Shown here: piece after piece, positions 1 through 64,000 of the stretch | Layout of the letters: every line of letters begins with the position of its first letter | Position numbering within the stretch: position 1 is the first letter of the stretch | DNA from: Klebsiella pneumoniae | GTDB lineage: Bacteria; Pseudomonadota; Gammaproteobacteria; Pseudomonadales; UBA5518 | Length of the DNA: 64,000 bases | NCBI GenBank assembly: GCA_945862145.1 | Contig: CAMAXE010000007.1 | Span: 62,001-126,000, forward strand | Direction of reading: 5' to 3' | The notes under the pieces: model-generated | The model's database searches: none | What the model saw: only the letters and a program-made list of their open reading frames with translations | Told to the model about the DNA's origin: nothing | Program-made: the position numbers and the translations under genes

Positions 1-1
1 C

Positions 2-94
2 GCTGGAGGGCGGTTCTGGGATGCACGTCTCGAGGGCGATGCGCAGTTTGTTCGCTCGAGTGATGAATTGGTCGCGGTAATCGGACGGTTGTAG
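2..94 (+). CDS. C-terminal end of an unidentified protein (partial)
   Basis: An open frame enters from the left edge and stops at TAG (92-94), leaving about 30 codons with the tail ...SSDELVAVIGRL. The beginning lies outside the window, so the family cannot be assigned. The frame is uninterrupted and ends immediately before the HI0074-like remnant. It may be a separate gene or part of the same decayed accessory cluster. Confidence 0.4.
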   Translation, partial: AGGRFWDARLEGDAQFVRSSDELVAVIGRL

Positions 95-372
95 TTGATA
101 TGCGTGCTGCACGCTGCGGTGGGAGCGACTCCAGCAAATCCTCTCAGCGCACAGGCAGAGCCCGGGGATACACAACTGCGCGACGGGCTCATCCAGCGCT
201 TCCAGCGCACTTACGCGTTGTCGCACAAGATGCTCAAGCGCCATTTGGAACAGGCGGCCGCCAACCCGCAGGCATACGACACGACTGACTTTAGCACCTG
301 ATTCGCTCGGCCAATGAGCAGGGTCTTTTGCACAGTGATTGGCCTGTGTGGCGGCGCTTCCGGGAACGGTGC
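95..372 (+). pseudogene. Frameshifted HI0074/HepT-like nucleotidyltransferase-associated protein remnant
   Basis: Two stretches in different frames resemble the HI0074 (nucleotidyltransferase substrate-binding, HepT-like) family. The first, in the frame of position 95, contains LRDGLIQRFQRTYALSHKML. The second begins at 301 in another frame and reads IRSANEQGLLHSDWPVWRR. Joining them needs a single-base deletion near 298-300, where ACC-TG-ATT stands for an expected ACC-CTG-ATT. The N-terminal part also looks shifted around 125-145, where a neighbouring frame gives LQQILSA. The C-terminus is lost after about 372 and no partner nucleotidyltransferase is visible. In the family these proteins pair with MNT-type enzymes in toxin-antitoxin modules. 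This copy is almost certainly inactive. Confidence 0.7.
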
Positions 373-397
373 GGACGATGCTGTTCCCGGCCCCTCG

Positions 398-1573
398 TCA
401 AATCACCGTTGGCAACAATCCATCCAACAACCCGTCCGCTTTGAGAAGATCAACGGTGTTTTGCTCTTCCACGGCATAAACCCCGCGTGCCGCGCGCCAG
501 ATCAGCTTTTTGTCCTGCAGGGCGATCAATGCCTGCTGCACTCCGGGCACATCGACCTTCACGTCCTCGGGTAGCTGCCCGGAGAGTTGCATTGCCTTGC
601 GATACTTTTCCAACGTAGCCGCCTCGAAGGGTGCGTAGTGCTGGTTGGCCGCGGCCATTACCCGCAACACGGCCGACTGAAGGGGAGTGAGGCTATGCAT
701 CACGCCGCGCTGCACGGCATTCAATTCTTCCGCAAGCCGGCGCACCTCATCGGCAAATTTGTGCGGAACGCTCGCCGCATCCGTCTCAAGATCAAAGCGG
801 AAGTGATCGGCCGCAGACCCAAGCAACTCGGGGCGATGTCCCGCCTCGACGAACAAGGGCCAGACCTGCGCGGGGTCCAGCGCGAAGGGCAGCTTCACTT
901 CGCGGCAGAACCAGTCGACGTAGTCTTGCCCTAACAGGGGGAAATTCACCAGAGGTGCTCCGAAAAACGCTTGGTCCTTGCTGTTGCGCAGCATGGCGAG
1001 CTTGTCGCGATTCGATCCGGTACAGACGATGCGCAGTCCGTGGTGCTGGCTGCTGTTCAGTTCATCGCGCGCGGCCTTCAAGGCAAACAGGGCACCGATG
1101 CCGGCATCGGTGGTGATCGCATGCTGCGCCTCGTCGATGATCAGGACGATCATTTGTCCGGTTTCATCTGACAGGGCCACCAAGGCATCGGTCAGCGACA
1201 CCTCTTTGCCCAAACCCACCCGATCGAGGTCGAAGGACACGCTGCCGACAGACAGCTTGCTCACGCCGGCACCCCTCGCCAGCCGCAGCATCACGCCCTC
1301 GTTGCTACCGAGTGATGCGCGAATCGCATTGCTGATGATCGAACCGGGGTCCGCCGAGGGGTTGGCCCACAGGTCCGCATAGACCACAAGCGCCCCCGCC
1401 GATTCCAGAGCAGGGCGCAAATCCTCGCGCACGAAGGTCGACTTCCCGGTTCGCCGCGGCGCCGCCAGAAACACACCCGAACCAGCCGCACTGCCCACTC
1501 CGACCACCAGAATCTGGTCGGCAAGCCGTTTGGCCAATGCAGGGCGATGAAAAATCGGGGCAACTCGGGCCAT
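398..1573 (-). CDS. AAA-family ATP-binding protein of unknown role
   Basis: This is a 391-residue P-loop ATPase with Walker A APRRTGKST (residues 38-46), Walker B MIVLIIDEAQ (141-150) and a sensor-1-like strand ending CTGSNRD (about 184-190). The C-terminal third (from about 290) is helical and could be a winged-helix or effector region. No signal peptide or membrane segment is seen. Similar stand-alone ATPases occur in mobile islands and plasmids, but I do not recognise a specific function. It lies between two broken toxin-antitoxin-type genes and is preceded by AT-rich operator-like repeats, so a defence or addiction role is possible but unproven. The start is the ATG at 1573, close to the repeats. 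Confidence 0.8.
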   Translation of the reverse strand: MARVAPIFHRPALAKRLADQILVVGVGSAAGSGVFLAAPRRTGKSTFVREDLRPALESAGALVVYADLWANPSADPGSIISNAIRASLGSNEGVMLRLARGAGVSKLSVGSVSFDLDRVGLGKEVSLTDALVALSDETGQMIVLIIDEAQHAITTDAGIGALFALKAARDELNSSQHHGLRIVCTGSNRDKLAMLRNSKDQAFFGAPLVNFPLLGQDYVDWFCREVKLPFALDPAQVWPLFVEAGHRPELLGSAADHFRFDLETDAASVPHKFADEVRRLAEELNAVQRGVMHSLTPLQSAVLRVMAAANQHYAPFEAATLEKYRKAMQLSGQLPEDVKVDVPGVQQALIALQDKKLIWRAARGVYAVEEQNTVDLLKADGLLDGLLPTVI

Positions 1574-1582
1574 GGGGCCTCA

Positions 1583-1672
1583 CTCTATAGAAGATTATGA
1601 AGAACTATAAAACGATTATGTCAGCCTGAGTGGACCGAAATATAGAACTTTATAGTCGACTATAGAACGTTT
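1583..1672. promoter_or_regulatory. AT-rich operator-like repeats upstream of the AAA ATPase
   Basis: The sequence just upstream of the ATPase start is far more AT-rich than its surroundings. It contains the perfect 14-bp palindrome TATAGTCGACTATA (1651-1664), the direct repeat TATAGAAC (1641-1648 and 1661-1668, 20 bp apart), and related copies CTATAGAA (1585-1592) and ACTATAAAAC (1604-1613). Palindrome plus phased repeats is the usual look of an autoregulated operator. The binding protein is not identified. Part of this AT-rich DNA probably also forms the ATPase promoter. Confidence 0.5.
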
Positions 1673-1755
1673 ATTTACCGCCTGGCTTCTGGCGCAGGCG
1701 AGGCGAGAGTCTGTCCGGGAGCCTCGACCCGCCGCTGGCGCCGAGCACTTACGCT

Positions 1756-2376
1756 GATCTCAACCATCAGGCAGAAATGGCACTCGCGCGTTTGTCAGGA
1801 GTGTCGGGCCTGGTGCCGTCTGTGGGCTGGCTCTTGTAAAGCGCGTTCCGGCTGGTGCGGGACAACCTACGCGACCCGCAGGGCTCCCCATCAGCGTAGG
1901 CCTCCTGTGCGATGCCGACCGTGTCCTGCTTGACGGGGTGCGCGGCGCCGGCAAACAGCCCGGGGAGTTGCGGCGCTCCCAGAACTGGGTCAGCGGTACA
2001 CCGGCCAGGCAACGCCACGTTCGTGCCGCCACCGGCCGATCGGGTGGCGGGGCTGTTGGGCGATCTGGAGCAATTCATCCACCACGAGGAAAGCGCACTC
2101 CCGCCGCTGGTCAGGATTGCGCTGGCGCACGCGCAATTCGAAACCATCCATCCCTTCCTTGACGGTAACGGTCGCATCGGACGCCTGCTGATTACCGCGC
2201 TCGTGGAGCACTGGGGGCTGCTGGCGGAACCGCTCATGTACTTGAGCGGCTACCTCAAGCGGCACCAAGGCGAGTACTACCGGCGGATCGGCAGCGTTTG
2301 CTCGACGCGCCTTAAGCAGGCGGTCGCGGGCGAGGACGCGGATCTCGTCTGCCTCGCGCGAGTGATCACCGCATAG
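1756..2376 (+). pseudogene. Fic-domain (AMP-transferase family) pseudogene
   Basis: The Fic catalytic motif is intact as HPFLDGNGRIGRLL (in the frame ending at 2376), and LLITALVEHWGLLAEPLMYLSGY follows the family pattern in sense though not quoted in full here. The upstream segment from 1881 lies in another frame: GLPIS..., then VLLDGVRGAGKQPGELRRSQ. The two frames meet at GGTACACCGG near 1998-2003, where one extra C would explain the shift. An earlier piece (about 1759-1800) is in a further frame and runs into a TAA near 1837. The N-terminal region with the usual inhibitory helix is missing. The C-terminus is cut after YYRRIGSV (about 2298) and replaced by unrelated sequence. Fic enzymes transfer AMP or similar groups to target proteins; this copy should be non-functional. 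Confidence 0.75.
2316..2359 (-). pseudogene. Short ABC-ATPase tail-like fragment
   Basis: Read on the minus strand this segment encodes READEIRVLARDRL, closely resembling READEILVLARGRL near the C-terminus of the ABC exporter gene at 3441-5189. At DNA level 2316-2359 and 3542-3585 match at about 40 of 44 positions by eye, in the same orientation. It has no start, Walker motifs or length. It sits where the Fic pseudogene has lost its own tail and abuts the stop of the epimerase gene, so it looks like a scar of duplication or recombination. Chance similarity between GC-rich sequences is unlikely but not excluded. Confidence 0.45.
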
Positions 2377-3364
2377 ACATGATTTGCGCGACGGATTCTG
2401 CGAGCGCTGTTTCCAGCGAGGTATATGACATCTCCAGTTCCTCGATGCTTCGGCTGGCATCGAACAGAAGCGAGCCTGCCGCAGTGGTTTTCAAGACATC
2501 CACGGGCAGCATCGGGCGTTTCCCGGTCCAGCGTGCGATCAGCTCCAGACCAATCGCAAAAGGCAAAAGGACTGACTCGGGGATATTCCGGTCCGGTGCC
2601 GGCACACCGGCCAGCCGGGCGATGGTCTTGAAGTAATCCCGGGTGGTGCTGCGCTGGTTGCCGATGAGATAGCGGCGCCCGACCGTGTCTTTTTTCAAAA
2701 GTGCGGCAGCGATCGCATCCGCCGCATCCTTGACGTAGACGTAGGTGTAGGTGGTGTCGGCGCCCACCAGTGCGGGCAACTTTCCCTGAACTGCGCGCCT
2801 TATCTCCATGGTTGCCTTGTCGTCACCAGCGCCGATGACGGCAGCCAGATGCACCACGGTCAGCGGCAACTGTGCAGTCTCATGGAGCTGCCATCCGGCC
2901 ATGTCACCAAGGTGTTTGCTCCTGGCGTAGTGGCTGGGGTGGGGCCCGGCGGGGGTCTTCTCGTCAAAGGGGAGATGCGCTGGCACGCCGTAGGCCAGCG
3001 GGGTGCTGACCTGGACCACTTTCTGGACGCCTGCATCCAGACTGGCCTGAAAGACATTTTTCGCGCCCCGTTCGTTGAGGTCGTAAAAATGTTCTTTGCG
3101 CTGACTCCAGAACTCCCGATAGCCGGCGAGATTGACGACACCCCAGGCATCCTTGAATGCCTCTGCGAGAGTGTCTGCGCGGGTGATGTCGCCGTAGTGA
3201 AAACTGATATCCGCACTCAACGCCTGTAACGCCGACACATCGCTGTTTCGACGAACCAGACACCGGACCTGGTGCGTGTTCTCGCGCAGGAGCCGCGCGA
3301 TGAAACACCGGCCGACAAAACCCGTTGCCCCGGTAACGGTCACGACGGGCTTGGTGGTTGGCAT
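2366..3364 (-). CDS. NAD(P)-dependent epimerase/dehydratase family protein (extended SDR)
   Basis: This 332-residue Rossmann-fold oxidoreductase has the nucleotide-binding motif GATGFVG at residues 12-18 and the SDR catalytic pair in HYARSK (Tyr146, Lys150). The layout matches the dihydroflavonol-reductase / 3-beta-HSD-like extended SDRs that act on sugar nucleotides, sterols or small ketones. The substrate cannot be deduced. I chose the ATG at 3364 because the glycine motif then falls at the normal distance from the start; the longer upstream frame overlaps the ABC gene and is low-complexity. It is downstream of, and probably co-transcribed with, the two ABC exporter genes (77 bp gap). Confidence 0.85.
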   Translation of the reverse strand: MPTTKPVVTVTGATGFVGRCFIARLLRENTHQVRCLVRRNSDVSALQALSADISFHYGDITRADTLAEAFKDAWGVVNLAGYREFWSQRKEHFYDLNERGAKNVFQASLDAGVQKVVQVSTPLAYGVPAHLPFDEKTPAGPHPSHYARSKHLGDMAGWQLHETAQLPLTVVHLAAVIGAGDDKATMEIRRAVQGKLPALVGADTTYTYVYVKDAADAIAAALLKKDTVGRRYLIGNQRSTTRDYFKTIARLAGVPAPDRNIPESVLLPFAIGLELIARWTGKRPMLPVDVLKTTAAGSLLFDASRSIEELEMSYTSLETALAESVAQIMSMR

Positions 3365-3440
3365 GTGTGGTCGTGTCCTCGAGCTGCGGGAGTTTGTTGT
3401 TTGTTGCGGGTCGGTATCGACGGCGCAAGAAGCCGCTATC

Positions 3441-5189
3441 TTAGCGAGGCGCCCGCTCCCCCGCCTCCATCCTCTGCAACTCCCACAACCGCCGGTACAA
3501 CCCACCGCGCGCGATCAGGGCATCGTGCGTGCCGCGTTCCTGCAGGCGGCCGCGGGCGAGCACCAGGATCTCGTCTGCCTCGCGCAGCGTGGACAGCCGG
3601 TGTGCGATGATCACCATCGAGACCTCGCCCTTCAGCTTGTGCAGCGCCTCCTGCAGCAGCGCCTCGGTGCCGCTGTCGATGCTCGCGGTGGCCTCGTCCA
3701 GCACCAGCACGGCAGGGTTTCGCAGCAGCGCGCGGGCGAGTATCACCTGCTGGCGCTGACCCGCAGACAGCGCGCTGCCGCGCTCGCCCACCGGCGTGTC
3801 CAACCCCTGCGGCAGACCCCGCACGAAGGGCGCAAGGCCCACGCGCTCCATCGCTGATTCGATGTCCTGCGCGCTCGCGCCAAAACCGAAATCGATATTC
3901 GACGCGAGGCTGCTGGCGAGCAGGAATGGATCCTGCGGCACATACGCCACCAGGCGATGGAAATCATCGTCGGCGATCTGCTCGAGCGGGACGCCTCCCA
4001 TGGTGAGCGTGCCGGTCTGCGCGGCGTGAAAGCGCAACAACAGCCCGGCGAGCGTGCTCTTGCCGCTGCCGGTCGGGCCCACCAGCGCTAGGAACTGCCC
4101 GGGTGGCAGATCAAAGCTGATGTCGTGCAGCACTTGCTCGCCGCCCTCGTAGGCAAAGCCGAGCCCACTCGCGCGGAGCCGTGTGTCTGCGGGCAGCGGG
4201 CCGGTGGCGCGCAGCTCGCGGGCGTCGCTGCGGTCGCAGAGCTCGAAGACGCGCGTGGCCGAGACCATGGCGTTCTGCAGCATGCTCAGCCGGTGCGTCA
4301 CGTCCACCACCGGCTCGCCGAAGCGCCCGAGGTAATTCACGAACACGTAGATCACGCCGATCTCCACGCCGCCGCCCAAGGCACGCGTGCCGAACCACAG
4401 CACCAGCGCCGCCATGCAGCACTGCAGCAGCACATCCACCATCGGCCGCAGCAGCAAGGCATCGAGCCTGAGCGAGGCCATACGCGCCGTGTAGTGCACG
4501 CGGCTCTGCGTCTCGAAGCGCTCCGCGAAGTGCGGCAACTGCCGCGTGAGCTGCACCACGCGGATGCCGCCGATGCTCTCGGAAAGATTGGCGTTGATCT
4601 GCGCGAGCGCTGCACGCACCGCACGGAAGCGCGGACCGCTGGCGCGCTGGTAGACCCACATCACGGTGAGCGCCAAGGGCAGGAACACCAGGCAGGGAAT
4701 GGCGAGTCGCCAGTCAAGCAGCAGCATGGCGATGGCCATGCCGATCACCCGCGCGCTATTGGCTACCAACACGCCCAGCACGTTCAGGTAAAAATCTTTT
4801 ACGGCCTCGGTGTCGTTGGTGAGACGCGACACCACCACGCCCACGGGTGTGCGGTCGAACCATGCCACCGGCAGGCGCAGTGCGGTGTGGAAGGCGTTGC
4901 GGCGGATCTCGGCGACGGCAGAGAGCGCGATGCGCGCCAGCACCACACCCTGCGCGTAACCCGCCGTGGCGCCGATGCCCTGCAACACAACATAAGCAAT
5001 TCCAAGCAGCAACAGGGGCTGCAGCGGGTAGTGGCCGGTTTGTACATGGGCATCCATGAACTGCCGGATGAGCAGCGGCGCGCCCAGTTCGGCGGCAGCC
5101 GATAGCAGCACCAATGTGACGGCCAGCGCGAAGCGTGGCCGGTCACGCATGGCGAGCCGCATCAGGCGCGGGAATGGATTGGCCGTCAT
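3441..5189 (-). CDS. ABC exporter, fused permease and ATPase (MdlB-like half)
   Basis: This is a 582-residue half-transporter with an N-terminal membrane domain (about residues 20-310) and a C-terminal nucleotide-binding domain. Motifs: Walker A GPTGSGKST (371-379), signature LSAGQ (474-478), Walker B VLVLDEA (494-500, with the catalytic Glu) and an H-loop in IIAHRLSTL. The signature departs from LSGGQ. Its start overlaps the stop of the preceding ABC gene by 4 bp, so the two are translationally coupled and should form a heterodimer like MdlA/MdlB (SmdA/SmdB). Such pumps export drugs or lipids across the inner membrane. The substrate here is unknown. Confidence 0.88.
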   Translation of the reverse strand: MTANPFPRLMRLAMRDRPRFALAVTLVLLSAAAELGAPLLIRQFMDAHVQTGHYPLQPLLLLGIAYVVLQGIGATAGYAQGVVLARIALSAVAEIRRNAFHTALRLPVAWFDRTPVGVVVSRLTNDTEAVKDFYLNVLGVLVANSARVIGMAIAMLLLDWRLAIPCLVFLPLALTVMWVYQRASGPRFRAVRAALAQINANLSESIGGIRVVQLTRQLPHFAERFETQSRVHYTARMASLRLDALLLRPMVDVLLQCCMAALVLWFGTRALGGGVEIGVIYVFVNYLGRFGEPVVDVTHRLSMLQNAMVSATRVFELCDRSDARELRATGPLPADTRLRASGLGFAYEGGEQVLHDISFDLPPGQFLALVGPTGSGKSTLAGLLLRFHAAQTGTLTMGGVPLEQIADDDFHRLVAYVPQDPFLLASSLASNIDFGFGASAQDIESAMERVGLAPFVRGLPQGLDTPVGERGSALSAGQRQQVILARALLRNPAVLVLDEATASIDSGTEALLQEALHKLKGEVSMVIIAHRLSTLREADEILVLARGRLQERGTHDALIARGGLYRRLWELQRMEAGERAPR

Positions 5190-6931
5190 GCCAGAGACTC
5201 CGCCGCGGCCGCCAGCTGCTGGTAACGCCAGGTCTCGGCGTACCAGCCACCCTGCGCGAGCAGCTCCGCGTGGGGGCCGCGCTCGCTCACGGCGCCATCG
5301 CGCAACACGAGGATCTCATCGGCACCCTGCACGGCAGAGAGCCGGTGGCTCACGATTACCCGCGACAGGTGCCGCGTGTGCATCTCGAGCGCCGCGAGGA
5401 TCGCGTGCTCGGTCTCGGCATCTACCGCCGAGAGCGAATCATCCAGCAACAGCAACCGGCAATCGGCGAGCAGCGCCCGCGCCAGGCACAGCCGCTGGCG
5501 TTGCCCGCCCGAGAGCGTGACGCCGCGCTCACCCACCTCGGTGTCCACGCCTGCCGCAAAGCCGGCCACGTCACGCTCGAGCGAGGCGAGCGCCATCATG
5601 CGAAGGATGTCCTGCTCGGAGGCATCGGGCCGGGCAAGCGCCAGGTTCTCGCGCAGGCTGGCGGAAAACAGCACCGACTCCTGCGGCACGCAGCCCACGG
5701 CCTCGCGCAGCGCATCGAGCCGGTACTCGCGGATATCGAAACGGCCGAGCCGCACCTTCACACCGGGCGCGTCGTAAAAACGCGCGAGCAGGGCAAGTAG
5801 CGTGGATTTGCCCGCTCCGGTGGGCCCGACGATGCCCAGCGTATGCCCGGGCTCCAGCGTGAACTGCACATCGCGCAGGGCGGGCTGGGTGCGGCCGGGG
5901 TAATCGAAGCGCGTGACACGCACCTGCAGACGGTAGTCCTCGACGCGCTCCAGCGTGCCGGTGTCGGGCACGGCCGAGGGCGTATCGAGGAACTCGCGGA
6001 TGCGCGCCCAGGCCGCCTTGCCCCGCTGCACCAGGTTGGCCATCCAGCCGAAGGCAAACATGGGCCACACCAGTTGCCCGAGGTACAGCGTGAAGCTGGT
6101 GAGCTGGCCCAGACTGAGACGCCCGGCATCGATCAGCCAGGCCCCGGCGCCCACGCTGATCAGGAAGGAGCCTCCCACGGTGAGGTAGATGATCGGATCG
6201 TAGCGGGCATCTATGAGCGCCACGCGCATGCTGGCGGCGTTAGCGGACTCCGAGGCCGCAGCGAAAACACTCTCCGTGTGCGCCTCGGCCCCCAATCCGC
6301 GCAGCGCCCGCAGCCCGCCAACGCTCTCCTGCGTCACGGCGTTCAAGGTGCTGAATGCCGCCTGCGAGGCATCAAAACGCGCGTGTAGCGCCACACCGAG
6401 GCTCCACATCGCCCGGCTCATCAGCGGCCAGGGAGCAAGCGCCAGCAGCGTGAGCGTGCCGCTCAGCGCAAACGCCATCATTCCCAGCACCAGGACGCCG
6501 GTCATGAGACCGTCGAAGATCGACAGCACCGCCTCGCCTGCCGTCATCTCCACGGCCTGCACATCGTTGGTGGCGCGGGCCATGAGATCCCCGGCGGGAA
6601 AAGCAGCCAGTGCCGCCGGCGAGAGTTGCAGCAAGTGGCGGTAAATGTCGCGGCGCAGCTCCAGGCTGAGCAAATAAGAGGCGCCGTAGAGCGTGCGGCG
6701 CCAGAAATAGCGGCAAACGTAGATCCCGCAGGCACAGCCCACGATACCCAGCGCATACCAGCGCAACCCCTCGGCATTGAGACTGCCGGCCACGATGCCG
6801 TCGACCACCCGCCCGATGATCAGCGGCGGGAGCAGACCGAGCACGGCAACGCCGGCCAGCAGAGAACCCGCCAGACAATAGCTTCGCCAGTGCACGCGGA
6901 AGAAACCGCGCAGCGTCCAGAAGATATCCAT
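5186..6931 (-). CDS. ABC exporter, fused permease and ATPase (MdlA-like half)
   Basis: This 581-residue half-transporter begins at the ATG at 6931 (MDIFWTLRGF), which puts the membrane domain at the expected distance. The upstream extension is Arg/Pro-rich and lies in the divergent promoter region, so it was rejected. Motifs: Walker A GPTGAGKST (369-377), signature LSGGQ (473-477), Walker B LLLLDDS (493-499). The catalytic Glu after Walker B is Asp, as in MdlA, so one composite ATP site is probably degenerate and the partner subunit supplies the active one. It is divergent from the ECF sigma gene. Confidence 0.88.
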   Translation of the reverse strand: MDIFWTLRGFFRVHWRSYCLAGSLLAGVAVLGLLPPLIIGRVVDGIVAGSLNAEGLRWYALGIVGCACGIYVCRYFWRRTLYGASYLLSLELRRDIYRHLLQLSPAALAAFPAGDLMARATNDVQAVEMTAGEAVLSIFDGLMTGVLVLGMMAFALSGTLTLLALAPWPLMSRAMWSLGVALHARFDASQAAFSTLNAVTQESVGGLRALRGLGAEAHTESVFAAASESANAASMRVALIDARYDPIIYLTVGGSFLISVGAGAWLIDAGRLSLGQLTSFTLYLGQLVWPMFAFGWMANLVQRGKAAWARIREFLDTPSAVPDTGTLERVEDYRLQVRVTRFDYPGRTQPALRDVQFTLEPGHTLGIVGPTGAGKSTLLALLARFYDAPGVKVRLGRFDIREYRLDALREAVGCVPQESVLFSASLRENLALARPDASEQDILRMMALASLERDVAGFAAGVDTEVGERGVTLSGGQRQRLCLARALLADCRLLLLDDSLSAVDAETEHAILAALEMHTRHLSRVIVSHRLSAVQGADEILVLRDGAVSERGPHAELLAQGGWYAETWRYQQLAAAAESLA

Positions 6932-6988
6932 GGGTGGGGATGATGACCGATCACCGCCTCCGCAGGCGCGGCAAAATTCCCCCGCGAA

Positions 6989-7012
6989 GGAATCGACCCG
7001 GAGGCCGCGTCC
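6989..7012 (+). promoter_or_regulatory. Possible ECF-type promoter upstream of the sigma factor gene
   Basis: GGAAT (6989-6993) and CGTCC (7008-7012) resemble the -35 GGAAC and -10 CGTC elements recognised by many ECF sigma factors. The spacing of 14 nt is slightly shorter than usual. The position, upstream of the sigma gene and in the divergent region shared with the ABC exporter, would fit autoregulation. This is a weak motif call. Confidence 0.3.
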
Positions 7013-7095
7013 TACGCTCGGGACATACGGTGCGGTCAATGACAACAGAAACTGCGAAGATGCCCTTCGCCTTGTGGCGGGGGTTGCCAGGAACG

Positions 7096-7659
7096 ATGTC
7101 CGGAAGCGTTGGCCAGGAGCGTGGCGAGCCCACGGACGAGGCGCTGATTGCAGCGATCTCGCGGGGGGAGCAGCGGGCGCTGGAGGCACTGGTACGCCGT
7201 CACGGCGGCTGGGCCGCGCGCTTCGCGGAACGTCTGACCGGCAACGCCGTACTGGCCGAGGAAGTGGTGCAGGCCGCCTTCCTCAAGGTCTGGCAGAAGT
7301 CTGAGGCCTGGGAGGGCCGATCGCGCTTCAGCACGTGGTTCTACCGGGTGCTCCACAATCTGGCCATAGACCAGGTGCGGGCGCGGCGCAGCGACCACGA
7401 GGAACTGGACGAATCATTAGCCGATCACCGGGACGGACCCGAACAGGTGGCCGCCCGCGACCAGCGCGATGCGCGTGTGCGCGCAGCGCTCGCGGCACTG
7501 CCAGAGCGGCAGCGGCTGGCGGTGGTGCTGAGCCACTACGAGGGCTGCTCACAAGCCGAAGCCGCAGCTATCCTCGGCATAGCTGAGGGCGCGCTCGAAT
7601 CGTTGCTTTCACGGGCGCGCGCTACGCTGCGCAGCGCCCTGTCCGATGAAAGGGGATAA
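7096..7659 (+). CDS. ECF-type RNA polymerase sigma factor
   Basis: With the ATG at 7096, preceded by AGGAA (7089-7093), the product is 187 residues, the normal size for an ECF sigma factor. Region 2 (from ALEALVRRHG to RFSTWFYRVLHNLAIDQVR) binds core polymerase and the -10 element. Region 4 (ALPERQRLAVVLSHYEG followed by the helix-turn-helix AAAILGIAEGALESLLSRA) binds the -35 element. An upstream ATG at 7039 would add 19 residues and remains possible. The next two genes encode a short single-pass protein and a periplasmic metal-sensor-like protein. This arrangement parallels CnrH/CnrY/CnrX and predicts release of the sigma factor on an envelope signal. Confidence 0.88.
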   Translation: MSGSVGQERGEPTDEALIAAISRGEQRALEALVRRHGGWAARFAERLTGNAVLAEEVVQAAFLKVWQKSEAWEGRSRFSTWFYRVLHNLAIDQVRARRSDHEELDESLADHRDGPEQVAARDQRDARVRAALAALPERQRLAVVLSHYEGCSQAEAAAILGIAEGALESLLSRARATLRSALSDERG

Positions 7660-7664
7660 CGCAT

Positions 7665-8054
7665 ATGACTGCCACCGAACACGACAGGGCCCGGGAACTC
7701 CTCGCGGCCTATGGCGCGGGACGCCACCGCTGGCCAGAGGCCGAGCGTGGCCTGCACGATATGCTCGCGGCCTGCCCTGAGGGTGAGGCCCTGCTGGCCG
7801 AGGCGACGGCTCTCGACACCTGCCTCGACGGTCTGCTGACACGTCCGGCTGATCCACTGCGCCCGGCGCGTATCCTGAAGGCCGCACGCGCCGAGGCGCG
7901 CAGGCGAACCATCGTGCGCTGGATCTCGCTTGCTTATGCGGCATCCATGGCGCTGGGGCTCTCCGTGGGCTACGGCCTGAGCGCGGAACCCGGTGCCGAG
8001 GAAAACTACGGCGGGCTCCTGATCGGCAGCACCGTGATCGAGGAGTTCCTGTGA
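7665..8054 (+). CDS. Putative anti-sigma factor (single-pass membrane protein)
   Basis: The product is 129 residues. An N-terminal cytoplasmic portion of about 80 residues, rich in Ala/Arg/Glu helices, is followed by one hydrophobic segment (about 86-104) and a short periplasmic tail. It begins 5 bp after the sigma gene, and its stop overlaps the next start by 4 bp. Size, topology and position match small anti-sigma factors such as CnrY, but there is no clear ZAS zinc motif and similarity to a named family is not visible. The role is inferred mainly from context. Confidence 0.6.
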   Translation: MTATEHDRARELLAAYGAGRHRWPEAERGLHDMLAACPEGEALLAEATALDTCLDGLLTRPADPLRPARILKAARAEARRRTIVRWISLAYAASMALGLSVGYGLSAEPGAEENYGGLLIGSTVIEEFL

Positions 8055-8617
8055 AATTCCCGGACTGGCTCTCAAGGCCCGCCACGCTGGGCATGGTGCT
8101 CGCCGTGTCGCTGGCGGGAAACCTGTTTCTCGGGGGCATCGTCGCAGGCCACTTCGGCGCCTCGCGGATGACGCCGCCACCGCTCTTCGCACCCGGCACA
8201 GACACCCTGTTCCGCCTGATCCCTGACCGGGAGAGGCGTGCCATGCGCGAGCATCTGCACGCCAATCATCCCGAAGTCATGGAAACGCATCGGAACCTGC
8301 GCACGCTGCACCGGGAGATCAGTCAGGAACTCGGCCGGGAAGAGCCGGACCGCAAACTCCTGGAGCACAAGCTCGCCGAGGTGCGCGAGGGCGTAGAACT
8401 GCTGGAAAAGTCGATGCATGTGGCCTTTCTGGACACCGTGCTCACCCTGCCAACGCAGGAACGCCGCCGCCTGCTTAACGAGATGCGGCGGCAACTGCCC
8501 AAAGGCATGCCACCGCCTCCCGGTGGGCGCGACAGGCCGCCCGGGAGCGGCCCAGCCGCTGATGATGCCCCGCCGGGACCACCGCGTGGCGAGGACGACG
8601 AGCCCCGGGTGGACTGA
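8051..8617 (+). CDS. Periplasmic heavy-metal-sensor-like protein (CnrX/Spy-CpxP type)
   Basis: This 188-residue protein has one N-terminal membrane anchor (about residues 10-33), a long helical periplasmic region and a disordered Pro/Gly/Asp-rich tail (from about 150). The helical part contains a His/Met cluster (HLHANHPEVMETH, then HREISQEL) and a second segment EKSMHVAFLDTV followed by LPTQERR. That pattern is typical of the heavy-metal-resistance / LTxxQ periplasmic family. As third gene of an ECF operon it probably senses metal or envelope stress and controls the anti-sigma factor. Which metal, if any, cannot be told. Confidence 0.7.
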   Translation: MKFPDWLSRPATLGMVLAVSLAGNLFLGGIVAGHFGASRMTPPPLFAPGTDTLFRLIPDRERRAMREHLHANHPEVMETHRNLRTLHREISQELGREEPDRKLLEHKLAEVREGVELLEKSMHVAFLDTVLTLPTQERRRLLNEMRRQLPKGMPPPPGGRDRPPGSGPAADDAPPGPPRGEDDEPRVD

Positions 8618-8629
8618 GAAGACTCGGAG

Positions 8630-9601
8630 TCAGCCCTGCAGCACAGAGCGCAGGTCGGGCGCGTCGAGCAGGCGATCCGTCCACTGCTCCAGCTCGGACA
8701 GCGAAGCCTGCTGCAACCGCGCGTGAGTCGCGGCATCCAAGGGTCCGAAGCGCGCAGTGAGCAGGCGTTCCAGAAGTCTCGTCTGACCAGCGAGTGTGCC
8801 CTGAGCCAGCCCCTCGGCCTGACCCTCGGCCAACCCCTCAGCCAATCCCTCGGCCAATCCTTCAGTCCGTCCCTCGGCCCGTCCCTCGGCCCGCCCTTCC
8901 TCGATCGCCTCCTTCCGGAACTGCTTTTCGTCCATGATCGCGATCATGCGCCGCGTCGCCTCGTGCCAGGCGAGCGTGTCATCGCTCATGTCACGGATAC
9001 GGTCCATGGCCTCTTTCACGGGCGGGTAGTTGATCTCGCTCATGCGCTGCTCCTCCTGCCAATGCTTCAGGAACGCTACCCAGGCTGCGAGCGCCGGGCC
9101 CCCGGCACCCAGCCGATCGGCCTTGGGCAGCTCGATCAGGTTGAACTGCAACTCCTCTCCCAGCCGTACGTCGTGCTGCTCGCGGTCGCGCAGTTCGAAA
9201 CACCAGATGCCCTGATCTTCATCCTCGAAGAGCGCGAAGTCCAGCAGGTGGATCGCGATGGCGGGCTTGAGCGTTGCGTAGTCATCGCCCTGACGCATCT
9301 GCCGGGTGAACGCACGGGCGAGGTAGAAGGCACTGCGGGCCGACCAGGCACGGTGTGCGCGGACCTGCATCTCGACGTTGTAGAGCTTGCCGTCGGGGTC
9401 GCGGGCGAGGATGTCCAGGATGATCTGTTTGCCGCTGAGGTCCTCGGGGGTGATGTCGGGGTTCAGGATCTCGACGACGGTGAGGGGCGGCTCGTTGGAA
9501 CGCACGGCGTTGATGAGCTCAGCAAGCAGATGTGGCGCGCCGGTGAACAGGCGCTTGAAGACGGCGTCGTTCTTGGGGTCGAGGAGCGGTGCGGCGTCCA
9601 T
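8630..9601 (-). CDS. Rpn-family PD-(D/E)XK nuclease / putative transposase-associated protein
   Basis: The 323-residue protein starts MDAAPLLDPKNDAVFKRLF, characteristic of the Rpn recombination-promoting nuclease family (once annotated as transposase, TIGR01784). The PD-(D/E)XK core is visible as ILDILARD (Asp63) and NVEMQ (Glu77, Gln79). Residues about 235-268 are a degenerate Ala-Glu-Gly-Leu tetrapeptide repeat linker. A C-terminal domain of about 50 residues (LLERLLTARFGPLD...) resembles DUF4351. E. coli Rpn proteins cut DNA and promote RecA-independent recombination, and roles in phage defence have been proposed. It is a single gene, convergent with the sensor gene. Confidence 0.85.
   Translation of the reverse strand: MDAAPLLDPKNDAVFKRLFTGAPHLLAELINAVRSNEPPLTVVEILNPDITPEDLSGKQIILDILARDPDGKLYNVEMQVRAHRAWSARSAFYLARAFTRQMRQGDDYATLKPAIAIHLLDFALFEDEDQGIWCFELRDREQHDVRLGEELQFNLIELPKADRLGAGGPALAAWVAFLKHWQEEQRMSEINYPPVKEAMDRIRDMSDDTLAWHEATRRMIAIMDEKQFRKEAIEEGRAEGRAEGRTEGLAEGLAEGLAEGQAEGLAQGTLAGQTRLLERLLTARFGPLDAATHARLQQASLSELEQWTDRLLDAPDLRSVLQG
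8801..8900 (-). repeat. In-frame 12-bp tandem repeat tract in the Rpn-family gene
   Basis: About eight degenerate copies of a 12-bp unit (plus strand CCCTCGGCCAAT and variants) encode successive GLAE/GRAE tetrapeptides in the linker between nuclease and C-terminal domains. Copies differ by one to three bases. Copy number could change by slippage without breaking frame, because 12 bp is four codons. Confidence 0.85.
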
Positions 9602-9806
9602 GCCGGTGTTTCCTTCCGTGGGTGGTGGCGCGGCGGGTGCCGGGCTGGGGGAAGGCTAGGGGCGGCGAGGCACGGATGGCTGTAGTACATGTCGGATACA
9701 GAGCGATTTCGCCATCCCCGCTGTCCCTTTTGGTCATTGAGCCCGCCACTGCCCGCCGCGTAGCATTTGGCTTTCCTGCCCTCACGACGCCAGGGAGCCG
9801 TGGCCC

Positions 9807-11018
9807 ATGACAACCGACGCTTATATCTACGATGCGATCCGCACCCCGCGAGGGCGCGGCAAATCCAGCGGCGCGCTCCATGAGGTGAAGCCCGTGACGC
9901 TGGTCGCCGGTCTCCTGAAAGAGCTGGCACGCCGCAATAACCTGAGAGACACCAGCCTGGTCGATGACGTGGTGCTCGGCTGCGTCACGGCCGTGGGCGA
10001 TCAGGGCGCGGACATCGCCAAGGTGGCCTCGCTCGCCGCTGGCTGGGACGAGGACGTGGCCGGTGTCACGCTGAACCGCTTCTGCGCCTCGGGCGCCGAG
10101 GCCGTGAACATGGCAGCCATGAAAGTGCGCTCAGGCTGGGAACAGCTGGTGGTCGGCGGCGGGGTGGAGTCAATGTCCCGCGTGCCGATGGGCAGCGACG
10201 GCGGCGCGATGGGCATGGACCCGGAAACCGCCATGCAGACGGGCTTCATGCCGCAGGGCATAGGCGCCGACCTGATCGCCACGCTGGACGGCTTCTCGCG
10301 GGCAGATGTCGATGCCTACGCCGCCGGCTCGCACCGTCGCGCCGCGGCCGCCTGGGCGCGCGGTGCGTTCGCGAAGTCGATCATCCCGGTGCGCGATCGC
10401 AACGGCATCAGCATCCTTGAGCGCGACGAGACCATCCGCCCCGACAGCAGTGTCGAGAGCCTCGCCAAACTTCCTTCCTCCTTCCAGTTCATGGGCGATC
10501 TCGGCTTCGACGGCGTGCCACGCACGAAGTACCCGCAGGTCGAGCGCATCGAGCACGTCCACACAGCGGGCAACTCCTCCGGGATCGTCGATGGCGCAGC
10601 GCTGGTGCTGGTGGGCTCCGAGGCCGCCGGCAAGCAGCTGGGGCTGCGGCCGCGCGGGCGCGTCGTGGCAGCAGCCGTGGTTGGCACCGACCCCACGATC
10701 ATGCTGGTGGGCCCGGCGCCCGCCACGCGCAAGGCGCTCAAGGTGGCCGGCCTGTCCTTCGACGATATCGACCTGTTCGAGGTGAACGAGGCCTTTGCCG
10801 CCGTCGTGATGCACTTCCAGCGCGACACGGGCGTACCGTGGGAGAAGATCAACGTGAACGGTGGCGCGATCGCCATGGGCCACCCGCTCGGGGCCACGGG
10901 CGCCATGCTGATCGGCACCGTGCTCGACGAACTCGAGGCCCGCGGCGGCCGCTACGGGGTGGTCACCGCCTGCGTGGGCGGTGGCATGGGCATCGCCACC
11001 ATCATCGAGCGTCTCTGA
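9807..11018 (+). CDS. Acetyl-CoA C-acyltransferase (thiolase)
   Basis: This 403-residue thiolase carries all active-site elements: nucleophile Cys93 in NRFCASG, NEAFA (from Asn327), His359 in GHPLGATG, and the acid/base Cys389 in CVGGGMG. It catalyses CoA-dependent cleavage of 3-ketoacyl-CoA, the last step of beta-oxidation. It lies 28 bp upstream of the FadB/FadJ-type gene and is followed by an acyl-CoA dehydrogenase gene, forming a three-gene beta-oxidation operon. By order it is the beta-subunit partner (FadA/FadI-like) of a trifunctional complex. The ATG at 9807 gives a typical N-terminus. Confidence 0.92.
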
Positions 11019-11046
11019 AGAACCGCAGCACCGGGAAGCAGCACAC

Positions 11047-13182
11047 ATGAAAAGCATTCGCTACGAAAAGGACGCGGCCAACATCGTCCATGTGATCTTC
11101 GACAACCCCACGGAATCGGCGAACCTGATGAATGTCGCCTTCCGCGAGGACTTCGCCACCGTGGTGGCGCAACTCAAGGCCGAGCCCGATCTGGCGGGCG
11201 TGATCCTGCGCTCGGCCAAGTCCACGTTCTTCGCGGGCGCGGACTTGAAAGAAATGGTGCAGGCGCAGGAGCAGACGGCGCAGTTCATGTGGGACTTCGC
11301 GCAGCCGCTGAAGCAGCAGATGCGCCAGCTGGAAACACTCGGCAAGCCGGTGGTGGCTGCCATCAACGGCGCGGCACTCGGCGGTGGCTGGGAGATCTGC
11401 CTGTGCGCGCACCACCGCATTGCGCTGGATAACCCCAAGACCACGCTCGGCCTGCCCGAGGTGACGCTGGGGCTGCTGCCCGGCGGTGGCGGCGTGGTGC
11501 GGATGGTGCGGCTGCTGGGCCTGGAGGCGGCGCTGCCGTTCCTCATGGAAGGTCAGCAGTTCAACCCCGAGAAAGGCCTTAAGCTCGGCCTGGTGCATGA
11601 ATTAGCGAGCACCGAAGAAGACATGCTCGAGAAGGCGTGCGCCTGGATCACCGCGCGCCCGGAGTCGAAGCAGCCCTGGGACATGCCGGGCTACAAGATG
11701 CCCGGCGGCACACCCTCGCACCCGGCACTGGCGCCCAAATTGATGGTCGTGCCCGTGATGCTCCGCGAAAAAACCAAAGGCGTGATGCCCGCGCCCGAGG
11801 CCATTCTGAGCGCCGCCGTGGAAGGCGCGCAGGTGGATGTGGACGCGGCGCTGCGCATCGAGACCCGCTACTTCATCGAGCTGGCGCGCGGCCCGGTGGC
11901 GCGCAACATGATCAATACCTTCTGGTTCCAGCTGAACGACATCAAGGCCGGCGTGGGACGCCCTGCCGGCGTGCCCAAGGCGAGCTTCGCCAAGGTGGGC
12001 ATACTCGGCGCCGGCATGATGGGCGCGGGCATCGCCCACGTCTGTGCGAGCCGTGGCATACAGGTGGTGTTGAAGGATGTGAGCCAGGAGGCCGCCGACA
12101 AAGGCAAGGCCTACTCGGCGAAGCTCCTCGCCAAGCAACTCCAGCGCGGCAAACTGACGCCGGAGAAAATGGACGCCACGCTGGCACGCATTCACGCCAC
12201 GGCCTCGGCCGCGGATCTGGCCGGCTGCGAGCTGATCGTGGAAGCGGTCTTCGAGGATCGCGGCCTGAAGGCCAAGGTCACGCAGGAGGCCGAGGCCCAC
12301 CTCGGCACCAACGCGATCTTCGCCTCCAACACCTCGACGCTGCCGATCACAGGCCTCGCGCAGGCGAGCGCGCGGCCGGAGAATTTCATCGGCCTGCACT
12401 TCTTCTCGCCGGCCGACAAGATGCCGCTGGTCGAGATCATCTGCGGCAAGCAGACCAGCCCCGAAACACTCGCCCGCTCCTACGACTTCGTGCAGGCCAT
12501 CGGCAAGACGCCGGTGATCGTGAACGACGCGCGCGGCTTCTTCACCTCGCGCGTCTTCGGCACCTTCTGCAACGAAGGCATCGCGATGCTGAACGAGGGC
12601 GTGCCGGCGGCCGCCATCGAAAACGGCGCGGCACTCGCGGGCTTCCCGGTGGGGCCGCTCGCGGTATCCGACGAGGTGAGCCTCGCGCTGATGGCGAAGA
12701 TCCGGCTGCAGACCATCAAGGACATGGAGGCAGAGGGCAAGGTCTACGAGGCCCGCAGCTCCGAAGTGGTGGTGGAATGGATGATGAGCGAGGATCGCGC
12801 CGGCAAGGCTGCGGGCAAGGGTTTCTACGAGTATCCCCAAGGCGGCAAGAAGCATCTCTGGAGCGGGCTCGACGCGCACTTCGGCAAGAACGGCGCCCTG
12901 ATCGCGCTGCAGGACATCAAGGACCGGCTGCTCTACGTGCAGGCACTGGAATCCGTGCGCTGCTGGGACGAGGGCGTGGTGACCACTGCACGCGATGCCA
13001 ACATCGGCTCAATCATGGGCATCGGTTTTCCGCCGTGGACGGGCGGCGTGCTGCAGTTTATCAACAGTACCGGGCTCGAGGCCTTCGTGGCGCGCTCGTG
13101 CGAACTCGCGGCGCACTACGGCGAGCACTTCCTGCCGCCGGCCTCGTTGGTGGCGCGCGCGGCTCGCAACGACACTTTCTGA
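11047..13182 (+). CDS. Bifunctional enoyl-CoA hydratase / 3-hydroxyacyl-CoA dehydrogenase (FadB/FadJ type)
   Basis: The 711-residue fusion has an N-terminal crotonase domain with oxyanion-hole and acid residues (FFAGADLKEM 61-70, GGGWEICL with Glu116, LPEVTLG with Glu138). This is followed by an NAD-dependent L-3-hydroxyacyl-CoA dehydrogenase with GAGMMG (321-326), HFFSP (His451) and the C-terminal helical domain. It performs steps two and three of classical L-specific beta-oxidation and probably associates with the adjacent thiolase. The start at 11047 (MKSIRYEKDA) was chosen over an upstream in-frame ATG inside the thiolase gene because it matches the family N-terminus. Confidence 0.93.
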   Translation: MKSIRYEKDAANIVHVIFDNPTESANLMNVAFREDFATVVAQLKAEPDLAGVILRSAKSTFFAGADLKEMVQAQEQTAQFMWDFAQPLKQQMRQLETLGKPVVAAINGAALGGGWEICLCAHHRIALDNPKTTLGLPEVTLGLLPGGGGVVRMVRLLGLEAALPFLMEGQQFNPEKGLKLGLVHELASTEEDMLEKACAWITARPESKQPWDMPGYKMPGGTPSHPALAPKLMVVPVMLREKTKGVMPAPEAILSAAVEGAQVDVDAALRIETRYFIELARGPVARNMINTFWFQLNDIKAGVGRPAGVPKASFAKVGILGAGMMGAGIAHVCASRGIQVVLKDVSQEAADKGKAYSAKLLAKQLQRGKLTPEKMDATLARIHATASAADLAGCELIVEAVFEDRGLKAKVTQEAEAHLGTNAIFASNTSTLPITGLAQASARPENFIGLHFFSPADKMPLVEIICGKQTSPETLARSYDFVQAIGKTPVIVNDARGFFTSRVFGTFCNEGIAMLNEGVPAAAIENGAALAGFPVGPLAVSDEVSLALMAKIRLQTIKDMEAEGKVYEARSSEVVVEWMMSEDRAGKAAGKGFYEYPQGGKKHLWSGLDAHFGKNGALIALQDIKDRLLYVQALESVRCWDEGVVTTARDANIGSIMGIGFPPWTGGVLQFINSTGLEAFVARSCELAAHYGEHFLPPASLVARAARNDTF

Positions 13183-13204
13183 TCACCCTGCAGGAGCAGT
13201 AGCG

Positions 13205-14347
13205 ATGATTCCACGCACGATCTACGCCGAAGAGCACGAGATATTCCGCGCCAGCGTACGCAAGTTCCTCGAGCACGAATGCGCGCCGCACCACGAGCGC
13301 TGGGAAGAGGAAGGCAACATCGACCGTGAAGTCTGGAACAAGGCGGGGGCACAGGGTTTTCTCTGCCCCACCGTGCCCGAGGAATACGGCGGCGCCGGCA
13401 CGGACTTTCTGTACAACTGCGTGATCGACGAGGAAATCGCCGGCGCGGGACTCTCCGGGATCGGCTGGGGCCTGCACAACGATATCGTCGCGCCCTATCT
13501 GGTGAACTACGGCACCGAAGCCCTGAAGAAAAAATACCTGCCACGCATGGCAACCGGCGAAATGGTCACCGCGATAGCGATGTCGGAACCCGCTGCGGGC
13601 TCCGATCTGCAGGGTATCAAGACCACCGCTGTCCGCGATGGCGATCACTACGTCATCAACGGCTCGAAAACTTTCATCACCAACGGCTATCTCTCGGACC
13701 TGGTCGTCGTGGTCGCCAAGACCGATCCGGCCGCCGGCGCCAAGGGAACGAGCCTGTTGCTGGTGGAGGCCGGCATGGCGGGCTTCAGCAAGGGCCGCAA
13801 GCTGAAGAAAGTGGGCATGAAGGCGCAGGATACCTCCGAGCTTTTCTTCGACAACGTGCGCGTGCCGGCAGAGAACCTCCTCGGCGAGGAAGGCATGGGC
13901 TTCGTCTACCTGATGCAGGAGCTGCCGCAGGAGCGCTTGTCAGTGGCGGTGAACGCCATTGCGGCCACCGAGTCCGCGCTGCGCATCACGGTCGATTACG
14001 TGAAGGAGCGCAAGGCTTTCGGCAAGCCGGTGGCCGCCTTCCAGAACACGCAGTTCAAACTCGCCGAGATGGACGCCGAGATCACCGCCATGCGCGTGTT
14101 CATCGACCGCTGCATCGAGCTGCACCTGCAGGGCAGGCTGGATATCCCCACGGCTGCCAAGACCAAGCTCCTCTCGACCGACCTGCAGTGCAAGGTGCTC
14201 GACGAGTGCGTGCAGCTGCATGGCGGCTACGGCTACATGTGGGAGTACCCGATCGCGCGGGCGTGGGCGGATTCGCGCGTGCAGCGGATCTACGCGGGCA
14301 CCAACGAGGTGATGAAGATCATCATTTCGCGGGCATTGCTGGGCTGA
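13205..14347 (+). CDS. Acyl-CoA dehydrogenase
   Basis: This 380-residue flavoprotein has the typical family order: N-terminal helices, EPAAGSD with flavin/substrate contacts, KTFITNGYLSD, the C-terminal helical domain with RKAFGKP and QLHGGYGYM, and the catalytic base Glu368 in AGTNE. It introduces the 2,3-double bond of acyl-CoA with electron transfer to ETF. The start ATG 13205 is preceded by AGGAG. It is third in the operon after thiolase and FadB/J-type genes, 22 bp downstream, so the operon covers a complete beta-oxidation cycle. Chain-length preference cannot be read. Confidence 0.92.
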   Translation: MIPRTIYAEEHEIFRASVRKFLEHECAPHHERWEEEGNIDREVWNKAGAQGFLCPTVPEEYGGAGTDFLYNCVIDEEIAGAGLSGIGWGLHNDIVAPYLVNYGTEALKKKYLPRMATGEMVTAIAMSEPAAGSDLQGIKTTAVRDGDHYVINGSKTFITNGYLSDLVVVVAKTDPAAGAKGTSLLLVEAGMAGFSKGRKLKKVGMKAQDTSELFFDNVRVPAENLLGEEGMGFVYLMQELPQERLSVAVNAIAATESALRITVDYVKERKAFGKPVAAFQNTQFKLAEMDAEITAMRVFIDRCIELHLQGRLDIPTAAKTKLLSTDLQCKVLDECVQLHGGYGYMWEYPIARAWADSRVQRIYAGTNEVMKIIISRALLG

Positions 14348-14360
14348 GGGTGAGCGGGCC

Positions 14361-14585
14361 CGCGGCGGCGGTCGCGGGCACGGCCCGCAGCCTTGGTCGT
14401 GGATATGGCCCGCAGCCTTGGTCGCGGGCATGGCCCGCTCCTACGGGAAGAGGGGGGTCGCTATCTCGCGCATAGGTGGGCCATGACCCTGAAATTTCTC
14501 TCGCAAAGGGGCCGCGACATCTCCACCGGTAGGAGCGGGCCATGCCCGCGAAATCTCCACCGGTAGGAGCGGGCCATGCCCGCGA
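14361..14585. repeat. REP-like palindrome array (first site)
   Basis: The 252-bp gap after the acyl-CoA dehydrogenase is filled with copies of an imperfect palindrome: GTAGGAGCGGGC, then CAT, then GCCCGCGA. Forward copies lie at 14529-14551 and 14563-14585 within a 34-bp direct repeat. An inverted copy is at 14422-14444, with degenerate copies near 14371-14410 that share GCAGCCTTGGTCG. The GTAGG-headed hairpin matches the REP elements of pseudomonads and xanthomonads, which are mobilised by RAYT transposases. No RAYT gene is in the window. The hairpins may also act as transcript ends. Confidence 0.85.
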
Positions 14586-14599
14586 CCAATAGCCGATGC

Positions 14600-15082
14600 T
14601 CAGGACAATTTGGAACCAGCCCCCGCCCCGAGCGCCTGCTGCAAGATCTCCAGCCGGTCGGCGCCATGGCTCAGGAATTCCTCGCCATACAGCCTGCGGT
14701 AGGGCTCGGCCTGCTCGGCGATTTGCTCCGGATCGAGCCGCTGGTAGGCCGCCTCGCCGATCTGCCGGATCAGATCTCGCTCCACCAGCCGATCGCTAAG
14801 CTGGTCCCAGAAGCTGTCGTTCTCGAACTCCTCGATCAGCTGCACCGCGTCGCTCACCTCGTCGTAGTCGCGGGTGAGCCAGTAGCGCTGCTCGATGGCG
14901 TCATACTCCACCAGTTCGCCGCAGCCAAACTCCTCGGCGAGGGCGAGGACCTTCTGCTCCAGCACGCGCAGCTGCGCGGTCTCCTGCGGCTCCTCGGTGC
15001 GGTAGGCGTGCAGCACCCAATCGGCGATCTCGAGGACCGTGAGCAATGACCGGTAGTCGCGCCGGCTGAGGTCGAGCTTCAT
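14600..15082 (-). CDS. Conserved-looking acidic hypothetical protein
   Basis: The product is 160 residues, acidic and mostly helical, with no signal peptide or membrane segment (MKLDLSRRDYRSLLTVLEIA at the start). I do not recognise a family. The start at 15082 was chosen because the open frame upstream of it is antisense to the GST gene and low-complexity. The stop of the GST gene (15084) lies 2 bp from this start, so the two are probably co-transcribed. The end lies 15 bp from the REP array. Coding is supported by composition and tight spacing only. Confidence 0.65.
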   Translation of the reverse strand: MKLDLSRRDYRSLLTVLEIADWVLHAYRTEEPQETAQLRVLEQKVLALAEEFGCGELVEYDAIEQRYWLTRDYDEVSDAVQLIEEFENDSFWDQLSDRLVERDLIRQIGEAAYQRLDPEQIAEQAEPYRRLYGEEFLSHGADRLEILQQALGAGAGSKLS

Positions 15083-15083
15083 G

Positions 15084-15716
15084 TCAGCCTGCCTTTGCCG
15101 AGGGCCTAGCGGAAACAACCGCGTACCAGCGCGCGATATTGACGCACTCGGTGGGAACGCTCTTGCGGATCCACTTGGCGAAGTCACAGGCGCAGAGCGC
15201 GTCGATATCGGCCATGCTGAAACTGTCGCCCACCACGAACTCGCGCCCGGCGAGCCGCGTCTCGAGGGTGCGCCAGAAATACTCCAGACGCTGCAGGCCG
15301 CGCTCCACCAGCACCGGCTCCTGCGCCAGCGACACCGGACCGGGAATGCTGCGGTTGGCGAAGCTCGGGTTGCTGTTGCGAAAGGCCTCCGCAACGGCCA
15401 TCACGCCTTCGTTGAAAATGCGGGTACTCCACTCGCGGATCTCACCCTTCTCGAGCGCCGTGCGCCCGAGTAGCGACGGCTCCGGGTGCAGCGCCTCGAG
15501 GTAATCGCAAATCGCCACCACCTGGGTGAGCACCGTACCCTCGTCCGTCACCAGCACGGGCACCGTACTCATCGGGTTCAGGGCGACGAAGGCCGGGGCG
15601 AACTGCCCACCCTTCATGAGATCGACGGGCTCGAAAGGCATCTCGATGCCTTTCTCCGCCATGAAGATGTGGAGCCGACGGGGATTGGGGGCTGCCGGGT
15701 AGCTGTGAAGTTTCAT
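15084..15716 (-). CDS. Glutathione S-transferase family protein
   Basis: The 210-residue protein has an N-terminal thioredoxin-like domain (MKLHSYPAAPNPRRLHIFMA; the loop TVPVLVTDEG with cis-Pro; then TQVVAICDYLE, with the Glu/Asp-Ser-like glutathione contact replaced). An all-helical C-terminal domain follows, containing the N-capping motif FSMADIDALC. It probably conjugates or reduces small electrophiles with glutathione. The catalytic Ser/Cys position near residue 10-12 reads Asn-Pro-Arg, so activity type is uncertain. It is upstream of the 160-residue hypothetical gene. Confidence 0.85.
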   Translation of the reverse strand: MKLHSYPAAPNPRRLHIFMAEKGIEMPFEPVDLMKGGQFAPAFVALNPMSTVPVLVTDEGTVLTQVVAICDYLEALHPEPSLLGRTALEKGEIREWSTRIFNEGVMAVAEAFRNSNPSFANRSIPGPVSLAQEPVLVERGLQRLEYFWRTLETRLAGREFVVGDSFSMADIDALCACDFAKWIRKSVPTECVNIARWYAVVSARPSAKAG

Positions 15717-15846
15717 GCGGTACGCATCCTGCCAGACGAGGTGCGCGCAATCTGGCAGCGGGTGGCGCGAGCGTCAAGCACACCGCACCTCATGGGCACA
15801 AAGGCAGCGCCGCGACTCGCACAAAACGGGCCGCAGCAACAAAGCC

Positions 15847-17028
15847 TCAGCAGACCTCGAAGAGCCCTGCCGCGCCCATGCCGCCACCCACGCACATGGT
15901 GACGACCACGTATTTCACACCGCGGCGCTCGCCCTCGCGCAGCGCGTGCCCGACCATCCGCGCGCCGCTCATGCCGTAGGGGTGGCCGATGGAGATCGCG
16001 CCGCCGTTCACGTTCAGCCGGTCAGCCGGGATGCCCAATCGGTCGCGGCAGTAGATCACCTGCACGGCGAAGGCCTCGTTCAGCTCCCACAGGCCGATAT
16101 CGTCCATCGACAGTCCGTGCTGCTTCAGCAGCTTGGGGATGGCGAACACCGGGCCGATGCCCATCTCGTCGGGCTCGCAGCCGGCCACGGCGATGCCGCG
16201 GTAGATGCCGAGAGGCTGCAGGCCTTTTCTGGCGGCGGTGGCGTCATCCATCACCACCACGGCAGCGGCGCCATCGGATAACTGGCTCGCATTGCCGGCG
16301 GTGATGCAGCCACCCTCGATCACGGGCTTCAGTGCGGCGAGGCCCGCGGCCGTGGTGTCGGCGCGGTTGCCTTCGTCCATGGCGACCGTGACGTCTTTGT
16401 AGCTCAGCTCACCGGTTTTCTTGTCCTTCATCTCGACGTTGGCGCTGACCGTGATGATCTCCTCGGCAAACAGGCCGGCGGCCTGCGCGGCGGCGGTGCG
16501 CTGCTGGCTCTCGAGGGCGTATTCGTCTTGGCGCTCACGCGAGATGCCGTAGCGCTTCGCCACCACCTCGGCGGTGTGGAGCATCGGCATGTAGACGTTT
16601 TCGTGCATGGCCTTGAGACGGGGATCGAGCCGCCGGAAACCGTTCAGGTGCTCGTTCTGGACCAGGCTGATGTGCTCAAGGCCACCGCCCACCACGATAC
16701 GCATGCCGTCATGCAACACCTGCTTGGCCGCCGTGGCGATCGCCATCAGGCCCGAGGAGCACTGACGGTCCATGGTCATGCCGCTCACCGTGACCGGCAG
16801 GCCACCGGCAAGAGCGGCCATGCGGCCCACGTTCAGCGACTGCGTGCCCTGCGGCATGGCGCAGCCCATGATCACATCATCGACCTCGGCGCCCTCGATG
16901 CCCGCGCGCTCGACCGCTGCCCGGATCGCATGGCCCGCCATCGTGGGAGCCTCGGTATTGTTGAAGAGGCCGCGATAGGCCTTGCCAATGGGGCTGCGTG
17001 CGGTGGAGACGATCACGGCCTGGGTCAT
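15847..17028 (-). CDS. Acetyl-CoA C-acyltransferase (second thiolase)
   Basis: This 393-residue thiolase shows nucleophile Cys90 in DRQCSSG, a WELNEAFA motif, His349 in GHPYGMSG and Cys379 in CVGGGMG. All catalytic residues are present. The [10 protein letters not shown] variant differs from the MGHPLGATG of the thiolase at 9807-11018, so this is a separate subfamily, possibly serving branched-chain or other acyl-CoAs. It lies on the opposite strand, head of the minus-strand lipid cluster's distal end, and is separated from sodC by 42 bp. Confidence 0.92.
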
Positions 17029-17070
17029 GCGAAATCCTCGTGCTAGTGAGCCTGTAGCGGGGCGCGGAGT

Positions 17071-17583
17071 TTAGTCGATGACACCACAGGCCACACGCGC
17101 ACCGCCGCCGCCGAGCGGCATCGGGTGATCGGCGTGGTTGTCACCGCCCGCGTGAACCATCAGGGCACGACCTTTGAGATCAGCCACCTCGACGCGCGGC
17201 GCGAGCACCGACTGCGTAGCATTACCTCCAGCGTCGACAAAGAGCGGCGGCAGATCGCCCAGGTGGCCATCTCCCCACGGCGCGCCGTGGTGACCGTTCT
17301 TGGCAGGATCGTAGTGGGGACCGGCCGCGAAGGCGGGCACTGTCTTGCCCTCGCTCACACCGGCCGCGCAGCTCGCGTTCTGGTGCAGGTGAAACCCGTG
17401 CAGGCCGGGCTGCAAGCCCGCAAGCGAAGGGGTGAACACCAGCCCATAGGCGGACTCGCTGATTGTGACCGTGCCCACGGCGGCTCCGGTACCGGAGGCG
17501 TCGACGGCATTCAGGGTGACCACCGTGTCGGCGAGGGCCGCGCCCGAGACCAGCGCCAGCGCGAGAGCAACTGCGGTTTTCAT
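17071..17583 (-). CDS. sodC: Cu-Zn superoxide dismutase, periplasmic
   Basis: The 170-residue protein begins with a signal peptide (residues 1-18, ending GAALA). Metal ligands are all present: HLH (65 and 67), bridging His90 in GPHYDP, His99 and His107, Asp110, and copper His144. The Cys72-Cys166 disulfide is also present. It dismutates superoxide in the periplasm. The ATG at 17583 gives the signal peptide; the longer frame upstream runs into the SDR gene and was rejected. It sits between fatty-acid genes without obvious functional link. GAGGATCCTCC-type sequence precedes the start. Confidence 0.93.
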
Positions 17584-17623
17584 GAGAGGATCCTCCTCGG
17601 AATGTTCCCGTACGGTAGTCCTG

Positions 17624-18541
17624 TCAGAGTTCGATATCGAGCGCTTTCGCGGCATTACCCGCGAACTTGACCGACTGCATGTAGCCTTGAGTGAACTCCT
17701 GTTCGCCGGCGCGCGCATTGATCTGATCGAGCGCCGCCATCACGTTCTCAGGCGTCTGCTGGTCGGGAACCAGGTGGATGCCAAGGGTCTCGCAGGTGTG
17801 CACGCTAGCGTAACCGCCGGCGCCCGCGGCAAGCACCATGCGGTTGGGCGAGTTCTCGGCGCACAGCACCACCAGCCCGGCGGACACAGACGCCGGCGTG
17901 AGCAGGTCGAAGACCTTGGGATCCATCAGACCCTCGGTCATACGGGTGCCGGCGGCAGGCGCAAGCGCGTTCACGCGGATACCGTATTTCTCCCCCTCGA
18001 TCACCAGGGTGTTCATGAACCCCACCAGCGCCATCTTCGCGGCGCCGTAGTTGCTCTGGCCGAAATTGCCGTAGAGACCGCTGGATGACGTGGTCATCAC
18101 GATCCGCCCGTACTGCTGCGCGCGCATGATCTCCCACACAGCCTTGGTGCAATGCACGCTGCCGAACACGTGGACGTCCATCACGGCGCGGAAATCCGCG
18201 ATCTCCATCTTGCTGAAGCTCTTGTCGCGCAGGATGCCGGCGTTGTTCACCAGAATGTCGATGCGGCCCCAGGCGTCCATGGCCTGCGCGACCATCGCCT
18301 GGACTTCCTCGAAGCTGGCAACGTTGGCGCCGTTGGCGATCGCTTCGCCACCCGCGGCGAGTATTTCCTCGACCACTTTCTGTGCGGCCTCGGAGGAGCG
18401 GCCGGTGCCGTCGCGCGCACCGCCAAGATCATTGACCACCACCTTGGCCCCGCGTGAGGCCAGCGCCAGCGCGTGTGTGCGACCAAGGCCTGCGCCCGCG
18501 CCGGTGACAATGGCGACGCGGTTGTCGAAGCGGATGCTCAT
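17624..18541 (-). CDS. SDR family (R)-3-hydroxyacyl-CoA dehydrogenase-like protein
   Basis: The 305-residue short-chain dehydrogenase has TGAGAGLG (13-20), NNAG (99-102), Ser near 153, Tyr165 and Lys169 (SNYGAAK). The glycine motif and the NDLGG stretch following beta-2 match the dehydrogenase domain of peroxisomal multifunctional enzyme 2 (HSD17B4). Length exceeds simple SDRs by a C-terminal extension of about 50 residues, again as in that group. With the MaoC-type hydratase gene immediately upstream it would provide D-specific hydration and oxidation of enoyl-CoA. The substrate is inferred, not seen. Confidence 0.88.
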
Positions 18542-18569
18542 GCGATTACTCCTTACGGTGAAAGTGGGC

Positions 18570-19031
18570 TCAGCCGGTCATGATCATCGTGAGCCATTGC
18601 GAGACCAGCGCGGGCCGCTGCTCGTTTTCGATCTCGATGGTGATTTCCTGAGTGATGAGAAACTGCTTCGAGGCCTTCTCCTGGAAGCCGACCAATTTGG
18701 CGCGTGCGCGCACGCGGCTGTCGACCTTCACGGGCGCGAGAAAGCGGATCTTGTCGAAGCCGTAGTTGAGACCCATCACGGCGCCTTCCATGCCGATGCC
18801 GAGACCCGTCACCAGATAGGGCAGCAGCGAGAGCGTGAGAAAGCCGTGCGCGATGGTGCCGCCGAAAGGCGTGAGCTTCGCTTTTTCCGGATCCACATGG
18901 ATGAACTGGTGATCGAGGGTGGCATCGGCGAAAGCGTCGATGCGCGACTGATCGATGCGGAACCACTCGGAGACACCGAGTTCGGTGCCGATCAGTCCGG
19001 GCGCGGATTCGCGGGTGAGCGAGACGGGCAT
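18570..19031 (-). CDS. MaoC-like (R)-specific enoyl-CoA hydratase
   Basis: The 153-residue hot-dog protein carries the hydratase-2 motif with Asp40 and His45 (DATLDHQFIHVD) and the downstream GGTIAHGFLTLSLLP helix. It hydrates trans-2-enoyl-CoA to the (R)-3-hydroxy product. The neighbouring SDR (28 bp downstream on the same strand) would oxidise that product. The acyl-CoA dehydrogenase upstream supplies enoyl-CoA. The single-domain form resembles PhaJ. Spacing on both sides is under 30 bp, so this is one operon. Confidence 0.9.
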   Translation of the reverse strand: MPVSLTRESAPGLIGTELGVSEWFRIDQSRIDAFADATLDHQFIHVDPEKAKLTPFGGTIAHGFLTLSLLPYLVTGLGIGMEGAVMGLNYGFDKIRFLAPVKVDSRVRARAKLVGFQEKASKQFLITQEITIEIENEQRPALVSQWLTMIMTG

Positions 19032-19047
19032 GGGATGTATTCCTTGT

Positions 19048-20265
19048 TCAGAGGTATCGCTTTAGTTCCTTGCGGGCCACCACCATGCGGTGCACCGCAT
19101 CGGGCCCGTCGGCAAAGCGGAGCGTGCGCACTGCGGCATAGAGGCCGGCGAGCGGCGTGTCCTGCGATACGCCCACGCCGCCGTGCATCTGCATGGCTTC
19201 GTCGATCACCGACAGCGCCACGTTGGGCGCCACGGTCTTGATCATCGAAATGAAATGCTGCGATTCCTGCACGCCGACGTTGTCCATCATCCAGGCCGTC
19301 TTCAGGCACAGCAGGCGCGTCATCTCGATGTCCATCCGCGCCTTGGCGATGATGTCGTAGTTGGCGCCCAGCTTGACCAGCGGTTTGCCGAAAGCGCTGC
19401 GGCTCATGCCGCGACGGCACAGCAGCTCAAGGGCCTTTTCGGCCTGCCCGACGGCGCGCATGCAGTGGTGGATGCGCCCCGGCCCGAGACGCCCTTGCGC
19501 CACTTCGAAGCCGCGTCCCTCGCCAACGATGATGTTCTCCTGCGGCACGCGCACGTTACTGAAGCGCATGTGCATGTGGCCGTGCGGCGCGTCGTCCTTG
19601 CCGAAGACGGTCATCGGCCGCAGGATCTCTATGCCGGGCGTGTCCATGGGCACGAGTATCTGCGAGTGCTGCTGGTGGCGCGGCGCGGTGCTGCTGGTCT
19701 TCACCATCACGATCAGAATGCGGCAGCGCGGATCGCCCGCGCCCGAGATCCAGTGCTTCTCACCGTTGATGACCCATTCGCCGCCTTCAAGCACCGCTGA
19801 GGCGCTGATGTTGGTGGCATCCGAGGAGGCGACGTCAGGCTCGGTCATCACATAGGCGGAGCGTATCTCGCCGGCAAGCAGTGGTTTCAGCCAGCGCACC
19901 TGCTGTGCCGGCGAGCCGTAGCGCGCGAGCACTTCCATGTTGCCGGTATCCGGCGCGCTGCAGTTGAACACCTCCGGCGCAAGACGCGACTTGCCGGTTT
20001 CCTCGGCGATGTAGGCGTATTCCACGGTCGAGAGGCCGTGACCTTCGCCGTCATGCCCGGTGAGGAAGAAATTCCACAGGCCGCGCTCGCGGGCCTTGGC
20101 CTTCAGGCCTTCGAGGATCTCGGTCTGCCGCGCCGTAAAGGCCCAGCGGTCTTCGCGATCGATTTCCTGCTCGTACTCGTGCTCGAGCGGCAGGACTTCC
20201 TGATCGATAAAGCGTTTGACCTCATCGAGTATGGGGCGCAGCCGCTCGGTGATTCCCAAATCCAT
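19048..20265 (-). CDS. Acyl-CoA dehydrogenase, ACAD10/ACAD11-like
   Basis: The 405-residue protein contains NCSAPDTGNMEVL, EPDVASSDATNI and a C-terminal ADGPDAVHR in place of the usual GTNE. Asp389 in GPDAVHR would serve as the base, as reported for the ACAD11 group. ACAD10/11 act on long or 4-hydroxy acyl-CoAs in mammals; the bacterial substrate is unknown. The start at 20265 (MDLGITERLR) fits the family, and the longer upstream frame overlaps the next gene's 3-prime end without need. It is in the minus-strand operon with two further dehydrogenases. Confidence 0.9.
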   Translation of the reverse strand: MDLGITERLRPILDEVKRFIDQEVLPLEHEYEQEIDREDRWAFTARQTEILEGLKAKARERGLWNFFLTGHDGEGHGLSTVEYAYIAEETGKSRLAPEVFNCSAPDTGNMEVLARYGSPAQQVRWLKPLLAGEIRSAYVMTEPDVASSDATNISASAVLEGGEWVINGEKHWISGAGDPRCRILIVMVKTSSTAPRHQQHSQILVPMDTPGIEILRPMTVFGKDDAPHGHMHMRFSNVRVPQENIIVGEGRGFEVAQGRLGPGRIHHCMRAVGQAEKALELLCRRGMSRSAFGKPLVKLGANYDIIAKARMDIEMTRLLCLKTAWMMDNVGVQESQHFISMIKTVAPNVALSVIDEAMQMHGGVGVSQDTPLAGLYAAVRTLRFADGPDAVHRMVVARKELKRYL

Positions 20266-20290
20266 GTGCAGTGTCTCCGGTGAATGCCAC

Positions 20291-21430
20291 TCAGTAGCCG
20301 GCCAGGGTGGCGTAACGGTTGGTGTGGTAGTAGGCATCGCCCATCAGCATGCGCAGCGCGGCGGCGCGCTTTATGAAGAAGCCGATCTCGAAGTCATCGG
20401 TCATGCCGATACCGCCGTGCATCTGCACCGCTTCGTTCACCGCGAGCGTGGCGGTGTCGGTGGCGCGGGCCTTGGCGAGGCTGGCAGCGGCAGCAAGCTC
20501 CGCATCCGGCCGATCTGCTTCCCGAAGCGCCCCAAGCACGGCAGAACGCGCCAGTTCGAGCTCACAGAAAAGCGTGGCGGCGCGATGCTGCAGACCCTGG
20601 AACTCGCCGATGATTTTGCCGAACTGCTTGCGCTGGCGCAGATAATCAAGCGTGCGCTCGAAGGCCTCAGTGGCCACGCCCAGCAACTCGGCAGCCGCAC
20701 AACTGCGTGCCACATTGAGCGCACGCTCCAGCGGCGCGAACCCGCCATCGAGCGGCCCCAGCAAGGCCTCCGGGCCCAGCCGCACGGCCTGGAACGTGAC
20801 GGTGGCGGCATTGCGCGAATCGACCATTGCATTGCGCTCGACCACCACGCCCGGGGCACCCGCATCGACGAGAAACAGCGAGATGCCGTGTGCCTCACCC
20901 GCGGCGCCGCTCGTACGCGCCACCACGATCAAGGTGTCTGCCACGTGTGCATCCAGCACGAAACGCTTTTCGCCCTCGAGCACGAAACCCTCCGCCGTGG
21001 CGGTGGCGCGCGCGGTGATGGCGAGCGGATCATGGCGCGCGGATTCTTCCAGCGCGAGCGCGAGAATGCATTCACCAGCGGCCACGCGCGGCAGCAGCGC
21101 GGCTTTCTGCGCTGCGCTCGCGGCGTGGTTCAGCACGGTCACGCCGAGCACGGCGGTAGCGAGAAACGGCGAGGCGCACAGCGTGCGACCCATCTGCTCG
21201 CAGAGAATGCCGGCACCCATATGGGAGAAGCCGAGTCCACCATGCGCCTCAGGCACCAGCAACCCCGTCCAGCCCATCTCGGCCATGCGGGCCCAGAGCG
21301 CGCGTGAGAAGCCATCGGCATTAGCGCTATCACGCAAACCGCGCAACGCCGAGACCGGGGATTCGGCGCGCAGGAATTCCTGTGCCGCTTCAAGAAGCAT
21401 GCGTTCGTCGTCGTTGTAGGCGAGCGACAT
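20291..21430 (-). CDS. Acyl-CoA dehydrogenase family protein, probably non-catalytic partner subunit
   Basis: This 379-residue protein has the family fold (GGLGFSHMGAGILCEQMG, FVLEGEKRFVLDA, LRQRKQFGK, QMHGGIGMTDD) but ends in MGDAYYHTNRYATLAGY with no GTNE-type catalytic glutamate. The EPxAGSD-type segment is replaced by LALEESARHDP. In the alpha2-beta2 acyl-CoA dehydrogenases of steroid side-chain degradation one subunit lacks the base and the partner supplies it. The immediately upstream gene (21459-22655) encodes a dehydrogenase with the base intact. The heteromeric arrangement is inference from pairing. Confidence 0.85.
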   Translation of the reverse strand: MSLAYNDDERMLLEAAQEFLRAESPVSALRGLRDSANADGFSRALWARMAEMGWTGLLVPEAHGGLGFSHMGAGILCEQMGRTLCASPFLATAVLGVTVLNHAASAAQKAALLPRVAAGECILALALEESARHDPLAITARATATAEGFVLEGEKRFVLDAHVADTLIVVARTSGAAGEAHGISLFLVDAGAPGVVVERNAMVDSRNAATVTFQAVRLGPEALLGPLDGGFAPLERALNVARSCAAAELLGVATEAFERTLDYLRQRKQFGKIIGEFQGLQHRAATLFCELELARSAVLGALREADRPDAELAAAASLAKARATDTATLAVNEAVQMHGGIGMTDDFEIGFFIKRAAALRMLMGDAYYHTNRYATLAGY

Positions 21431-21458
21431 ATGTGTGTATTCCCTTGTCTGTTTTTGC

Positions 21459-22655
21459 TCAGCCCGGCAGGCCGAGGATCCGCTTGGCGATGACGTTCAG
21501 CTGCACCTCAGAGGTGCCGCCCTCGATGGAGTTGCCCTTGCTGCGTAGCCAGGAGCGGGCCACGAGGCCATCGTCGAAAGCGGCACCTTCCCAGCCGAGC
21601 GCATCACTGCCGTGAATGGATACCAGCAACTCCTGCCGGCGCTTGTTCAGCTCGGTGCCGTAGTACTTCAGCATGGAAGAGGCGGCTCCGGTGCCAACGC
21701 CGGCGCGGGCCTCGTCGCGCAAGCGCTCGAGCGTGAGGCCGAAGGCGGCGGCGTCCATTTCGAGGCGTGCGATGTCGCCCCGCAGCCCGGGCTCCGCGAG
21801 TTTGCCGTGCTCGAGGCCGATGCGACGCACCGCGATATCCGCCGGTGCTACCTGACCGGCGCCCGTCACGCCGAAGAGCCGGCTGATCATCTCGCGCTCG
21901 TGGGTGAGCAGGTACTTGGCGATGTCCCAACCGCGATTCAGCTCGCCTACGAGTTGGGCTTTGGGCACGCGCACGTTGTCGAAGAAGGTCTCGCAGAACG
22001 GTGAGGCGCCGCTGATCAGGCGGATGGGGCGGGTGCTGACACCGGGGCTCTGCATGTCGAAGAGCACGAAGCTGATGCCCTGATGCTTGGCTGCGGTGAA
22101 GTCCGTGCGCACCAGGCAGAAAATCCAGTCGGCCTTGTCGGCGTAGGAAGTCCAGACTTTTTGGCCGTTCACGAGGAAATAATCGCCCATGTCCTCGGCG
22201 CGGGTCTGCAGGCCCGCGAGATCGGAGCCGGCGTTCGGCTCGCTGTAGCCCTGACACCAGCGGATCTCGCCGCGCACGATGGGCGGCAGGAACTGCGCTT
22301 TCTGCTCGTGGCTGCCGTATTTCAGCAGTGCCGGTCCAAGCATGGAGATGCCGAAACTGTCGAGCGGGTTGCGCGCGCGGATGCGCTGCAGTTCCAGGGC
22401 GAGCACCTTGGCCTGCGCGTGGTCGAGTCCAGCGCCCCCGTACTCGCGGGGCCAGGTGGGCGCAGTCCAGCCGCGCTCGGCCATACGCATCAGCCATAGG
22501 CGCTGTTCATCGCCGGAGAACACGCAGTTGCGGCCACCCCAGCAGATATCGGCGTCGGTCATGACATCGCCGCTGGGCGCGAATCGCATGGCGTCCGGAC
22601 AGTTCTGCACCAGCCAGTCGCGGGTCTCGAGGCGGAAGGAATCGAGCGGATCCAT
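21459..22655 (-). CDS. Acyl-CoA dehydrogenase, catalytic subunit of the pair
   Basis: The 398-residue protein has GYSEPNAGSDLAG, KVWTSYADKADW and a C-terminal IEGGTSEVQ with catalytic Glu383. The N-terminal half, with APTWPREYGGAGLD, matches the FadE subgroup used for bulky or ring-bearing acyl-CoAs. It is the first gene of the minus-strand run reaching at least to 18570. The divergent tesB gene begins 101 bp away, so that gap should hold both promoters. Substrate is not predictable beyond non-simple acyl-CoA. Confidence 0.9.
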   Translation of the reverse strand: MDPLDSFRLETRDWLVQNCPDAMRFAPSGDVMTDADICWGGRNCVFSGDEQRLWLMRMAERGWTAPTWPREYGGAGLDHAQAKVLALELQRIRARNPLDSFGISMLGPALLKYGSHEQKAQFLPPIVRGEIRWCQGYSEPNAGSDLAGLQTRAEDMGDYFLVNGQKVWTSYADKADWIFCLVRTDFTAAKHQGISFVLFDMQSPGVSTRPIRLISGASPFCETFFDNVRVPKAQLVGELNRGWDIAKYLLTHEREMISRLFGVTGAGQVAPADIAVRRIGLEHGKLAEPGLRGDIARLEMDAAAFGLTLERLRDEARAGVGTGAASSMLKYYGTELNKRRQELLVSIHGSDALGWEGAAFDDGLVARSWLRSKGNSIEGGTSEVQLNVIAKRILGLPG

Positions 22656-22756
22656 CGAGGTTTGCTCTCTGTAATGCGGGCTGCGGAAAGCCGTGGAAAT
22701 CTACACGATCAGCACGGGTGCTACCATTGCCGCCGTTGTACCGGGAGTCACGCGTC

Positions 22757-23623
22757 GTGGAAGAATCACTGAAAACCCTGCTCGCGCGGCTGCACCTGGA
22801 ACAACAGGACACGCTGCGTTTCATCGGCACGAGCCCACAGGGCAAGCACAAGCGTGTCTACGGCGGGCAGGTGCTGGCGCAGGCGATGAACGCGGCCACA
22901 CGTACGGTCGATCCGGCGCGGCGCGTGCACTCACTCCACGCGTACTTCCTGCGTCCCGGCAACCCGGCCGAGCCGATCATCTACGAGGTGGATCCGCTGC
23001 GCGATGGCAGGGGCTTCAGCACGCGCGCCGTGGTGGCTCGGCAAGGCGGGCGGGCGATCTTCAACGCGTCGCTGTCGTTCCAGCTGCCGGAATCCGGACT
23101 GGAGCACCAGGACCCGATGCCCGAGGTGCCCCCGCCGGAGTCACTGGAGAGCGATTTCGACTTCTACAGCGCACTCGCGGAGCGGCACCCCGAGCGCTAT
23201 CAAAAACCCAACCGCTGGGCGATGGACTACCGGATGATCGATCGGGCGGATCCGCTGGAACACGCCCCCATGCCGGCACGCTGCAGGCTGTGGATGCGGG
23301 CCTGCGGGCCGGTGCCGGATGTGCCCGGCATACACCACACACTGCTCGCCTACATGTCCGACAACTACCTGATCGCCACCGGGCTGATGCCACATGGCAT
23401 GGGCTACGACAATCCGCGCCTGCAGACGGCCAGCCTCGATCATGCCCTTTGGTTCTATGGTGATTTCCGCGCCGATGAGTGGCTGTACTACGACATTGCG
23501 AGCGCGCGCGCGGGCGGCGGACGGGACTTCAACGTGGGCCGCATCTTCACGCGCGAGGGCCGCCTGGTGGCAACCGCCGCGCAAGAGGGATTGATACGCC
23601 TCATCGCAGACGGCAGCAGCTGA
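22757..23623 (+). CDS. tesB: Acyl-CoA thioesterase II (TesB)
   Basis: The 288-residue double hot-dog protein matches TesB in length (about 286) and motifs: VYGGQVLAQA near the N-terminus, SLHAYFLRPG, and C-terminal SLDHALWF with the catalytic Asp and ATAAQEGLIR with the catalytic Gln. It hydrolyses acyl-CoA to free acid and CoA, relieving CoA sequestration. I chose the GTG at 22757 (VEESLKTLLARL), preceded by GGGAG, because it aligns with the TesB N-terminus; an in-frame GTG at 22718 is an alternative. Its stop overlaps the next start as TGATG. Confidence 0.9.
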   Translation: MEESLKTLLARLHLEQQDTLRFIGTSPQGKHKRVYGGQVLAQAMNAATRTVDPARRVHSLHAYFLRPGNPAEPIIYEVDPLRDGRGFSTRAVVARQGGRAIFNASLSFQLPESGLEHQDPMPEVPPPESLESDFDFYSALAERHPERYQKPNRWAMDYRMIDRADPLEHAPMPARCRLWMRACGPVPDVPGIHHTLLAYMSDNYLIATGLMPHGMGYDNPRLQTASLDHALWFYGDFRADEWLYYDIASARAGGGRDFNVGRIFTREGRLVATAAQEGLIRLIADGSS

Positions 23624-24684
23624 TGGCGCCACACACCCTGGCGATCCACGCCGGCCCCGAGACACGCGAGCGCCTGCTCGACGAAGGCCTCAAGCCCGAA
23701 CAATTCAGTCTGCTGGTGGGGGCCTCGGGAGGGGCGAAGTGGCTCGTGCTGGCGGCGCTGGATCGCGTGCTGTTCCCGTGGCTGATGCAGGGCCGCAGCA
23801 CGCCACTCGCCTGCGTGGGATCTTCGATCGGGGCGTGGCGCCATCTCTGCCTGGCGCAGGACGATCCCGCGGCCGCCACCGCGCGTTTCGAGCGCGCCTA
23901 TATCGAACAATGCTACGAATCACGGCCCTCCCCCGAACACGTGAGCGCCGTCTCACGGGGGATCCTGCAAGCGTTGCTGGGGCCGGATGGCGCGGGCCGG
24001 GTGAGCACACACCCGCTGCTGCGCACGCATATCGTGGCCGCGCGCGCTCGGGCGCCGTGGCGCGTCTCGTCGAGATCCGCGCTGCTTGCGGCAGCCACGG
24101 CAACGGCACTCGGCAATCTATTGCACCGCGGCACGCTTGAGGTATCGCTGGAGCGGGGCTGTTTTCACACGGGTGATGCGGCGGGGGCGCTGCGCTTTCC
24201 GCGGCTGGGCACGCGTTATCTTGCGCTCAACGAAGCAAACGTCGCCGACGCCGCGATGGCGAGCGGCTCCATACCGCTCGTATCCGCGGGTGTGAAAACA
24301 CTCCTGCCCGGCGAGGTGTTCTGGGACGGTGGCATGACCGATTACCACTTCGAGCCGGGGCTTTCGGGGCACGAAGGGCTGGTGCTATACCCGCACTTCT
24401 ATCCGTATTTCGCGCCGGGCTGGTTCGATAAAGCCCTGCCCTGGCGACGGCGGCGCGCGGAGGCGTGGCCCGGGCTCGTGCTGATGTGTCCGACGCGGGA
24501 GTTCGTACGTTCCCTGCCGGGTGGGCGCGTGCCGGAGCGCGGTGATTTCAGCCGTTTCCCCACCGAAGAACGCCAACGGCGCTGGCGCCAAGCAAGCGCC
24601 GCGGCGCAACAGATCGCGGACGCGTTCGCGGAACTTGCCTCGGGACGCGGGCTGGAGAAAGCACTGGCGGCGGGCAAACAGTGA
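23623..24684 (+). CDS. Patatin-like phospholipase family protein
   Basis: The 353-residue protein has the oxyanion-loop-like GASGGAKW (33-40), the nucleophile motif GSSIG with Ser68, and the catalytic Asp235 in WDGGMTD, the Ser-Asp dyad of patatins. No signal peptide is present, so it probably acts on intracellular acyl lipids or acyl-thioesters. It overlaps the tesB stop codon and is co-translated with it, suggesting a shared role in acyl-group turnover. Substrate specificity is unknown. Confidence 0.82.
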   Translation: MAPHTLAIHAGPETRERLLDEGLKPEQFSLLVGASGGAKWLVLAALDRVLFPWLMQGRSTPLACVGSSIGAWRHLCLAQDDPAAATARFERAYIEQCYESRPSPEHVSAVSRGILQALLGPDGAGRVSTHPLLRTHIVAARARAPWRVSSRSALLAAATATALGNLLHRGTLEVSLERGCFHTGDAAGALRFPRLGTRYLALNEANVADAAMASGSIPLVSAGVKTLLPGEVFWDGGMTDYHFEPGLSGHEGLVLYPHFYPYFAPGWFDKALPWRRRRAEAWPGLVLMCPTREFVRSLPGGRVPERGDFSRFPTEERQRRWRQASAAAQQIADAFAELASGRGLEKALAAGKQ

Positions 24685-24747
24685 GGCGATTGCCGGCGCT
24701 GCTACGGCATTGCTCCACTGCGCCGCAACACTGAGCGAGGGACCAGC

Positions 24748-26316
24748 ATGAACGGAGCCGAAGCGCTGCTGCGCACACTGCTCGATGCCGGCGTCGAGGT
24801 CTGCTTCACCAATCCCGGGACCTCCGAGATGCACTTCGTGGCAGCGCTGGACCGCGTGCCGGGGATGCGCTGCGTGCTCGGCCTCTTCGAGGGTGTGGTG
24901 ACAGGCGCGGCAGACGGCTACGCCCGCATTGCGCGCAAACCCGCCGCCACGCTGCTGCACCTGGGACCCGGCCTTGGCAACGGGCTCGCCAACCTGCACA
25001 ACGCGCGCAAGGCCGAGGTGCCGATGCTGAACATCGTGGGCGACCACGCCACCTGGCACCTGCAGTACGACACGCCGCTCACCTCCGACGTTGCCGCCGT
25101 GGCGCAGCCGATGTCGCACTGGGTGTACAGCTCAGCCTCCAGCGAAGAAGTGGCCGCGGATGCCGCGCGTGGGCTCGCGGTGGCGTTGAGCGCGCCGGGG
25201 CATGTGGCCACGCTGATACTGCCAGCCAACGTGTCCTGGAGCGAGACGGTTTCCGGGCCGGCCAGATTGCCGGCCGTGCGCGGGCCGCAGCGGGTCGACG
25301 ATGCGCAGATCGAGGCGGCGGCAATGGCATTGCGGGCGGGGGAGCCGGCCATGATCCTGCTCGGTGGGCATATCGACGACGCGCAGCTCGAGGCGGCCGG
25401 TCGCATCGCGGCGCATACCGGCGCAAGGCTCGCGGTCGAGACCTTTCCCGCGCGCATGCCGGTCGGCGAAGGGCACGCGGCATTCGAGAAAATCCCCTAC
25501 CTCGCGGAGTTCGCGATCGAGCACCTGAAGACGGTGCGGGAGATACTGCTGGTGGGCGCGCGTCCACCCGCCTCGTTTTTTGCTTATCCGGGTTTGCCGA
25601 GCGAGCTCGCCGACCCCGATTGCAGGCTGCGCGTACTGGCCGGGGCGGAGGATGACCGGCTGGATGCGCTGCAGCGCCTGGCAGAGATGCTCGGCGCCAC
25701 CAGCACAGAACCCCACCGAAATCGCTACACACCACCCGCGTTAGCGACGAGTGGCCCCAACACGACCACCACCGTGGCCGACACCATCGCCGCGCTGCTG
25801 CCGACAGGCGCGATCGTGGCCGATGAGAGCATCACTTGCGGCTTCGAGATTTTCGGGCGCTGCGGTCGCGCGCGGGCCCATGAGTGGATCATCGAGACCG
25901 GCGGTTCCATCGGCTGGGGCCTGCCAGCGGCAACCGGCGCGGCGGTGGCAGCACCTGAGCGCAAGGTAGTGTGCCTGGAGGGCGACGGGAGTGCGATGTA
26001 CACCATCCAGGCGCTGTGGACGATGGCGCGGGAGAATCTGGACATCACCGTGGTGATCTTCGCCAACCGTGATTACGCGATCCTGCAGCTGGAGTTCCGG
26101 CGGGTGGGCGCCACCGCCATGGGTGAGCGAGCGCGCAACATGATGCACATCGGCAAGCCGGATATCGATTTCGTGGCGCTGGCGCACTCACTCGGTATGA
26201 CTGCCGAGCGTGCAGCGGATGCGGCAAGCTTTGCAGCAGCATTCGCGGGCGCCATGCGCACACGCGGCCCGCATCTGATCGAGGTGACGATGCCCTCGAG
26301 CGAGCCAACAGGCTGA
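24748..26316 (+). CDS. Acetolactate-synthase-like thiamine diphosphate enzyme
   Basis: This 522-residue ThDP enzyme has the activating Glu48 in LFEGVVTGAADGYAR, a central domain (about 190-320) and the ThDP-binding motif GDGSAMYT (412-419) closing with Asn440. The family converts 2-keto acids, and members labelled acetolactate synthase large subunit often have other activities. No regulatory small subunit (ilvN) or branched-chain gene is adjacent, and a true AHAS would usually be longer (about 550-590). Decarboxylase or carboligase on another keto acid or acyl-CoA is equally possible. It lies 63 bp after the patatin gene. Confidence 0.85.
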   Translation: MNGAEALLRTLLDAGVEVCFTNPGTSEMHFVAALDRVPGMRCVLGLFEGVVTGAADGYARIARKPAATLLHLGPGLGNGLANLHNARKAEVPMLNIVGDHATWHLQYDTPLTSDVAAVAQPMSHWVYSSASSEEVAADAARGLAVALSAPGHVATLILPANVSWSETVSGPARLPAVRGPQRVDDAQIEAAAMALRAGEPAMILLGGHIDDAQLEAAGRIAAHTGARLAVETFPARMPVGEGHAAFEKIPYLAEFAIEHLKTVREILLVGARPPASFFAYPGLPSELADPDCRLRVLAGAEDDRLDALQRLAEMLGATSTEPHRNRYTPPALATSGPNTTTTVADTIAALLPTGAIVADESITCGFEIFGRCGRARAHEWIIETGGSIGWGLPAATGAAVAAPERKVVCLEGDGSAMYTIQALWTMARENLDITVVIFANRDYAILQLEFRRVGATAMGERARNMMHIGKPDIDFVALAHSLGMTAERAADAASFAAAFAGAMRTRGPHLIEVTMPSSEPTG

Positions 26317-26328
26317 CAGTGGTCGAAC

Positions 26329-26535
26329 TTAAAGCGAGGGCGGCGACTGGCCTGAACGGCAGTCAACAGGCACGAGGGGAAGATCCTTGTCGCGGCGCCC
26401 GGGCTGCCGGCGTCTCTCCTGCAGCGCGGATCCCGGCGCTTGACTGCCGCTTCGCCGCTGACGCTTGCGCTCCTCCAGCGCCTCTTCAACGCGCCGGACC
26501 ATATCCTCTTTCACTGGCACGCTAGTGGTTTCCAC
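26329..26535 (-). CDS. Small open frame of uncertain reality
   Basis: A 68-codon frame starts at GTG (26533-26535) behind GGAAG and encodes a very basic helical peptide (beginning VETTSVPVKEDM, then VRRVEEALEERKRQRR). It ends next to the ThDP gene. No family is recognised, and the C-terminal part is low-complexity. It lies in the only sizeable gap of this region besides the REP array. It could equally be non-coding, so it is listed for completeness. Confidence 0.22.
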   Translation of the reverse strand: METTSVPVKEDMVRRVEEALEERKRQRRSGSQAPGSALQERRRQPGRRDKDLPLVPVDCRSGQSPPSL

Positions 26536-26648
26536 GGCTGGCTTCCAGGCCGCGCCTCAAGGCTCCGGTACGGTTGCCGGAACGGGTTATTCTGGGTCTC
26601 CCAAGCATAGACCCGACCCCGGCTTTTATCGAATCAGCAGGCGCAAAA

Positions 26649-26830
26649 GTAGGAGCGGGCCATGCCCGCGAGAGGCGTTGGAATTGGGACATGCTCGGTC
26701 GGGGGCGTGGCCCCCTCCTACACGGGAGGGGACGGAACATGGACCCGCCTGAACGGGTAGGAGCGGGCCATGCCCGCGATCCGGGGGGTAGGAGCGGGCC
26801 ATGCCCGCGATCCAGGGCGTATGCCCGCGA
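26649..26830. repeat. REP-like palindrome array (second site)
   Basis: Three full copies of the same palindrome as at 14.5 kb (GTAGGAGCGGGC-CAT-GCCCGCGA) lie at 26649-26671, 26757-26779 and 26788-26810, the last two 31 bp apart. A half copy follows at 26820-26830, and a variant inverted copy (GGGGGC-GTG-GCCCCC type) lies at 26699-26721. The array lies between the ThDP gene and the dsbA stop. The rest of the 530-bp gap (26317-26648) shows no clear gene apart from a weak small frame. Confidence 0.87.
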
Positions 26831-26846
26831 TCCCTCGGAGGAGTAA

Positions 26847-27485
26847 TCAGCCGCTCTTCGCCGCGCGCTCCTTGCCGATCAGGAAATCCACCACCTTGAA
26901 CACCGCCTCGGGGCTTCCGGCCAGACGCGCCGACACGCGGTACTTGCCGTTCACGATGACCTCGGGCGTGCCGGTGGTCTTGTAGCTGCGCTGGCGAGCA
27001 TCGGCCTGCTTCACCTTCGACTGCACGCCGAAGGAATTGAAGGCCTTGCGGAAATCGGCCTCCTTGACGCCGTGCTCGGCAAACAGCGCGGCGATTTCAT
27101 CCTCGGACTCGAGCTTGTTGCGCTTCACGTTCAATGCGTCGAACAGCGGGTCGTTCATCTTGTCTAGCACGCCGAGTGCCTCGGCGGCATAGAACGCCTG
27201 TGCATGCACTGCCATCAGTTTGTTCCACATGGCGGGCGAGCGGTGGAAATCGACGTCCTTGGCAATGGTGGGCTTCCACCTCGTGAGCAGCGGCTCGAGG
27301 AGAAAACAATGCGAACAACCGTACCAGAACAGCTCGACGACCTCGATGCGTGAAGGATCTGCGGTGCGCACCGGCTCCGCGAGACGCTCGTAGTGGGTGC
27401 CTTCGATGTACAGGGGCTCCGCGGCATGAAGGCTCATGGGGAGCAGGCAGACTGCGAGCAGAAAAGCGTTTATCAGGCGGCTCAT
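26847..27485 (-). CDS. dsbA: Thiol:disulfide interchange protein DsbA, CSHC active site
   Basis: The 212-residue protein has a signal peptide (residues 1 to about 22), thioredoxin fold with active site Cys57-Ser-His-Cys60, the inserted helical domain, and the cis-proline loop GTPEV (Thr173-Pro174). It introduces disulfides into exported proteins and would be reoxidised by DsbB. The usual DsbA dipeptide is Pro-His; Ser-His here should alter redox potential. The ATG 27485 is preceded by AAGGAG (minus strand). As in Pseudomonas it follows the c4 and c5 cytochrome genes. Confidence 0.92.
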   Translation of the reverse strand: MSRLINAFLLAVCLLPMSLHAAEPLYIEGTHYERLAEPVRTADPSRIEVVELFWYGCSHCFLLEPLLTRWKPTIAKDVDFHRSPAMWNKLMAVHAQAFYAAEALGVLDKMNDPLFDALNVKRNKLESEDEIAALFAEHGVKEADFRKAFNSFGVQSKVKQADARQRSYKTTGTPEVIVNGKYRVSARLAGSPEAVFKVVDFLIGKERAAKSG

Positions 27486-27614
27486 GGAAGTGCGTCTCCT
27501 TAAATGCGACGGGTTTGCCGGATATCAGACCGACACGTACGGCGTTGGTTTCAACCGGCACTCGCGATGCCGACAAAATGCCACCAGGGCGCGGGCCCCG
27601 GCGGCAACACGGAC

Positions 27615-28229
27615 TCAGTGCAGCCCGGAGGCGTAGCTCGCCACGGCGTCGAGCTCTTTGTCGGTCAGGTGGGCGGCGACGTCGCGCATGATCCGGGTGT
27701 CACCGTCGTTCTTGCGTTCCTCGCTACGCCAGGCACGCAGGCTGGAGGCAATGTACTCCGCGTGCTGGCCGCCGAGCGAGGGGAACTTGGCCGCTGCGTT
27801 TCCACTGCCCGTGGGCGAATGGCACGCGGTACAGGCCGCGATGCCGCGCTCGCGGATGCCGGCGCGGTAAACGCTTTCACCGAACGCGACAAGTTCTTCC
27901 TTCGCCGCGCCCGGCGTCCGGGTCTGCGACGCATAGAACGCTGCGATATCGGCAAGATCCTGCTCGCTCAGCGCATCGAGCTGGCCCGCCATGACGGCGA
28001 TCACACGGGCACCGCTCTTTACGTCATGCAACTGTTTCAGCAGGTATTTTTCGTTCTGGCCTGCGAGCTTGGGGAAGGTGGGCGCCAGGCTGTTGCCATC
28101 GGCGCCGTGACAAGCCCCGCAGACCACCACCTTGGCCTGAGCGGCTTGGGCGTTGCCAACAAGCGGAGCGGCCGCCGCCTGGCCTGCCAGAAGGCAGGCG
28201 CCAATGAACAGTGCGATGCGTGTCTTCAC
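27615..28229 (-). CDS. Cytochrome c4 (dihaem)
   Basis: This is a 204-residue exported protein with signal peptide (1-21) and two haem-binding motifs, CGACH (37-41) and CTACH (133-137). Each domain has a distal methionine candidate (Met80 in VIAVMAG; the other in RIMRDV). The duplicated class I domains identify cytochrome c4, a membrane-associated electron carrier to haem-copper oxidases. It probably feeds the aa3 oxidase encoded at 38-42 kb or another terminal oxidase. It lies 52 bp downstream of the c5 gene. Confidence 0.92.
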   Translation of the reverse strand: MKTRIALFIGACLLAGQAAAAPLVGNAQAAQAKVVVCGACHGADGNSLAPTFPKLAGQNEKYLLKQLHDVKSGARVIAVMAGQLDALSEQDLADIAAFYASQTRTPGAAKEELVAFGESVYRAGIRERGIAACTACHSPTGSGNAAAKFPSLGGQHAEYIASSLRAWRSEERKNDGDTRIMRDVAAHLTDKELDAVASYASGLH

Positions 28230-28281
28230 CAGATCGGATCCTTGGCTTGGGGAACGGCGGCCGGTCGTAACCGGGCTGATC

Positions 28282-28581
28282 TCAGGCGGCGGGCTTCATC
28301 ATGTATTCGATGAGCGCCTTGTACTCGGTGGGCGTGCAATCAGGGCACATGGCGCGCGGGGGCATGGCGTTCAGGCCATTGGTGGCGCTCTGCACCAGGC
28401 CGTCGATGCCCTTGGCATCGAAGCGGGGCTTCCACGCGGCGGCATCATGGAGTTTGGGTGCGTTGAGGAGCCCTGCGTTGTGACAGGCGGCGCAGCGCGT
28501 GGGGTAGAGCTCTTCGGGAGTGCGATCGGCATAAGCCGCCGAAGCGAAAAACATCAGCGCGGCCAGTGCGAACTTGTTCAT
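28282..28581 (-). CDS. Cytochrome c5-family protein
   Basis: The 99-residue product has a signal peptide (1-18) and one haem motif CAACH (30-34). The haem Met ligand is Met73 (NAMPPRA), and the C-terminal pair Cys79/Cys82 (CPDC) forms the disulfide characteristic of cytochrome c5. It is a small periplasmic electron carrier. The gene precedes cytochrome c4, and divergent engB starts about 105 bp away, so the promoter region is shared. Confidence 0.9.
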   Translation of the reverse strand: MNKFALAALMFFASAAYADRTPEELYPTRCAACHNAGLLNAPKLHDAAAWKPRFDAKGIDGLVQSATNGLNAMPPRAMCPDCTPTEYKALIEYMMKPAA

Positions 28582-28686
28582 GCGATACTCTCCACAGGGT
28601 TCTGCGCGGTTCGCGCGCGAGGCTTACGAAAAACAGCCGGGGTCGGATTGCCTGCCTCGCCGGAGCCTGGAGTATAGCAAGCGAGT

Positions 28687-29328
28687 ATGCATCCGAAAAC
28701 GGAGACTTCCCGAAGCCCGGCCGCGGCAGCCCTGAACGCCTTCAGGGCTGCGGAGTTCATGCTGAGCGTGGCGCGGATGAGCCAGTGCCCGGCGGACGAA
28801 GGCCTTGAGGTAGCCTTCGCCGGACGCTCCAACGCCGGCAAGTCGAGCGCGCTGAACACCCTCTGTGCCCGCAACAAGCTCGCTCGCACCAGCCACACGC
28901 CGGGCCGCACGCAGCAACTCAACTTCTTTGCCATCGACCCGGAACGCCGCCTCGTGGACCTGCCGGGTTATGGCTACGCCAAGGTCCCACTCGAGCTGCG
29001 GATCGAGTGGGGCAAGCTGGTCGAAACCTACCTCGAAAAGCGCAAATCGCTGGCCGGCGTGGTCCTGCTGATGGACTCCCGCCACCCACTGAAGCCCCAG
29101 GACCGCATGCTGATCGAGTGGGTGACCGGGCTCGCCCGCCCCTTGCACATCCTGCTCACCAAGGCCGACAAACTGTCCCGCGGGCAAGCGGCGGCCACCC
29201 TCGCTGCGGTGCGGCGGGAGCTCGTCCAGACCGGGGAGAGCTCGGTGCAATTGTTTTCGTCCTCGGATGGCCGTGGCGTGGATGAAGCCCGCGCTGTGCT
29301 GGCGCGGTGGCTCGCGATGGCTCAGTGA
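28687..29328 (+). CDS. engB: Ribosome biogenesis GTP-binding protein EngB/YsxC
   Basis: The 213-residue GTPase has G1 GRSNAGKSS (46-54), the switch region [11 protein letters not shown]3 DLPGYG (91-96) and G4 TKAD. It is the essential circularly simple GTPase needed for large-subunit assembly. The start ATG at 28687 is the longest; residue 25 (Met) is a later option. It is convergent with polA, and the stops overlap by 7 bp (29322-29328). The polA-engB-cytochrome order matches Pseudomonas. Confidence 0.93.
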
Positions 29329-32066
29329 GCCTCGTCCCAGTTAAATCCGACCCCCACATCGACCACCAGCTCGGCCTGCAGGCGAGCCGCGCCTGACATC
29401 AGCGAACGCACCTTGGCGCACACCTCCTCCAACGCGTCTTCGCGCACCTCCAGCACCAATTCGTCGTGCACCTGCATCACCATCCGCGCGGGGGCGCTGC
29501 TTTCCAGCAGCCAGTCATCCAAGGTAATCATCGCGCGCTTGATGATGTCGGCGGCGCTGCCCTGCATGGGGGCGTTGATGGCGGTGCGCTCGGCGGCCTG
29601 ACGGACCGAGGGATTGCGCGAGCGGATGTCGGGCAGGTAGAGCCGGCGCCCGAAGATCGTCTCCACATAACCCCGCGTGCCGGCCTCTGCGCGCACCCGC
29701 TCCATGTACGCCTGCACACCCGGGTACCGGGCGAAGTAGCGCTCGATGTAGGCCTGCGCCTCGCCGCGGCCCACGCCAAGCTGCTTGGCTAGGCCGAAGG
29801 CGGACATGCCGTAGATCAGCCCGAAGTTGATGGCCTTGGCGCTCCGGCGCTGCAGATCGCTTACGGCCGGTAGCTCCACGCCGAACACCTCGGCGGCCGT
29901 GGCGCGGTGCACATCATGGCCCTTGGCGAAGGCCTCGATCAGGCCCGGGTCGCCGGAGAGGTGCGCCATGATCCGCAGCTCGATCTGGGAGTAATCCGCC
30001 GCCACGATCCGCCAACCCGCGGGCGCCACGAAGGCCTGGCGGATGCGCCGCCCCTCGGCGGTACGCACCGGGATGTTCTGCAGGTTGGGATCGGTCGAGG
30101 ACAGACGCCCGGTGGCCGTCACCGCCTGCTGGTAGGAGGTATGTACCCGGCCAGTAGCGGGGTTGATCTGCTCGGGCAGTCGGTCGGTGTAAGTGGATTT
30201 CAGCTTGCTCAGGCTGCGGTACTCGAGGATCACCCGCGGGAGCTCGTACTGCTCGGCGAGCTCCGCCAGCACGGGCTCGGCGGTGGAGGGCTGGCCGGTC
30301 GGTGTCTTGCCGATCTGCGGCAAGCCAAGGCGCTCGAAAAGGATCTCCTGCAACTGCTTGGGTGAGCCCAGGTTGAAGGGGCCGCCTGCCAGGGTGTGAG
30401 CGCTTGCTTCGACCTCAAGCATTCTCTCGCCAAGCTCGCGACTCTGCTGGGCCAGAAGCTTGGCATCGACCAAAGCGCCCTGGCGCTCCAGCCGTGACAG
30501 CACCGGCACCAGCGGCATCTCGATCTCGCGGAATACCCGTTCCAACGCGGGCTGGGCCTGCAGTTGCGGCCACAGCTTGCGGTGCAGGCGCAGCGCGATG
30601 TCGGCGTCCTCCGCGGCGTAACGGGTGGCATCCTCGACTTTCACCTGGGAGAAACCGATCTGCTTGGCGCCCTTGCCGGCCACCTCCTCGTAGGGGATGG
30701 CGCGGTAGTCGAGGTGCTTCAGGGCGAGCGAGTCCATGTCGTGGCGCGAACCCACCGAGTCGAGCACATAGGACTCGAGCATGGTGTCGAAGACGATACC
30801 CCTGAGTTCGATGCCATGGTTCAGCAGCACGCTGCGGTCGTACTTCAGGTTCTGCCCGACCTTGGCATGGGCGGGCGACTCAAGCAGCTCACGCAGGGCA
30901 CCGAGCACCTCGGCCTCGGAGAGCTGGTCGGGTGCACCTAGATAATCGTGAGCCACCGGGATGTAGGCGGCCCGTCCGGGCTCGACAGCCAGTGACACAC
31001 CGACCAGGCGTGCCTTCATGTAATCGAGGCTGGTGGTCTCGGTGTCCACGGACACGAGATCGGCCGCGCGCGCGGCCACGACCCATCGCTGCAGTGCGGC
31101 CGTATCGAGCACCAGCTCGTAATCAGCCTCCAGCGCAGGCTGAGACTCGGGTTCGGGCGACGTGGCGTTGGCGGCCGCTTCACCCTGCCGCTCGATCTCC
31201 TCGCGCCAGCTGTTGAACTCGAGCTCGCGGTAGAGCCGCAACAACGCCTCGCGGTCGGGCGGCGCGTGCTGCAGCGCCTGCACGCCGACATCAAGCGCCA
31301 CATCGGTGCGGATGGTGGCCAACTCGCGCGAGAGAAAGGCCTTGTCACGCTCGGTATCGAGTTTTGCCCGGACGCTCGCGGCGCCGCGCAGCCCGGCGAT
31401 ACCCGTGACCCCGTCGAGATCCGCATACAGCCCTTCCAGGCTGCCGAAGTGCTGCAACAGCGCGAGCGCGGTTTTTTCACCTACGCCCGGCACGCCGGGA
31501 ATGTTGTCAGTCTTGTCGCCCATCAGCGCCAGCAGATCGACGATCTGTCCGGGTCCGACGCCGAATTTCTGCTGCACGCCGGCGATGTCGAGGCGGGTGT
31601 CGTTCATGGTGTTGATCAGCGTGACATACACGTCGACCAGCTGGGCGAGATCCTTGTCGCCGGTGGAAACAAGCACATTGCGGCCCTCGCGAGCAGCCTG
31701 CACGGCCAGCGTGCCGATCACATCGTCGGCCTCCACACCAGGCACGCAGAGCAGCGGCAAGCCGAGCGCGCGCACCAATGCATGCAGCGGTTCCACCTGC
31801 GCGCGCAGATCCTCTGGCATAGGCGGGCGATTGGCCTTGTACTCGGCGTAGAGGTCCTCGCGGAAGGTCTTGCCCTTGGCATCGAAAACCACCACCACGG
31901 GCGTACCCGGGTACTGCTGGCAAAGTTTGCGCAGCATGCTGACGACACCACGCACGGCGCCGGTGGGCTGGCCACTTACGGTCGAAAGCGGCGGCAACGC
32001 GTGGAAGGCGCGGTAGAGGTAGGAGGAACCGTCGACCAGGATCAAGGCCGGTGCGGACGTGCTCAT
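29322..32066 (-). CDS. polA: DNA polymerase I
   Basis: The 914-residue enzyme has three domains. The 5-prime nuclease begins [15 protein letters not shown] 3-prime to 5-prime exonuclease domain retains [10 protein letters not shown], so proofreading residues seem intact. The polymerase domain includes motif A DYSQIELR, motif B with [16 protein letters not shown], and motif [10 protein letters not shown]. It fills gaps, removes RNA primers and acts in repair. The start overlaps the stop of znuA by 4 bp, so in the minus-strand order znuA precedes polA and could be co-transcribed. Confidence 0.96.
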
Positions 32067-32959
32067 GGACGGACTCCGGAAGTGTCGGGTTGGCTATCGA
32101 GGCAGCGCAGCACGGCCGCCGCGAACGTGGCCAGAAAGGCATCAAAGGCACCGGCACCGGATTTGCCCTGCCACGCGAGGGGATCGAGCTCTACCGTCTT
32201 CAACCCAAGGTCATCGGCAAGGCTTCCCGCCAGCGCCGCGTTGTCACCGGGCTCTTGCAGCAGGCAGCTGGCGTGGCTGTCGCGAGCGGCACGCCGCAGC
32301 ATCAGCACGGAGCGCGCGCCCGGCTGGCGCTCGTGGTCGCCTGGCAGCGCGCCCACCTGACGCAGCCCGTAGCGCGCCACGAAACGGGCATAGCCGTCGT
32401 GCAAAGACACAAAGGGCACCTGCGCGCGTGGTGCGAGCGCCGCGCGTGTGAGGGTCTCGCGGGCATGCATCGCGGCCCGGAAGGCGAGCAGACGCTGCTC
32501 CGCGAGCTCCGCATCGAGAAGCCCACGCGCAACCAGCTCCGCAGCAATGATGCGGGCGAGTTCGGCAGCAGCCCGCGGATCGAGCCATACGTGCGGATCT
32601 GCCCCCGGGGCATCACCCAACGCTGCAAGCAGAGCCACCGCGGGCACCCCGCTGCGCTCCAGAGGGGCGTCAAGCGGGCGCTCGAGCGCCGGACCCATCC
32701 AGAAAGCGAGCCGTGCGCTTCCGAGCAGAGCAAGCTCGGAGGGGCGCAGGACGAAGTCATGCGGCGAGGCGCCCGCAGAGACGAGCACGCGGCTCTCCAG
32801 TGCATCGCCCGCGAGCTCCTCGACGATCAGCGCGAGCGGCCGGATGCTGGAGACGACCACCGGGGCCGCGACCACGGCACGCGCGTAGGCGCACAGCGCC
32901 AGCGCCAGCGCCAGCGCAACCCGGCAGCGGGCGCGGAAGGGTTTGCCCGGGTGAGTCAT
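32063..32959 (-). CDS. znuA: Zinc ABC transporter substrate-binding protein
   Basis: The 298-residue protein has a signal peptide (1 to about 32) and the cluster A-I metal ligands His67 (ASPHDF), His123 (DPHVWLD) and His187 (SLHDGYARF). The His-rich loop seen in E. coli ZnuA is absent. It captures periplasmic Zn2+ and passes it to ZnuBC encoded divergently. The ATG 32959 gives the signal peptide; a longer frame upstream runs into the divergent promoter. The stop overlaps polA's start. Confidence 0.9.
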   Translation of the reverse strand: MTHPGKPFRARCRVALALALALCAYARAVVAAPVVVSSIRPLALIVEELAGDALESRVLVSAGASPHDFVLRPSELALLGSARLAFWMGPALERPLDAPLERSGVPAVALLAALGDAPGADPHVWLDPRAAAELARIIAAELVARGLLDAELAEQRLLAFRAAMHARETLTRAALAPRAQVPFVSLHDGYARFVARYGLRQVGALPGDHERQPGARSVLMLRRAARDSHASCLLQEPGDNAALAGSLADDLGLKTVELDPLAWQGKSGAGAFDAFLATFAAAVLRCLDSQPDTSGVRP

Positions 32960-33000
32960 CGTCGATGAACCGTGGATCCAATCCGTATACTCTAGCCCGA

Positions 33001-33078
33001 TGAGCCAAGACCCTGCGACCACGATCTCCGGTGCCCGTCACGCGCCGGCGCCCCGCCGGGAGCGCACAGTCTCATGAC
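33001..33078 (+). CDS. Short leader-like open frame upstream of znuC
   Basis: A 25-codon frame starts ATG AGC CAA GAC and ends TGA overlapping the znuC start (TCATGA). Its position between znuA and znuC is where Pseudomonas carries zur, and the frame is unlike Zur. It could be a translational-coupling leader, a residue of a deleted gene, or chance. No ribosome site is obvious before it. No Zur-box palindrome was seen in the 114-bp gap (32960-33073). Confidence 0.2.
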
Positions 33079-33826
33079 CCGCCCCTTTTTGGTGGAGGCG
33101 CGCGAGATTTCCTTCCGCGCCGGAGACCAGTTGATCTTGGACCGTGTGTCCCTGCGGCTGCACGAGGAGGAGATTCTCACCCTGATCGGCCCGAACGGCG
33201 CCGGTAAAACGACACTGCTCAAGTTGCTGATCGGACTCGCCACGCCATCATCGGGCAGCGTGTGGCGGCGCGAGGCCCTGCGCGTGGGCTACATGCCGCA
33301 AAAGCTGCAGGTGGACGCCGCGCTGCCCTTGAGCGCCGGGCGTTTCCTGCAGATCGCGGAGCGCGACATGAGCCGGGTGCGAGAAGTGGCCGCCGAAGTG
33401 GGCGTCGAGCGGTTACTCAAGACTCCGCTCGCCGGGGTCTCGGGCGGTGAACTGCAGCGGCTGTTGCTCGCGCGGGCACTGCTCCGGAGCCCGGAACTGC
33501 TGCTTCTGGACGAGCCGGTGCAGGGCGTGGACGTTGCAGGTCAGGCCGAATTGTATGCGCTGATCCGCGAAGTGCGCTCACGGCACCGTTGCGCGGTGCT
33601 GATGATCTCGCACGACCTGCACGTGGTGATGGCCTCGACCGACACCGTGCTGTGTCTGAACCGCCATGTCTGCTGCGCCGGAAGACCGGAGGTCGTAAGC
33701 CACGATCCCGCATACCTGCAGCTCTTTGGCCGGCAGGCGGCCGAGCAAATGGCCGTTTACACGCACCACCACGACCACGCCCATGACCTGCACGGCAACG
33801 TGATCGGGGAGCACCGGCATGGATGA
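33074..33826 (+). CDS. znuC: Zinc ABC transporter ATP-binding protein
   Basis: The 250-residue ATPase has Walker [10 protein letters not shown] (39-47), signature VSGGE (121-125), Walker B LLLLDEP (141-147) and H-loop [11 protein letters not shown] His-rich C-terminal tail (about 231-250, [11 protein letters not shown]) is typical of ZnuC and may bind zinc. It powers zinc import with ZnuB and ZnuA. The znuB start overlaps its stop by 8 bp, indicating coupling. Confidence 0.93.
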
Positions 33827-34610
33827 GTTCCTGCTGCGCGCTGCCGCTGCGGGTGTGGGAATTGCCGCAATATCAGGCGTGCTCGGCTGTTTTCTGGTCT
33901 GGCGCCGCATGGCCTTTTTCGGTGACACCCTCTCGCACTCGGCGCTGCTCGGCGTGGCGGCGGGAATGTTCCTGAATGTGGGGGCGCCGGTCGCGGCGCT
34001 GGCGCTGTGTCTGGGTGTGGCGGCGCTGTTCGCGCGCCTCGAGCGGCACGCCACGCTCGCCTCCGACACCCTGCTCGCGGTGATCGCGCACGGCACACTC
34101 GCAGCAGGGGTGATCGCAGTGAGCATCCTGGCGCCCCGCGGCGCGGGTCTTGAAGCCTGGCTCTTCGGCGATCTGCTCGCGGTTGGCCGGGCAGAGTTAC
34201 AGCTCGTTGCAGCGGTGGGTTTCGTGGTGGCAGTGATAGCCGTGTTCTGCTGGCGCACCTGGCTCGCCATCGCGGTGGACGAGGATCTCGCCCGCATAGA
34301 AGGCGTGGCAGTGGAGCGGGCGCGGATGCTGCAACTGCTCTGCATCGCGGCACTGATAGGCGTGGCGATGAACGTGGTGGGGGTACTGCTGGTCACCGCG
34401 CTACTGATTGTGCCGCCGGCAGCAGCGCGCGCACTGTCGCGATCACCGGAGCAGATGGCGGCGCTGGGTGCGGTGCTCGGCGCCCTCGCGGTGCTCGGCG
34501 GTTTGTGGCTGTCACTCGAGGCCGATACGCCAACAGGGCCTTCCGTGGTGGCTGCGGCCTGCGTGCTGTTTGCCTTTTGCCACGCAGGCGCTGCGCTGCG
34601 GCGGCGCTAG
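33819..34610 (+). CDS. znuB: Zinc ABC transporter membrane permease
   Basis: The 263-residue hydrophobic protein has about eight membrane helices and belongs to the ABC-3 metal permease family. Conserved landmarks include [15 protein letters not shown] near residue 35 and, in the C-terminal half, [17 protein letters not shown]. It forms the channel of the Znu importer with ZnuC. It lies at the end of the two-gene plus-strand unit and is convergent with the SCO1 gene (15-bp gap). Confidence 0.92.
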
Positions 34611-34625
34611 GAAACTCTTTTCAGC

Positions 34626-35282
34626 TCAGGGTCGGGTCCGCAAAACCTCGAGTAAGCCCTTCAACTTCGCCACCTCGAACGGCGGCGTCACGAAACCCGC
34701 AAACTGGCCCTGCGGGTCGATCAATGCCAGATTGGAGCCGTGGTCGATGGTATAGCTGCCATCGGGTAGCACACTCTTGCGAAAGGGCGTATTGAGCTCG
34801 GTGGCAAACCGGTGGACGTCGAGGAACTCGCCGGTAAGACCCTTGAAGCTCGGGCTGAAATGCGTGACGTAGGTCTTCAGTATCGCCGGCGTGTCGCGAG
34901 CGGGATCTACCGTGGCCAGATAAAAAGACACGGGCAGGCGCCGGCCGCCGGGGGGCTGCAGCGAATCCTCGACCTGGCGCAGTAATGCCAACGTGGTGGG
35001 GCAGACATCCGGGCAATAGGTGAAGCCGAAGTAGACGACGCTCCAGCGACCACGAAAGGCGCTGCCATCGAAGGGCTGCGCTTCCAGATCCAGCAAGGCA
35101 GGCGTCGTCAGTGTCCGGGGCGCATCAAAAATCACCGCACCCCGTATGGACAGCCAGCCGGCGTCGAGCTGAGCGGGGTTGATGAACTGACGCACGAACA
35201 TCGACACCATCAGGGCGACGACGCCTGCCAGCGCGAAGGCCGTGTAGCGGATGTTACGCCGTTGGGCGTTGGAGAGGGCCAT
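34626..35282 (-). CDS. SCO1/SenC-family copper chaperone for cytochrome c oxidase
   Basis: The 218-residue protein has one N-terminal membrane anchor (about 13-30) and a thioredoxin-like domain carrying YCPDVCP with Cys90 and Cys94, plus a downstream His (about 178, IDHGSN). Those three ligands bind copper for insertion into the CuA centre of subunit II. It is last in the minus-strand cytochrome oxidase cluster, 12 bp after ctaB, matching the usual position of senC. Confidence 0.92.
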   Translation of the reverse strand: MALSNAQRRNIRYTAFALAGVVALMVSMFVRQFINPAQLDAGWLSIRGAVIFDAPRTLTTPALLDLEAQPFDGSAFRGRWSVVYFGFTYCPDVCPTTLALLRQVEDSLQPPGGRRLPVSFYLATVDPARDTPAILKTYVTHFSPSFKGLTGEFLDVHRFATELNTPFRKSVLPDGSYTIDHGSNLALIDPQGQFAGFVTPPFEVAKLKGLLEVLRTRP

Positions 35283-35294
35283 GCTCGAGCTGCC

Positions 35295-36206
35295 TCAGAA
35301 CGGATAGACGATGGACATCGGGTTCGGGAAGAGCCAGTGGTCGACCAGCATGATGATGAACAGCGCCATCAGGTAGACGATCGAATACCGGAAGGTCTTC
35401 ATCGGTGCGCGGCTATCCTTGCCGATCATCAACAGCACCGCCCAATACAGGAAGCCGGCGCCGAGCACTACCGCGCCCAGCAGATAGAGCGGACCGCTCA
35501 TGCCGGTGGCAAAGGGCAGGATGGTCGAGGCAAACATCAGCAGCGTGTAGAGCAGGATATGCAGCGCGGTGAAGGCATTACCGTGCGTGACGGGCAGCAT
35601 CGGGATTTCGACCTTCGCGTATTCCTCGCGGCGGTGTATCGCCAGCGCCCAGAAATGCGGCGGCGTCCAGGCAAAGATGATCAGCACCAGCAGCAGTCCA
35701 TAGCCATGGACGTCATTGGTGACGGCAGTCCAGCCAAGCAGCGGCGGCGCGGCACCAGCGAGGCCACCAATCACGATGTTCTGCGGCGTGGCACGCTTCA
35801 GGAAACAGGTGTAGATCAGGGCGTAGCCGATCAGGGAGGCAAAGCTAAGCCATGCCGTCAGCGCGTTCACCAGCGCCAGCAACACGGCCATGCCAAGCAC
35901 GCCGATCGTGGCCGCAAAGACGATTGCGGATGTCGTGCTCACGCGACCTTGGGCGATTGGTCGGTTTCGCGTGCGTGCCATAACCAAATCGATGCGCTGA
36001 TCGACCACATGGTTGATGGCGGCGGCGGAGCCGGCACACAGCGCAATGCCGAGGTTGCCGAACAAAAGCACATCCCAGGGGACGAGGCCCGGGGTGGCGA
36101 GGAACATACCGATGACAGCCGTCAAGATCATCAGCAGGACGACCTTGGGCTTGCAGAGCTCGAGGTAGTCGTGCCAGTTGGCGGGCTCTTCGGCGGTCAG
36201 TTCCAT
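35295..36206 (-). CDS. ctaB: Protoheme IX farnesyltransferase (heme O synthase)
   Basis: The 303-residue UbiA-type prenyltransferase has about nine membrane helices and the conserved cytoplasmic loop [19 protein letters not shown]. It adds a farnesyl group to heme B to make heme O, the precursor of heme A in aa3 oxidases. In many gammaproteobacteria the heme A synthase gene ctaA precedes it; here the adjacent upstream gene is the CxxxC protein at 36267-36890. Confidence 0.94.
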
Positions 36207-36266
36207 GATGGCGGGGAATCCTCATCGGGCGGCCGGAATTGTAGCGGATTGGCCGCTACAGACGGG

Positions 36267-36890
36267 TCACTCGGGCGTATTGCGCAAGAGGAAGCGTAGA
36301 TCGTCAATCATAGCTCTGCCGGGATGGCTGGGCAGGTAATACATCATGACGAAGCCGCGCTTGTCGACCAAGTAGATGGTACCTGACGCAAGTGGATCGG
36401 GATCACCCGTTTGTGCGGCGAGGAGCGCTCGCAACGCAGGCTCGGGCGTGTGTATCACCGTGAGACCTTTTTGCTCAGCCGCCAGATAGGCCGCGGTGTC
36501 GGGGGTGAGCGTCGTTGCAGTGTCGAGGTAATAGCGCTTCACACGCTCCTGAGCCCGACCCAGTGCCCGGTGCACCTGGCGCGCAAGGAGGAGCCGCTCG
36601 CGACACAGCTGCACGCAGTTTTCGCCACCGGCCACGAGGATGCCCCAACCCGCGCCTTGGGTTGCATAGCGCCACGTCGCGGTGGTGGTGTCCCGCAATT
36701 CGAGGTCGTCGAGTTGGCGCGGCGGCACCAGCAGCACGCCTTTGTTGACCGTGCTTTTGGGTATTCCGATTCCGGTCACATAGACCAGCGTCGCAAGTCC
36801 CACCGCAATGACCGGCAGGAGGAACATGAAAACGAGCTTCAACCTGGCCCGTGAAACACCGGTAGAGCCCGGATCGGCAGGCGTGTTCAT
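36267..36890 (-). CDS. Membrane-anchored thioredoxin-like protein of the cytochrome oxidase cluster
   Basis: The 207-residue protein has one membrane segment (about 18-40) and a soluble periplasmic domain with GENCVQLCRE, a Cys-x3-Cys spacing reminiscent of SCO proteins. A C-terminal strand GTIYLVDKRGFVMMYY follows. The hypothetical gene located at this position in Pseudomonas-type oxidase clusters (next to SURF1) is probably its counterpart. A role in copper handling or oxidase assembly is inferred from context and the Cys pair. Confidence 0.7.
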   Translation of the reverse strand: MNTPADPGSTGVSRARLKLVFMFLLPVIAVGLATLVYVTGIGIPKSTVNKGVLLVPPRQLDDLELRDTTTATWRYATQGAGWGILVAGGENCVQLCRERLLLARQVHRALGRAQERVKRYYLDTATTLTPDTAAYLAAEQKGLTVIHTPEPALRALLAAQTGDPDPLASGTIYLVDKRGFVMMYYLPSHPGRAMIDDLRFLLRNTPE

Positions 36891-36896
36891 CGGCAG

Positions 36897-37667
36897 TTAC
36901 CTCGAATGTTTGCGCGTGGCCAACCATGGCCGGAGATTGGTGCCACCGACCGCGAACACCACCAGCAGCCCGGCAGCCAGAAGAAACCACTGTACCGCGT
37001 AGGCGCGATGGCGGGCCGGACTCATATTCACATGCGGCCAGTCCGCCTCGGTGACGCCCGGTTGACCGGGCGCGAGCTGCACGAGATAGGGGAAGGCCTG
37101 CACACCTGCCTGTGCGGCGAGCGCCTCGACGTCGATGGCCTGCACGACGCTCGGCCAACCCGCGGTCGCGTAGAGCGCCGGATGCAGGGCAGTCCCCGAC
37201 AAATAGAGTCTCCCTTGCAGAACGAGCTCCTCGCGAGGTGTATCGATCACGGGCAGCTTGTCACGGGTAGGCGGCGCTTGCAGCCAACCCCGGTTCACCA
37301 GCGCGATACGACCGCTGTCATCGGCAAAAGGCATGAGGAGTTCGTAACCCACGCGGCCGCGAAAGACCCGGTTATCCAACAAAAAGGCTTTGGCGGGAAC
37401 ATAGTGTCCTCGCAACTCGACACGCCGACCCGTCAGGGACGACGTATCAGGCACATTCAGCGCGGACAAGGGCAGCGGTGGGGAGCTGCGCTGAAGGTCA
37501 AAGGCAGCGAGCGCCTGCTCCTTGGCGGTGGCACGCGCGAGTTGCCAGAAACCAAGGGACACGAGCAGGGGAAGCAAGGCAAGCACGAGCACCGCGAACT
37601 TCAGGCTGCACCGGAAACGGGAGTCCCGCAGATCGGGCGAGACGACCTCGGGCGCTGCGGATGGCAT
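36897..37667 (-). CDS. SURF1-family cytochrome c oxidase assembly protein
   Basis: The 256-residue protein shows the SURF1 topology: one membrane helix near the N-terminus (about 24-45), a large periplasmic domain containing LRGHYVPAKAFLLDNR and VLVNRGW-like VNRGWLQAP, and a second helix near the C-terminus (about 228-246). SURF1 helps load heme A into subunit I. It is 6 bp upstream of the CxxxC gene on the minus strand and divergent from the DUF2909 gene. Confidence 0.9.
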   Translation of the reverse strand: MPSAAPEVVSPDLRDSRFRCSLKFAVLVLALLPLLVSLGFWQLARATAKEQALAAFDLQRSSPPLPLSALNVPDTSSLTGRRVELRGHYVPAKAFLLDNRVFRGRVGYELLMPFADDSGRIALVNRGWLQAPPTRDKLPVIDTPREELVLQGRLYLSGTALHPALYATAGWPSVVQAIDVEALAAQAGVQAFPYLVQLAPGQPGVTEADWPHVNMSPARHRAYAVQWFLLAAGLLVVFAVGGTNLRPWLATRKHSR

Positions 37668-37710
37668 CGGCTACACTCCGGGTTGGCGCACTGATATTGG
37701 AACGCAAAAC

Positions 37711-37971
37711 ATGTGGATCAAACCGCTGATCGTAATCCTGCTCGTACTGCTGCTGATCAGCTTGGGGAGTACCTTCGTCTTCTTGATGAAAGACCAAGGG
37801 GCCACGCGCCGGACGCTACGCGGGCTGGGCATTCGGGTCAGCTTGGCCGCGTCGCTGGTCGCAGTAATTGGCTACGGCATGTATACGGGTCAGCTGCGCT
37901 CAAAGGCACCGTGGAGTGCCGCGATGGCCGGGAAAGAATCCGTGCAGCCCCCCGTCGAAACCACGCCCTGA
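37711..37971 (+). CDS. DUF2909-type twin transmembrane protein
   Basis: The 86-residue protein (MWIKPLIVILLVLLLISLGS) has two hydrophobic segments with a short basic loop (KDQGATRRTLRGLGIRVS). This matches the DUF2909/twin-TM family found in cytochrome oxidase clusters. The ATG 37711 was preferred over an upstream frame antisense to SURF1. It is convergent with ctaE and divergent from SURF1. The function is unknown, possibly oxidase assembly. Confidence 0.75.
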   Translation: MWIKPLIVILLVLLLISLGSTFVFLMKDQGATRRTLRGLGIRVSLAASLVAVIGYGMYTGQLRSKAPWSAAMAGKESVQPPVETTP

Positions 37972-37982
37972 GAAGAAATACA

Positions 37983-38002
37983 GGCGCGCTTCACGGCGCG
38001 CC
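37983..38002. terminator. Possible bidirectional stem-loop between convergent genes
   Basis: GGCGCGC (37983-37989) and GCGCGCC (37996-38002) can form a 7-bp GC stem with a 6-nt loop between the stops of the DUF2909 gene and ctaE. A T-rich stretch follows only in the minus direction (CTGTATTTCTTC). It may end either transcript. Confidence 0.35.
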
Positions 38003-38010
38003 CCTGCGTC

Positions 38011-38952
38011 TCAGAGGATGTAGACGAACAAGAACAGGCAGATCCAGACCACATCCACGAAGTGCCAGTACCACGAGGCCGCCTCGAATCCGAAGTGGTC
38101 TTCGGGCGTGAAGTGCCCCTGGGTGGTGGCCCGCAGGAACATCACCGTCAGCATCACGGCGCCAAGACAGACGTGAAAACCGTGGAAACCCGTGAGTAGG
38201 AAAAAGGTCGAGCCATAGATGCCGGAGGCGAGCGTGAGCCCGAGCTCGGTGTAAGCATGGTGATACTCCACCGCCTGGAAGCCCACGAAAACGAAGCCCA
38301 AGGCGAGCGTTAGCAGCAGCCACAGCGTCAGTGCCTGGCGCTTGCCGGCCTTGAGCGCGGTGTGTGCGAAGTGCACGGTGACACTGGAGGCAACCAGCAA
38401 GGCCGTGTTCAGCAGCGGAATCGTTTTCCAGTCGACGACTTCCTTGGCCGAAGTATAGGTGGCGTTCCTGGCCATCAACTGCGCGCCGCCCGAGGCCTCG
38501 ACTGCCTCTTGAGGGGTCTGCATCATCGGCCAGTTGGCCACAAAGCCCGTCCACAGCTGGTTCGAGGTTCCCCGCTCACCCACGCCGCCCAACCAGGGCA
38601 CGGCGAGCATGCGAACGTAGGCAAGTGCAAAGAAGAACGCGAAGAAGAACATCACCTCCGAGAAGATGAACCACTGCATTCCCATGACGTAGGAGCGCTT
38701 GAGCTGTGCGTTGTTAAGTCCCGCCATGTTTTCGCGAATGGTGGTCGCGAACCACTGCCACAAGACGAATATGAAGAAGGCGAAGCCTACCGGCAGCAGC
38801 CAGGACATGCCGCCGGTTCCAGCCTTGATGTAATTCAGGGTGTTGGCAGCGCCCAGAATGGTGCAGCCCAGACCCGCCGTCGCGAAAATCGGCAACTTGC
38901 TGCTCTCGGGTACATAGTAGGTCTGGTGACCGCCCGAGGGTCCGTGTGCCAT
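38011..38952 (-). CDS. ctaE: Cytochrome c oxidase subunit III
   Basis: The 313-residue protein has about seven membrane helices, the family's WLLPVGFAFFIFV segment, GITFFLLT-like GSTFFLLTGFHGFHVCLG, and the C-terminal EAASWYWHFVDVVWI helix. It is longer than the usual 260-290 by an internal insert of about 30 residues (around QLWTGFVANWPMM and AQLMARNATY). It stabilises the haem-copper core. It follows the Cox11 gene by 48 bp, a gap too short for the DUF2970 gene often present there. Confidence 0.93.
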   Translation of the reverse strand: MAHGPSGGHQTYYVPESSKLPIFATAGLGCTILGAANTLNYIKAGTGGMSWLLPVGFAFFIFVLWQWFATTIRENMAGLNNAQLKRSYVMGMQWFIFSEVMFFFAFFFALAYVRMLAVPWLGGVGERGTSNQLWTGFVANWPMMQTPQEAVEASGGAQLMARNATYTSAKEVVDWKTIPLLNTALLVASSVTVHFAHTALKAGKRQALTLWLLLTLALGFVFVGFQAVEYHHAYTELGLTLASGIYGSTFFLLTGFHGFHVCLGAVMLTVMFLRATTQGHFTPEDHFGFEAASWYWHFVDVVWICLFLFVYIL

Positions 38953-39000
38953 GTCATCTCTCCCTTGCTCTGGCGGCCACTTGGCCGCCCGTGTGGTTGC

Positions 39001-39567
39001 TTAGTTGCGCAAACCCACGCGCTGATCCGGCGCCGCGGCCATGGTGGTCACGTCGAACAGCGTGTAAGACAGCGTGATCGTACGAATCTTTTTCGGCAAC
39101 GCCTGATCGATGACGAACTGCAGGGGCATGTCCAGCGCCTCGCCCGCCGCGAGCGTTTGCTGCCGGAAACAGAAACACTCGGTCTTGTGCAAGTAAGGTG
39201 CGGCCTCGGGAGGCGACACGCTGGGCACCGCCTGGGCAATCATCGCGCGGTGCGCCGGATTGCGGACGTAAAAGGTGGTGTTGTTCATTGCGCCGGGGTT
39301 GACGCTCATCTCGAACTGGCTGGGTCGGAACTCCCAGGACATTCCGTCATTTTTATTCGCGAGAAACTGTATGGTCACGGTGCGGGACACATCCGCCTGC
39401 GCGGCGCTGGGATCCAACGTTGCCTGCGTAACGATAGTCTCACGACTGATACCAAGCACCTTGCACATCACGTCGTAGATGGGCACCAGCGCAAAGCCAA
39501 AACCGAACATGCCCACGGCCACTGCGCCAAGGCGCAGTGCGATGTTCCGCGTGGATTCCGTGGGCAT
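39001..39567 (-). CDS. ctaG: Cytochrome c oxidase assembly protein CtaG/Cox11
   Basis: The 188-residue protein has one N-terminal membrane helix (about 8-30) and a periplasmic Cox11 domain with the copper-binding motif ECFCFRQQ. It delivers copper to the CuB site of subunit I. It lies 15 bp after ctaD on the minus strand, the normal location. Start ATG at 39567. Confidence 0.93.
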   Translation of the reverse strand: MPTESTRNIALRLGAVAVGMFGFGFALVPIYDVMCKVLGISRETIVTQATLDPSAAQADVSRTVTIQFLANKNDGMSWEFRPSQFEMSVNPGAMNNTTFYVRNPAHRAMIAQAVPSVSPPEAAPYLHKTECFCFRQQTLAAGEALDMPLQFVIDQALPKKIRTITLSYTLFDVTTMAAAPDQRVGLRN

Positions 39568-39582
39568 GGCCGGCTCCGAATC

Positions 39583-41142
39583 TCAACGAACCTGCGGCGG
39601 TATCGTGAATGTGTGATAGGGCGCAGGCGAGGGAACCGTCCACTCGAGGCCTTGCGCGCCCTCCCACACCTGGTCAGACGCCGCCTTGCCGCCCTTGATG
39701 CACTTCCAGACGATCACCACGAAGATCAGCTGCGAGAAGCCCGTAATGAAGGCGCCGATGCTGGAGAGCATGTTGAAGTCGGCAAACTGCAGTGAGTAGT
39801 CCGGGATCCGGCGCGGCATGCCGGCCAGGCCGACGAAGTGCATCGGGAAGAATGCCGTGTTGACGCCTACGAAGGTCGCCCAGAAGTGCGTTTTCGCCAG
39901 CGTCTCATCGTACATGTACCCGGTCCACTTCGGCAGCCAGTAATAGACGCCGCAGTAGATCGAGAACAAAGCTCCCTGCACCAGCACGTAGTGGAAGTGA
40001 GCCACCACGAAGTAGGTGTCCTGGTACTGGAAGTCGAGCGGTGCCAGCGAGAGCATGACGCCCGACAAACCACCGATCGTGAACAAGATGATGAACGCAA
40101 TCGCGAAGAGCATCGGTGTCTCGAAGGTCATCGAGCCACGGAACATGGTCGAGATCCAGTTGAACACCTTCACGCCCGTGGGTACGGCGATCAGCATGGT
40201 GGCGTACATGAAGAAGAGCTCGCCCGCGATGGGCATGCCCACCGTGTACATGTGGTGTGCCCACACCACGAAGCTCAGGAAGGCGATCGACGCAGTGGCG
40301 TAGACCATCGAGCTGTAGCCGAACAGCGGCTTGCGGGAGAAGGTGGGTAGCACCTCGCTCACAACGCCGAAGGCCGGCAGGATCATGATGTACACCTCGG
40401 GGTGACCGAAGAACCAGAACACATGCTGGAACAGCACGGGGTCGCCGCCACCGGCAGCGCTAAAGAAGCTGGTGCCGAAGTGGATATCGAACAGCATCAT
40501 CGTGACCGCGCCCGCAAGCACCGGCATGACGGCAATCAGCAGGAAGGCCGTGATGAACCAAGTCCAGACGAACATCGGCATCTTCATGTAGGTCATGCCG
40601 GGAGCGCGCATGTTCATGATCGTGGCGATGATGTTGATGGAACCCATGATGGAGGACATCCCCATCAGGTGGACCGCGAAAATGAAGTAGGTCACTGAAG
40701 GCGGCGCGTAGGTGGTGGAGAGGGGCGCGTAGAAGGTCCAGCCGAAATTCGGGGCGCCGCCGTCCATGAAGAAAGTGGACGACAGCATCGTGAAGGCGAA
40801 CGGCAGGATCCAGAAGCTCCAATTGTTCATGCGTGGCAGCGCCATATCAGGCGCCCCGATCATGAGTGGGACCATCCAGTTTGCGAGCCCGACCCAGGCG
40901 GGCATGATGGCGCCGAACACCATCACGAGCCCGTGCATGGTGGTCATCTGGGTGAAGAACTCCGGCTTCACAATCTGCAGCCCGGGCTGGAACAGCTCGG
41001 AGCGGATCACGAGGGCAAAGGTTCCGCCGAGCAAGAACATCGCAAAGCTGAACCATAGGTACATCGTGCCGATGTCCTTGTGATTCGTCGTGAATAGCCA
41101 GCGTGTCAGGCCCTTCGCGGGTCCGTGATGATCTGCGCCCAT
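39583..41142 (-). CDS. ctaD: Cytochrome c oxidase subunit I (aa3-type)
   Basis: The 519-residue protein has twelve predicted membrane helices and all metal ligands: low-spin haem His70 (TTMHGLV), CuB His247 and cross-linked Tyr251 (GHPEVY), CuB pair His296-His297 (AHHMY), and the haem a3/haem a pair in AHFHYVL (382 and 384). It reduces oxygen to water and pumps protons. It is located between ctaC and ctaG in one operon, 15 bp after ctaC. The GHPEVY tyrosine and D-pathway-type NWMVPLMIGAPDM segment suggest the A-type family. Confidence 0.96.
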   Translation of the reverse strand: MGADHHGPAKGLTRWLFTTNHKDIGTMYLWFSFAMFLLGGTFALVIRSELFQPGLQIVKPEFFTQMTTMHGLVMVFGAIMPAWVGLANWMVPLMIGAPDMALPRMNNWSFWILPFAFTMLSSTFFMDGGAPNFGWTFYAPLSTTYAPPSVTYFIFAVHLMGMSSIMGSINIIATIMNMRAPGMTYMKMPMFVWTWFITAFLLIAVMPVLAGAVTMMLFDIHFGTSFFSAAGGGDPVLFQHVFWFFGHPEVYIMILPAFGVVSEVLPTFSRKPLFGYSSMVYATASIAFLSFVVWAHHMYTVGMPIAGELFFMYATMLIAVPTGVKVFNWISTMFRGSMTFETPMLFAIAFIILFTIGGLSGVMLSLAPLDFQYQDTYFVVAHFHYVLVQGALFSIYCGVYYWLPKWTGYMYDETLAKTHFWATFVGVNTAFFPMHFVGLAGMPRRIPDYSLQFADFNMLSSIGAFITGFSQLIFVVIVWKCIKGGKAASDQVWEGAQGLEWTVPSPAPYHTFTIPPQVR

Positions 41143-41157
41143 GGTGTTACTACTCGC

Positions 41158-42312
41158 TCACTTGCCTTTCTTGAAATTCGCGACGTCGATGGGCTGCAGC
41201 ATGTCGCCCACGTTGTTGCCCCATGCGTTGCGCTCGTAAACGATGACGGCGGCCAAATCGACCTCGCTCAGCTGTGCGCCGAAAGCCGCCATCGCCGTTC
41301 CCGCCTTGCCATTTACGATGATATCGATGTGACCTTCGATCGGCCCCATCGCAATCGCGCTGCCTTTGAGTGCAGGGAATGCACCCGGGATGCCTTCGCC
41401 GTTTGGCTGGTGGCAGGCAGCACAAACCTTCTCATAAACCCCTTTACCGCGCTCCATGGATTGATCCATGGTGAAGGATTGGGACATCAGTTCGCGCTCC
41501 TTGACAGCCTCTTGCTTGCGGCCGGCCAGCCAAGTGTTGAACTCCGCCTCGGGGAGTACACGAACCACGATCGGCATGAAGCCGTGTTCCTTACCGCACA
41601 ACTCGGTGCATTGGCCGCGGTAGATGCCGGGCTCGGGTACCGTCGCCCAAGATTCGTTGATGAAACCGGGAATTCCGTCCTTCTTGACCGCGAAATCAGG
41701 CACCCACCACGAATGGATAACGTCAGAGGCCGTCACGAGGAAACGGACTTTCTTGCCGGCAGGGATAACCAGTGGCTCGTCGACGTCGAGGAGGTAGTTC
41801 TCACCCTTGGGCGCGAGGTTGTCTATCTCGTCGCGCGGTGTGCGCAGGGACGAGAAAAACTCTACCCCTTCTTTGGGGTAAGAATATTTCCACTTCCACT
41901 GGTAGCCGGTGATTTGCACATCGAGCGCGGCATCCGTGGTGTCGTACATGTCGGTGAGGGTGCGCGTAGCGGGCACCGCCAAAACCATGAGGATCAGGAA
42001 GGGCACGAATGTCCAGGCAATTTCGAGTGTGGTGCTCTCGTGAAATTTCGCGGCAACGGCGCCGCGGGACTTCCGGTGCGCGAAGATCGAATAAAACATG
42101 ACGCCGAAGACGACGACGGCGATGGCGACGCACACCCACAGCGAGAACATGTGGAGGTCATAGACCCGGTGGCTCACGTCGGTGGCACCAACGCGCATGT
42201 TCAAGTCTGAGCGCTCGACCTGCTCGGCTAGGGCGAGGGCTGGCTGCAATACAAGGGCAGCCGTGGAGAAGACACCTGCCATAAGGAGGCGCCGATGTTG
42301 AGCTAGCAGCAT
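41158..42312 (-). CDS. ctaC: Cytochrome c oxidase subunit II with C-terminal cytochrome c domain
   Basis: The 384-residue protein has a signal-like N-terminus, two membrane helices (about 55-80 and 98-115), and a cupredoxin domain with CuA ligands His200, Cys235, Glu237, Cys239, His243 and Met246 (CTELCGKEHGFM). A fused class I haem c domain with CAACH (297-301) follows. It accepts electrons from a c-type carrier. The start ATG 42312 is preceded by GGAG; an in-frame Met ten residues later is an alternative. It is first gene of the oxidase operon. Confidence 0.95.
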   Translation of the reverse strand: MLLAQHRRLLMAGVFSTAALVLQPALALAEQVERSDLNMRVGATDVSHRVYDLHMFSLWVCVAIAVVVFGVMFYSIFAHRKSRGAVAAKFHESTTLEIAWTFVPFLILMVLAVPATRTLTDMYDTTDAALDVQITGYQWKWKYSYPKEGVEFFSSLRTPRDEIDNLAPKGENYLLDVDEPLVIPAGKKVRFLVTASDVIHSWWVPDFAVKKDGIPGFINESWATVPEPGIYRGQCTELCGKEHGFMPIVVRVLPEAEFNTWLAGRKQEAVKERELMSQSFTMDQSMERGKGVYEKVCAACHQPNGEGIPGAFPALKGSAIAMGPIEGHIDIIVNGKAGTAMAAFGAQLSEVDLAAVIVYERNAWGNNVGDMLQPIDVANFKKGK

Positions 42313-42479
42313 GACTCCAAAACTCCGGTCTGGTTGACACCGCTTCACGCGGCGGGGTGCACAACACTTGCTGCTGGCGCAACGAGGCGCGCGAAGTATA
42401 GCAACCCTTTCCACAGTGCGCGACCTCATCAACTGCGCTATTCCATACGCGACGTTTACTCGCGCTGCGAGGCTCCGGA

Positions 42480-42713
42480 TCAGTCGCTGCGCGGGTCGAT
42501 GATACGGATGATCCCGGTGGTGGTGGCGGGCTCGCCAAGCCCGCGGTTGCTCGGATCGTTGGCATCGCCCGCGGCACGGTCCTGTGCGTCCGTAAAACCG
42601 CAGTCAACGCATTCGCAGATCCGCTGACCGTCGCGCTCGGCGAGCGCAAGCGTGTCGAGGGCCTCGCAGCGCGGGCACCGTGCGCCGGCGATAAATCTTC
42701 GTAATGTGCTCAT
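42480..42713 (-). CDS. YheV-like zinc-ribbon protein
   Basis: The 77-residue frame (MSTLRRFIAGARCPRCEALD at the start) carries the Cys pairs CPRC (13-16) and CECVDC (33-38), a zinc-ribbon pattern typical of the YheV family. The conserved RRFIAGARCP opening supports the call. The ATG at 42711-42713 overlaps the stop of the upstream aroE-GNAT gene by 4 bp, so they are translationally coupled. The C-terminal part (from about 40) is variable. Function in the family is not established. Confidence 0.8.
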   Translation of the reverse strand: MSTLRRFIAGARCPRCEALDTLALAERDGQRICECVDCGFTDAQDRAAGDANDPSNRGLGEPATTTGIIRIIDPRSD

Positions 42714-44008
42714 GCAGCAGGCTCCGGGGCATGCAGATCCAGCTCCCAATAAACGACGCCCTCGAGCGGGTTGTCGTTGTAGGGCGCGCAGGGTCGGAAT
42801 CCGAGATCGCGGTAGAGGGTGTTCGCCTCGCGAAGCCGGTCCAGGGTGTCGAGGCGCATACGGGCGTAGCCGGCGCTGCGTGCGGCGGCGATGATGGCCC
42901 GCGCAAGCGAACGCCCCAGCCCGGCACCACGCCAGGCAGCCGGCACGTAGAGTCGCTTCATTTCGCAGATACCGGCGGCAAGCGGGCGCAGAGCTACGCA
43001 GCCGGGCGCCTCGCGGCCTGCCTGCGCCAGCAGGAGCTCCCCGGCGGGAGGCCCATAAGCCCCCGGGAGCGCAGCGAGCTCCTGCTCGAAACCCTGAAAA
43101 CAGAGATCGACGCCAAGCCAGGTCTGGTACTCGCGAAAAAGGTGCGCCGCAACCTGCATATCGATCGCCCCGCGCGCGGGGCGGATGCTGTAGCCGTGGC
43201 GGAGCCCAGCGATCACCGCCGCGGTCTCTGGCCGTATGCCGCGCCACAGGTAAAAAGATTCCGCGGCCTGCTCGACCAGCATGCCAAGGCCATCGGCCAG
43301 CCTGACCGCACCGCGCGCGGCAGCGGCCCGCAGGAAAGGGGTAGGCTCATTGCCGTAAATCATGTCGTAACAGGCGGTGGCGGCGGTAATCAGGCCATCG
43401 GGCAAGGCAGGGGTCTCACCGGCGAGGCCGGCGCTGCTGGCATTGATAACGAGATCGAAGGATGCACCCTCCAGAACCTCAGGTCCTCCACCCTCAACGC
43501 GACCCGCGCCCCCAAAGAGGCGGGCAAGCTCCGTGGCCCGGGCTGCCGTGCGGTTCATCACGACGAGCTTTGCTGGTCGCGCCGCAAGCAAGGGTCCAAG
43601 CACCCCCCGTGATGCGCCCCCGGCGCCAATCAACAGAACCCGTGCATCCTGCAAGTCCCAGCCGAGGTTGTCGCGCAGGTCGCGCACCAACCCGGCACCG
43701 TCGGTGTTGTCACCCAGCACATCGCCATCCGGCTGCAGTGCCAGCGTATTCACCGCGCCAGCCGCAGCGGCACGCGGGGAGAGACGGCTGGCCAGTGCGT
43801 GCGCCTCGAGCTTGAACGGGACCGTGACGTTCAACCCCTTGCCACCGCTGCTGAAGAAGTCGGCGACCGCAGCATCAAAACCATTAAGGGACACCAGCAT
43901 GCGCCGGTACTCGAGATCCTGAGACGTCTGCCGCGCGAATGCAGCATGGATGAAGGGGGAGCGCGAATGCGCCACCGGGTTGCCGATCACGGCGTAACGG
44001 TCTGTCAT
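42710..44008 (-). CDS. aroE: Shikimate dehydrogenase fused to a GNAT acetyltransferase
   Basis: The 432-residue protein has two complete-looking domains in one uninterrupted frame. Residues 1 to about 270 are AroE: VIGNPVAHSRSP, catalytic Lys66 in NVTVPFK, Asp103 in DNTDG, NADPH-binding GAGGAS (about 125-130) and C-terminal GLGMLVEQAA. Residues about 275-432 are a GNAT domain with EMKRLYVPAAWRGAGLGRSL (acetyl-CoA motif A) and NTLYRDLGFR (motif B). AroE reduces 3-dehydroshikimate in aromatic biosynthesis. Normal AroE is about 270-280 residues. The GNAT substrate is unknown. Downstream is yheV and upstream hemF (7 bp gap). Confidence 0.9.
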   Translation of the reverse strand: MTDRYAVIGNPVAHSRSPFIHAAFARQTSQDLEYRRMLVSLNGFDAAVADFFSSGGKGLNVTVPFKLEAHALASRLSPRAAAAGAVNTLALQPDGDVLGDNTDGAGLVRDLRDNLGWDLQDARVLLIGAGGASRGVLGPLLAARPAKLVVMNRTAARATELARLFGGAGRVEGGGPEVLEGASFDLVINASSAGLAGETPALPDGLITAATACYDMIYGNEPTPFLRAAAARGAVRLADGLGMLVEQAAESFYLWRGIRPETAAVIAGLRHGYSIRPARGAIDMQVAAHLFREYQTWLGVDLCFQGFEQELAALPGAYGPPAGELLLAQAGREAPGCVALRPLAAGICEMKRLYVPAAWRGAGLGRSLARAIIAAARSAGYARMRLDTLDRLREANTLYRDLGFRPCAPYNDNPLEGVVYWELDLHAPEPAA

Positions 44009-44015
44009 GGTCGGC

Positions 44016-45540
<1,525 letters not shown>

Positions 45541-45544
<4 letters not shown>

Positions 45545-46047
45545 GCCCGGGCCAGCTTCTCCTGCAGGGCGGCGTCTTTGGCCGCAACCGCAGCGGCGGA
45601 GGCGGCGCGGTCATCGACCAGGCGTCTGGCCAGTTCGGGGTCCGAGAGCGCGAGCATCTGGGCGGCGAGGTAGGCGGCGTTCTTGGCGCCGGCTTTGCCG
45701 ATGGCAACGGTGGCAACCGGAATGCCGCCGGGCATCTGGACGGTGGAAAGCAACGCGTCCAACCCCTCCAGGGAATTGGCGATGGGCACACCGATCACCG
45801 GTCGAAGGGTGTTGGCCGCCACCGCTCCCGCCAGATGAGCCGCCATCCCCGCAGCCGCAATGAACACGGCGCAGCCACGGCTCTCGGCATCCTTGACATA
45901 GTCATGGGTCGCGACCGGGGTGCGGTGCGCCGAGGTGACTTTGGCCTCCACCCGGATGCCCAGCTCACGCAGCGTGCTGATAGTCGTCTCCATGACGGGC
46001 AGGTCGGAATCGGAACCCATCAATACGGCAACAAAGACTTGCGGCAT
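45541..46047 (-). CDS. purE: N5-carboxyaminoimidazole ribonucleotide mutase
   Basis: The 168-residue class I PurE has [18 protein letters not shown] with the catalytic His, [13 protein letters not shown] and [14 protein letters not shown]. It converts N5-CAIR to CAIR in purine biosynthesis. The ATP-dependent N5-CAIR synthetase purK normally follows purE; here the next gene (4-bp overlap) is tsaC and purK is not in the window. Upstream is dprA with a 68-bp gap. Confidence 0.95.
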
Positions 46048-46115
46048 CGCACGTACTCACGCTGGAAAGGGGCAGGAAATTAGCGGAAGCCTTTAACGAG
46101 CGCAAGCGTGCCGGA

Positions 46116-47234
46116 TCAACGCAAGCGGGCGACACCGCCGGCGCTGGTCTCGATAAGGCCCGCGAGTTCCAGTCGGACCAGCGCCGCACTGACCCTTGCC
46201 GCGCCCAGACCGGTCCTCTCCACCAGCCGGTCGACGGAGTAGGGCTCCATGGAAGTCGCCTCGAGGAGGCGGCGCTCATCATCGTCCAAAGCCACCGGGT
46301 CAAAGGTGGGCGGCGTGCTTGCGCAGGCCGCAGACACCGTGGAGGGCTTGAAGCGGTCACCGAGAGCGCGGATCACATCCTCGGCGGTTTCTATGAGCGC
46401 CGCGCCGTTGCGCAGCAGCTCATGGCAACCACGACTGGTGGCAGAGCGGACGGGGCCCGGCACGGCCATCACCTCGCGGCCCTGTTCGGCAGCGTGCTGG
46501 GCGCTCAGCAGGGAGCCGCTCGGCAACGCAGCCTCGACCACCACCACCCCGAGACCAAGCCCGCTGATGATGCGATTGCGCTGCGGGAAGTGCGCAGCGT
46601 CGGGCGCCGCCCCGGGCGGGTACTCGGTAAGCAGCGCGCCGCCGGTGTCGAGAATCCGGCGCGCGAGCTGGCGGTTGGCTGCGGGATAGATACGGTCAGG
46701 ACCCGTACCCATGACCGCCACGGTGCGACCGCGCGCGGCCAGTGCGCCAGCGTGGGCGGCGGTATCGATGCCGTGGGCGAGACCCGAGGTAACCACCAGC
46801 CCGTAGCCGGTCAGATCTGCAGCCAGCTCGGCGGCAAACTCCCGCCCGGCAGGTGTGGGGCTGCGGCTGCCGACCAGCGCGACCTGCGGCAAGCCGATCA
46901 GATCGGCCGATCCGCGGAGAAACAGGAACGGCGGCGGGCGGGGTATCTCCCGGAGTAACGGCGGATACTTCGAATCAGGGCGGGCGATCACCTGCACCTC
47001 GTTCTCCAACAGCCAATCCCGCGCTCGGGCAGCATCGGCGCTGATGCATCCGCCTAATGCGACATAGGCCTGAAGCGTGGCCGGACGCAGGCGCAGCGCC
47101 TGCACGCGATCGAACGGCAAGCGCAGGGCTTTACGGGGAGTTCCTGCCGCATCAATAAGACGGGTGATGGTTGCGGCGCCCGCCTGCGGCAGTGCCAACA
47201 GACTGAGCACTGCAGTGAGCTCATCGGGATCCAT
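46116..47234 (-). CDS. dprA: DNA-processing protein DprA/Smf
   Basis: The 372-residue protein has an N-terminal helical domain with VALGGCISAD, a central Rossmann-like DprA domain (VGSRSPTPAGREFA, SGLAHGIDTAAH, VMGTGPDRIYP, GALLTEYPPG, RNRIISGLG) and a C-terminal winged-helix (MEPYSVDRLVERTGLG). DprA binds single-stranded DNA and loads RecA during transformation. It lies downstream of the LysM-domain gene, as in Pseudomonas. Confidence 0.93.
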   Translation of the reverse strand: MDPDELTAVLSLLALPQAGAATITRLIDAAGTPRKALRLPFDRVQALRLRPATLQAYVALGGCISADAARARDWLLENEVQVIARPDSKYPPLLREIPRPPPFLFLRGSADLIGLPQVALVGSRSPTPAGREFAAELAADLTGYGLVVTSGLAHGIDTAAHAGALAARGRTVAVMGTGPDRIYPAANRQLARRILDTGGALLTEYPPGAAPDAAHFPQRNRIISGLGLGVVVVEAALPSGSLLSAQHAAEQGREVMAVPGPVRSATSRGCHELLRNGAALIETAEDVIRALGDRFKPSTVSAACASTPPTFDPVALDDDERRLLEATSMEPYSVDRLVERTGLGAARVSAALVRLELAGLIETSAGGVARLR

Positions 47235-47288
47235 ACTGCTCGCGCCTCCTTGCGCATCACGGCCGACATCCTGTCAGCCCGGAAATGA

Positions 47289-47305
47289 GCCGGCACCAGG
47301 CCGGC
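47289..47305 (-). terminator. Possible terminator after the LysM gene
   Basis: GCCGGC arms (47289-47294 and 47300-47305) with a 5-nt loop form a hairpin 8 bases beyond the LysM gene stop on the minus strand, followed by TCATTTCC. The T-run is poor, so efficiency is uncertain. It may separate the LysM gene from dprA. Confidence 0.38.
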
Positions 47306-47312
47306 GGGGGAA

Positions 47313-48338
47313 TCAGGGATTGCCGACCTTGTCGAGCACTGCCAGAGGCTGGCTGGATTCGAGCACGATTGCAAAGCTCAATTTCTCGAAGGTGCGGAAC
47401 ACCATGAGCAGGCCTCCGCGGGAATCCGGCATCTGCAAGGACTCGCCCGTCACCGGATCGCGTGCGAGTTCGCCGCGCTTGCTGATGGCGAGGACGTTGC
47501 CGTCGCCCAGCCCTTCGCGCGAACCGCGGTTGATGACCACCACGTCGAGGGCGCCGATCTGGTTGACGCCGTTTTCGACTGCCAGGATGACGCCCGACAC
47601 CTCAGAATCCGGTGTGCTCGGGAAGAAGGTGGCGGTGATCTTCTGTTCCACCACCGGAAGCAGCCTGTCGCCGCCGCGGATCTCCTCGCGGCTGCGGTTC
47701 ACGGAGAACGTCGAGATGTCGCCTTCCGTATCCACGATGCGCGCAGCGCCGATCTCCCGGGCCAGATGACCGAGAACTTCCTTGGTTTCCGGGTCGGCGA
47801 TGAGGCCGCCGTCGCGGAACACACCGAAATTGGTATCGCCTTCAGGCAGGGCGCCGCGGGCGTGCATTTGGTCTCCCGCACCGGAAATCACGTGGCGGGA
47901 CGCGCCGGCAACCACATACGCTGCTGCCTCCAGCTCACCGTCGGCAACGACCCGGCTGCGGGAAAGAAAGGCGTTGATACTCTCGAGTGGGATGGTGGGG
48001 ATGGCGTCGGCCATGGGGGTGGAGCGCACTTCAGGACTCAGCTTGACTGTGCCGCCGGCGCCGCGATTGAGCATGAGGCGCGGCTCGCCGCCAACAAAGA
48101 CCAGCGTGATGCGATCCCCCGGATAAATGAGATCAGGGTTGGCGATCTGCGGGTTGGCCTGCCAGATCTGCGTCCACAACCAGGGCTTTTCGAGGAAACG
48201 GCCCGAGATGTCCCACAGGGTGTCGCCCTGCATCACCACGTACTCGTCGGGATGATCCTCGCGGAGCGCGATGTTCTCTGCCATCACGCCCATTGCCAAC
48301 AATGCGCCAGCCAACACGCCAAGCAGGGTTTTTCTCAT
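47313..48338 (-). CDS. Exported LysM-domain protein
   Basis: The 341-residue protein has a signal peptide (1 to about 21, ending MGVMA) and a LysM domain (about 33-82: VVMQGDTLWDISGRF...LIYPGDRITL). A long C-terminal region of no recognised motif follows (strand-rich, EGDISTFSVNRSREEIRGGDR). LysM binds peptidoglycan. The gene upstream of def/fmt is a conserved position in Pseudomonas (PA0020-like). The start ATG 48338 gives a proper signal peptide; the frame extends 10 codons further upstream. Confidence 0.88.
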   Translation of the reverse strand: MRKTLLGVLAGALLAMGVMAENIALREDHPDEYVVMQGDTLWDISGRFLEKPWLWTQIWQANPQIANPDLIYPGDRITLVFVGGEPRLMLNRGAGGTVKLSPEVRSTPMADAIPTIPLESINAFLSRSRVVADGELEAAAYVVAGASRHVISGAGDQMHARGALPEGDTNFGVFRDGGLIADPETKEVLGHLAREIGAARIVDTEGDISTFSVNRSREEIRGGDRLLPVVEQKITATFFPSTPDSEVSGVILAVENGVNQIGALDVVVINRGSREGLGDGNVLAISKRGELARDPVTGESLQMPDSRGGLLMVFRTFEKLSFAIVLESSQPLAVLDKVGNP

Positions 48339-48453
48339 TACGATGTCCTTTCGCAGGGGCTGACCCACTGACGGGGAGACGAGTTTGGCAGAGTGTAGCC
48401 AAAGCCGGGGAAATTGCGTATAGCGGGCATCTTCTGGATCCGTTTGGGCGGTT

Positions 48454-48459
48454 TATACT
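48454..48459 (+). promoter_or_regulatory. Possible -10 element upstream of def
   Basis: TATACT lies 65 bp before the def start in the 186-bp divergent gap to the LysM gene. No good -35 hexamer was found at the expected spacing, so this is tentative. Confidence 0.35.
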
Positions 48460-48524
48460 GCGTCCGTCACGCTCATTGAGTAGCGGCAGCTGTTTGCCGA
48501 ACTGCACGGAATCAGGTCGACCGC

Positions 48525-49031
48525 ATGGCCCTTTTGAAGATCCTCGAGTTCCCCGACCCGCGGCTGCGGACGATTGCCAAGCCCGTCACGGACTTCGACG
48601 CCCAGCTTTCACGACTGATCGATGACATGATCGAGACCCTGTACGACGCAGACGGCGTTGGCCTGGCGGCGACGCAAGTCGATGTCCACAAGCGTCTGGT
48701 CGTGATCGACACCTCGGATAATCGCAACGATCCGCTGGTGTTTGCAAATCCCGAGATCACCGTGCTCGATGGTGGCCTGCACGAGGGTCGGGAGGGCTGT
48801 CTGTCGGTGCCGGGCTTCTACGAGCCGGTCATCCGCCCCGCACACATCCTGGTGCGGGCCCAGGACCGGCATGGCAAGACCTTCGAGTTGCGCCCGGAAG
48901 GCCTGCTCGCCGTGTGCATCCAGCACGAACTCGACCACCTGAACGGCAAACTCTTTGTCGATTACATCTCGGCGCTGAAGCGCCAGCGCATCCGCAGGAA
49001 GCTGGAAAAACAGCACCGGCAGCCCGCCTGA
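48525..49031 (+). CDS. def: Peptide deformylase
   Basis: The 168-residue metalloenzyme has [21 protein letters not shown] with the metal Cys, and QHELDHLNG with the HExxH ligands and catalytic Glu. It removes the formyl group from nascent chains. It is first in the def-fmt-rsmB operon (18 and 3 bp apart or overlapping), the usual order. Length equals E. coli Def (169). Confidence 0.96.
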
Positions 49032-49049
49032 CCCCGTGTCCCAGCCCCA

Positions 49050-50000
49050 ATGACTGCATCATCGCCGCGCGTCGTATTCGCGGGCACGCCGGAATTTGCC
49101 GCCGCCAGTCTGGCCGCCCTGCTGGCCAATGGCCTGCGGGTAGTGGCGGTGTATACCCAACCCGATCGACCCGCGGGCCGCGGCCGCAATCTGAAGCTCT
49201 CGCCGGTGAAGGAACTGGCGCTGGCACAGGATCTGCGCGTGCTGCAGCCGCTCTCGCTCCGCGATCCCGCGGCCCAGGCCGAGCTCGCCGCACTGCGGCC
49301 CACGCTGATGATCGTTGCGGCCTATGGGCTGATCCTGCCGGCGGCGGTGCTGGCGATGCCGCGGCTGGGCTGCGTGAACGTGCACGCGTCCTTGTTGCCG
49401 CGCTGGCGCGGTGCGGCACCGATCGAGCGTGCCATCGAGGCCGGCGATACCACCACGGGCATCACCATCATGCAAATGGACGCAGGCCTCGACACCGGGT
49501 CGATCTTGCTGCATCGCGAGTGCGCGATTGTGGAGACCGCGACCGGCGGCAGTCTCCGTGATCGCCTGCAGGACCTCGGCGCAGAGGCGTTGCTGGCAGC
49601 CTTGCCCGGCATTCTGGACGGAACGCTAACCGGCACCTCGCAGAACGATGCGCTGGCGATCTATGCCGCGAAACTGGGGCGCGAGGAGTCCACGCTCGAC
49701 TGGGGAAAACCCGCCGCCGTGCTGGCGCGACAGGTGCGCGCCTTCAACCCCGGAAACGTCTGCCAGACCACGGCTGCCGGCGAAATGCTCCGCGTATGGA
49801 TGGCCCGGCCCGTGATCCACGCCAGCGGTGGCGCGGCCGGTGAGATCTTGCAGGCGGATGCCGCCGGCATACTGGTGGCTTGCGGCGCGGACGCGCTCCG
49901 TCTGACGGAGCTGCAACTGAGTGGCGGCAAAGCGATGACGGCGGCCCAGCTGCTGAACGGTCGCGCGCGGCTGTTCACACCAGGAAGCCGTCTCGGATGA
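49050..50000 (+). CDS. fmt: Methionyl-tRNA formyltransferase
   Basis: The 316-residue enzyme contains FAGTPEFAAASLAAL at the N-terminus, HASLLPRWRGAAPIERAI with the formyl-THF-binding and catalytic residues, MQMDAGLDTGSIL, and a C-terminal OB-like domain. It formylates initiator Met-tRNA. Its stop overlaps rsmB's start (ATGA) and def is immediately upstream. Confidence 0.96.
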   Translation: MTASSPRVVFAGTPEFAAASLAALLANGLRVVAVYTQPDRPAGRGRNLKLSPVKELALAQDLRVLQPLSLRDPAAQAELAALRPTLMIVAAYGLILPAAVLAMPRLGCVNVHASLLPRWRGAAPIERAIEAGDTTTGITIMQMDAGLDTGSILLHRECAIVETATGGSLRDRLQDLGAEALLAALPGILDGTLTGTSQNDALAIYAAKLGREESTLDWGKPAAVLARQVRAFNPGNVCQTTAAGEMLRVWMARPVIHASGGAAGEILQADAAGILVACGADALRLTELQLSGGKAMTAAQLLNGRARLFTPGSRLG

Positions 50001-51292
50001 GCGGGGTTAGGCTACTCGCTGCCCGGGCACTGGCGCCGGTGCTGCTCGGTGAGTCCACGCTAGACGAAGGCCTGCGCCGCGCCTGCGCCAAAGCGGCTGT
50101 GCGCGAGCGGGCGCTGCTGCGCGAGCTGTGCTTTGGTGTCTGCCGCCGCTACCAGGAACTCGAGGGACTGCTGAGCCCGCTGCTCCAGAAACCTCTCAAG
50201 TCGCGCGATGCCGATGTGCAGGCGCTGCTCCTGCTTGGCATCTACCAGATGCGCTACATGCGGATCCCTGATCACGCCGCCGTCGGTGAAACCGTGGCGG
50301 CCTGCGCCGGACTGCGCAAGGCATGGGCTCGCGGGCTGGTCAACGCCGTGCTGCGCGGCTACCAGACACGCGCAGCGGAACTGGAGCATCGCTTGTTGCG
50401 CTGGCAACAGCTGTCGCACCCGCAGTGGCTGCTCGCGGCCATCGAGACAGCGTGGCCCGCGCACGCCGAATCAGTACTCGCCGCCAACAACCAGCCCGGT
50501 CCGCTCAGCCTGCGGGTGAACGCTGTGCGCGGAAACCGCCAGCGCTGGCTCGAACTGGCAAGCGACGCCGGACTTGCCTGTCACCCAAGTGCGCTCACGC
50601 CAGAAGGCGTGGTACTGGAGCGCGCGGTGGACGTGACGGAGCTACCGGGCTTCGAGGGCGGCGAGGTGAGCGTGCAAGACGAGGCGGCACAACTTGCCGC
50701 AGCGCTGCTGGCGCCACGGCCCGGAGAGCGCATCCTTGACGCCTGCGCGGCCCCGGGGGGCAAAGCCTGCCACCTGCTGGAGCGCTTTCCAGGAATCAAT
50801 CTTGTCGCGCTGGATACGCAGTCACAGAGGTTGCAGCGGGTGCAGAAGAATCTCTCACGGCTGGCGCTTCAAGCGACGCTGTTGCAGGGGGATGCGACCG
50901 TCCCTGACAGCTGGTGGGATGGCCAAGCCTTCGATGCCATGCTGGTCGACGCGCCTTGTTCCGGAACCGGCGTAATCAGACGCCATCCGGACATCAAGCT
51001 GCTGCGCACACCGCGGCAGGTCCACGCCTCGGCCGTGCTGCAACGCCAGATTCTCAGCGCGCTATGGCCGCTGCTCAAGCCCGGCGGAAGGCTACTCTAT
51101 GCGACCTGCTCCGTACTCCCCGAGGAGAACGAAGAGACCATAAGCGCATTCCTTTCTGCCACGCCGGATGCCTGCGAATGCGCAATCGAGGCCCCGTGGG
51201 GCATGCCTCGCGCGCACGGACGGCAACTTCTGCCGGAACCCGGTGGGAACGACGGATTCTTCTACGCGCTGCTGCAAAAACCCCCGTATTGA
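49997..51292 (+). CDS. rsmB: 16S rRNA (cytosine-967-C5)-methyltransferase
   Basis: The 431-residue protein has an N-terminal NusB-like RNA-binding domain (to about 140) and a C-terminal SAM-dependent methyltransferase with DACAAPGGKACHLLE, DAPCSGTGVIRRHPD and YATCSVLPEENEE carrying the catalytic Cys. It methylates C967 of 16S rRNA. I selected the ATG at 49997; the longer frame is within fmt. TrkA, which follows rsmB in Pseudomonas, is not here; glyQ comes next. Confidence 0.95.
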   Translation: MSGVRLLAARALAPVLLGESTLDEGLRRACAKAAVRERALLRELCFGVCRRYQELEGLLSPLLQKPLKSRDADVQALLLLGIYQMRYMRIPDHAAVGETVAACAGLRKAWARGLVNAVLRGYQTRAAELEHRLLRWQQLSHPQWLLAAIETAWPAHAESVLAANNQPGPLSLRVNAVRGNRQRWLELASDAGLACHPSALTPEGVVLERAVDVTELPGFEGGEVSVQDEAAQLAAALLAPRPGERILDACAAPGGKACHLLERFPGINLVALDTQSQRLQRVQKNLSRLALQATLLQGDATVPDSWWDGQAFDAMLVDAPCSGTGVIRRHPDIKLLRTPRQVHASAVLQRQILSALWPLLKPGGRLLYATCSVLPEENEETISAFLSATPDACECAIEAPWGMPRAHGRQLLPEPGGNDGFFYALLQKPPY

Positions 51293-51327
51293 GAGCCCCG
51301 CGGCGGCACCGGCCACAGCGCGCCTTC

Positions 51328-51340
51328 GCCTATACTAGGC
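51328..51340 (+). promoter_or_regulatory. TATACT element within an inverted repeat upstream of glyQ
   Basis: GCCTATACTAGGC, arms GCCTA/TAGGC around TAC, contains a good -10 TATACT (51331-51336) 35 bp upstream of glyQ, in the 78-bp gap after rsmB. No convincing -35 was found. Confidence 0.4.
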
Positions 51341-51370
51341 GGCCTCCAGACCCGGCATCGACGCCCTCCG

Positions 51371-52324
51371 ATGAGCACACCCACGCCCGCTTCGGCCCCC
51401 GAAACGTTTCAGGAACTCATCCTGCGGCTGCAGCAGTTCTGGGCCCGCGAGGGCTGCGTGATCCTGCAACCTCTCGACATGGAAGTCGGTGCCGGCACGA
51501 TGCACCCGGCGACCTTCCTCCGCGCGATCGGGCCGGAAACCTGGAACGCCGCGTATGTGCAGCCTTCGCGCCGCCCCAAGGACGGCCGCTACGGCGAAAA
51601 CCCGAACCGCCTCCAGCACTACTACCAGTTCCAGGTAGTGATGAAACCCTCGCCCGATGATTTCCAGGATCTCTTCATAGAATCCTTGCGCCAACTGGGC
51701 ATCGACCCCTCGGTGCACGATATCCGCTTCGTCGAAGACAACTGGGAATCACCCACCCTGGGCGCGTGGGGGCTCGGCTGGGAAGTGTGGTTGAACGGTA
51801 TGGAAGTCACCCAGTTCACGTATTTCCAGCAGGCGGGGGGCCTTGAGTGCTACCCGGTGACCGGCGAGATCACCTACGGCATCGAGCGGATTGCCATGTA
51901 CCTGCAAGGGGTCGACAGCCTGTACGACCTGGTCTGGGCAAATGGGCCGCAAGGTCCGGTCAGCTACCGTGATGTCTTCCACCAGAACGAGGTGGAGATG
52001 TCGCGCTACAACTTCGAGGAAGCCGACGTGGCGTGGCTCTTCAGCTGCTTCGAGAAGCACGAGAGCGAATGCCAGCGCCTGATCGAGCGAGAGCTGCCAC
52101 TGCCCGCCTACGAGCAAGTGCTCAAAGCCTCCCACACCTTCAACTTGCTGGACGCGCGCCAGGCCATCTCCGTCACCGAGCGCCAGCGTTACATCCTGCG
52201 CGTGCGCACGCTCGCTAGGGCCGTGGCGCAAAGTTATTACGGCAAACGCAGATCGCTCGGCTTTCCGATGGCCACCGAGGCCTTGCGCGCCGAACTGCTG
52301 GCCGCGGCGGGGGAGCGGGCATGA
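51371..52324 (+). CDS. glyQ: Glycyl-tRNA synthetase alpha subunit
   Basis: The 317-residue alpha chain of the heterotetrameric enzyme contains [20 protein letters not shown], the motif [20 protein letters not shown], and [17 protein letters not shown]. It forms the adenylate. Length matches E. coli GlyQ (303) plus short termini. The glyS start overlaps its stop by 4 bp, so the two subunits are coupled. Confidence 0.97.
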
Positions 52325-54396
52325 GCGCGGCGCATCTGTTGTTCGAGTTGGGTACCGAGGAGCTACCGCCGGGAAGCCTGCGCGCACTGGGCGAGGCACT
52401 GCGCACAGAGCTGTGCGCGCGACTCACGGAACAGCGCATCGCCCATGGGGGCGCCCGGTGGTTCGCGGCACCTCGGCGTCTGGCTGTGTTGATAGACGAC
52501 GTTGCCGCGGTGCAGGAAGACGCCCTCATCGAGAAGCTCGGACCGCAACTCGCGGCGGCCTTCGATGCCAGCGGCAAGCCCACGGGGGCGGCACTTGGTT
52601 TTGCGCGCGGATGCAGCGTGGAGGTCTCGGCGCTTGGCCGCGCGGAGGGTGACAAGGGCGAGCGACTCGCGTTCCGGCAGACCGTGCCGGGAAAACCATC
52701 CGAGGGCCTTCTCCCCGGGATCGCCGAGGCCGCGCTCAGCGCCCTGCCCATCGCCAAGCGCATGCGCTGGGGCGCGCGCCGGGCGGAATTCGTACGCCCG
52801 GTGCATTGGGTGGTACTGCTGCATGGAAGCACCGTCGTGAGCGGTACGGTGATGGGCCTCGAGGCGGGGCGCGTGACGCGTGGTCATCGCGTTCACGGCG
52901 AGGCGCGTATCAGCCTCGAGAACGCGAGTGACTACGTTGATGCGCTTCGTCAGCGCGGCTTCGTGATCGCCGATCACGAAGAGCGTCGTGCGATCGTCGC
53001 GGCACAGGTAGAGCAAGCAGCGCAGGCCGCAGGTGGTATCGCAGAGCTGGACCAAGCCCTTATCGAAGAGGTCACCAGCCTGGTGGAGTGGCCCTGCGCG
53101 CTGGCCGGGCAGTTTGAGGCGCGCTTTCTCGAGGTACCCGCCGAGGCGCTGGTGTCTTCCATGAAGGGCCATCAGAAATTCTTTCCGGTGCGAGATAGCA
53201 GCGGTGCATTGCTGCCGTGTTTCGTCACCGTCGCAAACATCGAGAGCACGGATCCCTCGCAGGTGATCGCCGGCAACCAACGCGTTATCAGGCCGCGACT
53301 TGCGGATGCCGCATTTTTTTTCGCGCAGGACAAACTGACCACGCTGGCATCACGGCGCGAGCGTCTGCGCAGCGTGGTGTTCCAGACGGAGCTCGGCTCG
53401 GTGTGGGACAAGACCGAGCGAGTGGCCGCGCTGGCCGCGTTCATCGCCGGTGTATTGGGCACAAATGTCGTGGACTGCCGGCGGGCCGGTGAGCTGTCGA
53501 AGTCAGATCTCGTGTCCGAGATGGTGCTGGAGTTCGACGAACTGCAGGGCACGATGGGCCGCTATTACGCGCTTAACGACGGTGAGTCTCCTGCGGTGGC
53601 ACAGGCACTGCTCGAGCAGTACCTGCCGCGGCACTCCGGTGGCGCACTGCCACAGAGCACCGCGGGGGCCGCGCTCGCGATCGCCGACCGCGTGGATACG
53701 CTGGTGGGAATTTTCGGTATCGGGCAGCCGCCCACCGGCTCCAAGGACCCCTTCGCGCTGCGCCGCGCCGCACTCGGTGTGTTGCGGATAATCGTCGAGG
53801 GCGGATTGCCGTTGGATCTGGTGCCGCTGCTGGAGCGTGCGGCTGCCGCGCACGGTGCGCTGCCGCAGGCGGCTACCGTTGTGGGCAGTGTGCGCGACTA
53901 CATGCTCGAGAGATTCCGTGCGTGGTACACGGAGGTGGGTGTTCGGATCGAGTGCGTGACGGCGGTTCAGGCGCGCGGGGTGACCGCGCCTCTCGACTTC
54001 GACCGTCGGGTTCGCGCCGTCTCGGCGTTTTCAGCGCTGCCGGAAGCGGCGGCGCTTGCAGCGGCCAACAAGCGGGTCGCAAATATTCTCCAGAAGCACG
54101 ATGACAGCGCCACCATGGACATCGATCCGGCGCGTTTCGAGGACACAGCGGAGCGCGAGCTGTTTACTGCGCTGGAGTCTGCGTTAGCGTCATCAGCGCC
54201 ACTGCTTGCTGAGGGTGACTACACCGGCACGCTGCTCGCCCTGGCCAGCCTGCGTGCACCGGTCGACGCCTTTTTCGAGCAGGTTCTCGTAATGAGCGAG
54301 AATCCTGCGCTGCGCGCCAACCGGATCGCGCTGCTGTCGCGACTGCGCAAGGCTTTTCTGGGAGTGGGGGATATCTCAGCGCTGGCAGTCAGCTGA
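52321..54396 (+). CDS. glyS: Glycyl-tRNA synthetase beta subunit
   Basis: The 691-residue beta chain has the typical [16 protein letters not shown]-terminus, QTEL-type [16 protein letters not shown] in the HD-like domain, and a C-terminal anticodon-binding portion ([18 protein letters not shown]). It is needed with GlyQ to charge tRNA-Gly. The stop TGA overlaps the ATG of the gmhB remnant (TGATG). Confidence 0.97.
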
Positions 54397-54644
54397 TGAA
54401 ACTGCTCATCCTCGATCGCGATGGCGTGATAAACGGGGATTCTCCGGACTACCTTCGCAGCGCGCGTGACGGGAGGCCCCTTCCGGGCAGCGTCGACGCC
54501 ATCGCCAGACTCTGCAATCCGGGTTTCGAGATCGTTGTCGCCACCAACACGTCGGCGCCGGCGCAGGGCCTCTTCGGCCTCGTTGTCAGGCGCGGTGATA
54601 ACCGTGAAACAGTATGCGGATCTGGGCGAGCTTGCGGCCCATGA
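54396..54644 (+). pseudogene. gmhB: Truncated gmhB (heptose 1,7-bisphosphate phosphatase) remnant
   Basis: The first 58 or so codons are GmhB-like: LILDRDGVINGDS with the HAD nucleophile Asp, then VVATNTSAPAQGLF. Intact GmhB is about 180 residues; here the frame ends at TGA (54642-54644) after 82 codons, and everything past GLF (about 54572) lacks similarity. A neighbouring frame reads QYADLGELAAHEG then stop, which could be the far C-terminus of the lost gene, suggesting an internal deletion. The start overlaps glyS and the end overlaps plsC, the order expected for an intact gene. Essential HAD motifs II-IV are missing, so the product is not functional. Confidence 0.75.
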
Positions 54645-55396
54645 AGGCTGAGCGGGGGCCCGTGCAGCAACTGACGGCAGCGCTGCGTTCAGTGCTTTTC
54701 TACACAGGCTACGGCTTGAGCGTGTGCCTGCATTGCATGTTCATGTTTGCGATTGCACCTTTCGTTGATTACCCGCGGCGCTACCGGATGCTGGTGGCCT
54801 GGAACCGCTTCGCGATTCGCTGGGTGCGAGTAGCTTGCGGCATTCATTACCGGATACAGGGGCTCGAGAACCTCACGGGCCGGCCGTGCGTGGTGGTGTC
54901 AAATCATCAAAGCAGTTGGGAAACGATTTTCCTGATAACGCTTTTTCCACAGGTCTGCATCCTGCTGAAAAAGGAACTGCTCTCGATTCCTTTTTTTGGA
55001 TGGGCGTTGCGCCTGCTGCGGCCTATCGCCATTGCTCGCGACAACCCACGCGCAGCGCTCAAACAACTGGTGGAGCAGGGTGCGGCTCGCCTGGGCCAGG
55101 GAAACAGCGTGCTGGTTTTCCCGGAGGGCACGCGAGTGGAAAGTGGCCAGGCGATCCGTTTCACGCGGGGAGCCGCACAACTCGCGATTCGCGGCGGCGC
55201 CGATATCCTCTGCGTGGCGCACGACGCCGGTAAGTGCTGGCCCGGACGCAGGCTGATTAAATTCCCCGGCACCATAAACGTAGCGATTTCCCCGCCTCTG
55301 CCCAGCGCGGGTGCTGACGCCGCCGCTCTCACACGCGAGGCGCAGTCGTGGATCGAGGCCCGACTGGCGGAGTTTTCTTCCGCCGATCAGGCCTGA
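54641..55396 (+). CDS. plsC: 1-acyl-sn-glycerol-3-phosphate acyltransferase
   Basis: The 251-residue membrane enzyme has an N-terminal membrane segment (about 17-40), motif I NHQSSWET with His89 and Glu94 (HX4E, not the usual HX4D), and motif III FPEGTR (160-165). It acylates lysophosphatidate in phospholipid synthesis. The ATG at 54641 overlaps the gmhB remnant end. It ends 3 bp from the convergent gyrB stop. Confidence 0.9.
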   Translation: MKAERGPVQQLTAALRSVLFYTGYGLSVCLHCMFMFAIAPFVDYPRRYRMLVAWNRFAIRWVRVACGIHYRIQGLENLTGRPCVVVSNHQSSWETIFLITLFPQVCILLKKELLSIPFFGWALRLLRPIAIARDNPRAALKQLVEQGAARLGQGNSVLVFPEGTRVESGQAIRFTRGAAQLAIRGGADILCVAHDAGKCWPGRRLIKFPGTINVAISPPLPSAGADAAALTREAQSWIEARLAEFSSADQA

Positions 55397-55399
55397 GCC

Positions 55400-57856
<2,457 letters not shown>

Positions 57857-58957
57857 TCATACCACGGTGCCGCCCGACTGCCCGTGTTCCACGTGGAACA
57901 GCCTTAGCTCATGCGGCGGGACCAAGGGCCAACAGTCCTCCAGATCGGACCGCTCCACGCAACTCACCATCACCTGACAGTTCAGGCTACTCAACAACGA
58001 ACACAGGGCCTGTCGGTGCTTGCGATCAAGCTCTGCCGGCAAGTCGTCTACCAGAAACACGCAAGCCCTGCCGCGGGCGCCGGTAAAAATCCTCGCCTGA
58101 GCCACTTTCATGGCACAGACCACCAATTTCTGCTGCCCCCTGGAAAGGACTTCGTCCGCGCTCTGCCCATGAAGACGAAGCCGGATATCAGCACGGTGAG
58201 GGCCACTTCCCGTAAAGCCTCTCTCACGATCCCGATCATGCTGATCGCGCAGAACCTCCAGCAGGCCGCGCTCCTTGTCCCAACCGCGCTGATAGGACAG
58301 TTCGATTCCCTCGATATTCGCCAACTCAGCGAGCGTGGCCGTGAACTGCGGGGAAAAAGCCTCGAAATACTGCCTGCGGAAGCCATCAAGACTCTCGGCA
58401 CTGGCCGAAAGCCGCGTATCCCACGCCTCCAGCTGGTCCGGCGCGATTCTAGCATGGCGCATCAACGCGTTGCGCTGACGCAAAACCCGCTGCACATCGA
58501 GCCACACTCCGTGGAACTCTTGTTCCACGTGGAACACGCCCCAGTCGAGAAACTGCCGACGGCTCTTGGGCCCCCCCTCGAGCAAGTCAAAGGTATCCGA
58601 ATTGATGAGCTGAACTGGAAGGCAGCGGGCTAACTCAGCCGTGTTCTGAACCGTCCTCCCCTGAATACGCCCCTCAAACTCGCCGTCCCGCCGTCTGGCA
58701 ACGCCGATAGACAGCGGGGACGCGTGCTGCGCGTCGATCACCAAGGCGTGAACGACGCAACCACTAGCCTCATGATTGATAACGGGCTCCAGCCTGCTGC
58801 TCCTGAACGAACGCCCCGAGCCCAGCAGGTATACCGCCTCGAGAATGCTCGTCTTCCCACTTCCATTAGCGCCTGCAAACACATTCACGCGTGCCAGATC
58901 GAGCTCTGCGTCGTGAATGTTCCGAAGCTCTTGGATCCTGAGGCGCCGAAGCGACAT
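57857..58957 (-). CDS. recF: DNA replication and repair protein RecF
   Basis: The 366-residue SMC-like ATPase has Walker A GANGSGKTS (29-37), signature-like LSRGQQKLVV and Walker B FLVDDLPAELD. It acts with RecO and RecR to load RecA at gaps. It lies between dnaN (12 bp) and gyrB (24 bp) in the conserved order. Confidence 0.95.
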   Translation of the reverse strand: MSLRRLRIQELRNIHDAELDLARVNVFAGANGSGKTSILEAVYLLGSGRSFRSSRLEPVINHEASGCVVHALVIDAQHASPLSIGVARRRDGEFEGRIQGRTVQNTAELARCLPVQLINSDTFDLLEGGPKSRRQFLDWGVFHVEQEFHGVWLDVQRVLRQRNALMRHARIAPDQLEAWDTRLSASAESLDGFRRQYFEAFSPQFTATLAELANIEGIELSYQRGWDKERGLLEVLRDQHDRDRERGFTGSGPHRADIRLRLHGQSADEVLSRGQQKLVVCAMKVAQARIFTGARGRACVFLVDDLPAELDRKHRQALCSLLSSLNCQVMVSCVERSDLEDCWPLVPPHELRLFHVEHGQSGGTVV

Positions 58958-58969
58958 GCCTGATGGTGT

Positions 58970-60076
58970 TTAGAGGCGCATTGGCATAACGACGTAGAGC
59001 GCGCCGTCGGCCGCAGGATCCTCCATCAGGACACTGCTACTGCCATCCGAAAACTGGATCCGTACAGACTCTCCGGTAAGCACACCCAGAACATCGATCA
59101 AATAACTCACGTTGAAGCCAATCTCCACGCGATCACCGTCGTAATCAACGGCGATGCTCTCTTCGGCCTCTTCTTGCTCCTGATTACTCGCGAGAATCTG
59201 GATCCCGCCCTGATCAATAACCAGGCGCACGCCGCGAAACTTCTCGTTCGACAAGATCGAGGCCCGGCTAAGCGAGTCTCTCAGCTCAGAGCGCGCTGCC
59301 ACGAGGCTGCGCCCCGCCGCCTTGGGCAACACCTTGGTGTAATCCGGAAACTTCCCGTCGACGAGTTTGGAACTGAAAGCATAATCAGGAGTAACCACCC
59401 GGAACAGCGAGCCACCCAGAGATACCCGGGCCTCGGCGTCCGGATCCTGCAGCAGGCGCTGCAGTTCCAGAACACCCTTCCGGGGCAGAATGGCGTGCAT
59501 ATCGGCTTTCACACCGGGCAAATCGGCCTCCAAGGTTGAAAGCGCCAGACGGTGGCCGTCTGTCGCGACCGCACGAAGGCGTTTCGGGGTCAACTCGAAC
59601 AGCGTCCCGTTCAGGTAGTAGCGAACATCCTGCTGAGCCATTGAAAAAGCGGTTCGATCAATAAGACGCTTGAGCTGGCCTTGGGGGACGGCGAACTCGA
59701 CCATCGCTGGCGAATGCTCGATGCTCGGGAAGTCGCTGGCGGGCAGGGTCGACAGCGCAAAGCGACTGCGGCCACAACGCAGATTAAGCCGCTGATCATC
59801 AAGCGAAAACTCAAGGACGCCGGCTTCCGGAAGCGACTTGCAGATATCGGCAAGCTTGCGCGCCGGGACCGTGACCTCGCCGCTCTCTCCGGGCTGACTC
59901 AGACGGATGTGTCCGACAAGCTCGACCTCGAGGTCCGTGCCTGTCAAAGACAAACAATCACCATCGAGCGACAACAGCACGTTCGACAGTACCGGCAGCG
60001 TTTGCCGCCGCTCCACGACCCCCGCAACAAGGTTCAGGGGCTTTAACAGGGCGTCGCGCGAGATCGAAAATTTCAT
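58970..60076 (-). CDS. dnaN: DNA polymerase III beta sliding clamp
   Basis: The 368-residue protein is the normal clamp length (366), starting MKFSISRDALLKPLNLVAGV and ending GALYVVMPMRL, the conserved C-terminus that forms part of the hydrophobic clamp-binding pocket. It tethers replicative polymerase. It lies 39 bp downstream of dnaA. Confidence 0.97.
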   Translation of the reverse strand: MKFSISRDALLKPLNLVAGVVERRQTLPVLSNVLLSLDGDCLSLTGTDLEVELVGHIRLSQPGESGEVTVPARKLADICKSLPEAGVLEFSLDDQRLNLRCGRSRFALSTLPASDFPSIEHSPAMVEFAVPQGQLKRLIDRTAFSMAQQDVRYYLNGTLFELTPKRLRAVATDGHRLALSTLEADLPGVKADMHAILPRKGVLELQRLLQDPDAEARVSLGGSLFRVVTPDYAFSSKLVDGKFPDYTKVLPKAAGRSLVAARSELRDSLSRASILSNEKFRGVRLVIDQGGIQILASNQEQEEAEESIAVDYDGDRVEIGFNVSYLIDVLGVLTGESVRIQFSDGSSSVLMEDPAADGALYVVMPMRL

Positions 60077-60115
60077 GCAAGCAGTCTCCGTCAGGGCTAT
60101 TCAAAAGCCGGCCGC

Positions 60116-61495
60116 TCAGGCCGACAACAACCGGTAAAGATTTTTGTAGTCCTCGTGCATATCCGGGTCAGAATCACGCAACTCTTTGATTTTTCTGCAG
60201 GCATGCAGCACGGTCGTATGGTCACGCCCACCAAAACTATCGCCGATTTCCGGCAAGCTGTGGTTGGTCAGCTCCTTGGACAAAGCCATTGCCAACTGGC
60301 GCGGGCGCGCCACCGACCGACTACGCCGTGCCGACAGAAGATCCGACAGTTTTATCTTGTAATACTCCGCCACGGTGCGTTGGATGTTATCCAGGCTGAT
60401 CTGCCGATCCTGCAAGGCCAGCAGATCCTTGAGCGACTCCCTCACCAGCTCGAGGTCGATCCGCCGATGCGTGAAATGCGCACTGGCGATCACGCGCTTC
60501 AAGGCGCCCTCGAGCTCTCTCACATTGGATTTTATGCGCTGCGCAACAAAAAAGGCGGCCTCTGCCGGAAGATCAACCCCGGCCTGCTCGGCTTTCTTCA
60601 ACAGGATCGCGACCCTGGTCTCCAACTCGGGCGGCTCTACGGCCACCGTCAGCCCCCACCCGAACCGCGACTTGAGGCGCTCCTCAAGGCCGTCGATCTC
60701 TTTGGGGTAGCGATCGCAGGTCAGGATCATCTGTTGCCCACCCTCGAGGAGGGCGTTGAAGGTGTGGAAGAACTCTTCCTGGGATCGCTCCTTGCCGGCA
60801 AAAAACTGGATGTCGTCGATCAACAGCGCATCAACCGATCGGTAATACCGTTTGAAATCATTGATCTGGTTTAACTGCAGGGCCTTGACCATGTCCCCGA
60901 CGAAACGCTCAGAGTGCAAGTAGACAACGCGGGCATTGGGGTCGCCGCCCAGCAAGGCATTGCCCACGGCATGCATGAGGTGCGTCTTGCCCAAGCCAAC
61001 ACCGCCGTATATGAACAGAGGGTTGTAAGCGCCGCCCGGGTTCTGCGCTACCTGCTGTGCGGCGGCTCTGGCGAGCTGGTTGCTCTTGCCTTCGACAAAA
61101 TTCTGAAAGGTGTAGCCCTCGATCAGATAGTGGTGCTGCCTCACGGGCGCCTCTGGCTCAGCACGCCGGGGAGCTGGCACCGCATCAAGCCCAGCCACAC
61201 GAACAAAGGGCGAGCTCACAGCGGGTTTCACAAGCGGAGCGCGGAGAGGCGCATCGCGCCCTGCCGCGTCCAACAGGACGCTCGCTATACGCCCGCCCGA
61301 TATATCGTTCACGATCTGGCGGATACGCTCGATATATTTGTCATGCACCCAATCCTTCACGAAGCGATTCGGGGCGATAAGTTGCAATGCACCCGCGGAC
61401 TCGGTGGCTCGCAGGGGTCTTATCCAGGTGTTGAACTGCTGGGGCGGCATTTCGTCACGCAGAAAGCTACTGCAGCGTTGCCAAGTGACATCCAT
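60116..61495 (-). CDS. dnaA: Chromosomal replication initiator DnaA
   Basis: The 459-residue protein has domain I (1-80), a Pro/Ala-rich linker, AAA+ domain with Walker A GGVGLGKT (164-171), Walker B LLIDDIQF and sensor motifs, and domain IV with the DnaA-box-binding [12 protein letters not shown]. It binds DnaA boxes in the adjacent origin. The ATG 61495 lies about 110 bp from the nearest box on the right. Confidence 0.97.
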
Positions 61496-61599
61496 CAGGT
61501 ATTGCCCTCAAACCCCGCCTTTGACGCGCTTGAAAAAGCACGTCAATGCACTCGAATTATCGTTGTTTGGCCCGTGGAAAACCGGACGACCCCATTCTA

Positions 61600-61910
61600 A
61601 CCTTGTCCACAGAGCTTATCCACACGCTCCACGAAAGAAATTGAATTATTCCATATCATTTTGTTTTTATTATGTTTTATTAAACATCACGCGGTACTGA
61701 ATCACGCTGCGGCGCGGCGCTCAAGCACGCTATTCTGTGGATAACCTGTTTATATCTTATGGGTTTCCTGTGTGATTTCCCTGCGCCCGTTTCCGGGCTT
61801 TTCCGGGACGGCGCCTCCCATCAACAGTTAATCCCTGGTCGCCCACAGGATTTCCACCGCTGGATTTCTTTGGCAAACAACAGCCTGACGTTGTTTTCCA
61901 CATTCTTTCC
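61600..61910. other. Chromosome replication origin (oriC) region with DnaA boxes
   Basis: The 624-bp dnaA-rpmH gap has perfect DnaA boxes TTATCCACA (61616-61624, plus) and TGTGGATAA (61736-61744, minus), near-matches TTGTCCACA (61603-61611) and TTTTCCACA (61894-61902), and an AT-rich stretch (about 61640-61690, TTTTGTTTTTATTATG...) suited to unwinding. Position between dnaA and rpmH equals the Pseudomonas origin. The remainder of the gap (61910-62119) shows no gene, only presumed rpmH promoter sequence. Confidence 0.88.
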
Positions 61911-62119
61911 GGCGGCTGGCCACACGATCTGCTTGGGTCAAGGTCAAAGACCTTGGAGCGTGCCCGAGCCCGGGATGGCACGCCTGTTCACCGTGCGTCC
62001 GGAATATTCCCGCCGGCATCGGCGCCCGCCGGGTTTACCTTAGCCCTTCGAGTTCACTAGAATTCGGCCCCCTTTCAGGTCAAGACACCCCGTTCCCGGG
62101 GCACTGAGGCACGATCACC

Positions 62120-62254
62120 ATGAAGCGCACATTCCAGCCGAGCAATCTCAAGCGCAAACGCACCCACGGTTTTCGTGCCCGTATGGCAACCCGTAACGGC
62201 CGGATCGTCCTGGCGCGCCGCCGGGCCAAGGGCCGCAAGCGGTTGTCGGCCTGA
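62120..62254 (+). CDS. rpmH: 50S ribosomal protein L34
   Basis: The 44-codon frame encodes the highly conserved [20 protein letters not shown] start and the basic RAKGRKRL tail. It is a component of the large ribosomal subunit. It is the first gene rightward of the origin and precedes rnpA by 21 bp, the universal order. Confidence 0.97.
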
Positions 62255-62275
62255 TCAGCCTTTCCGGGCGAATGC

Positions 62276-62674
62276 ATGGAGAACCGCCGGTTTCCGCGCA
62301 ACGCCCGCTTGCTGCTGCCGGCGCAATTCAGAGCCGTATTCGACAACCCCCCGTTTCGCTTCTCTGCGGGAGAGGTACTGTTGCTGGCTCGACCCAACGA
62401 GTTGGGAGCGCCCAGGCTCGGTGTGGTGGCGCCCAAAAAGGCCTGTAAGCTCGCAACGGGCCGTAACCGCTTCAAGAGACAGGTGCGAGACTCCTACCGT
62501 TTAAGGCAGGATGCGCTCGGCGAGCTGGACATCATCATCCTTGCGCGCGGCGGTATCGCCAAATTAGACAACCCCGGCATCAGGCAACGTCTAGACATTT
62601 TATGGACTCGACTCCTCAAGCGCTCGTCAAAAGCCACAGCACCTCTGTCGCCGTCCGCATCCTCCTCGGCCTGA
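62276..62674 (+). CDS. rnpA: Ribonuclease P protein component
   Basis: The 132-residue basic protein has FPRNARLLLPAQF, LGVVAPKKACKLA and the RNR signature in TGRNRFKRQVRDSYR. It assists RNase P RNA in tRNA 5-prime maturation. It continues 73 bp past the yidD start, an unusually long overlap. The last residues (KATAPLSPSASSSA) are not conserved in the family. Confidence 0.94.
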   Translation: MENRRFPRNARLLLPAQFRAVFDNPPFRFSAGEVLLLARPNELGAPRLGVVAPKKACKLATGRNRFKRQVRDSYRLRQDALGELDIIILARGGIAKLDNPGIRQRLDILWTRLLKRSSKATAPLSPSASSSA

Positions 62675-62898
62675 TTTCTCTCTACCGGCTTTTCCTGAGC
62701 CCCTTCTTGGGACAACATTGCCGCTTCCATCCGAGCTGCTCGCTGTACTGTCGCGAAGCTCTGATCCGACACGGTGCCCTGCGGGGCAGCGGATTAACCT
62801 TGTGGCGTCTGGCCCGCTGCCAACCCTGGGCCGATGGCGGTGAAGATCCTGTCCCGCCACTCCCGTTTCCAACCAGCCTGACGGATACAAGCCACTGA
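62602..62898 (+). CDS. yidD: Membrane protein insertion efficiency factor YidD
   Basis: The 98-residue protein has the YidD core: ISLYRLFLSPFLG, then CRFHPSCSLYCREALIRHG with the conserved cysteines, and ARCQPWADGGEDPVP. It is thought to aid YidC-dependent insertion. Only the ATG 62602 is a plausible start, since no later one precedes the core, forcing the rnpA overlap. Its stop overlaps yidC (TGATG). Confidence 0.93.
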   Translation: MDSTPQALVKSHSTSVAVRILLGLISLYRLFLSPFLGQHCRFHPSCSLYCREALIRHGALRGSGLTLWRLARCQPWADGGEDPVPPLPFPTSLTDTSH

Positions 62899-64000
62899 TG
62901 GATATCCAGCGATACGCTCTCATGATTGCACTGGCGCTGGTCGGCTGGATGCTGCTGGTCGAGTGGAATCGCTTCGAACAGCAACACCTCACATCGCTCA
63001 CCGCACCCGCCACCGAACGCGCCGCCCCGGAGCAAGTCTCCGTAACACCGCCTGATGGCGCTGGTGCACACGACGTACCGGGCACAATGTCGGCGGAACT
63101 GCCGCAACTGACCGCTACAACGCCTGCCACCGCAGAGTCTTCCGCTGCGGCAACGACGGCGAATGCGGCTGGCACCATCCAGATACACACGGACACACTG
63201 AATCTCGAGATATCGCTGCTAGGCGGCGATATCGTGGCAGCCTCGCTGTCCCGGTATTACGCCGAGCTTGGCCGCGCCGACATGCCGTTTCGACTGCTGC
63301 TCCAGAGCCGGGATCGAAACTACACGGCGCAGAGCGGACTGATCGGACCCAACGGCACAGACACCGCCGATGCGCGCCCCCAATACACAGCGACCAGCAC
63401 AAGCTGGAGGCTCGAAGACGGTCAGGACACCCTGACAGTAGACCTGCACCACACCACATCAGATGGCGTGCAAATAACCAAACGCTTCCGTCTCCAGCGA
63501 GGCGCCTATGTCGCCGATATGGAATACCTGATCGACAATAAAAGCGCCAAACCGTGGGAAGCAGCACTGTTCGGGCAACTAAGCCGCGACAACAGTGCCG
63601 ACCCGAGCGCAGCGGGAGGCGCCTTGGGGATCCAACCGTTCGTAGGTTTCGCGACGCGAACAGAGCAAGAGCCGTATCTCAAGTACAAGTTCGACAGCTT
63701 GGACGAAGAGCCTTACAAGGCACAGACCACAGACGGCTGGATCGCCTTGGTGCAACACTATTTCATCAGCGCCTGGATTCCGTCGGCCTCACAAACCAAT
63801 AGCTATCAGATGTTGCGCAGCCAGAGCGGCCAGAACATCGGTCGCTTCACCAGCCCGGCGCTAAGCCTGCAGCCCGGTGCCTCAGGCATCATGAGTGCGC
63901 GCTTCTACGCGGGCCCCAAAGATCAGTACCGCCTGCTGAAAATCGCACCAGGCCTCGAGTTGACCGTGGACTACGGCTGGCTGTGGTGGATCGCACAGCC
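62898..64000 (+). CDS. yidC: Membrane protein insertase YidC (partial, runs off window)
   Basis: The frame is open from ATG 62898 to the window end (367 codons). It has the family's N-terminal helix (ALMIALALVGWMLLVEWNRFE), an Ala/Thr/Pro-rich linker and the periplasmic P1 domain (TDTLNLEISLLGGDI, FISAWIP, SPALSLQPGASG, FYAGPKDQYRLL). It reaches the second helix region (ELTVDYGWLWWIAQ). The insertase helices are outside. It inserts inner-membrane proteins with SecYEG or alone. Confidence 0.97.
   Translation, partial: MDIQRYALMIALALVGWMLLVEWNRFEQQHLTSLTAPATERAAPEQVSVTPPDGAGAHDVPGTMSAELPQLTATTPATAESSAAATTANAAGTIQIHTDTLNLEISLLGGDIVAASLSRYYAELGRADMPFRLLLQSRDRNYTAQSGLIGPNGTDTADARPQYTATSTSWRLEDGQDTLTVDLHHTTSDGVQITKRFRLQRGAYVADMEYLIDNKSAKPWEAALFGQLSRDNSADPSAAGGALGIQPFVGFATRTEQEPYLKYKFDSLDEEPYKAQTTDGWIALVQHYFISAWIPSASQTNSYQMLRSQSGQNIGRFTSPALSLQPGASGIMSARFYAGPKDQYRLLKIAPGLELTVDYGWLWWIAQ

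Follow-up and report, generated by a model that had tools for sequence, protein, structure and literature searches.

Biosynthetic enzymes carrying an acetyltransferase tail have a described precedent in ArgH(A) of marine gammaproteobacteria, in which, according to the available part of the original report, argininosuccinate lyase is followed by a C-terminal GNAT domain, a short N-acetylglutamate synthase (NAGS) (PMC1382215). Shikimate dehydrogenase (AroE) is also known from fusion proteins, and the accessible portion of the relevant literature describes AroD-AroE and AroE-AroK fusions in which AroE is joined to pathway partners (PMC11237513). Among PDB molecule names, AROM and chorismate mutase-AroE are found as well. 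A protein combining AroE with a GNAT domain is apparently undescribed: no publication on this pairing was recognised in a literature search extending mostly over papers outside subscription, in agreement with an initial annotation of the locus, which knew of no described function for it.

Such a fusion is encoded in the 64,000-nucleotide stretch of DNA analyzed here, hereafter the window. This AroE-GNAT fusion is genuine and conserved and, within the samples searched, is restricted to the genus from which the DNA originates (the source genus).

An Uninterrupted AroE-GNAT Gene

The fusion gene is located on the reverse strand (42710-44008), its limits having been set by open reading frame analysis, family searches and comparison with relatives. 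It encompasses 432 codons from the ATG at 44008, which is the earliest start codon past the preceding stop, and contains no internal stop. The initial annotation had described a single frame in which a complete AroE with intact Lys66 and Asp103 runs into a GNAT domain with an acetyl-CoA motif A, and each element of this description holds, both families being recovered above their cut-offs in a 432-residue protein.

The AroE half (residues 1-271; 43196-44008, reverse strand) is complete on the basis of NF001310, TIGR00507 and PF08501. Its membership rests on the cut-offs of equivalog models, with scores of 375.3 bits against NF001310 (cut-off 221, residues 2-272) and 252.1 bits against TIGR00507 (cut-off 200.2, residues 5-266). 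K66 within NVTVPFK and D103 within DNTDG are in place, together with the SRSP (15-18), GAGGA (128-132) and NRT (152-154) motifs; we take K66 and D103 to be the catalytic lysine and aspartate, SRSP the substrate motif and GAGGA the nucleotide motif. All these residues and motifs are invariant in six species of the source genus, except T154 which is replaced by Ser in one of them (G001).

The GNAT half (residues 274 to about 427; 42728-43189, reverse strand) is likewise complete, as delimited by Pfam, the predicted structure and PDB matches. Over about residues 321-405, it scores 39.3 against PF13508 (cut-off 27) and 36.6 against PF00583 (cut-off 20.7), and PF13673 is also above its cut-off. Motif A, for which we assume the pattern R/Q-x-x-G-x-G/A, is present as R360-G-A-G-L-G365. 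Assignment to the GNAT superfamily is thus founded on Pfam cut-offs, motif A and the fold seen in the predicted model and its PDB matches; among the 25 of 30 families listed, no NCBIfam GNAT model exceeded its cut-off for the window protein. Conserved residues of this half include E310, E349, R352, Y399 and Y410. In the fusion of G001 (L009), an Arg replaces the middle Gly of motif A (RGARLG). An Arg at this position also occurs in some stand-alone relatives, for example L042 (RGTRLG).

A yheV-like zinc ribbon gene (42480-42713, reverse strand; TIGR02443, 52.5 bits for a cut-off of 49.45; DUF2387) starts within the end of the fusion gene. The 4-base overlap (ATGA) noticed by the initial annotation was recovered in all six source-genus members. 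On the other side, hemF (44016-44933, reverse strand; NF003727, 467.7 bits) lies on the same strand 7 bases upstream of the fusion and is preceded by tsaC (44930-45544, reverse strand; NF007919, 188.5 bits for a cut-off of 175). At E 0.01, PADLOC returned no defence match for the fusion or yheV, and a defence system was discarded on this basis.

Other features of the window were recorded in passing. An ORF resembling cytochrome oxidase subunit II (41158-42432) adjoins yheV, and its terminal part appears to be a cytochrome c domain (CAACH, read by eye). The genes gyrB, recF, dnaN and dnaA stand in a row at 55400-61495, dnaA being about 16 kb from the fusion, which is perhaps near the chromosomal origin. 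Adjacent ABC exporter half-transporters occupy 3441-7189, their best matches being the SmdB and SmdA models, at scores below cut-off.

Conservation Within the Source Genus

The uninterrupted fusion is present in 6/6 source-genus genomes, which are all the genomes returned for the family and represent the sole genus sampled there; the other five proteins are 65-92% identical to that of the window over nearly their full length. Since the same unbroken frame occurs in six genomes, it is not a sequencing error, and the missed stop or frameshift that the initial annotation had named as grounds for abandoning the fusion can practically be dismissed as an artefact merging two genes. Nor do close relatives carry the two halves as separate genes: PF08501 detects one AroE per genome in all six, no separate AroE was found in any of them, and a search at E 1e-12 revealed no second GNAT copy. 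The fused enzyme consequently appears to be the sole shikimate dehydrogenase of these organisms, and the same PF08501 count gave no second AroE that would free the fused copy for other work.

The two halves lose identity to the window fusion in step across the five genomes. For the AroE half, identity amounts to 91.9% in G005, 73.9% in G003, 70.2% in G004, 65.6% in G001 and 64.1% in G002; the corresponding values for the GNAT half are 92.5, 71.5, 71.4, 68.4 and 68.6%, the last figure covering part of the domain. In the closest pair, dN/dS is 0.13 for AroE and 0.08 for GNAT. Over six pairs, the ranges are 0.13-0.26 and 0.08-0.32, respectively, and in the G001-G002 pair the ratio for GNAT (0.315) exceeds that for AroE (0.261); as four of these pairs have a dS above 1, the ratios are rough. 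As judged from these substitution patterns, both halves are under purifying selection.

A Junction Almost Devoid of Linker

The junction between the two halves (residues 272-273; 43190-43195, reverse strand) was placed using the six-species alignment and the predicted structure. The model assigns residues 260-271 to the final helix of the AroE half and residues 274-277 to the first GNAT strand. As the helix ends at 271 and the strand begins at 274, the linker, whose conservation and structure the initial annotation had wished to see checked, would be reduced to about two residues, with the reservation that the helix lies in a region of middling confidence (pLDDT 59, residues 261-270). Its length is fixed and its sequence variable, residues 269-283 being free of indels in the six species.

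The GNAT half is predicted with high confidence, with a pLDDT of at least 93 in 15 of the 16 ten-residue blocks of 271-430 and of 84 in the remaining block, 301-310, which bears the family signature described below. The AroE half of the model has a pLDDT mostly below 50, its alignment having comprised two fusions and an AroE segment from a viral contig (L154) that MAFFT misaligned; only the GNAT half is usable, and the relative orientation of the domains cannot be read from the model. The top fold match of the predicted GNAT half in the PDB is 3d8p (Z 20.1, rmsd 2.0, 152 aligned), and the NAGS structure 2r8v is also among the matches (Z 17.1). An internal start yielding a free GNAT was considered and rejected, a Met near the junction being present in just two of the six species (the window and G005) and in none of the other four.

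A Widespread Family of Stand-Alone GNAT Proteins

A scan of genome contigs, seeded by six peptide patterns, retrieved 80 loci encoding relatives of the GNAT half, one of which (L035) is a 92% identical fusion. The others originate from Kangiellaceae, Rokubacteria, Acidobacteriota, Thiomonas, Comamonadaceae and further groups, the better matches being 50-64% identical to the window GNAT and the weakest about 35%. An AroE part is absent from 55/55 translated relatives. Many relatives across several phyla have the signature DLCFQGFEQEL..LPG.Y in common; as CFQGFEQE was one of the seeds, conservation of this signature partly reflects the selection of matches. In genome-search matches picked without any pattern, a motif of the CFQGFEQE type is present in most, in a looser form. 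Proteins bearing the signature are widespread, from L036-L103 of the scan to the genome-search matches L121-L134, and no established name was found for their family. Compared with GNAT models with no cut-offs applied, the relatives give weak matches scattered over many of them. By sequence and tree, the fused GNAT is assigned to the DLCFQGFEQEL..LPG.Y family.

Among 37 relatives, hand-chosen from the 79 scan loci other than L035, 46 sites are conserved at 90% or more, and 38 of these, among them E310, E349, R352, Y399, Y410 and P414, are retained by every one of the six fusions. Sites within the presumed acceptor region (F304, Q305, F307, E308, E310, Y410 and P414) are kept in 6/6 fusions, as they are in all or all but one of the 37 relatives. 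Other presumed acceptor positions are relaxed in the fusions, with Q309 replaced in 5/6, G306 in 3/6, D301 in 2/6 and C303 in 1/6, a pattern which may reflect an altered acceptor.

Outside the source genus, aroE was found at 0/95 GNAT loci obtained from the scan and from the order and class searches; these loci measure about 2-10 kb each, some stopping at contig ends, and as they were drawn from two collections the same species may count twice. The same holds for the five GNAT loci checked from a 390-genome order search, three of them new (0/5). In a Pfam analysis of 80 neighbouring proteins from 23 loci (part of 93 prepared, L096 and some other loci having been left out), ABC-F type ATPases (5), 4HBT thioesterases (4) and CbbQ-type proteins (3) were encountered. 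No common theme was seen in the 25 of 130 neighbour families listed, a proportion at which single aromatic-pathway neighbours could be hidden. In Kangiellaceae-like loci, the ABC-F neighbours (ABC_tran_Xtn) seem to lie upstream of the GNAT gene, judged by gene length.

Distribution and Origin of the Fusion

When the whole fusion was used as query, a match was obtained in 188/194 genomes of an order sample at E 1e-10 and in 353/398 genomes of a phylum sample at 1e-20. The GNAT half is much rarer in comparison, with matches in 9/194 genomes of the order at 1e-12 and in 12/390 of a larger, overlapping order sample at 1e-20, six in each case belonging to the source genus, and in 13/369 genomes of the class at 1e-15, the window genome included. 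Among the matches listed for the order, class and phylum samples, no stop-free match spans both halves outside the source genus, so that the search for other AroE-GNAT architectures proposed by the initial annotation revealed no further fusion; since the order and phylum results for the whole fusion consist of the best-scoring matches listed, a fusion of AroE with some unrelated GNAT could have escaped notice. One match reaching residue 375 (G019, L139) was rejected as a fusion, a stop occurring six codons beyond residue 272.

Outside the source genus, aroE genes of the order and class end shortly after the AroE domain. Of 41 loci (24 order loci from the whole-fusion search and 17 fetched, most of them for their long open frames), 39 terminate 1-11 codons past the aligned part, and in the other two masked bases prevent a judgement. 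Ten order loci, hand-chosen from the 24, were scanned for the gene just downstream of aroE: eight encode hexapeptide proteins convergent to aroE, one (L033) gave no match, and in the last (L029) yheV directly follows aroE and a MatE protein lies beyond it.

In a phylogenetic analysis of the GNAT domains, rows with at least about 120 aligned residues were retained (85/89 loci). In the resulting 85-row tree, a long-branch Sphingomonadales record (L091) falls inside the fusion clade beside G001 with weak support (96/35), and the fusions appear as a single group in no bootstrap tree. After removal of eight long-branch or distant rows, L091 among them, the fusion GNATs of the 77-row tree form one clade (support 99/94). 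A single event of capture and fusion, in an ancestor predating the diversification of the genus, is the simplest account, and horizontal acquisition of the GNAT gene is inferred.

Proposed Explanation and Alternatives

The explanation we favour, and hold to be reasonably probable, is that a GNAT gene was captured beside aroE and fused to it, giving a two-enzyme protein in which the GNAT keeps the acceptor of its relatives. The ancestor of the genus would have acquired a GNAT gene of the widespread family directly downstream of aroE, where it closed the tsaC-hemF-aroE group. The gene would then have been joined end to end with aroE, with about two residues separating the final AroE helix from the initial GNAT strand. 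Reduction of 3-dehydroshikimate would fall to the AroE part, no other shikimate dehydrogenase having been found in the cell, and the GNAT part would move an acetyl group from acetyl-CoA to an acceptor common to its stand-alone relatives, probably a small molecule. The fusion would set a 1:1 dose of AroE and GNAT. Many GNATs dimerize and, if this one does, AroE would be dimerized too. From their sequence, both fused domains look intact, with their key sites kept in one polypeptide. As relatives exist in several phyla and aroE is found at none of their 95 loci, the GNAT chemistry need not depend on AroE.

An alternative in which the GNAT works on aromatic-pathway metabolism or is regulated together with it, its active site being kept in register with that of AroE by the fixed-length junction, appears doubtful, if worth considering. 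A coupling of the fused GNAT to aromatic synthesis is possible, and the retention of the fusion by every source-genus genome could reflect a benefit of physical coupling. The GNAT would then acetylate either a compound of the aromatic pathway or a reactive by-product, such as an aryl amine downstream of chorismate, attachment to AroE placing it where the acceptor arises, as in ArgH(A). To our knowledge, however, none of the steps of the shikimate pathway is an acetylation, and this proposal is further weakened by the absence of aroE from the 95 loci and by the lack of a common theme in the commonest neighbour families (25 of 130 listed). It is consistent with the presence of the fusion in every source-genus genome at constant junction length, with the pathway-linked precedent of ArgH(A), as set out in the available part of its report (PMC1382215), and with the pathway partners found in the AroE fusions described in the accessible portion of PMC11237513; on balance we judge it unlikely. 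A GNAT sensing acetyl-CoA or acetylating AroE, and in this way linking aromatic flux to acetyl-CoA supply, would agree with the short junction of constant length and the permanent tether to the only AroE found. However, the presumed acceptor sites are kept in relatives whose loci show no aroE, which points to an old substrate rather than to AroE, and a literature search gave no paper on lysine acetylation of AroE or shikimate dehydrogenase; such regulation thus seems quite improbable. Collectively, these data uphold the fusion, catalytic residues and yheV overlap of the initial annotation but not its proposed functions: coupling to aromatic precursor synthesis, detoxification of a side product and acetylation of AroE all found no direct support, the GNAT relatives being spread over several phyla and aroE being found at none of the 95 loci.

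A last possibility is that the GNAT half is a short NAGS, similar to that of ArgH(A), which moved onto aroE. The fold match to 2r8v and the weak matches of 31/40 family rows to the amino-acid N-acetyltransferase model PRK07922 would be in line with this origin, but other GNAT models match the family rows as widely, the window protein reaches 17.6 bits for a PRK07922 cut-off of 180, and a classical argA is above cut-off in five of the six source-genus genomes, the sixth (G003) having partial argA matches below cut-off. A short NAGS was accordingly set aside as very improbable.

Comparison With Known Systems

The fusion attaches a housekeeping enzyme to a GNAT family of wide distribution and offers a handle on the acceptor of this family. 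It is a natural example of an out-of-pathway fusion, limited to a single genus within the samples searched, and its near-linkerless joining of two enzymes is a test case for metabolic consequences. Coupling, if shown, would be an unexpected link of acetyl-CoA to aromatic synthesis.

Members of the stand-alone DLCFQGFEQEL..LPG.Y family (e.g., L036-L096) have no AroE part, whereas the source genus has the same domain on AroE. By sequence, the nearest solved structures are YsnE (1yx0, 31.6 bits) and a Klebsiella protein (3lod, 34.9 bits), both distant from the fused GNAT, the alignments being limited to the part beyond about residue 328. YsnE appears in the literature in connection with the synthesis of indole-3-acetic acid in Bacillus, and 3lod is named a putative acyl-CoA N-acyltransferase. 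AroDE, AroE-AroK and AROM resemble the present protein in placing AroE within a multidomain protein; their partners are enzymes of aromatic synthesis, whereas here the partner is an acetyltransferase.

The GNAT of ArgH(A), as far as the available part of its report describes it, serves its own pathway and complements argA, whereas we know of no acetylation in the shikimate pathway. The AroE-GNAT protein also departs from ArgH(A) in that its GNAT lies below the NAGS cut-off and its partner is AroE, not ArgH. ArgH(A), in which an arginine enzyme bears the GNAT tail, is nevertheless the nearest precedent: within what the consulted portion of the report presents, both proteins consist of a biosynthetic enzyme with a C-terminal GNAT, occur in one group only and have stand-alone GNAT relatives elsewhere (PMC1382215).
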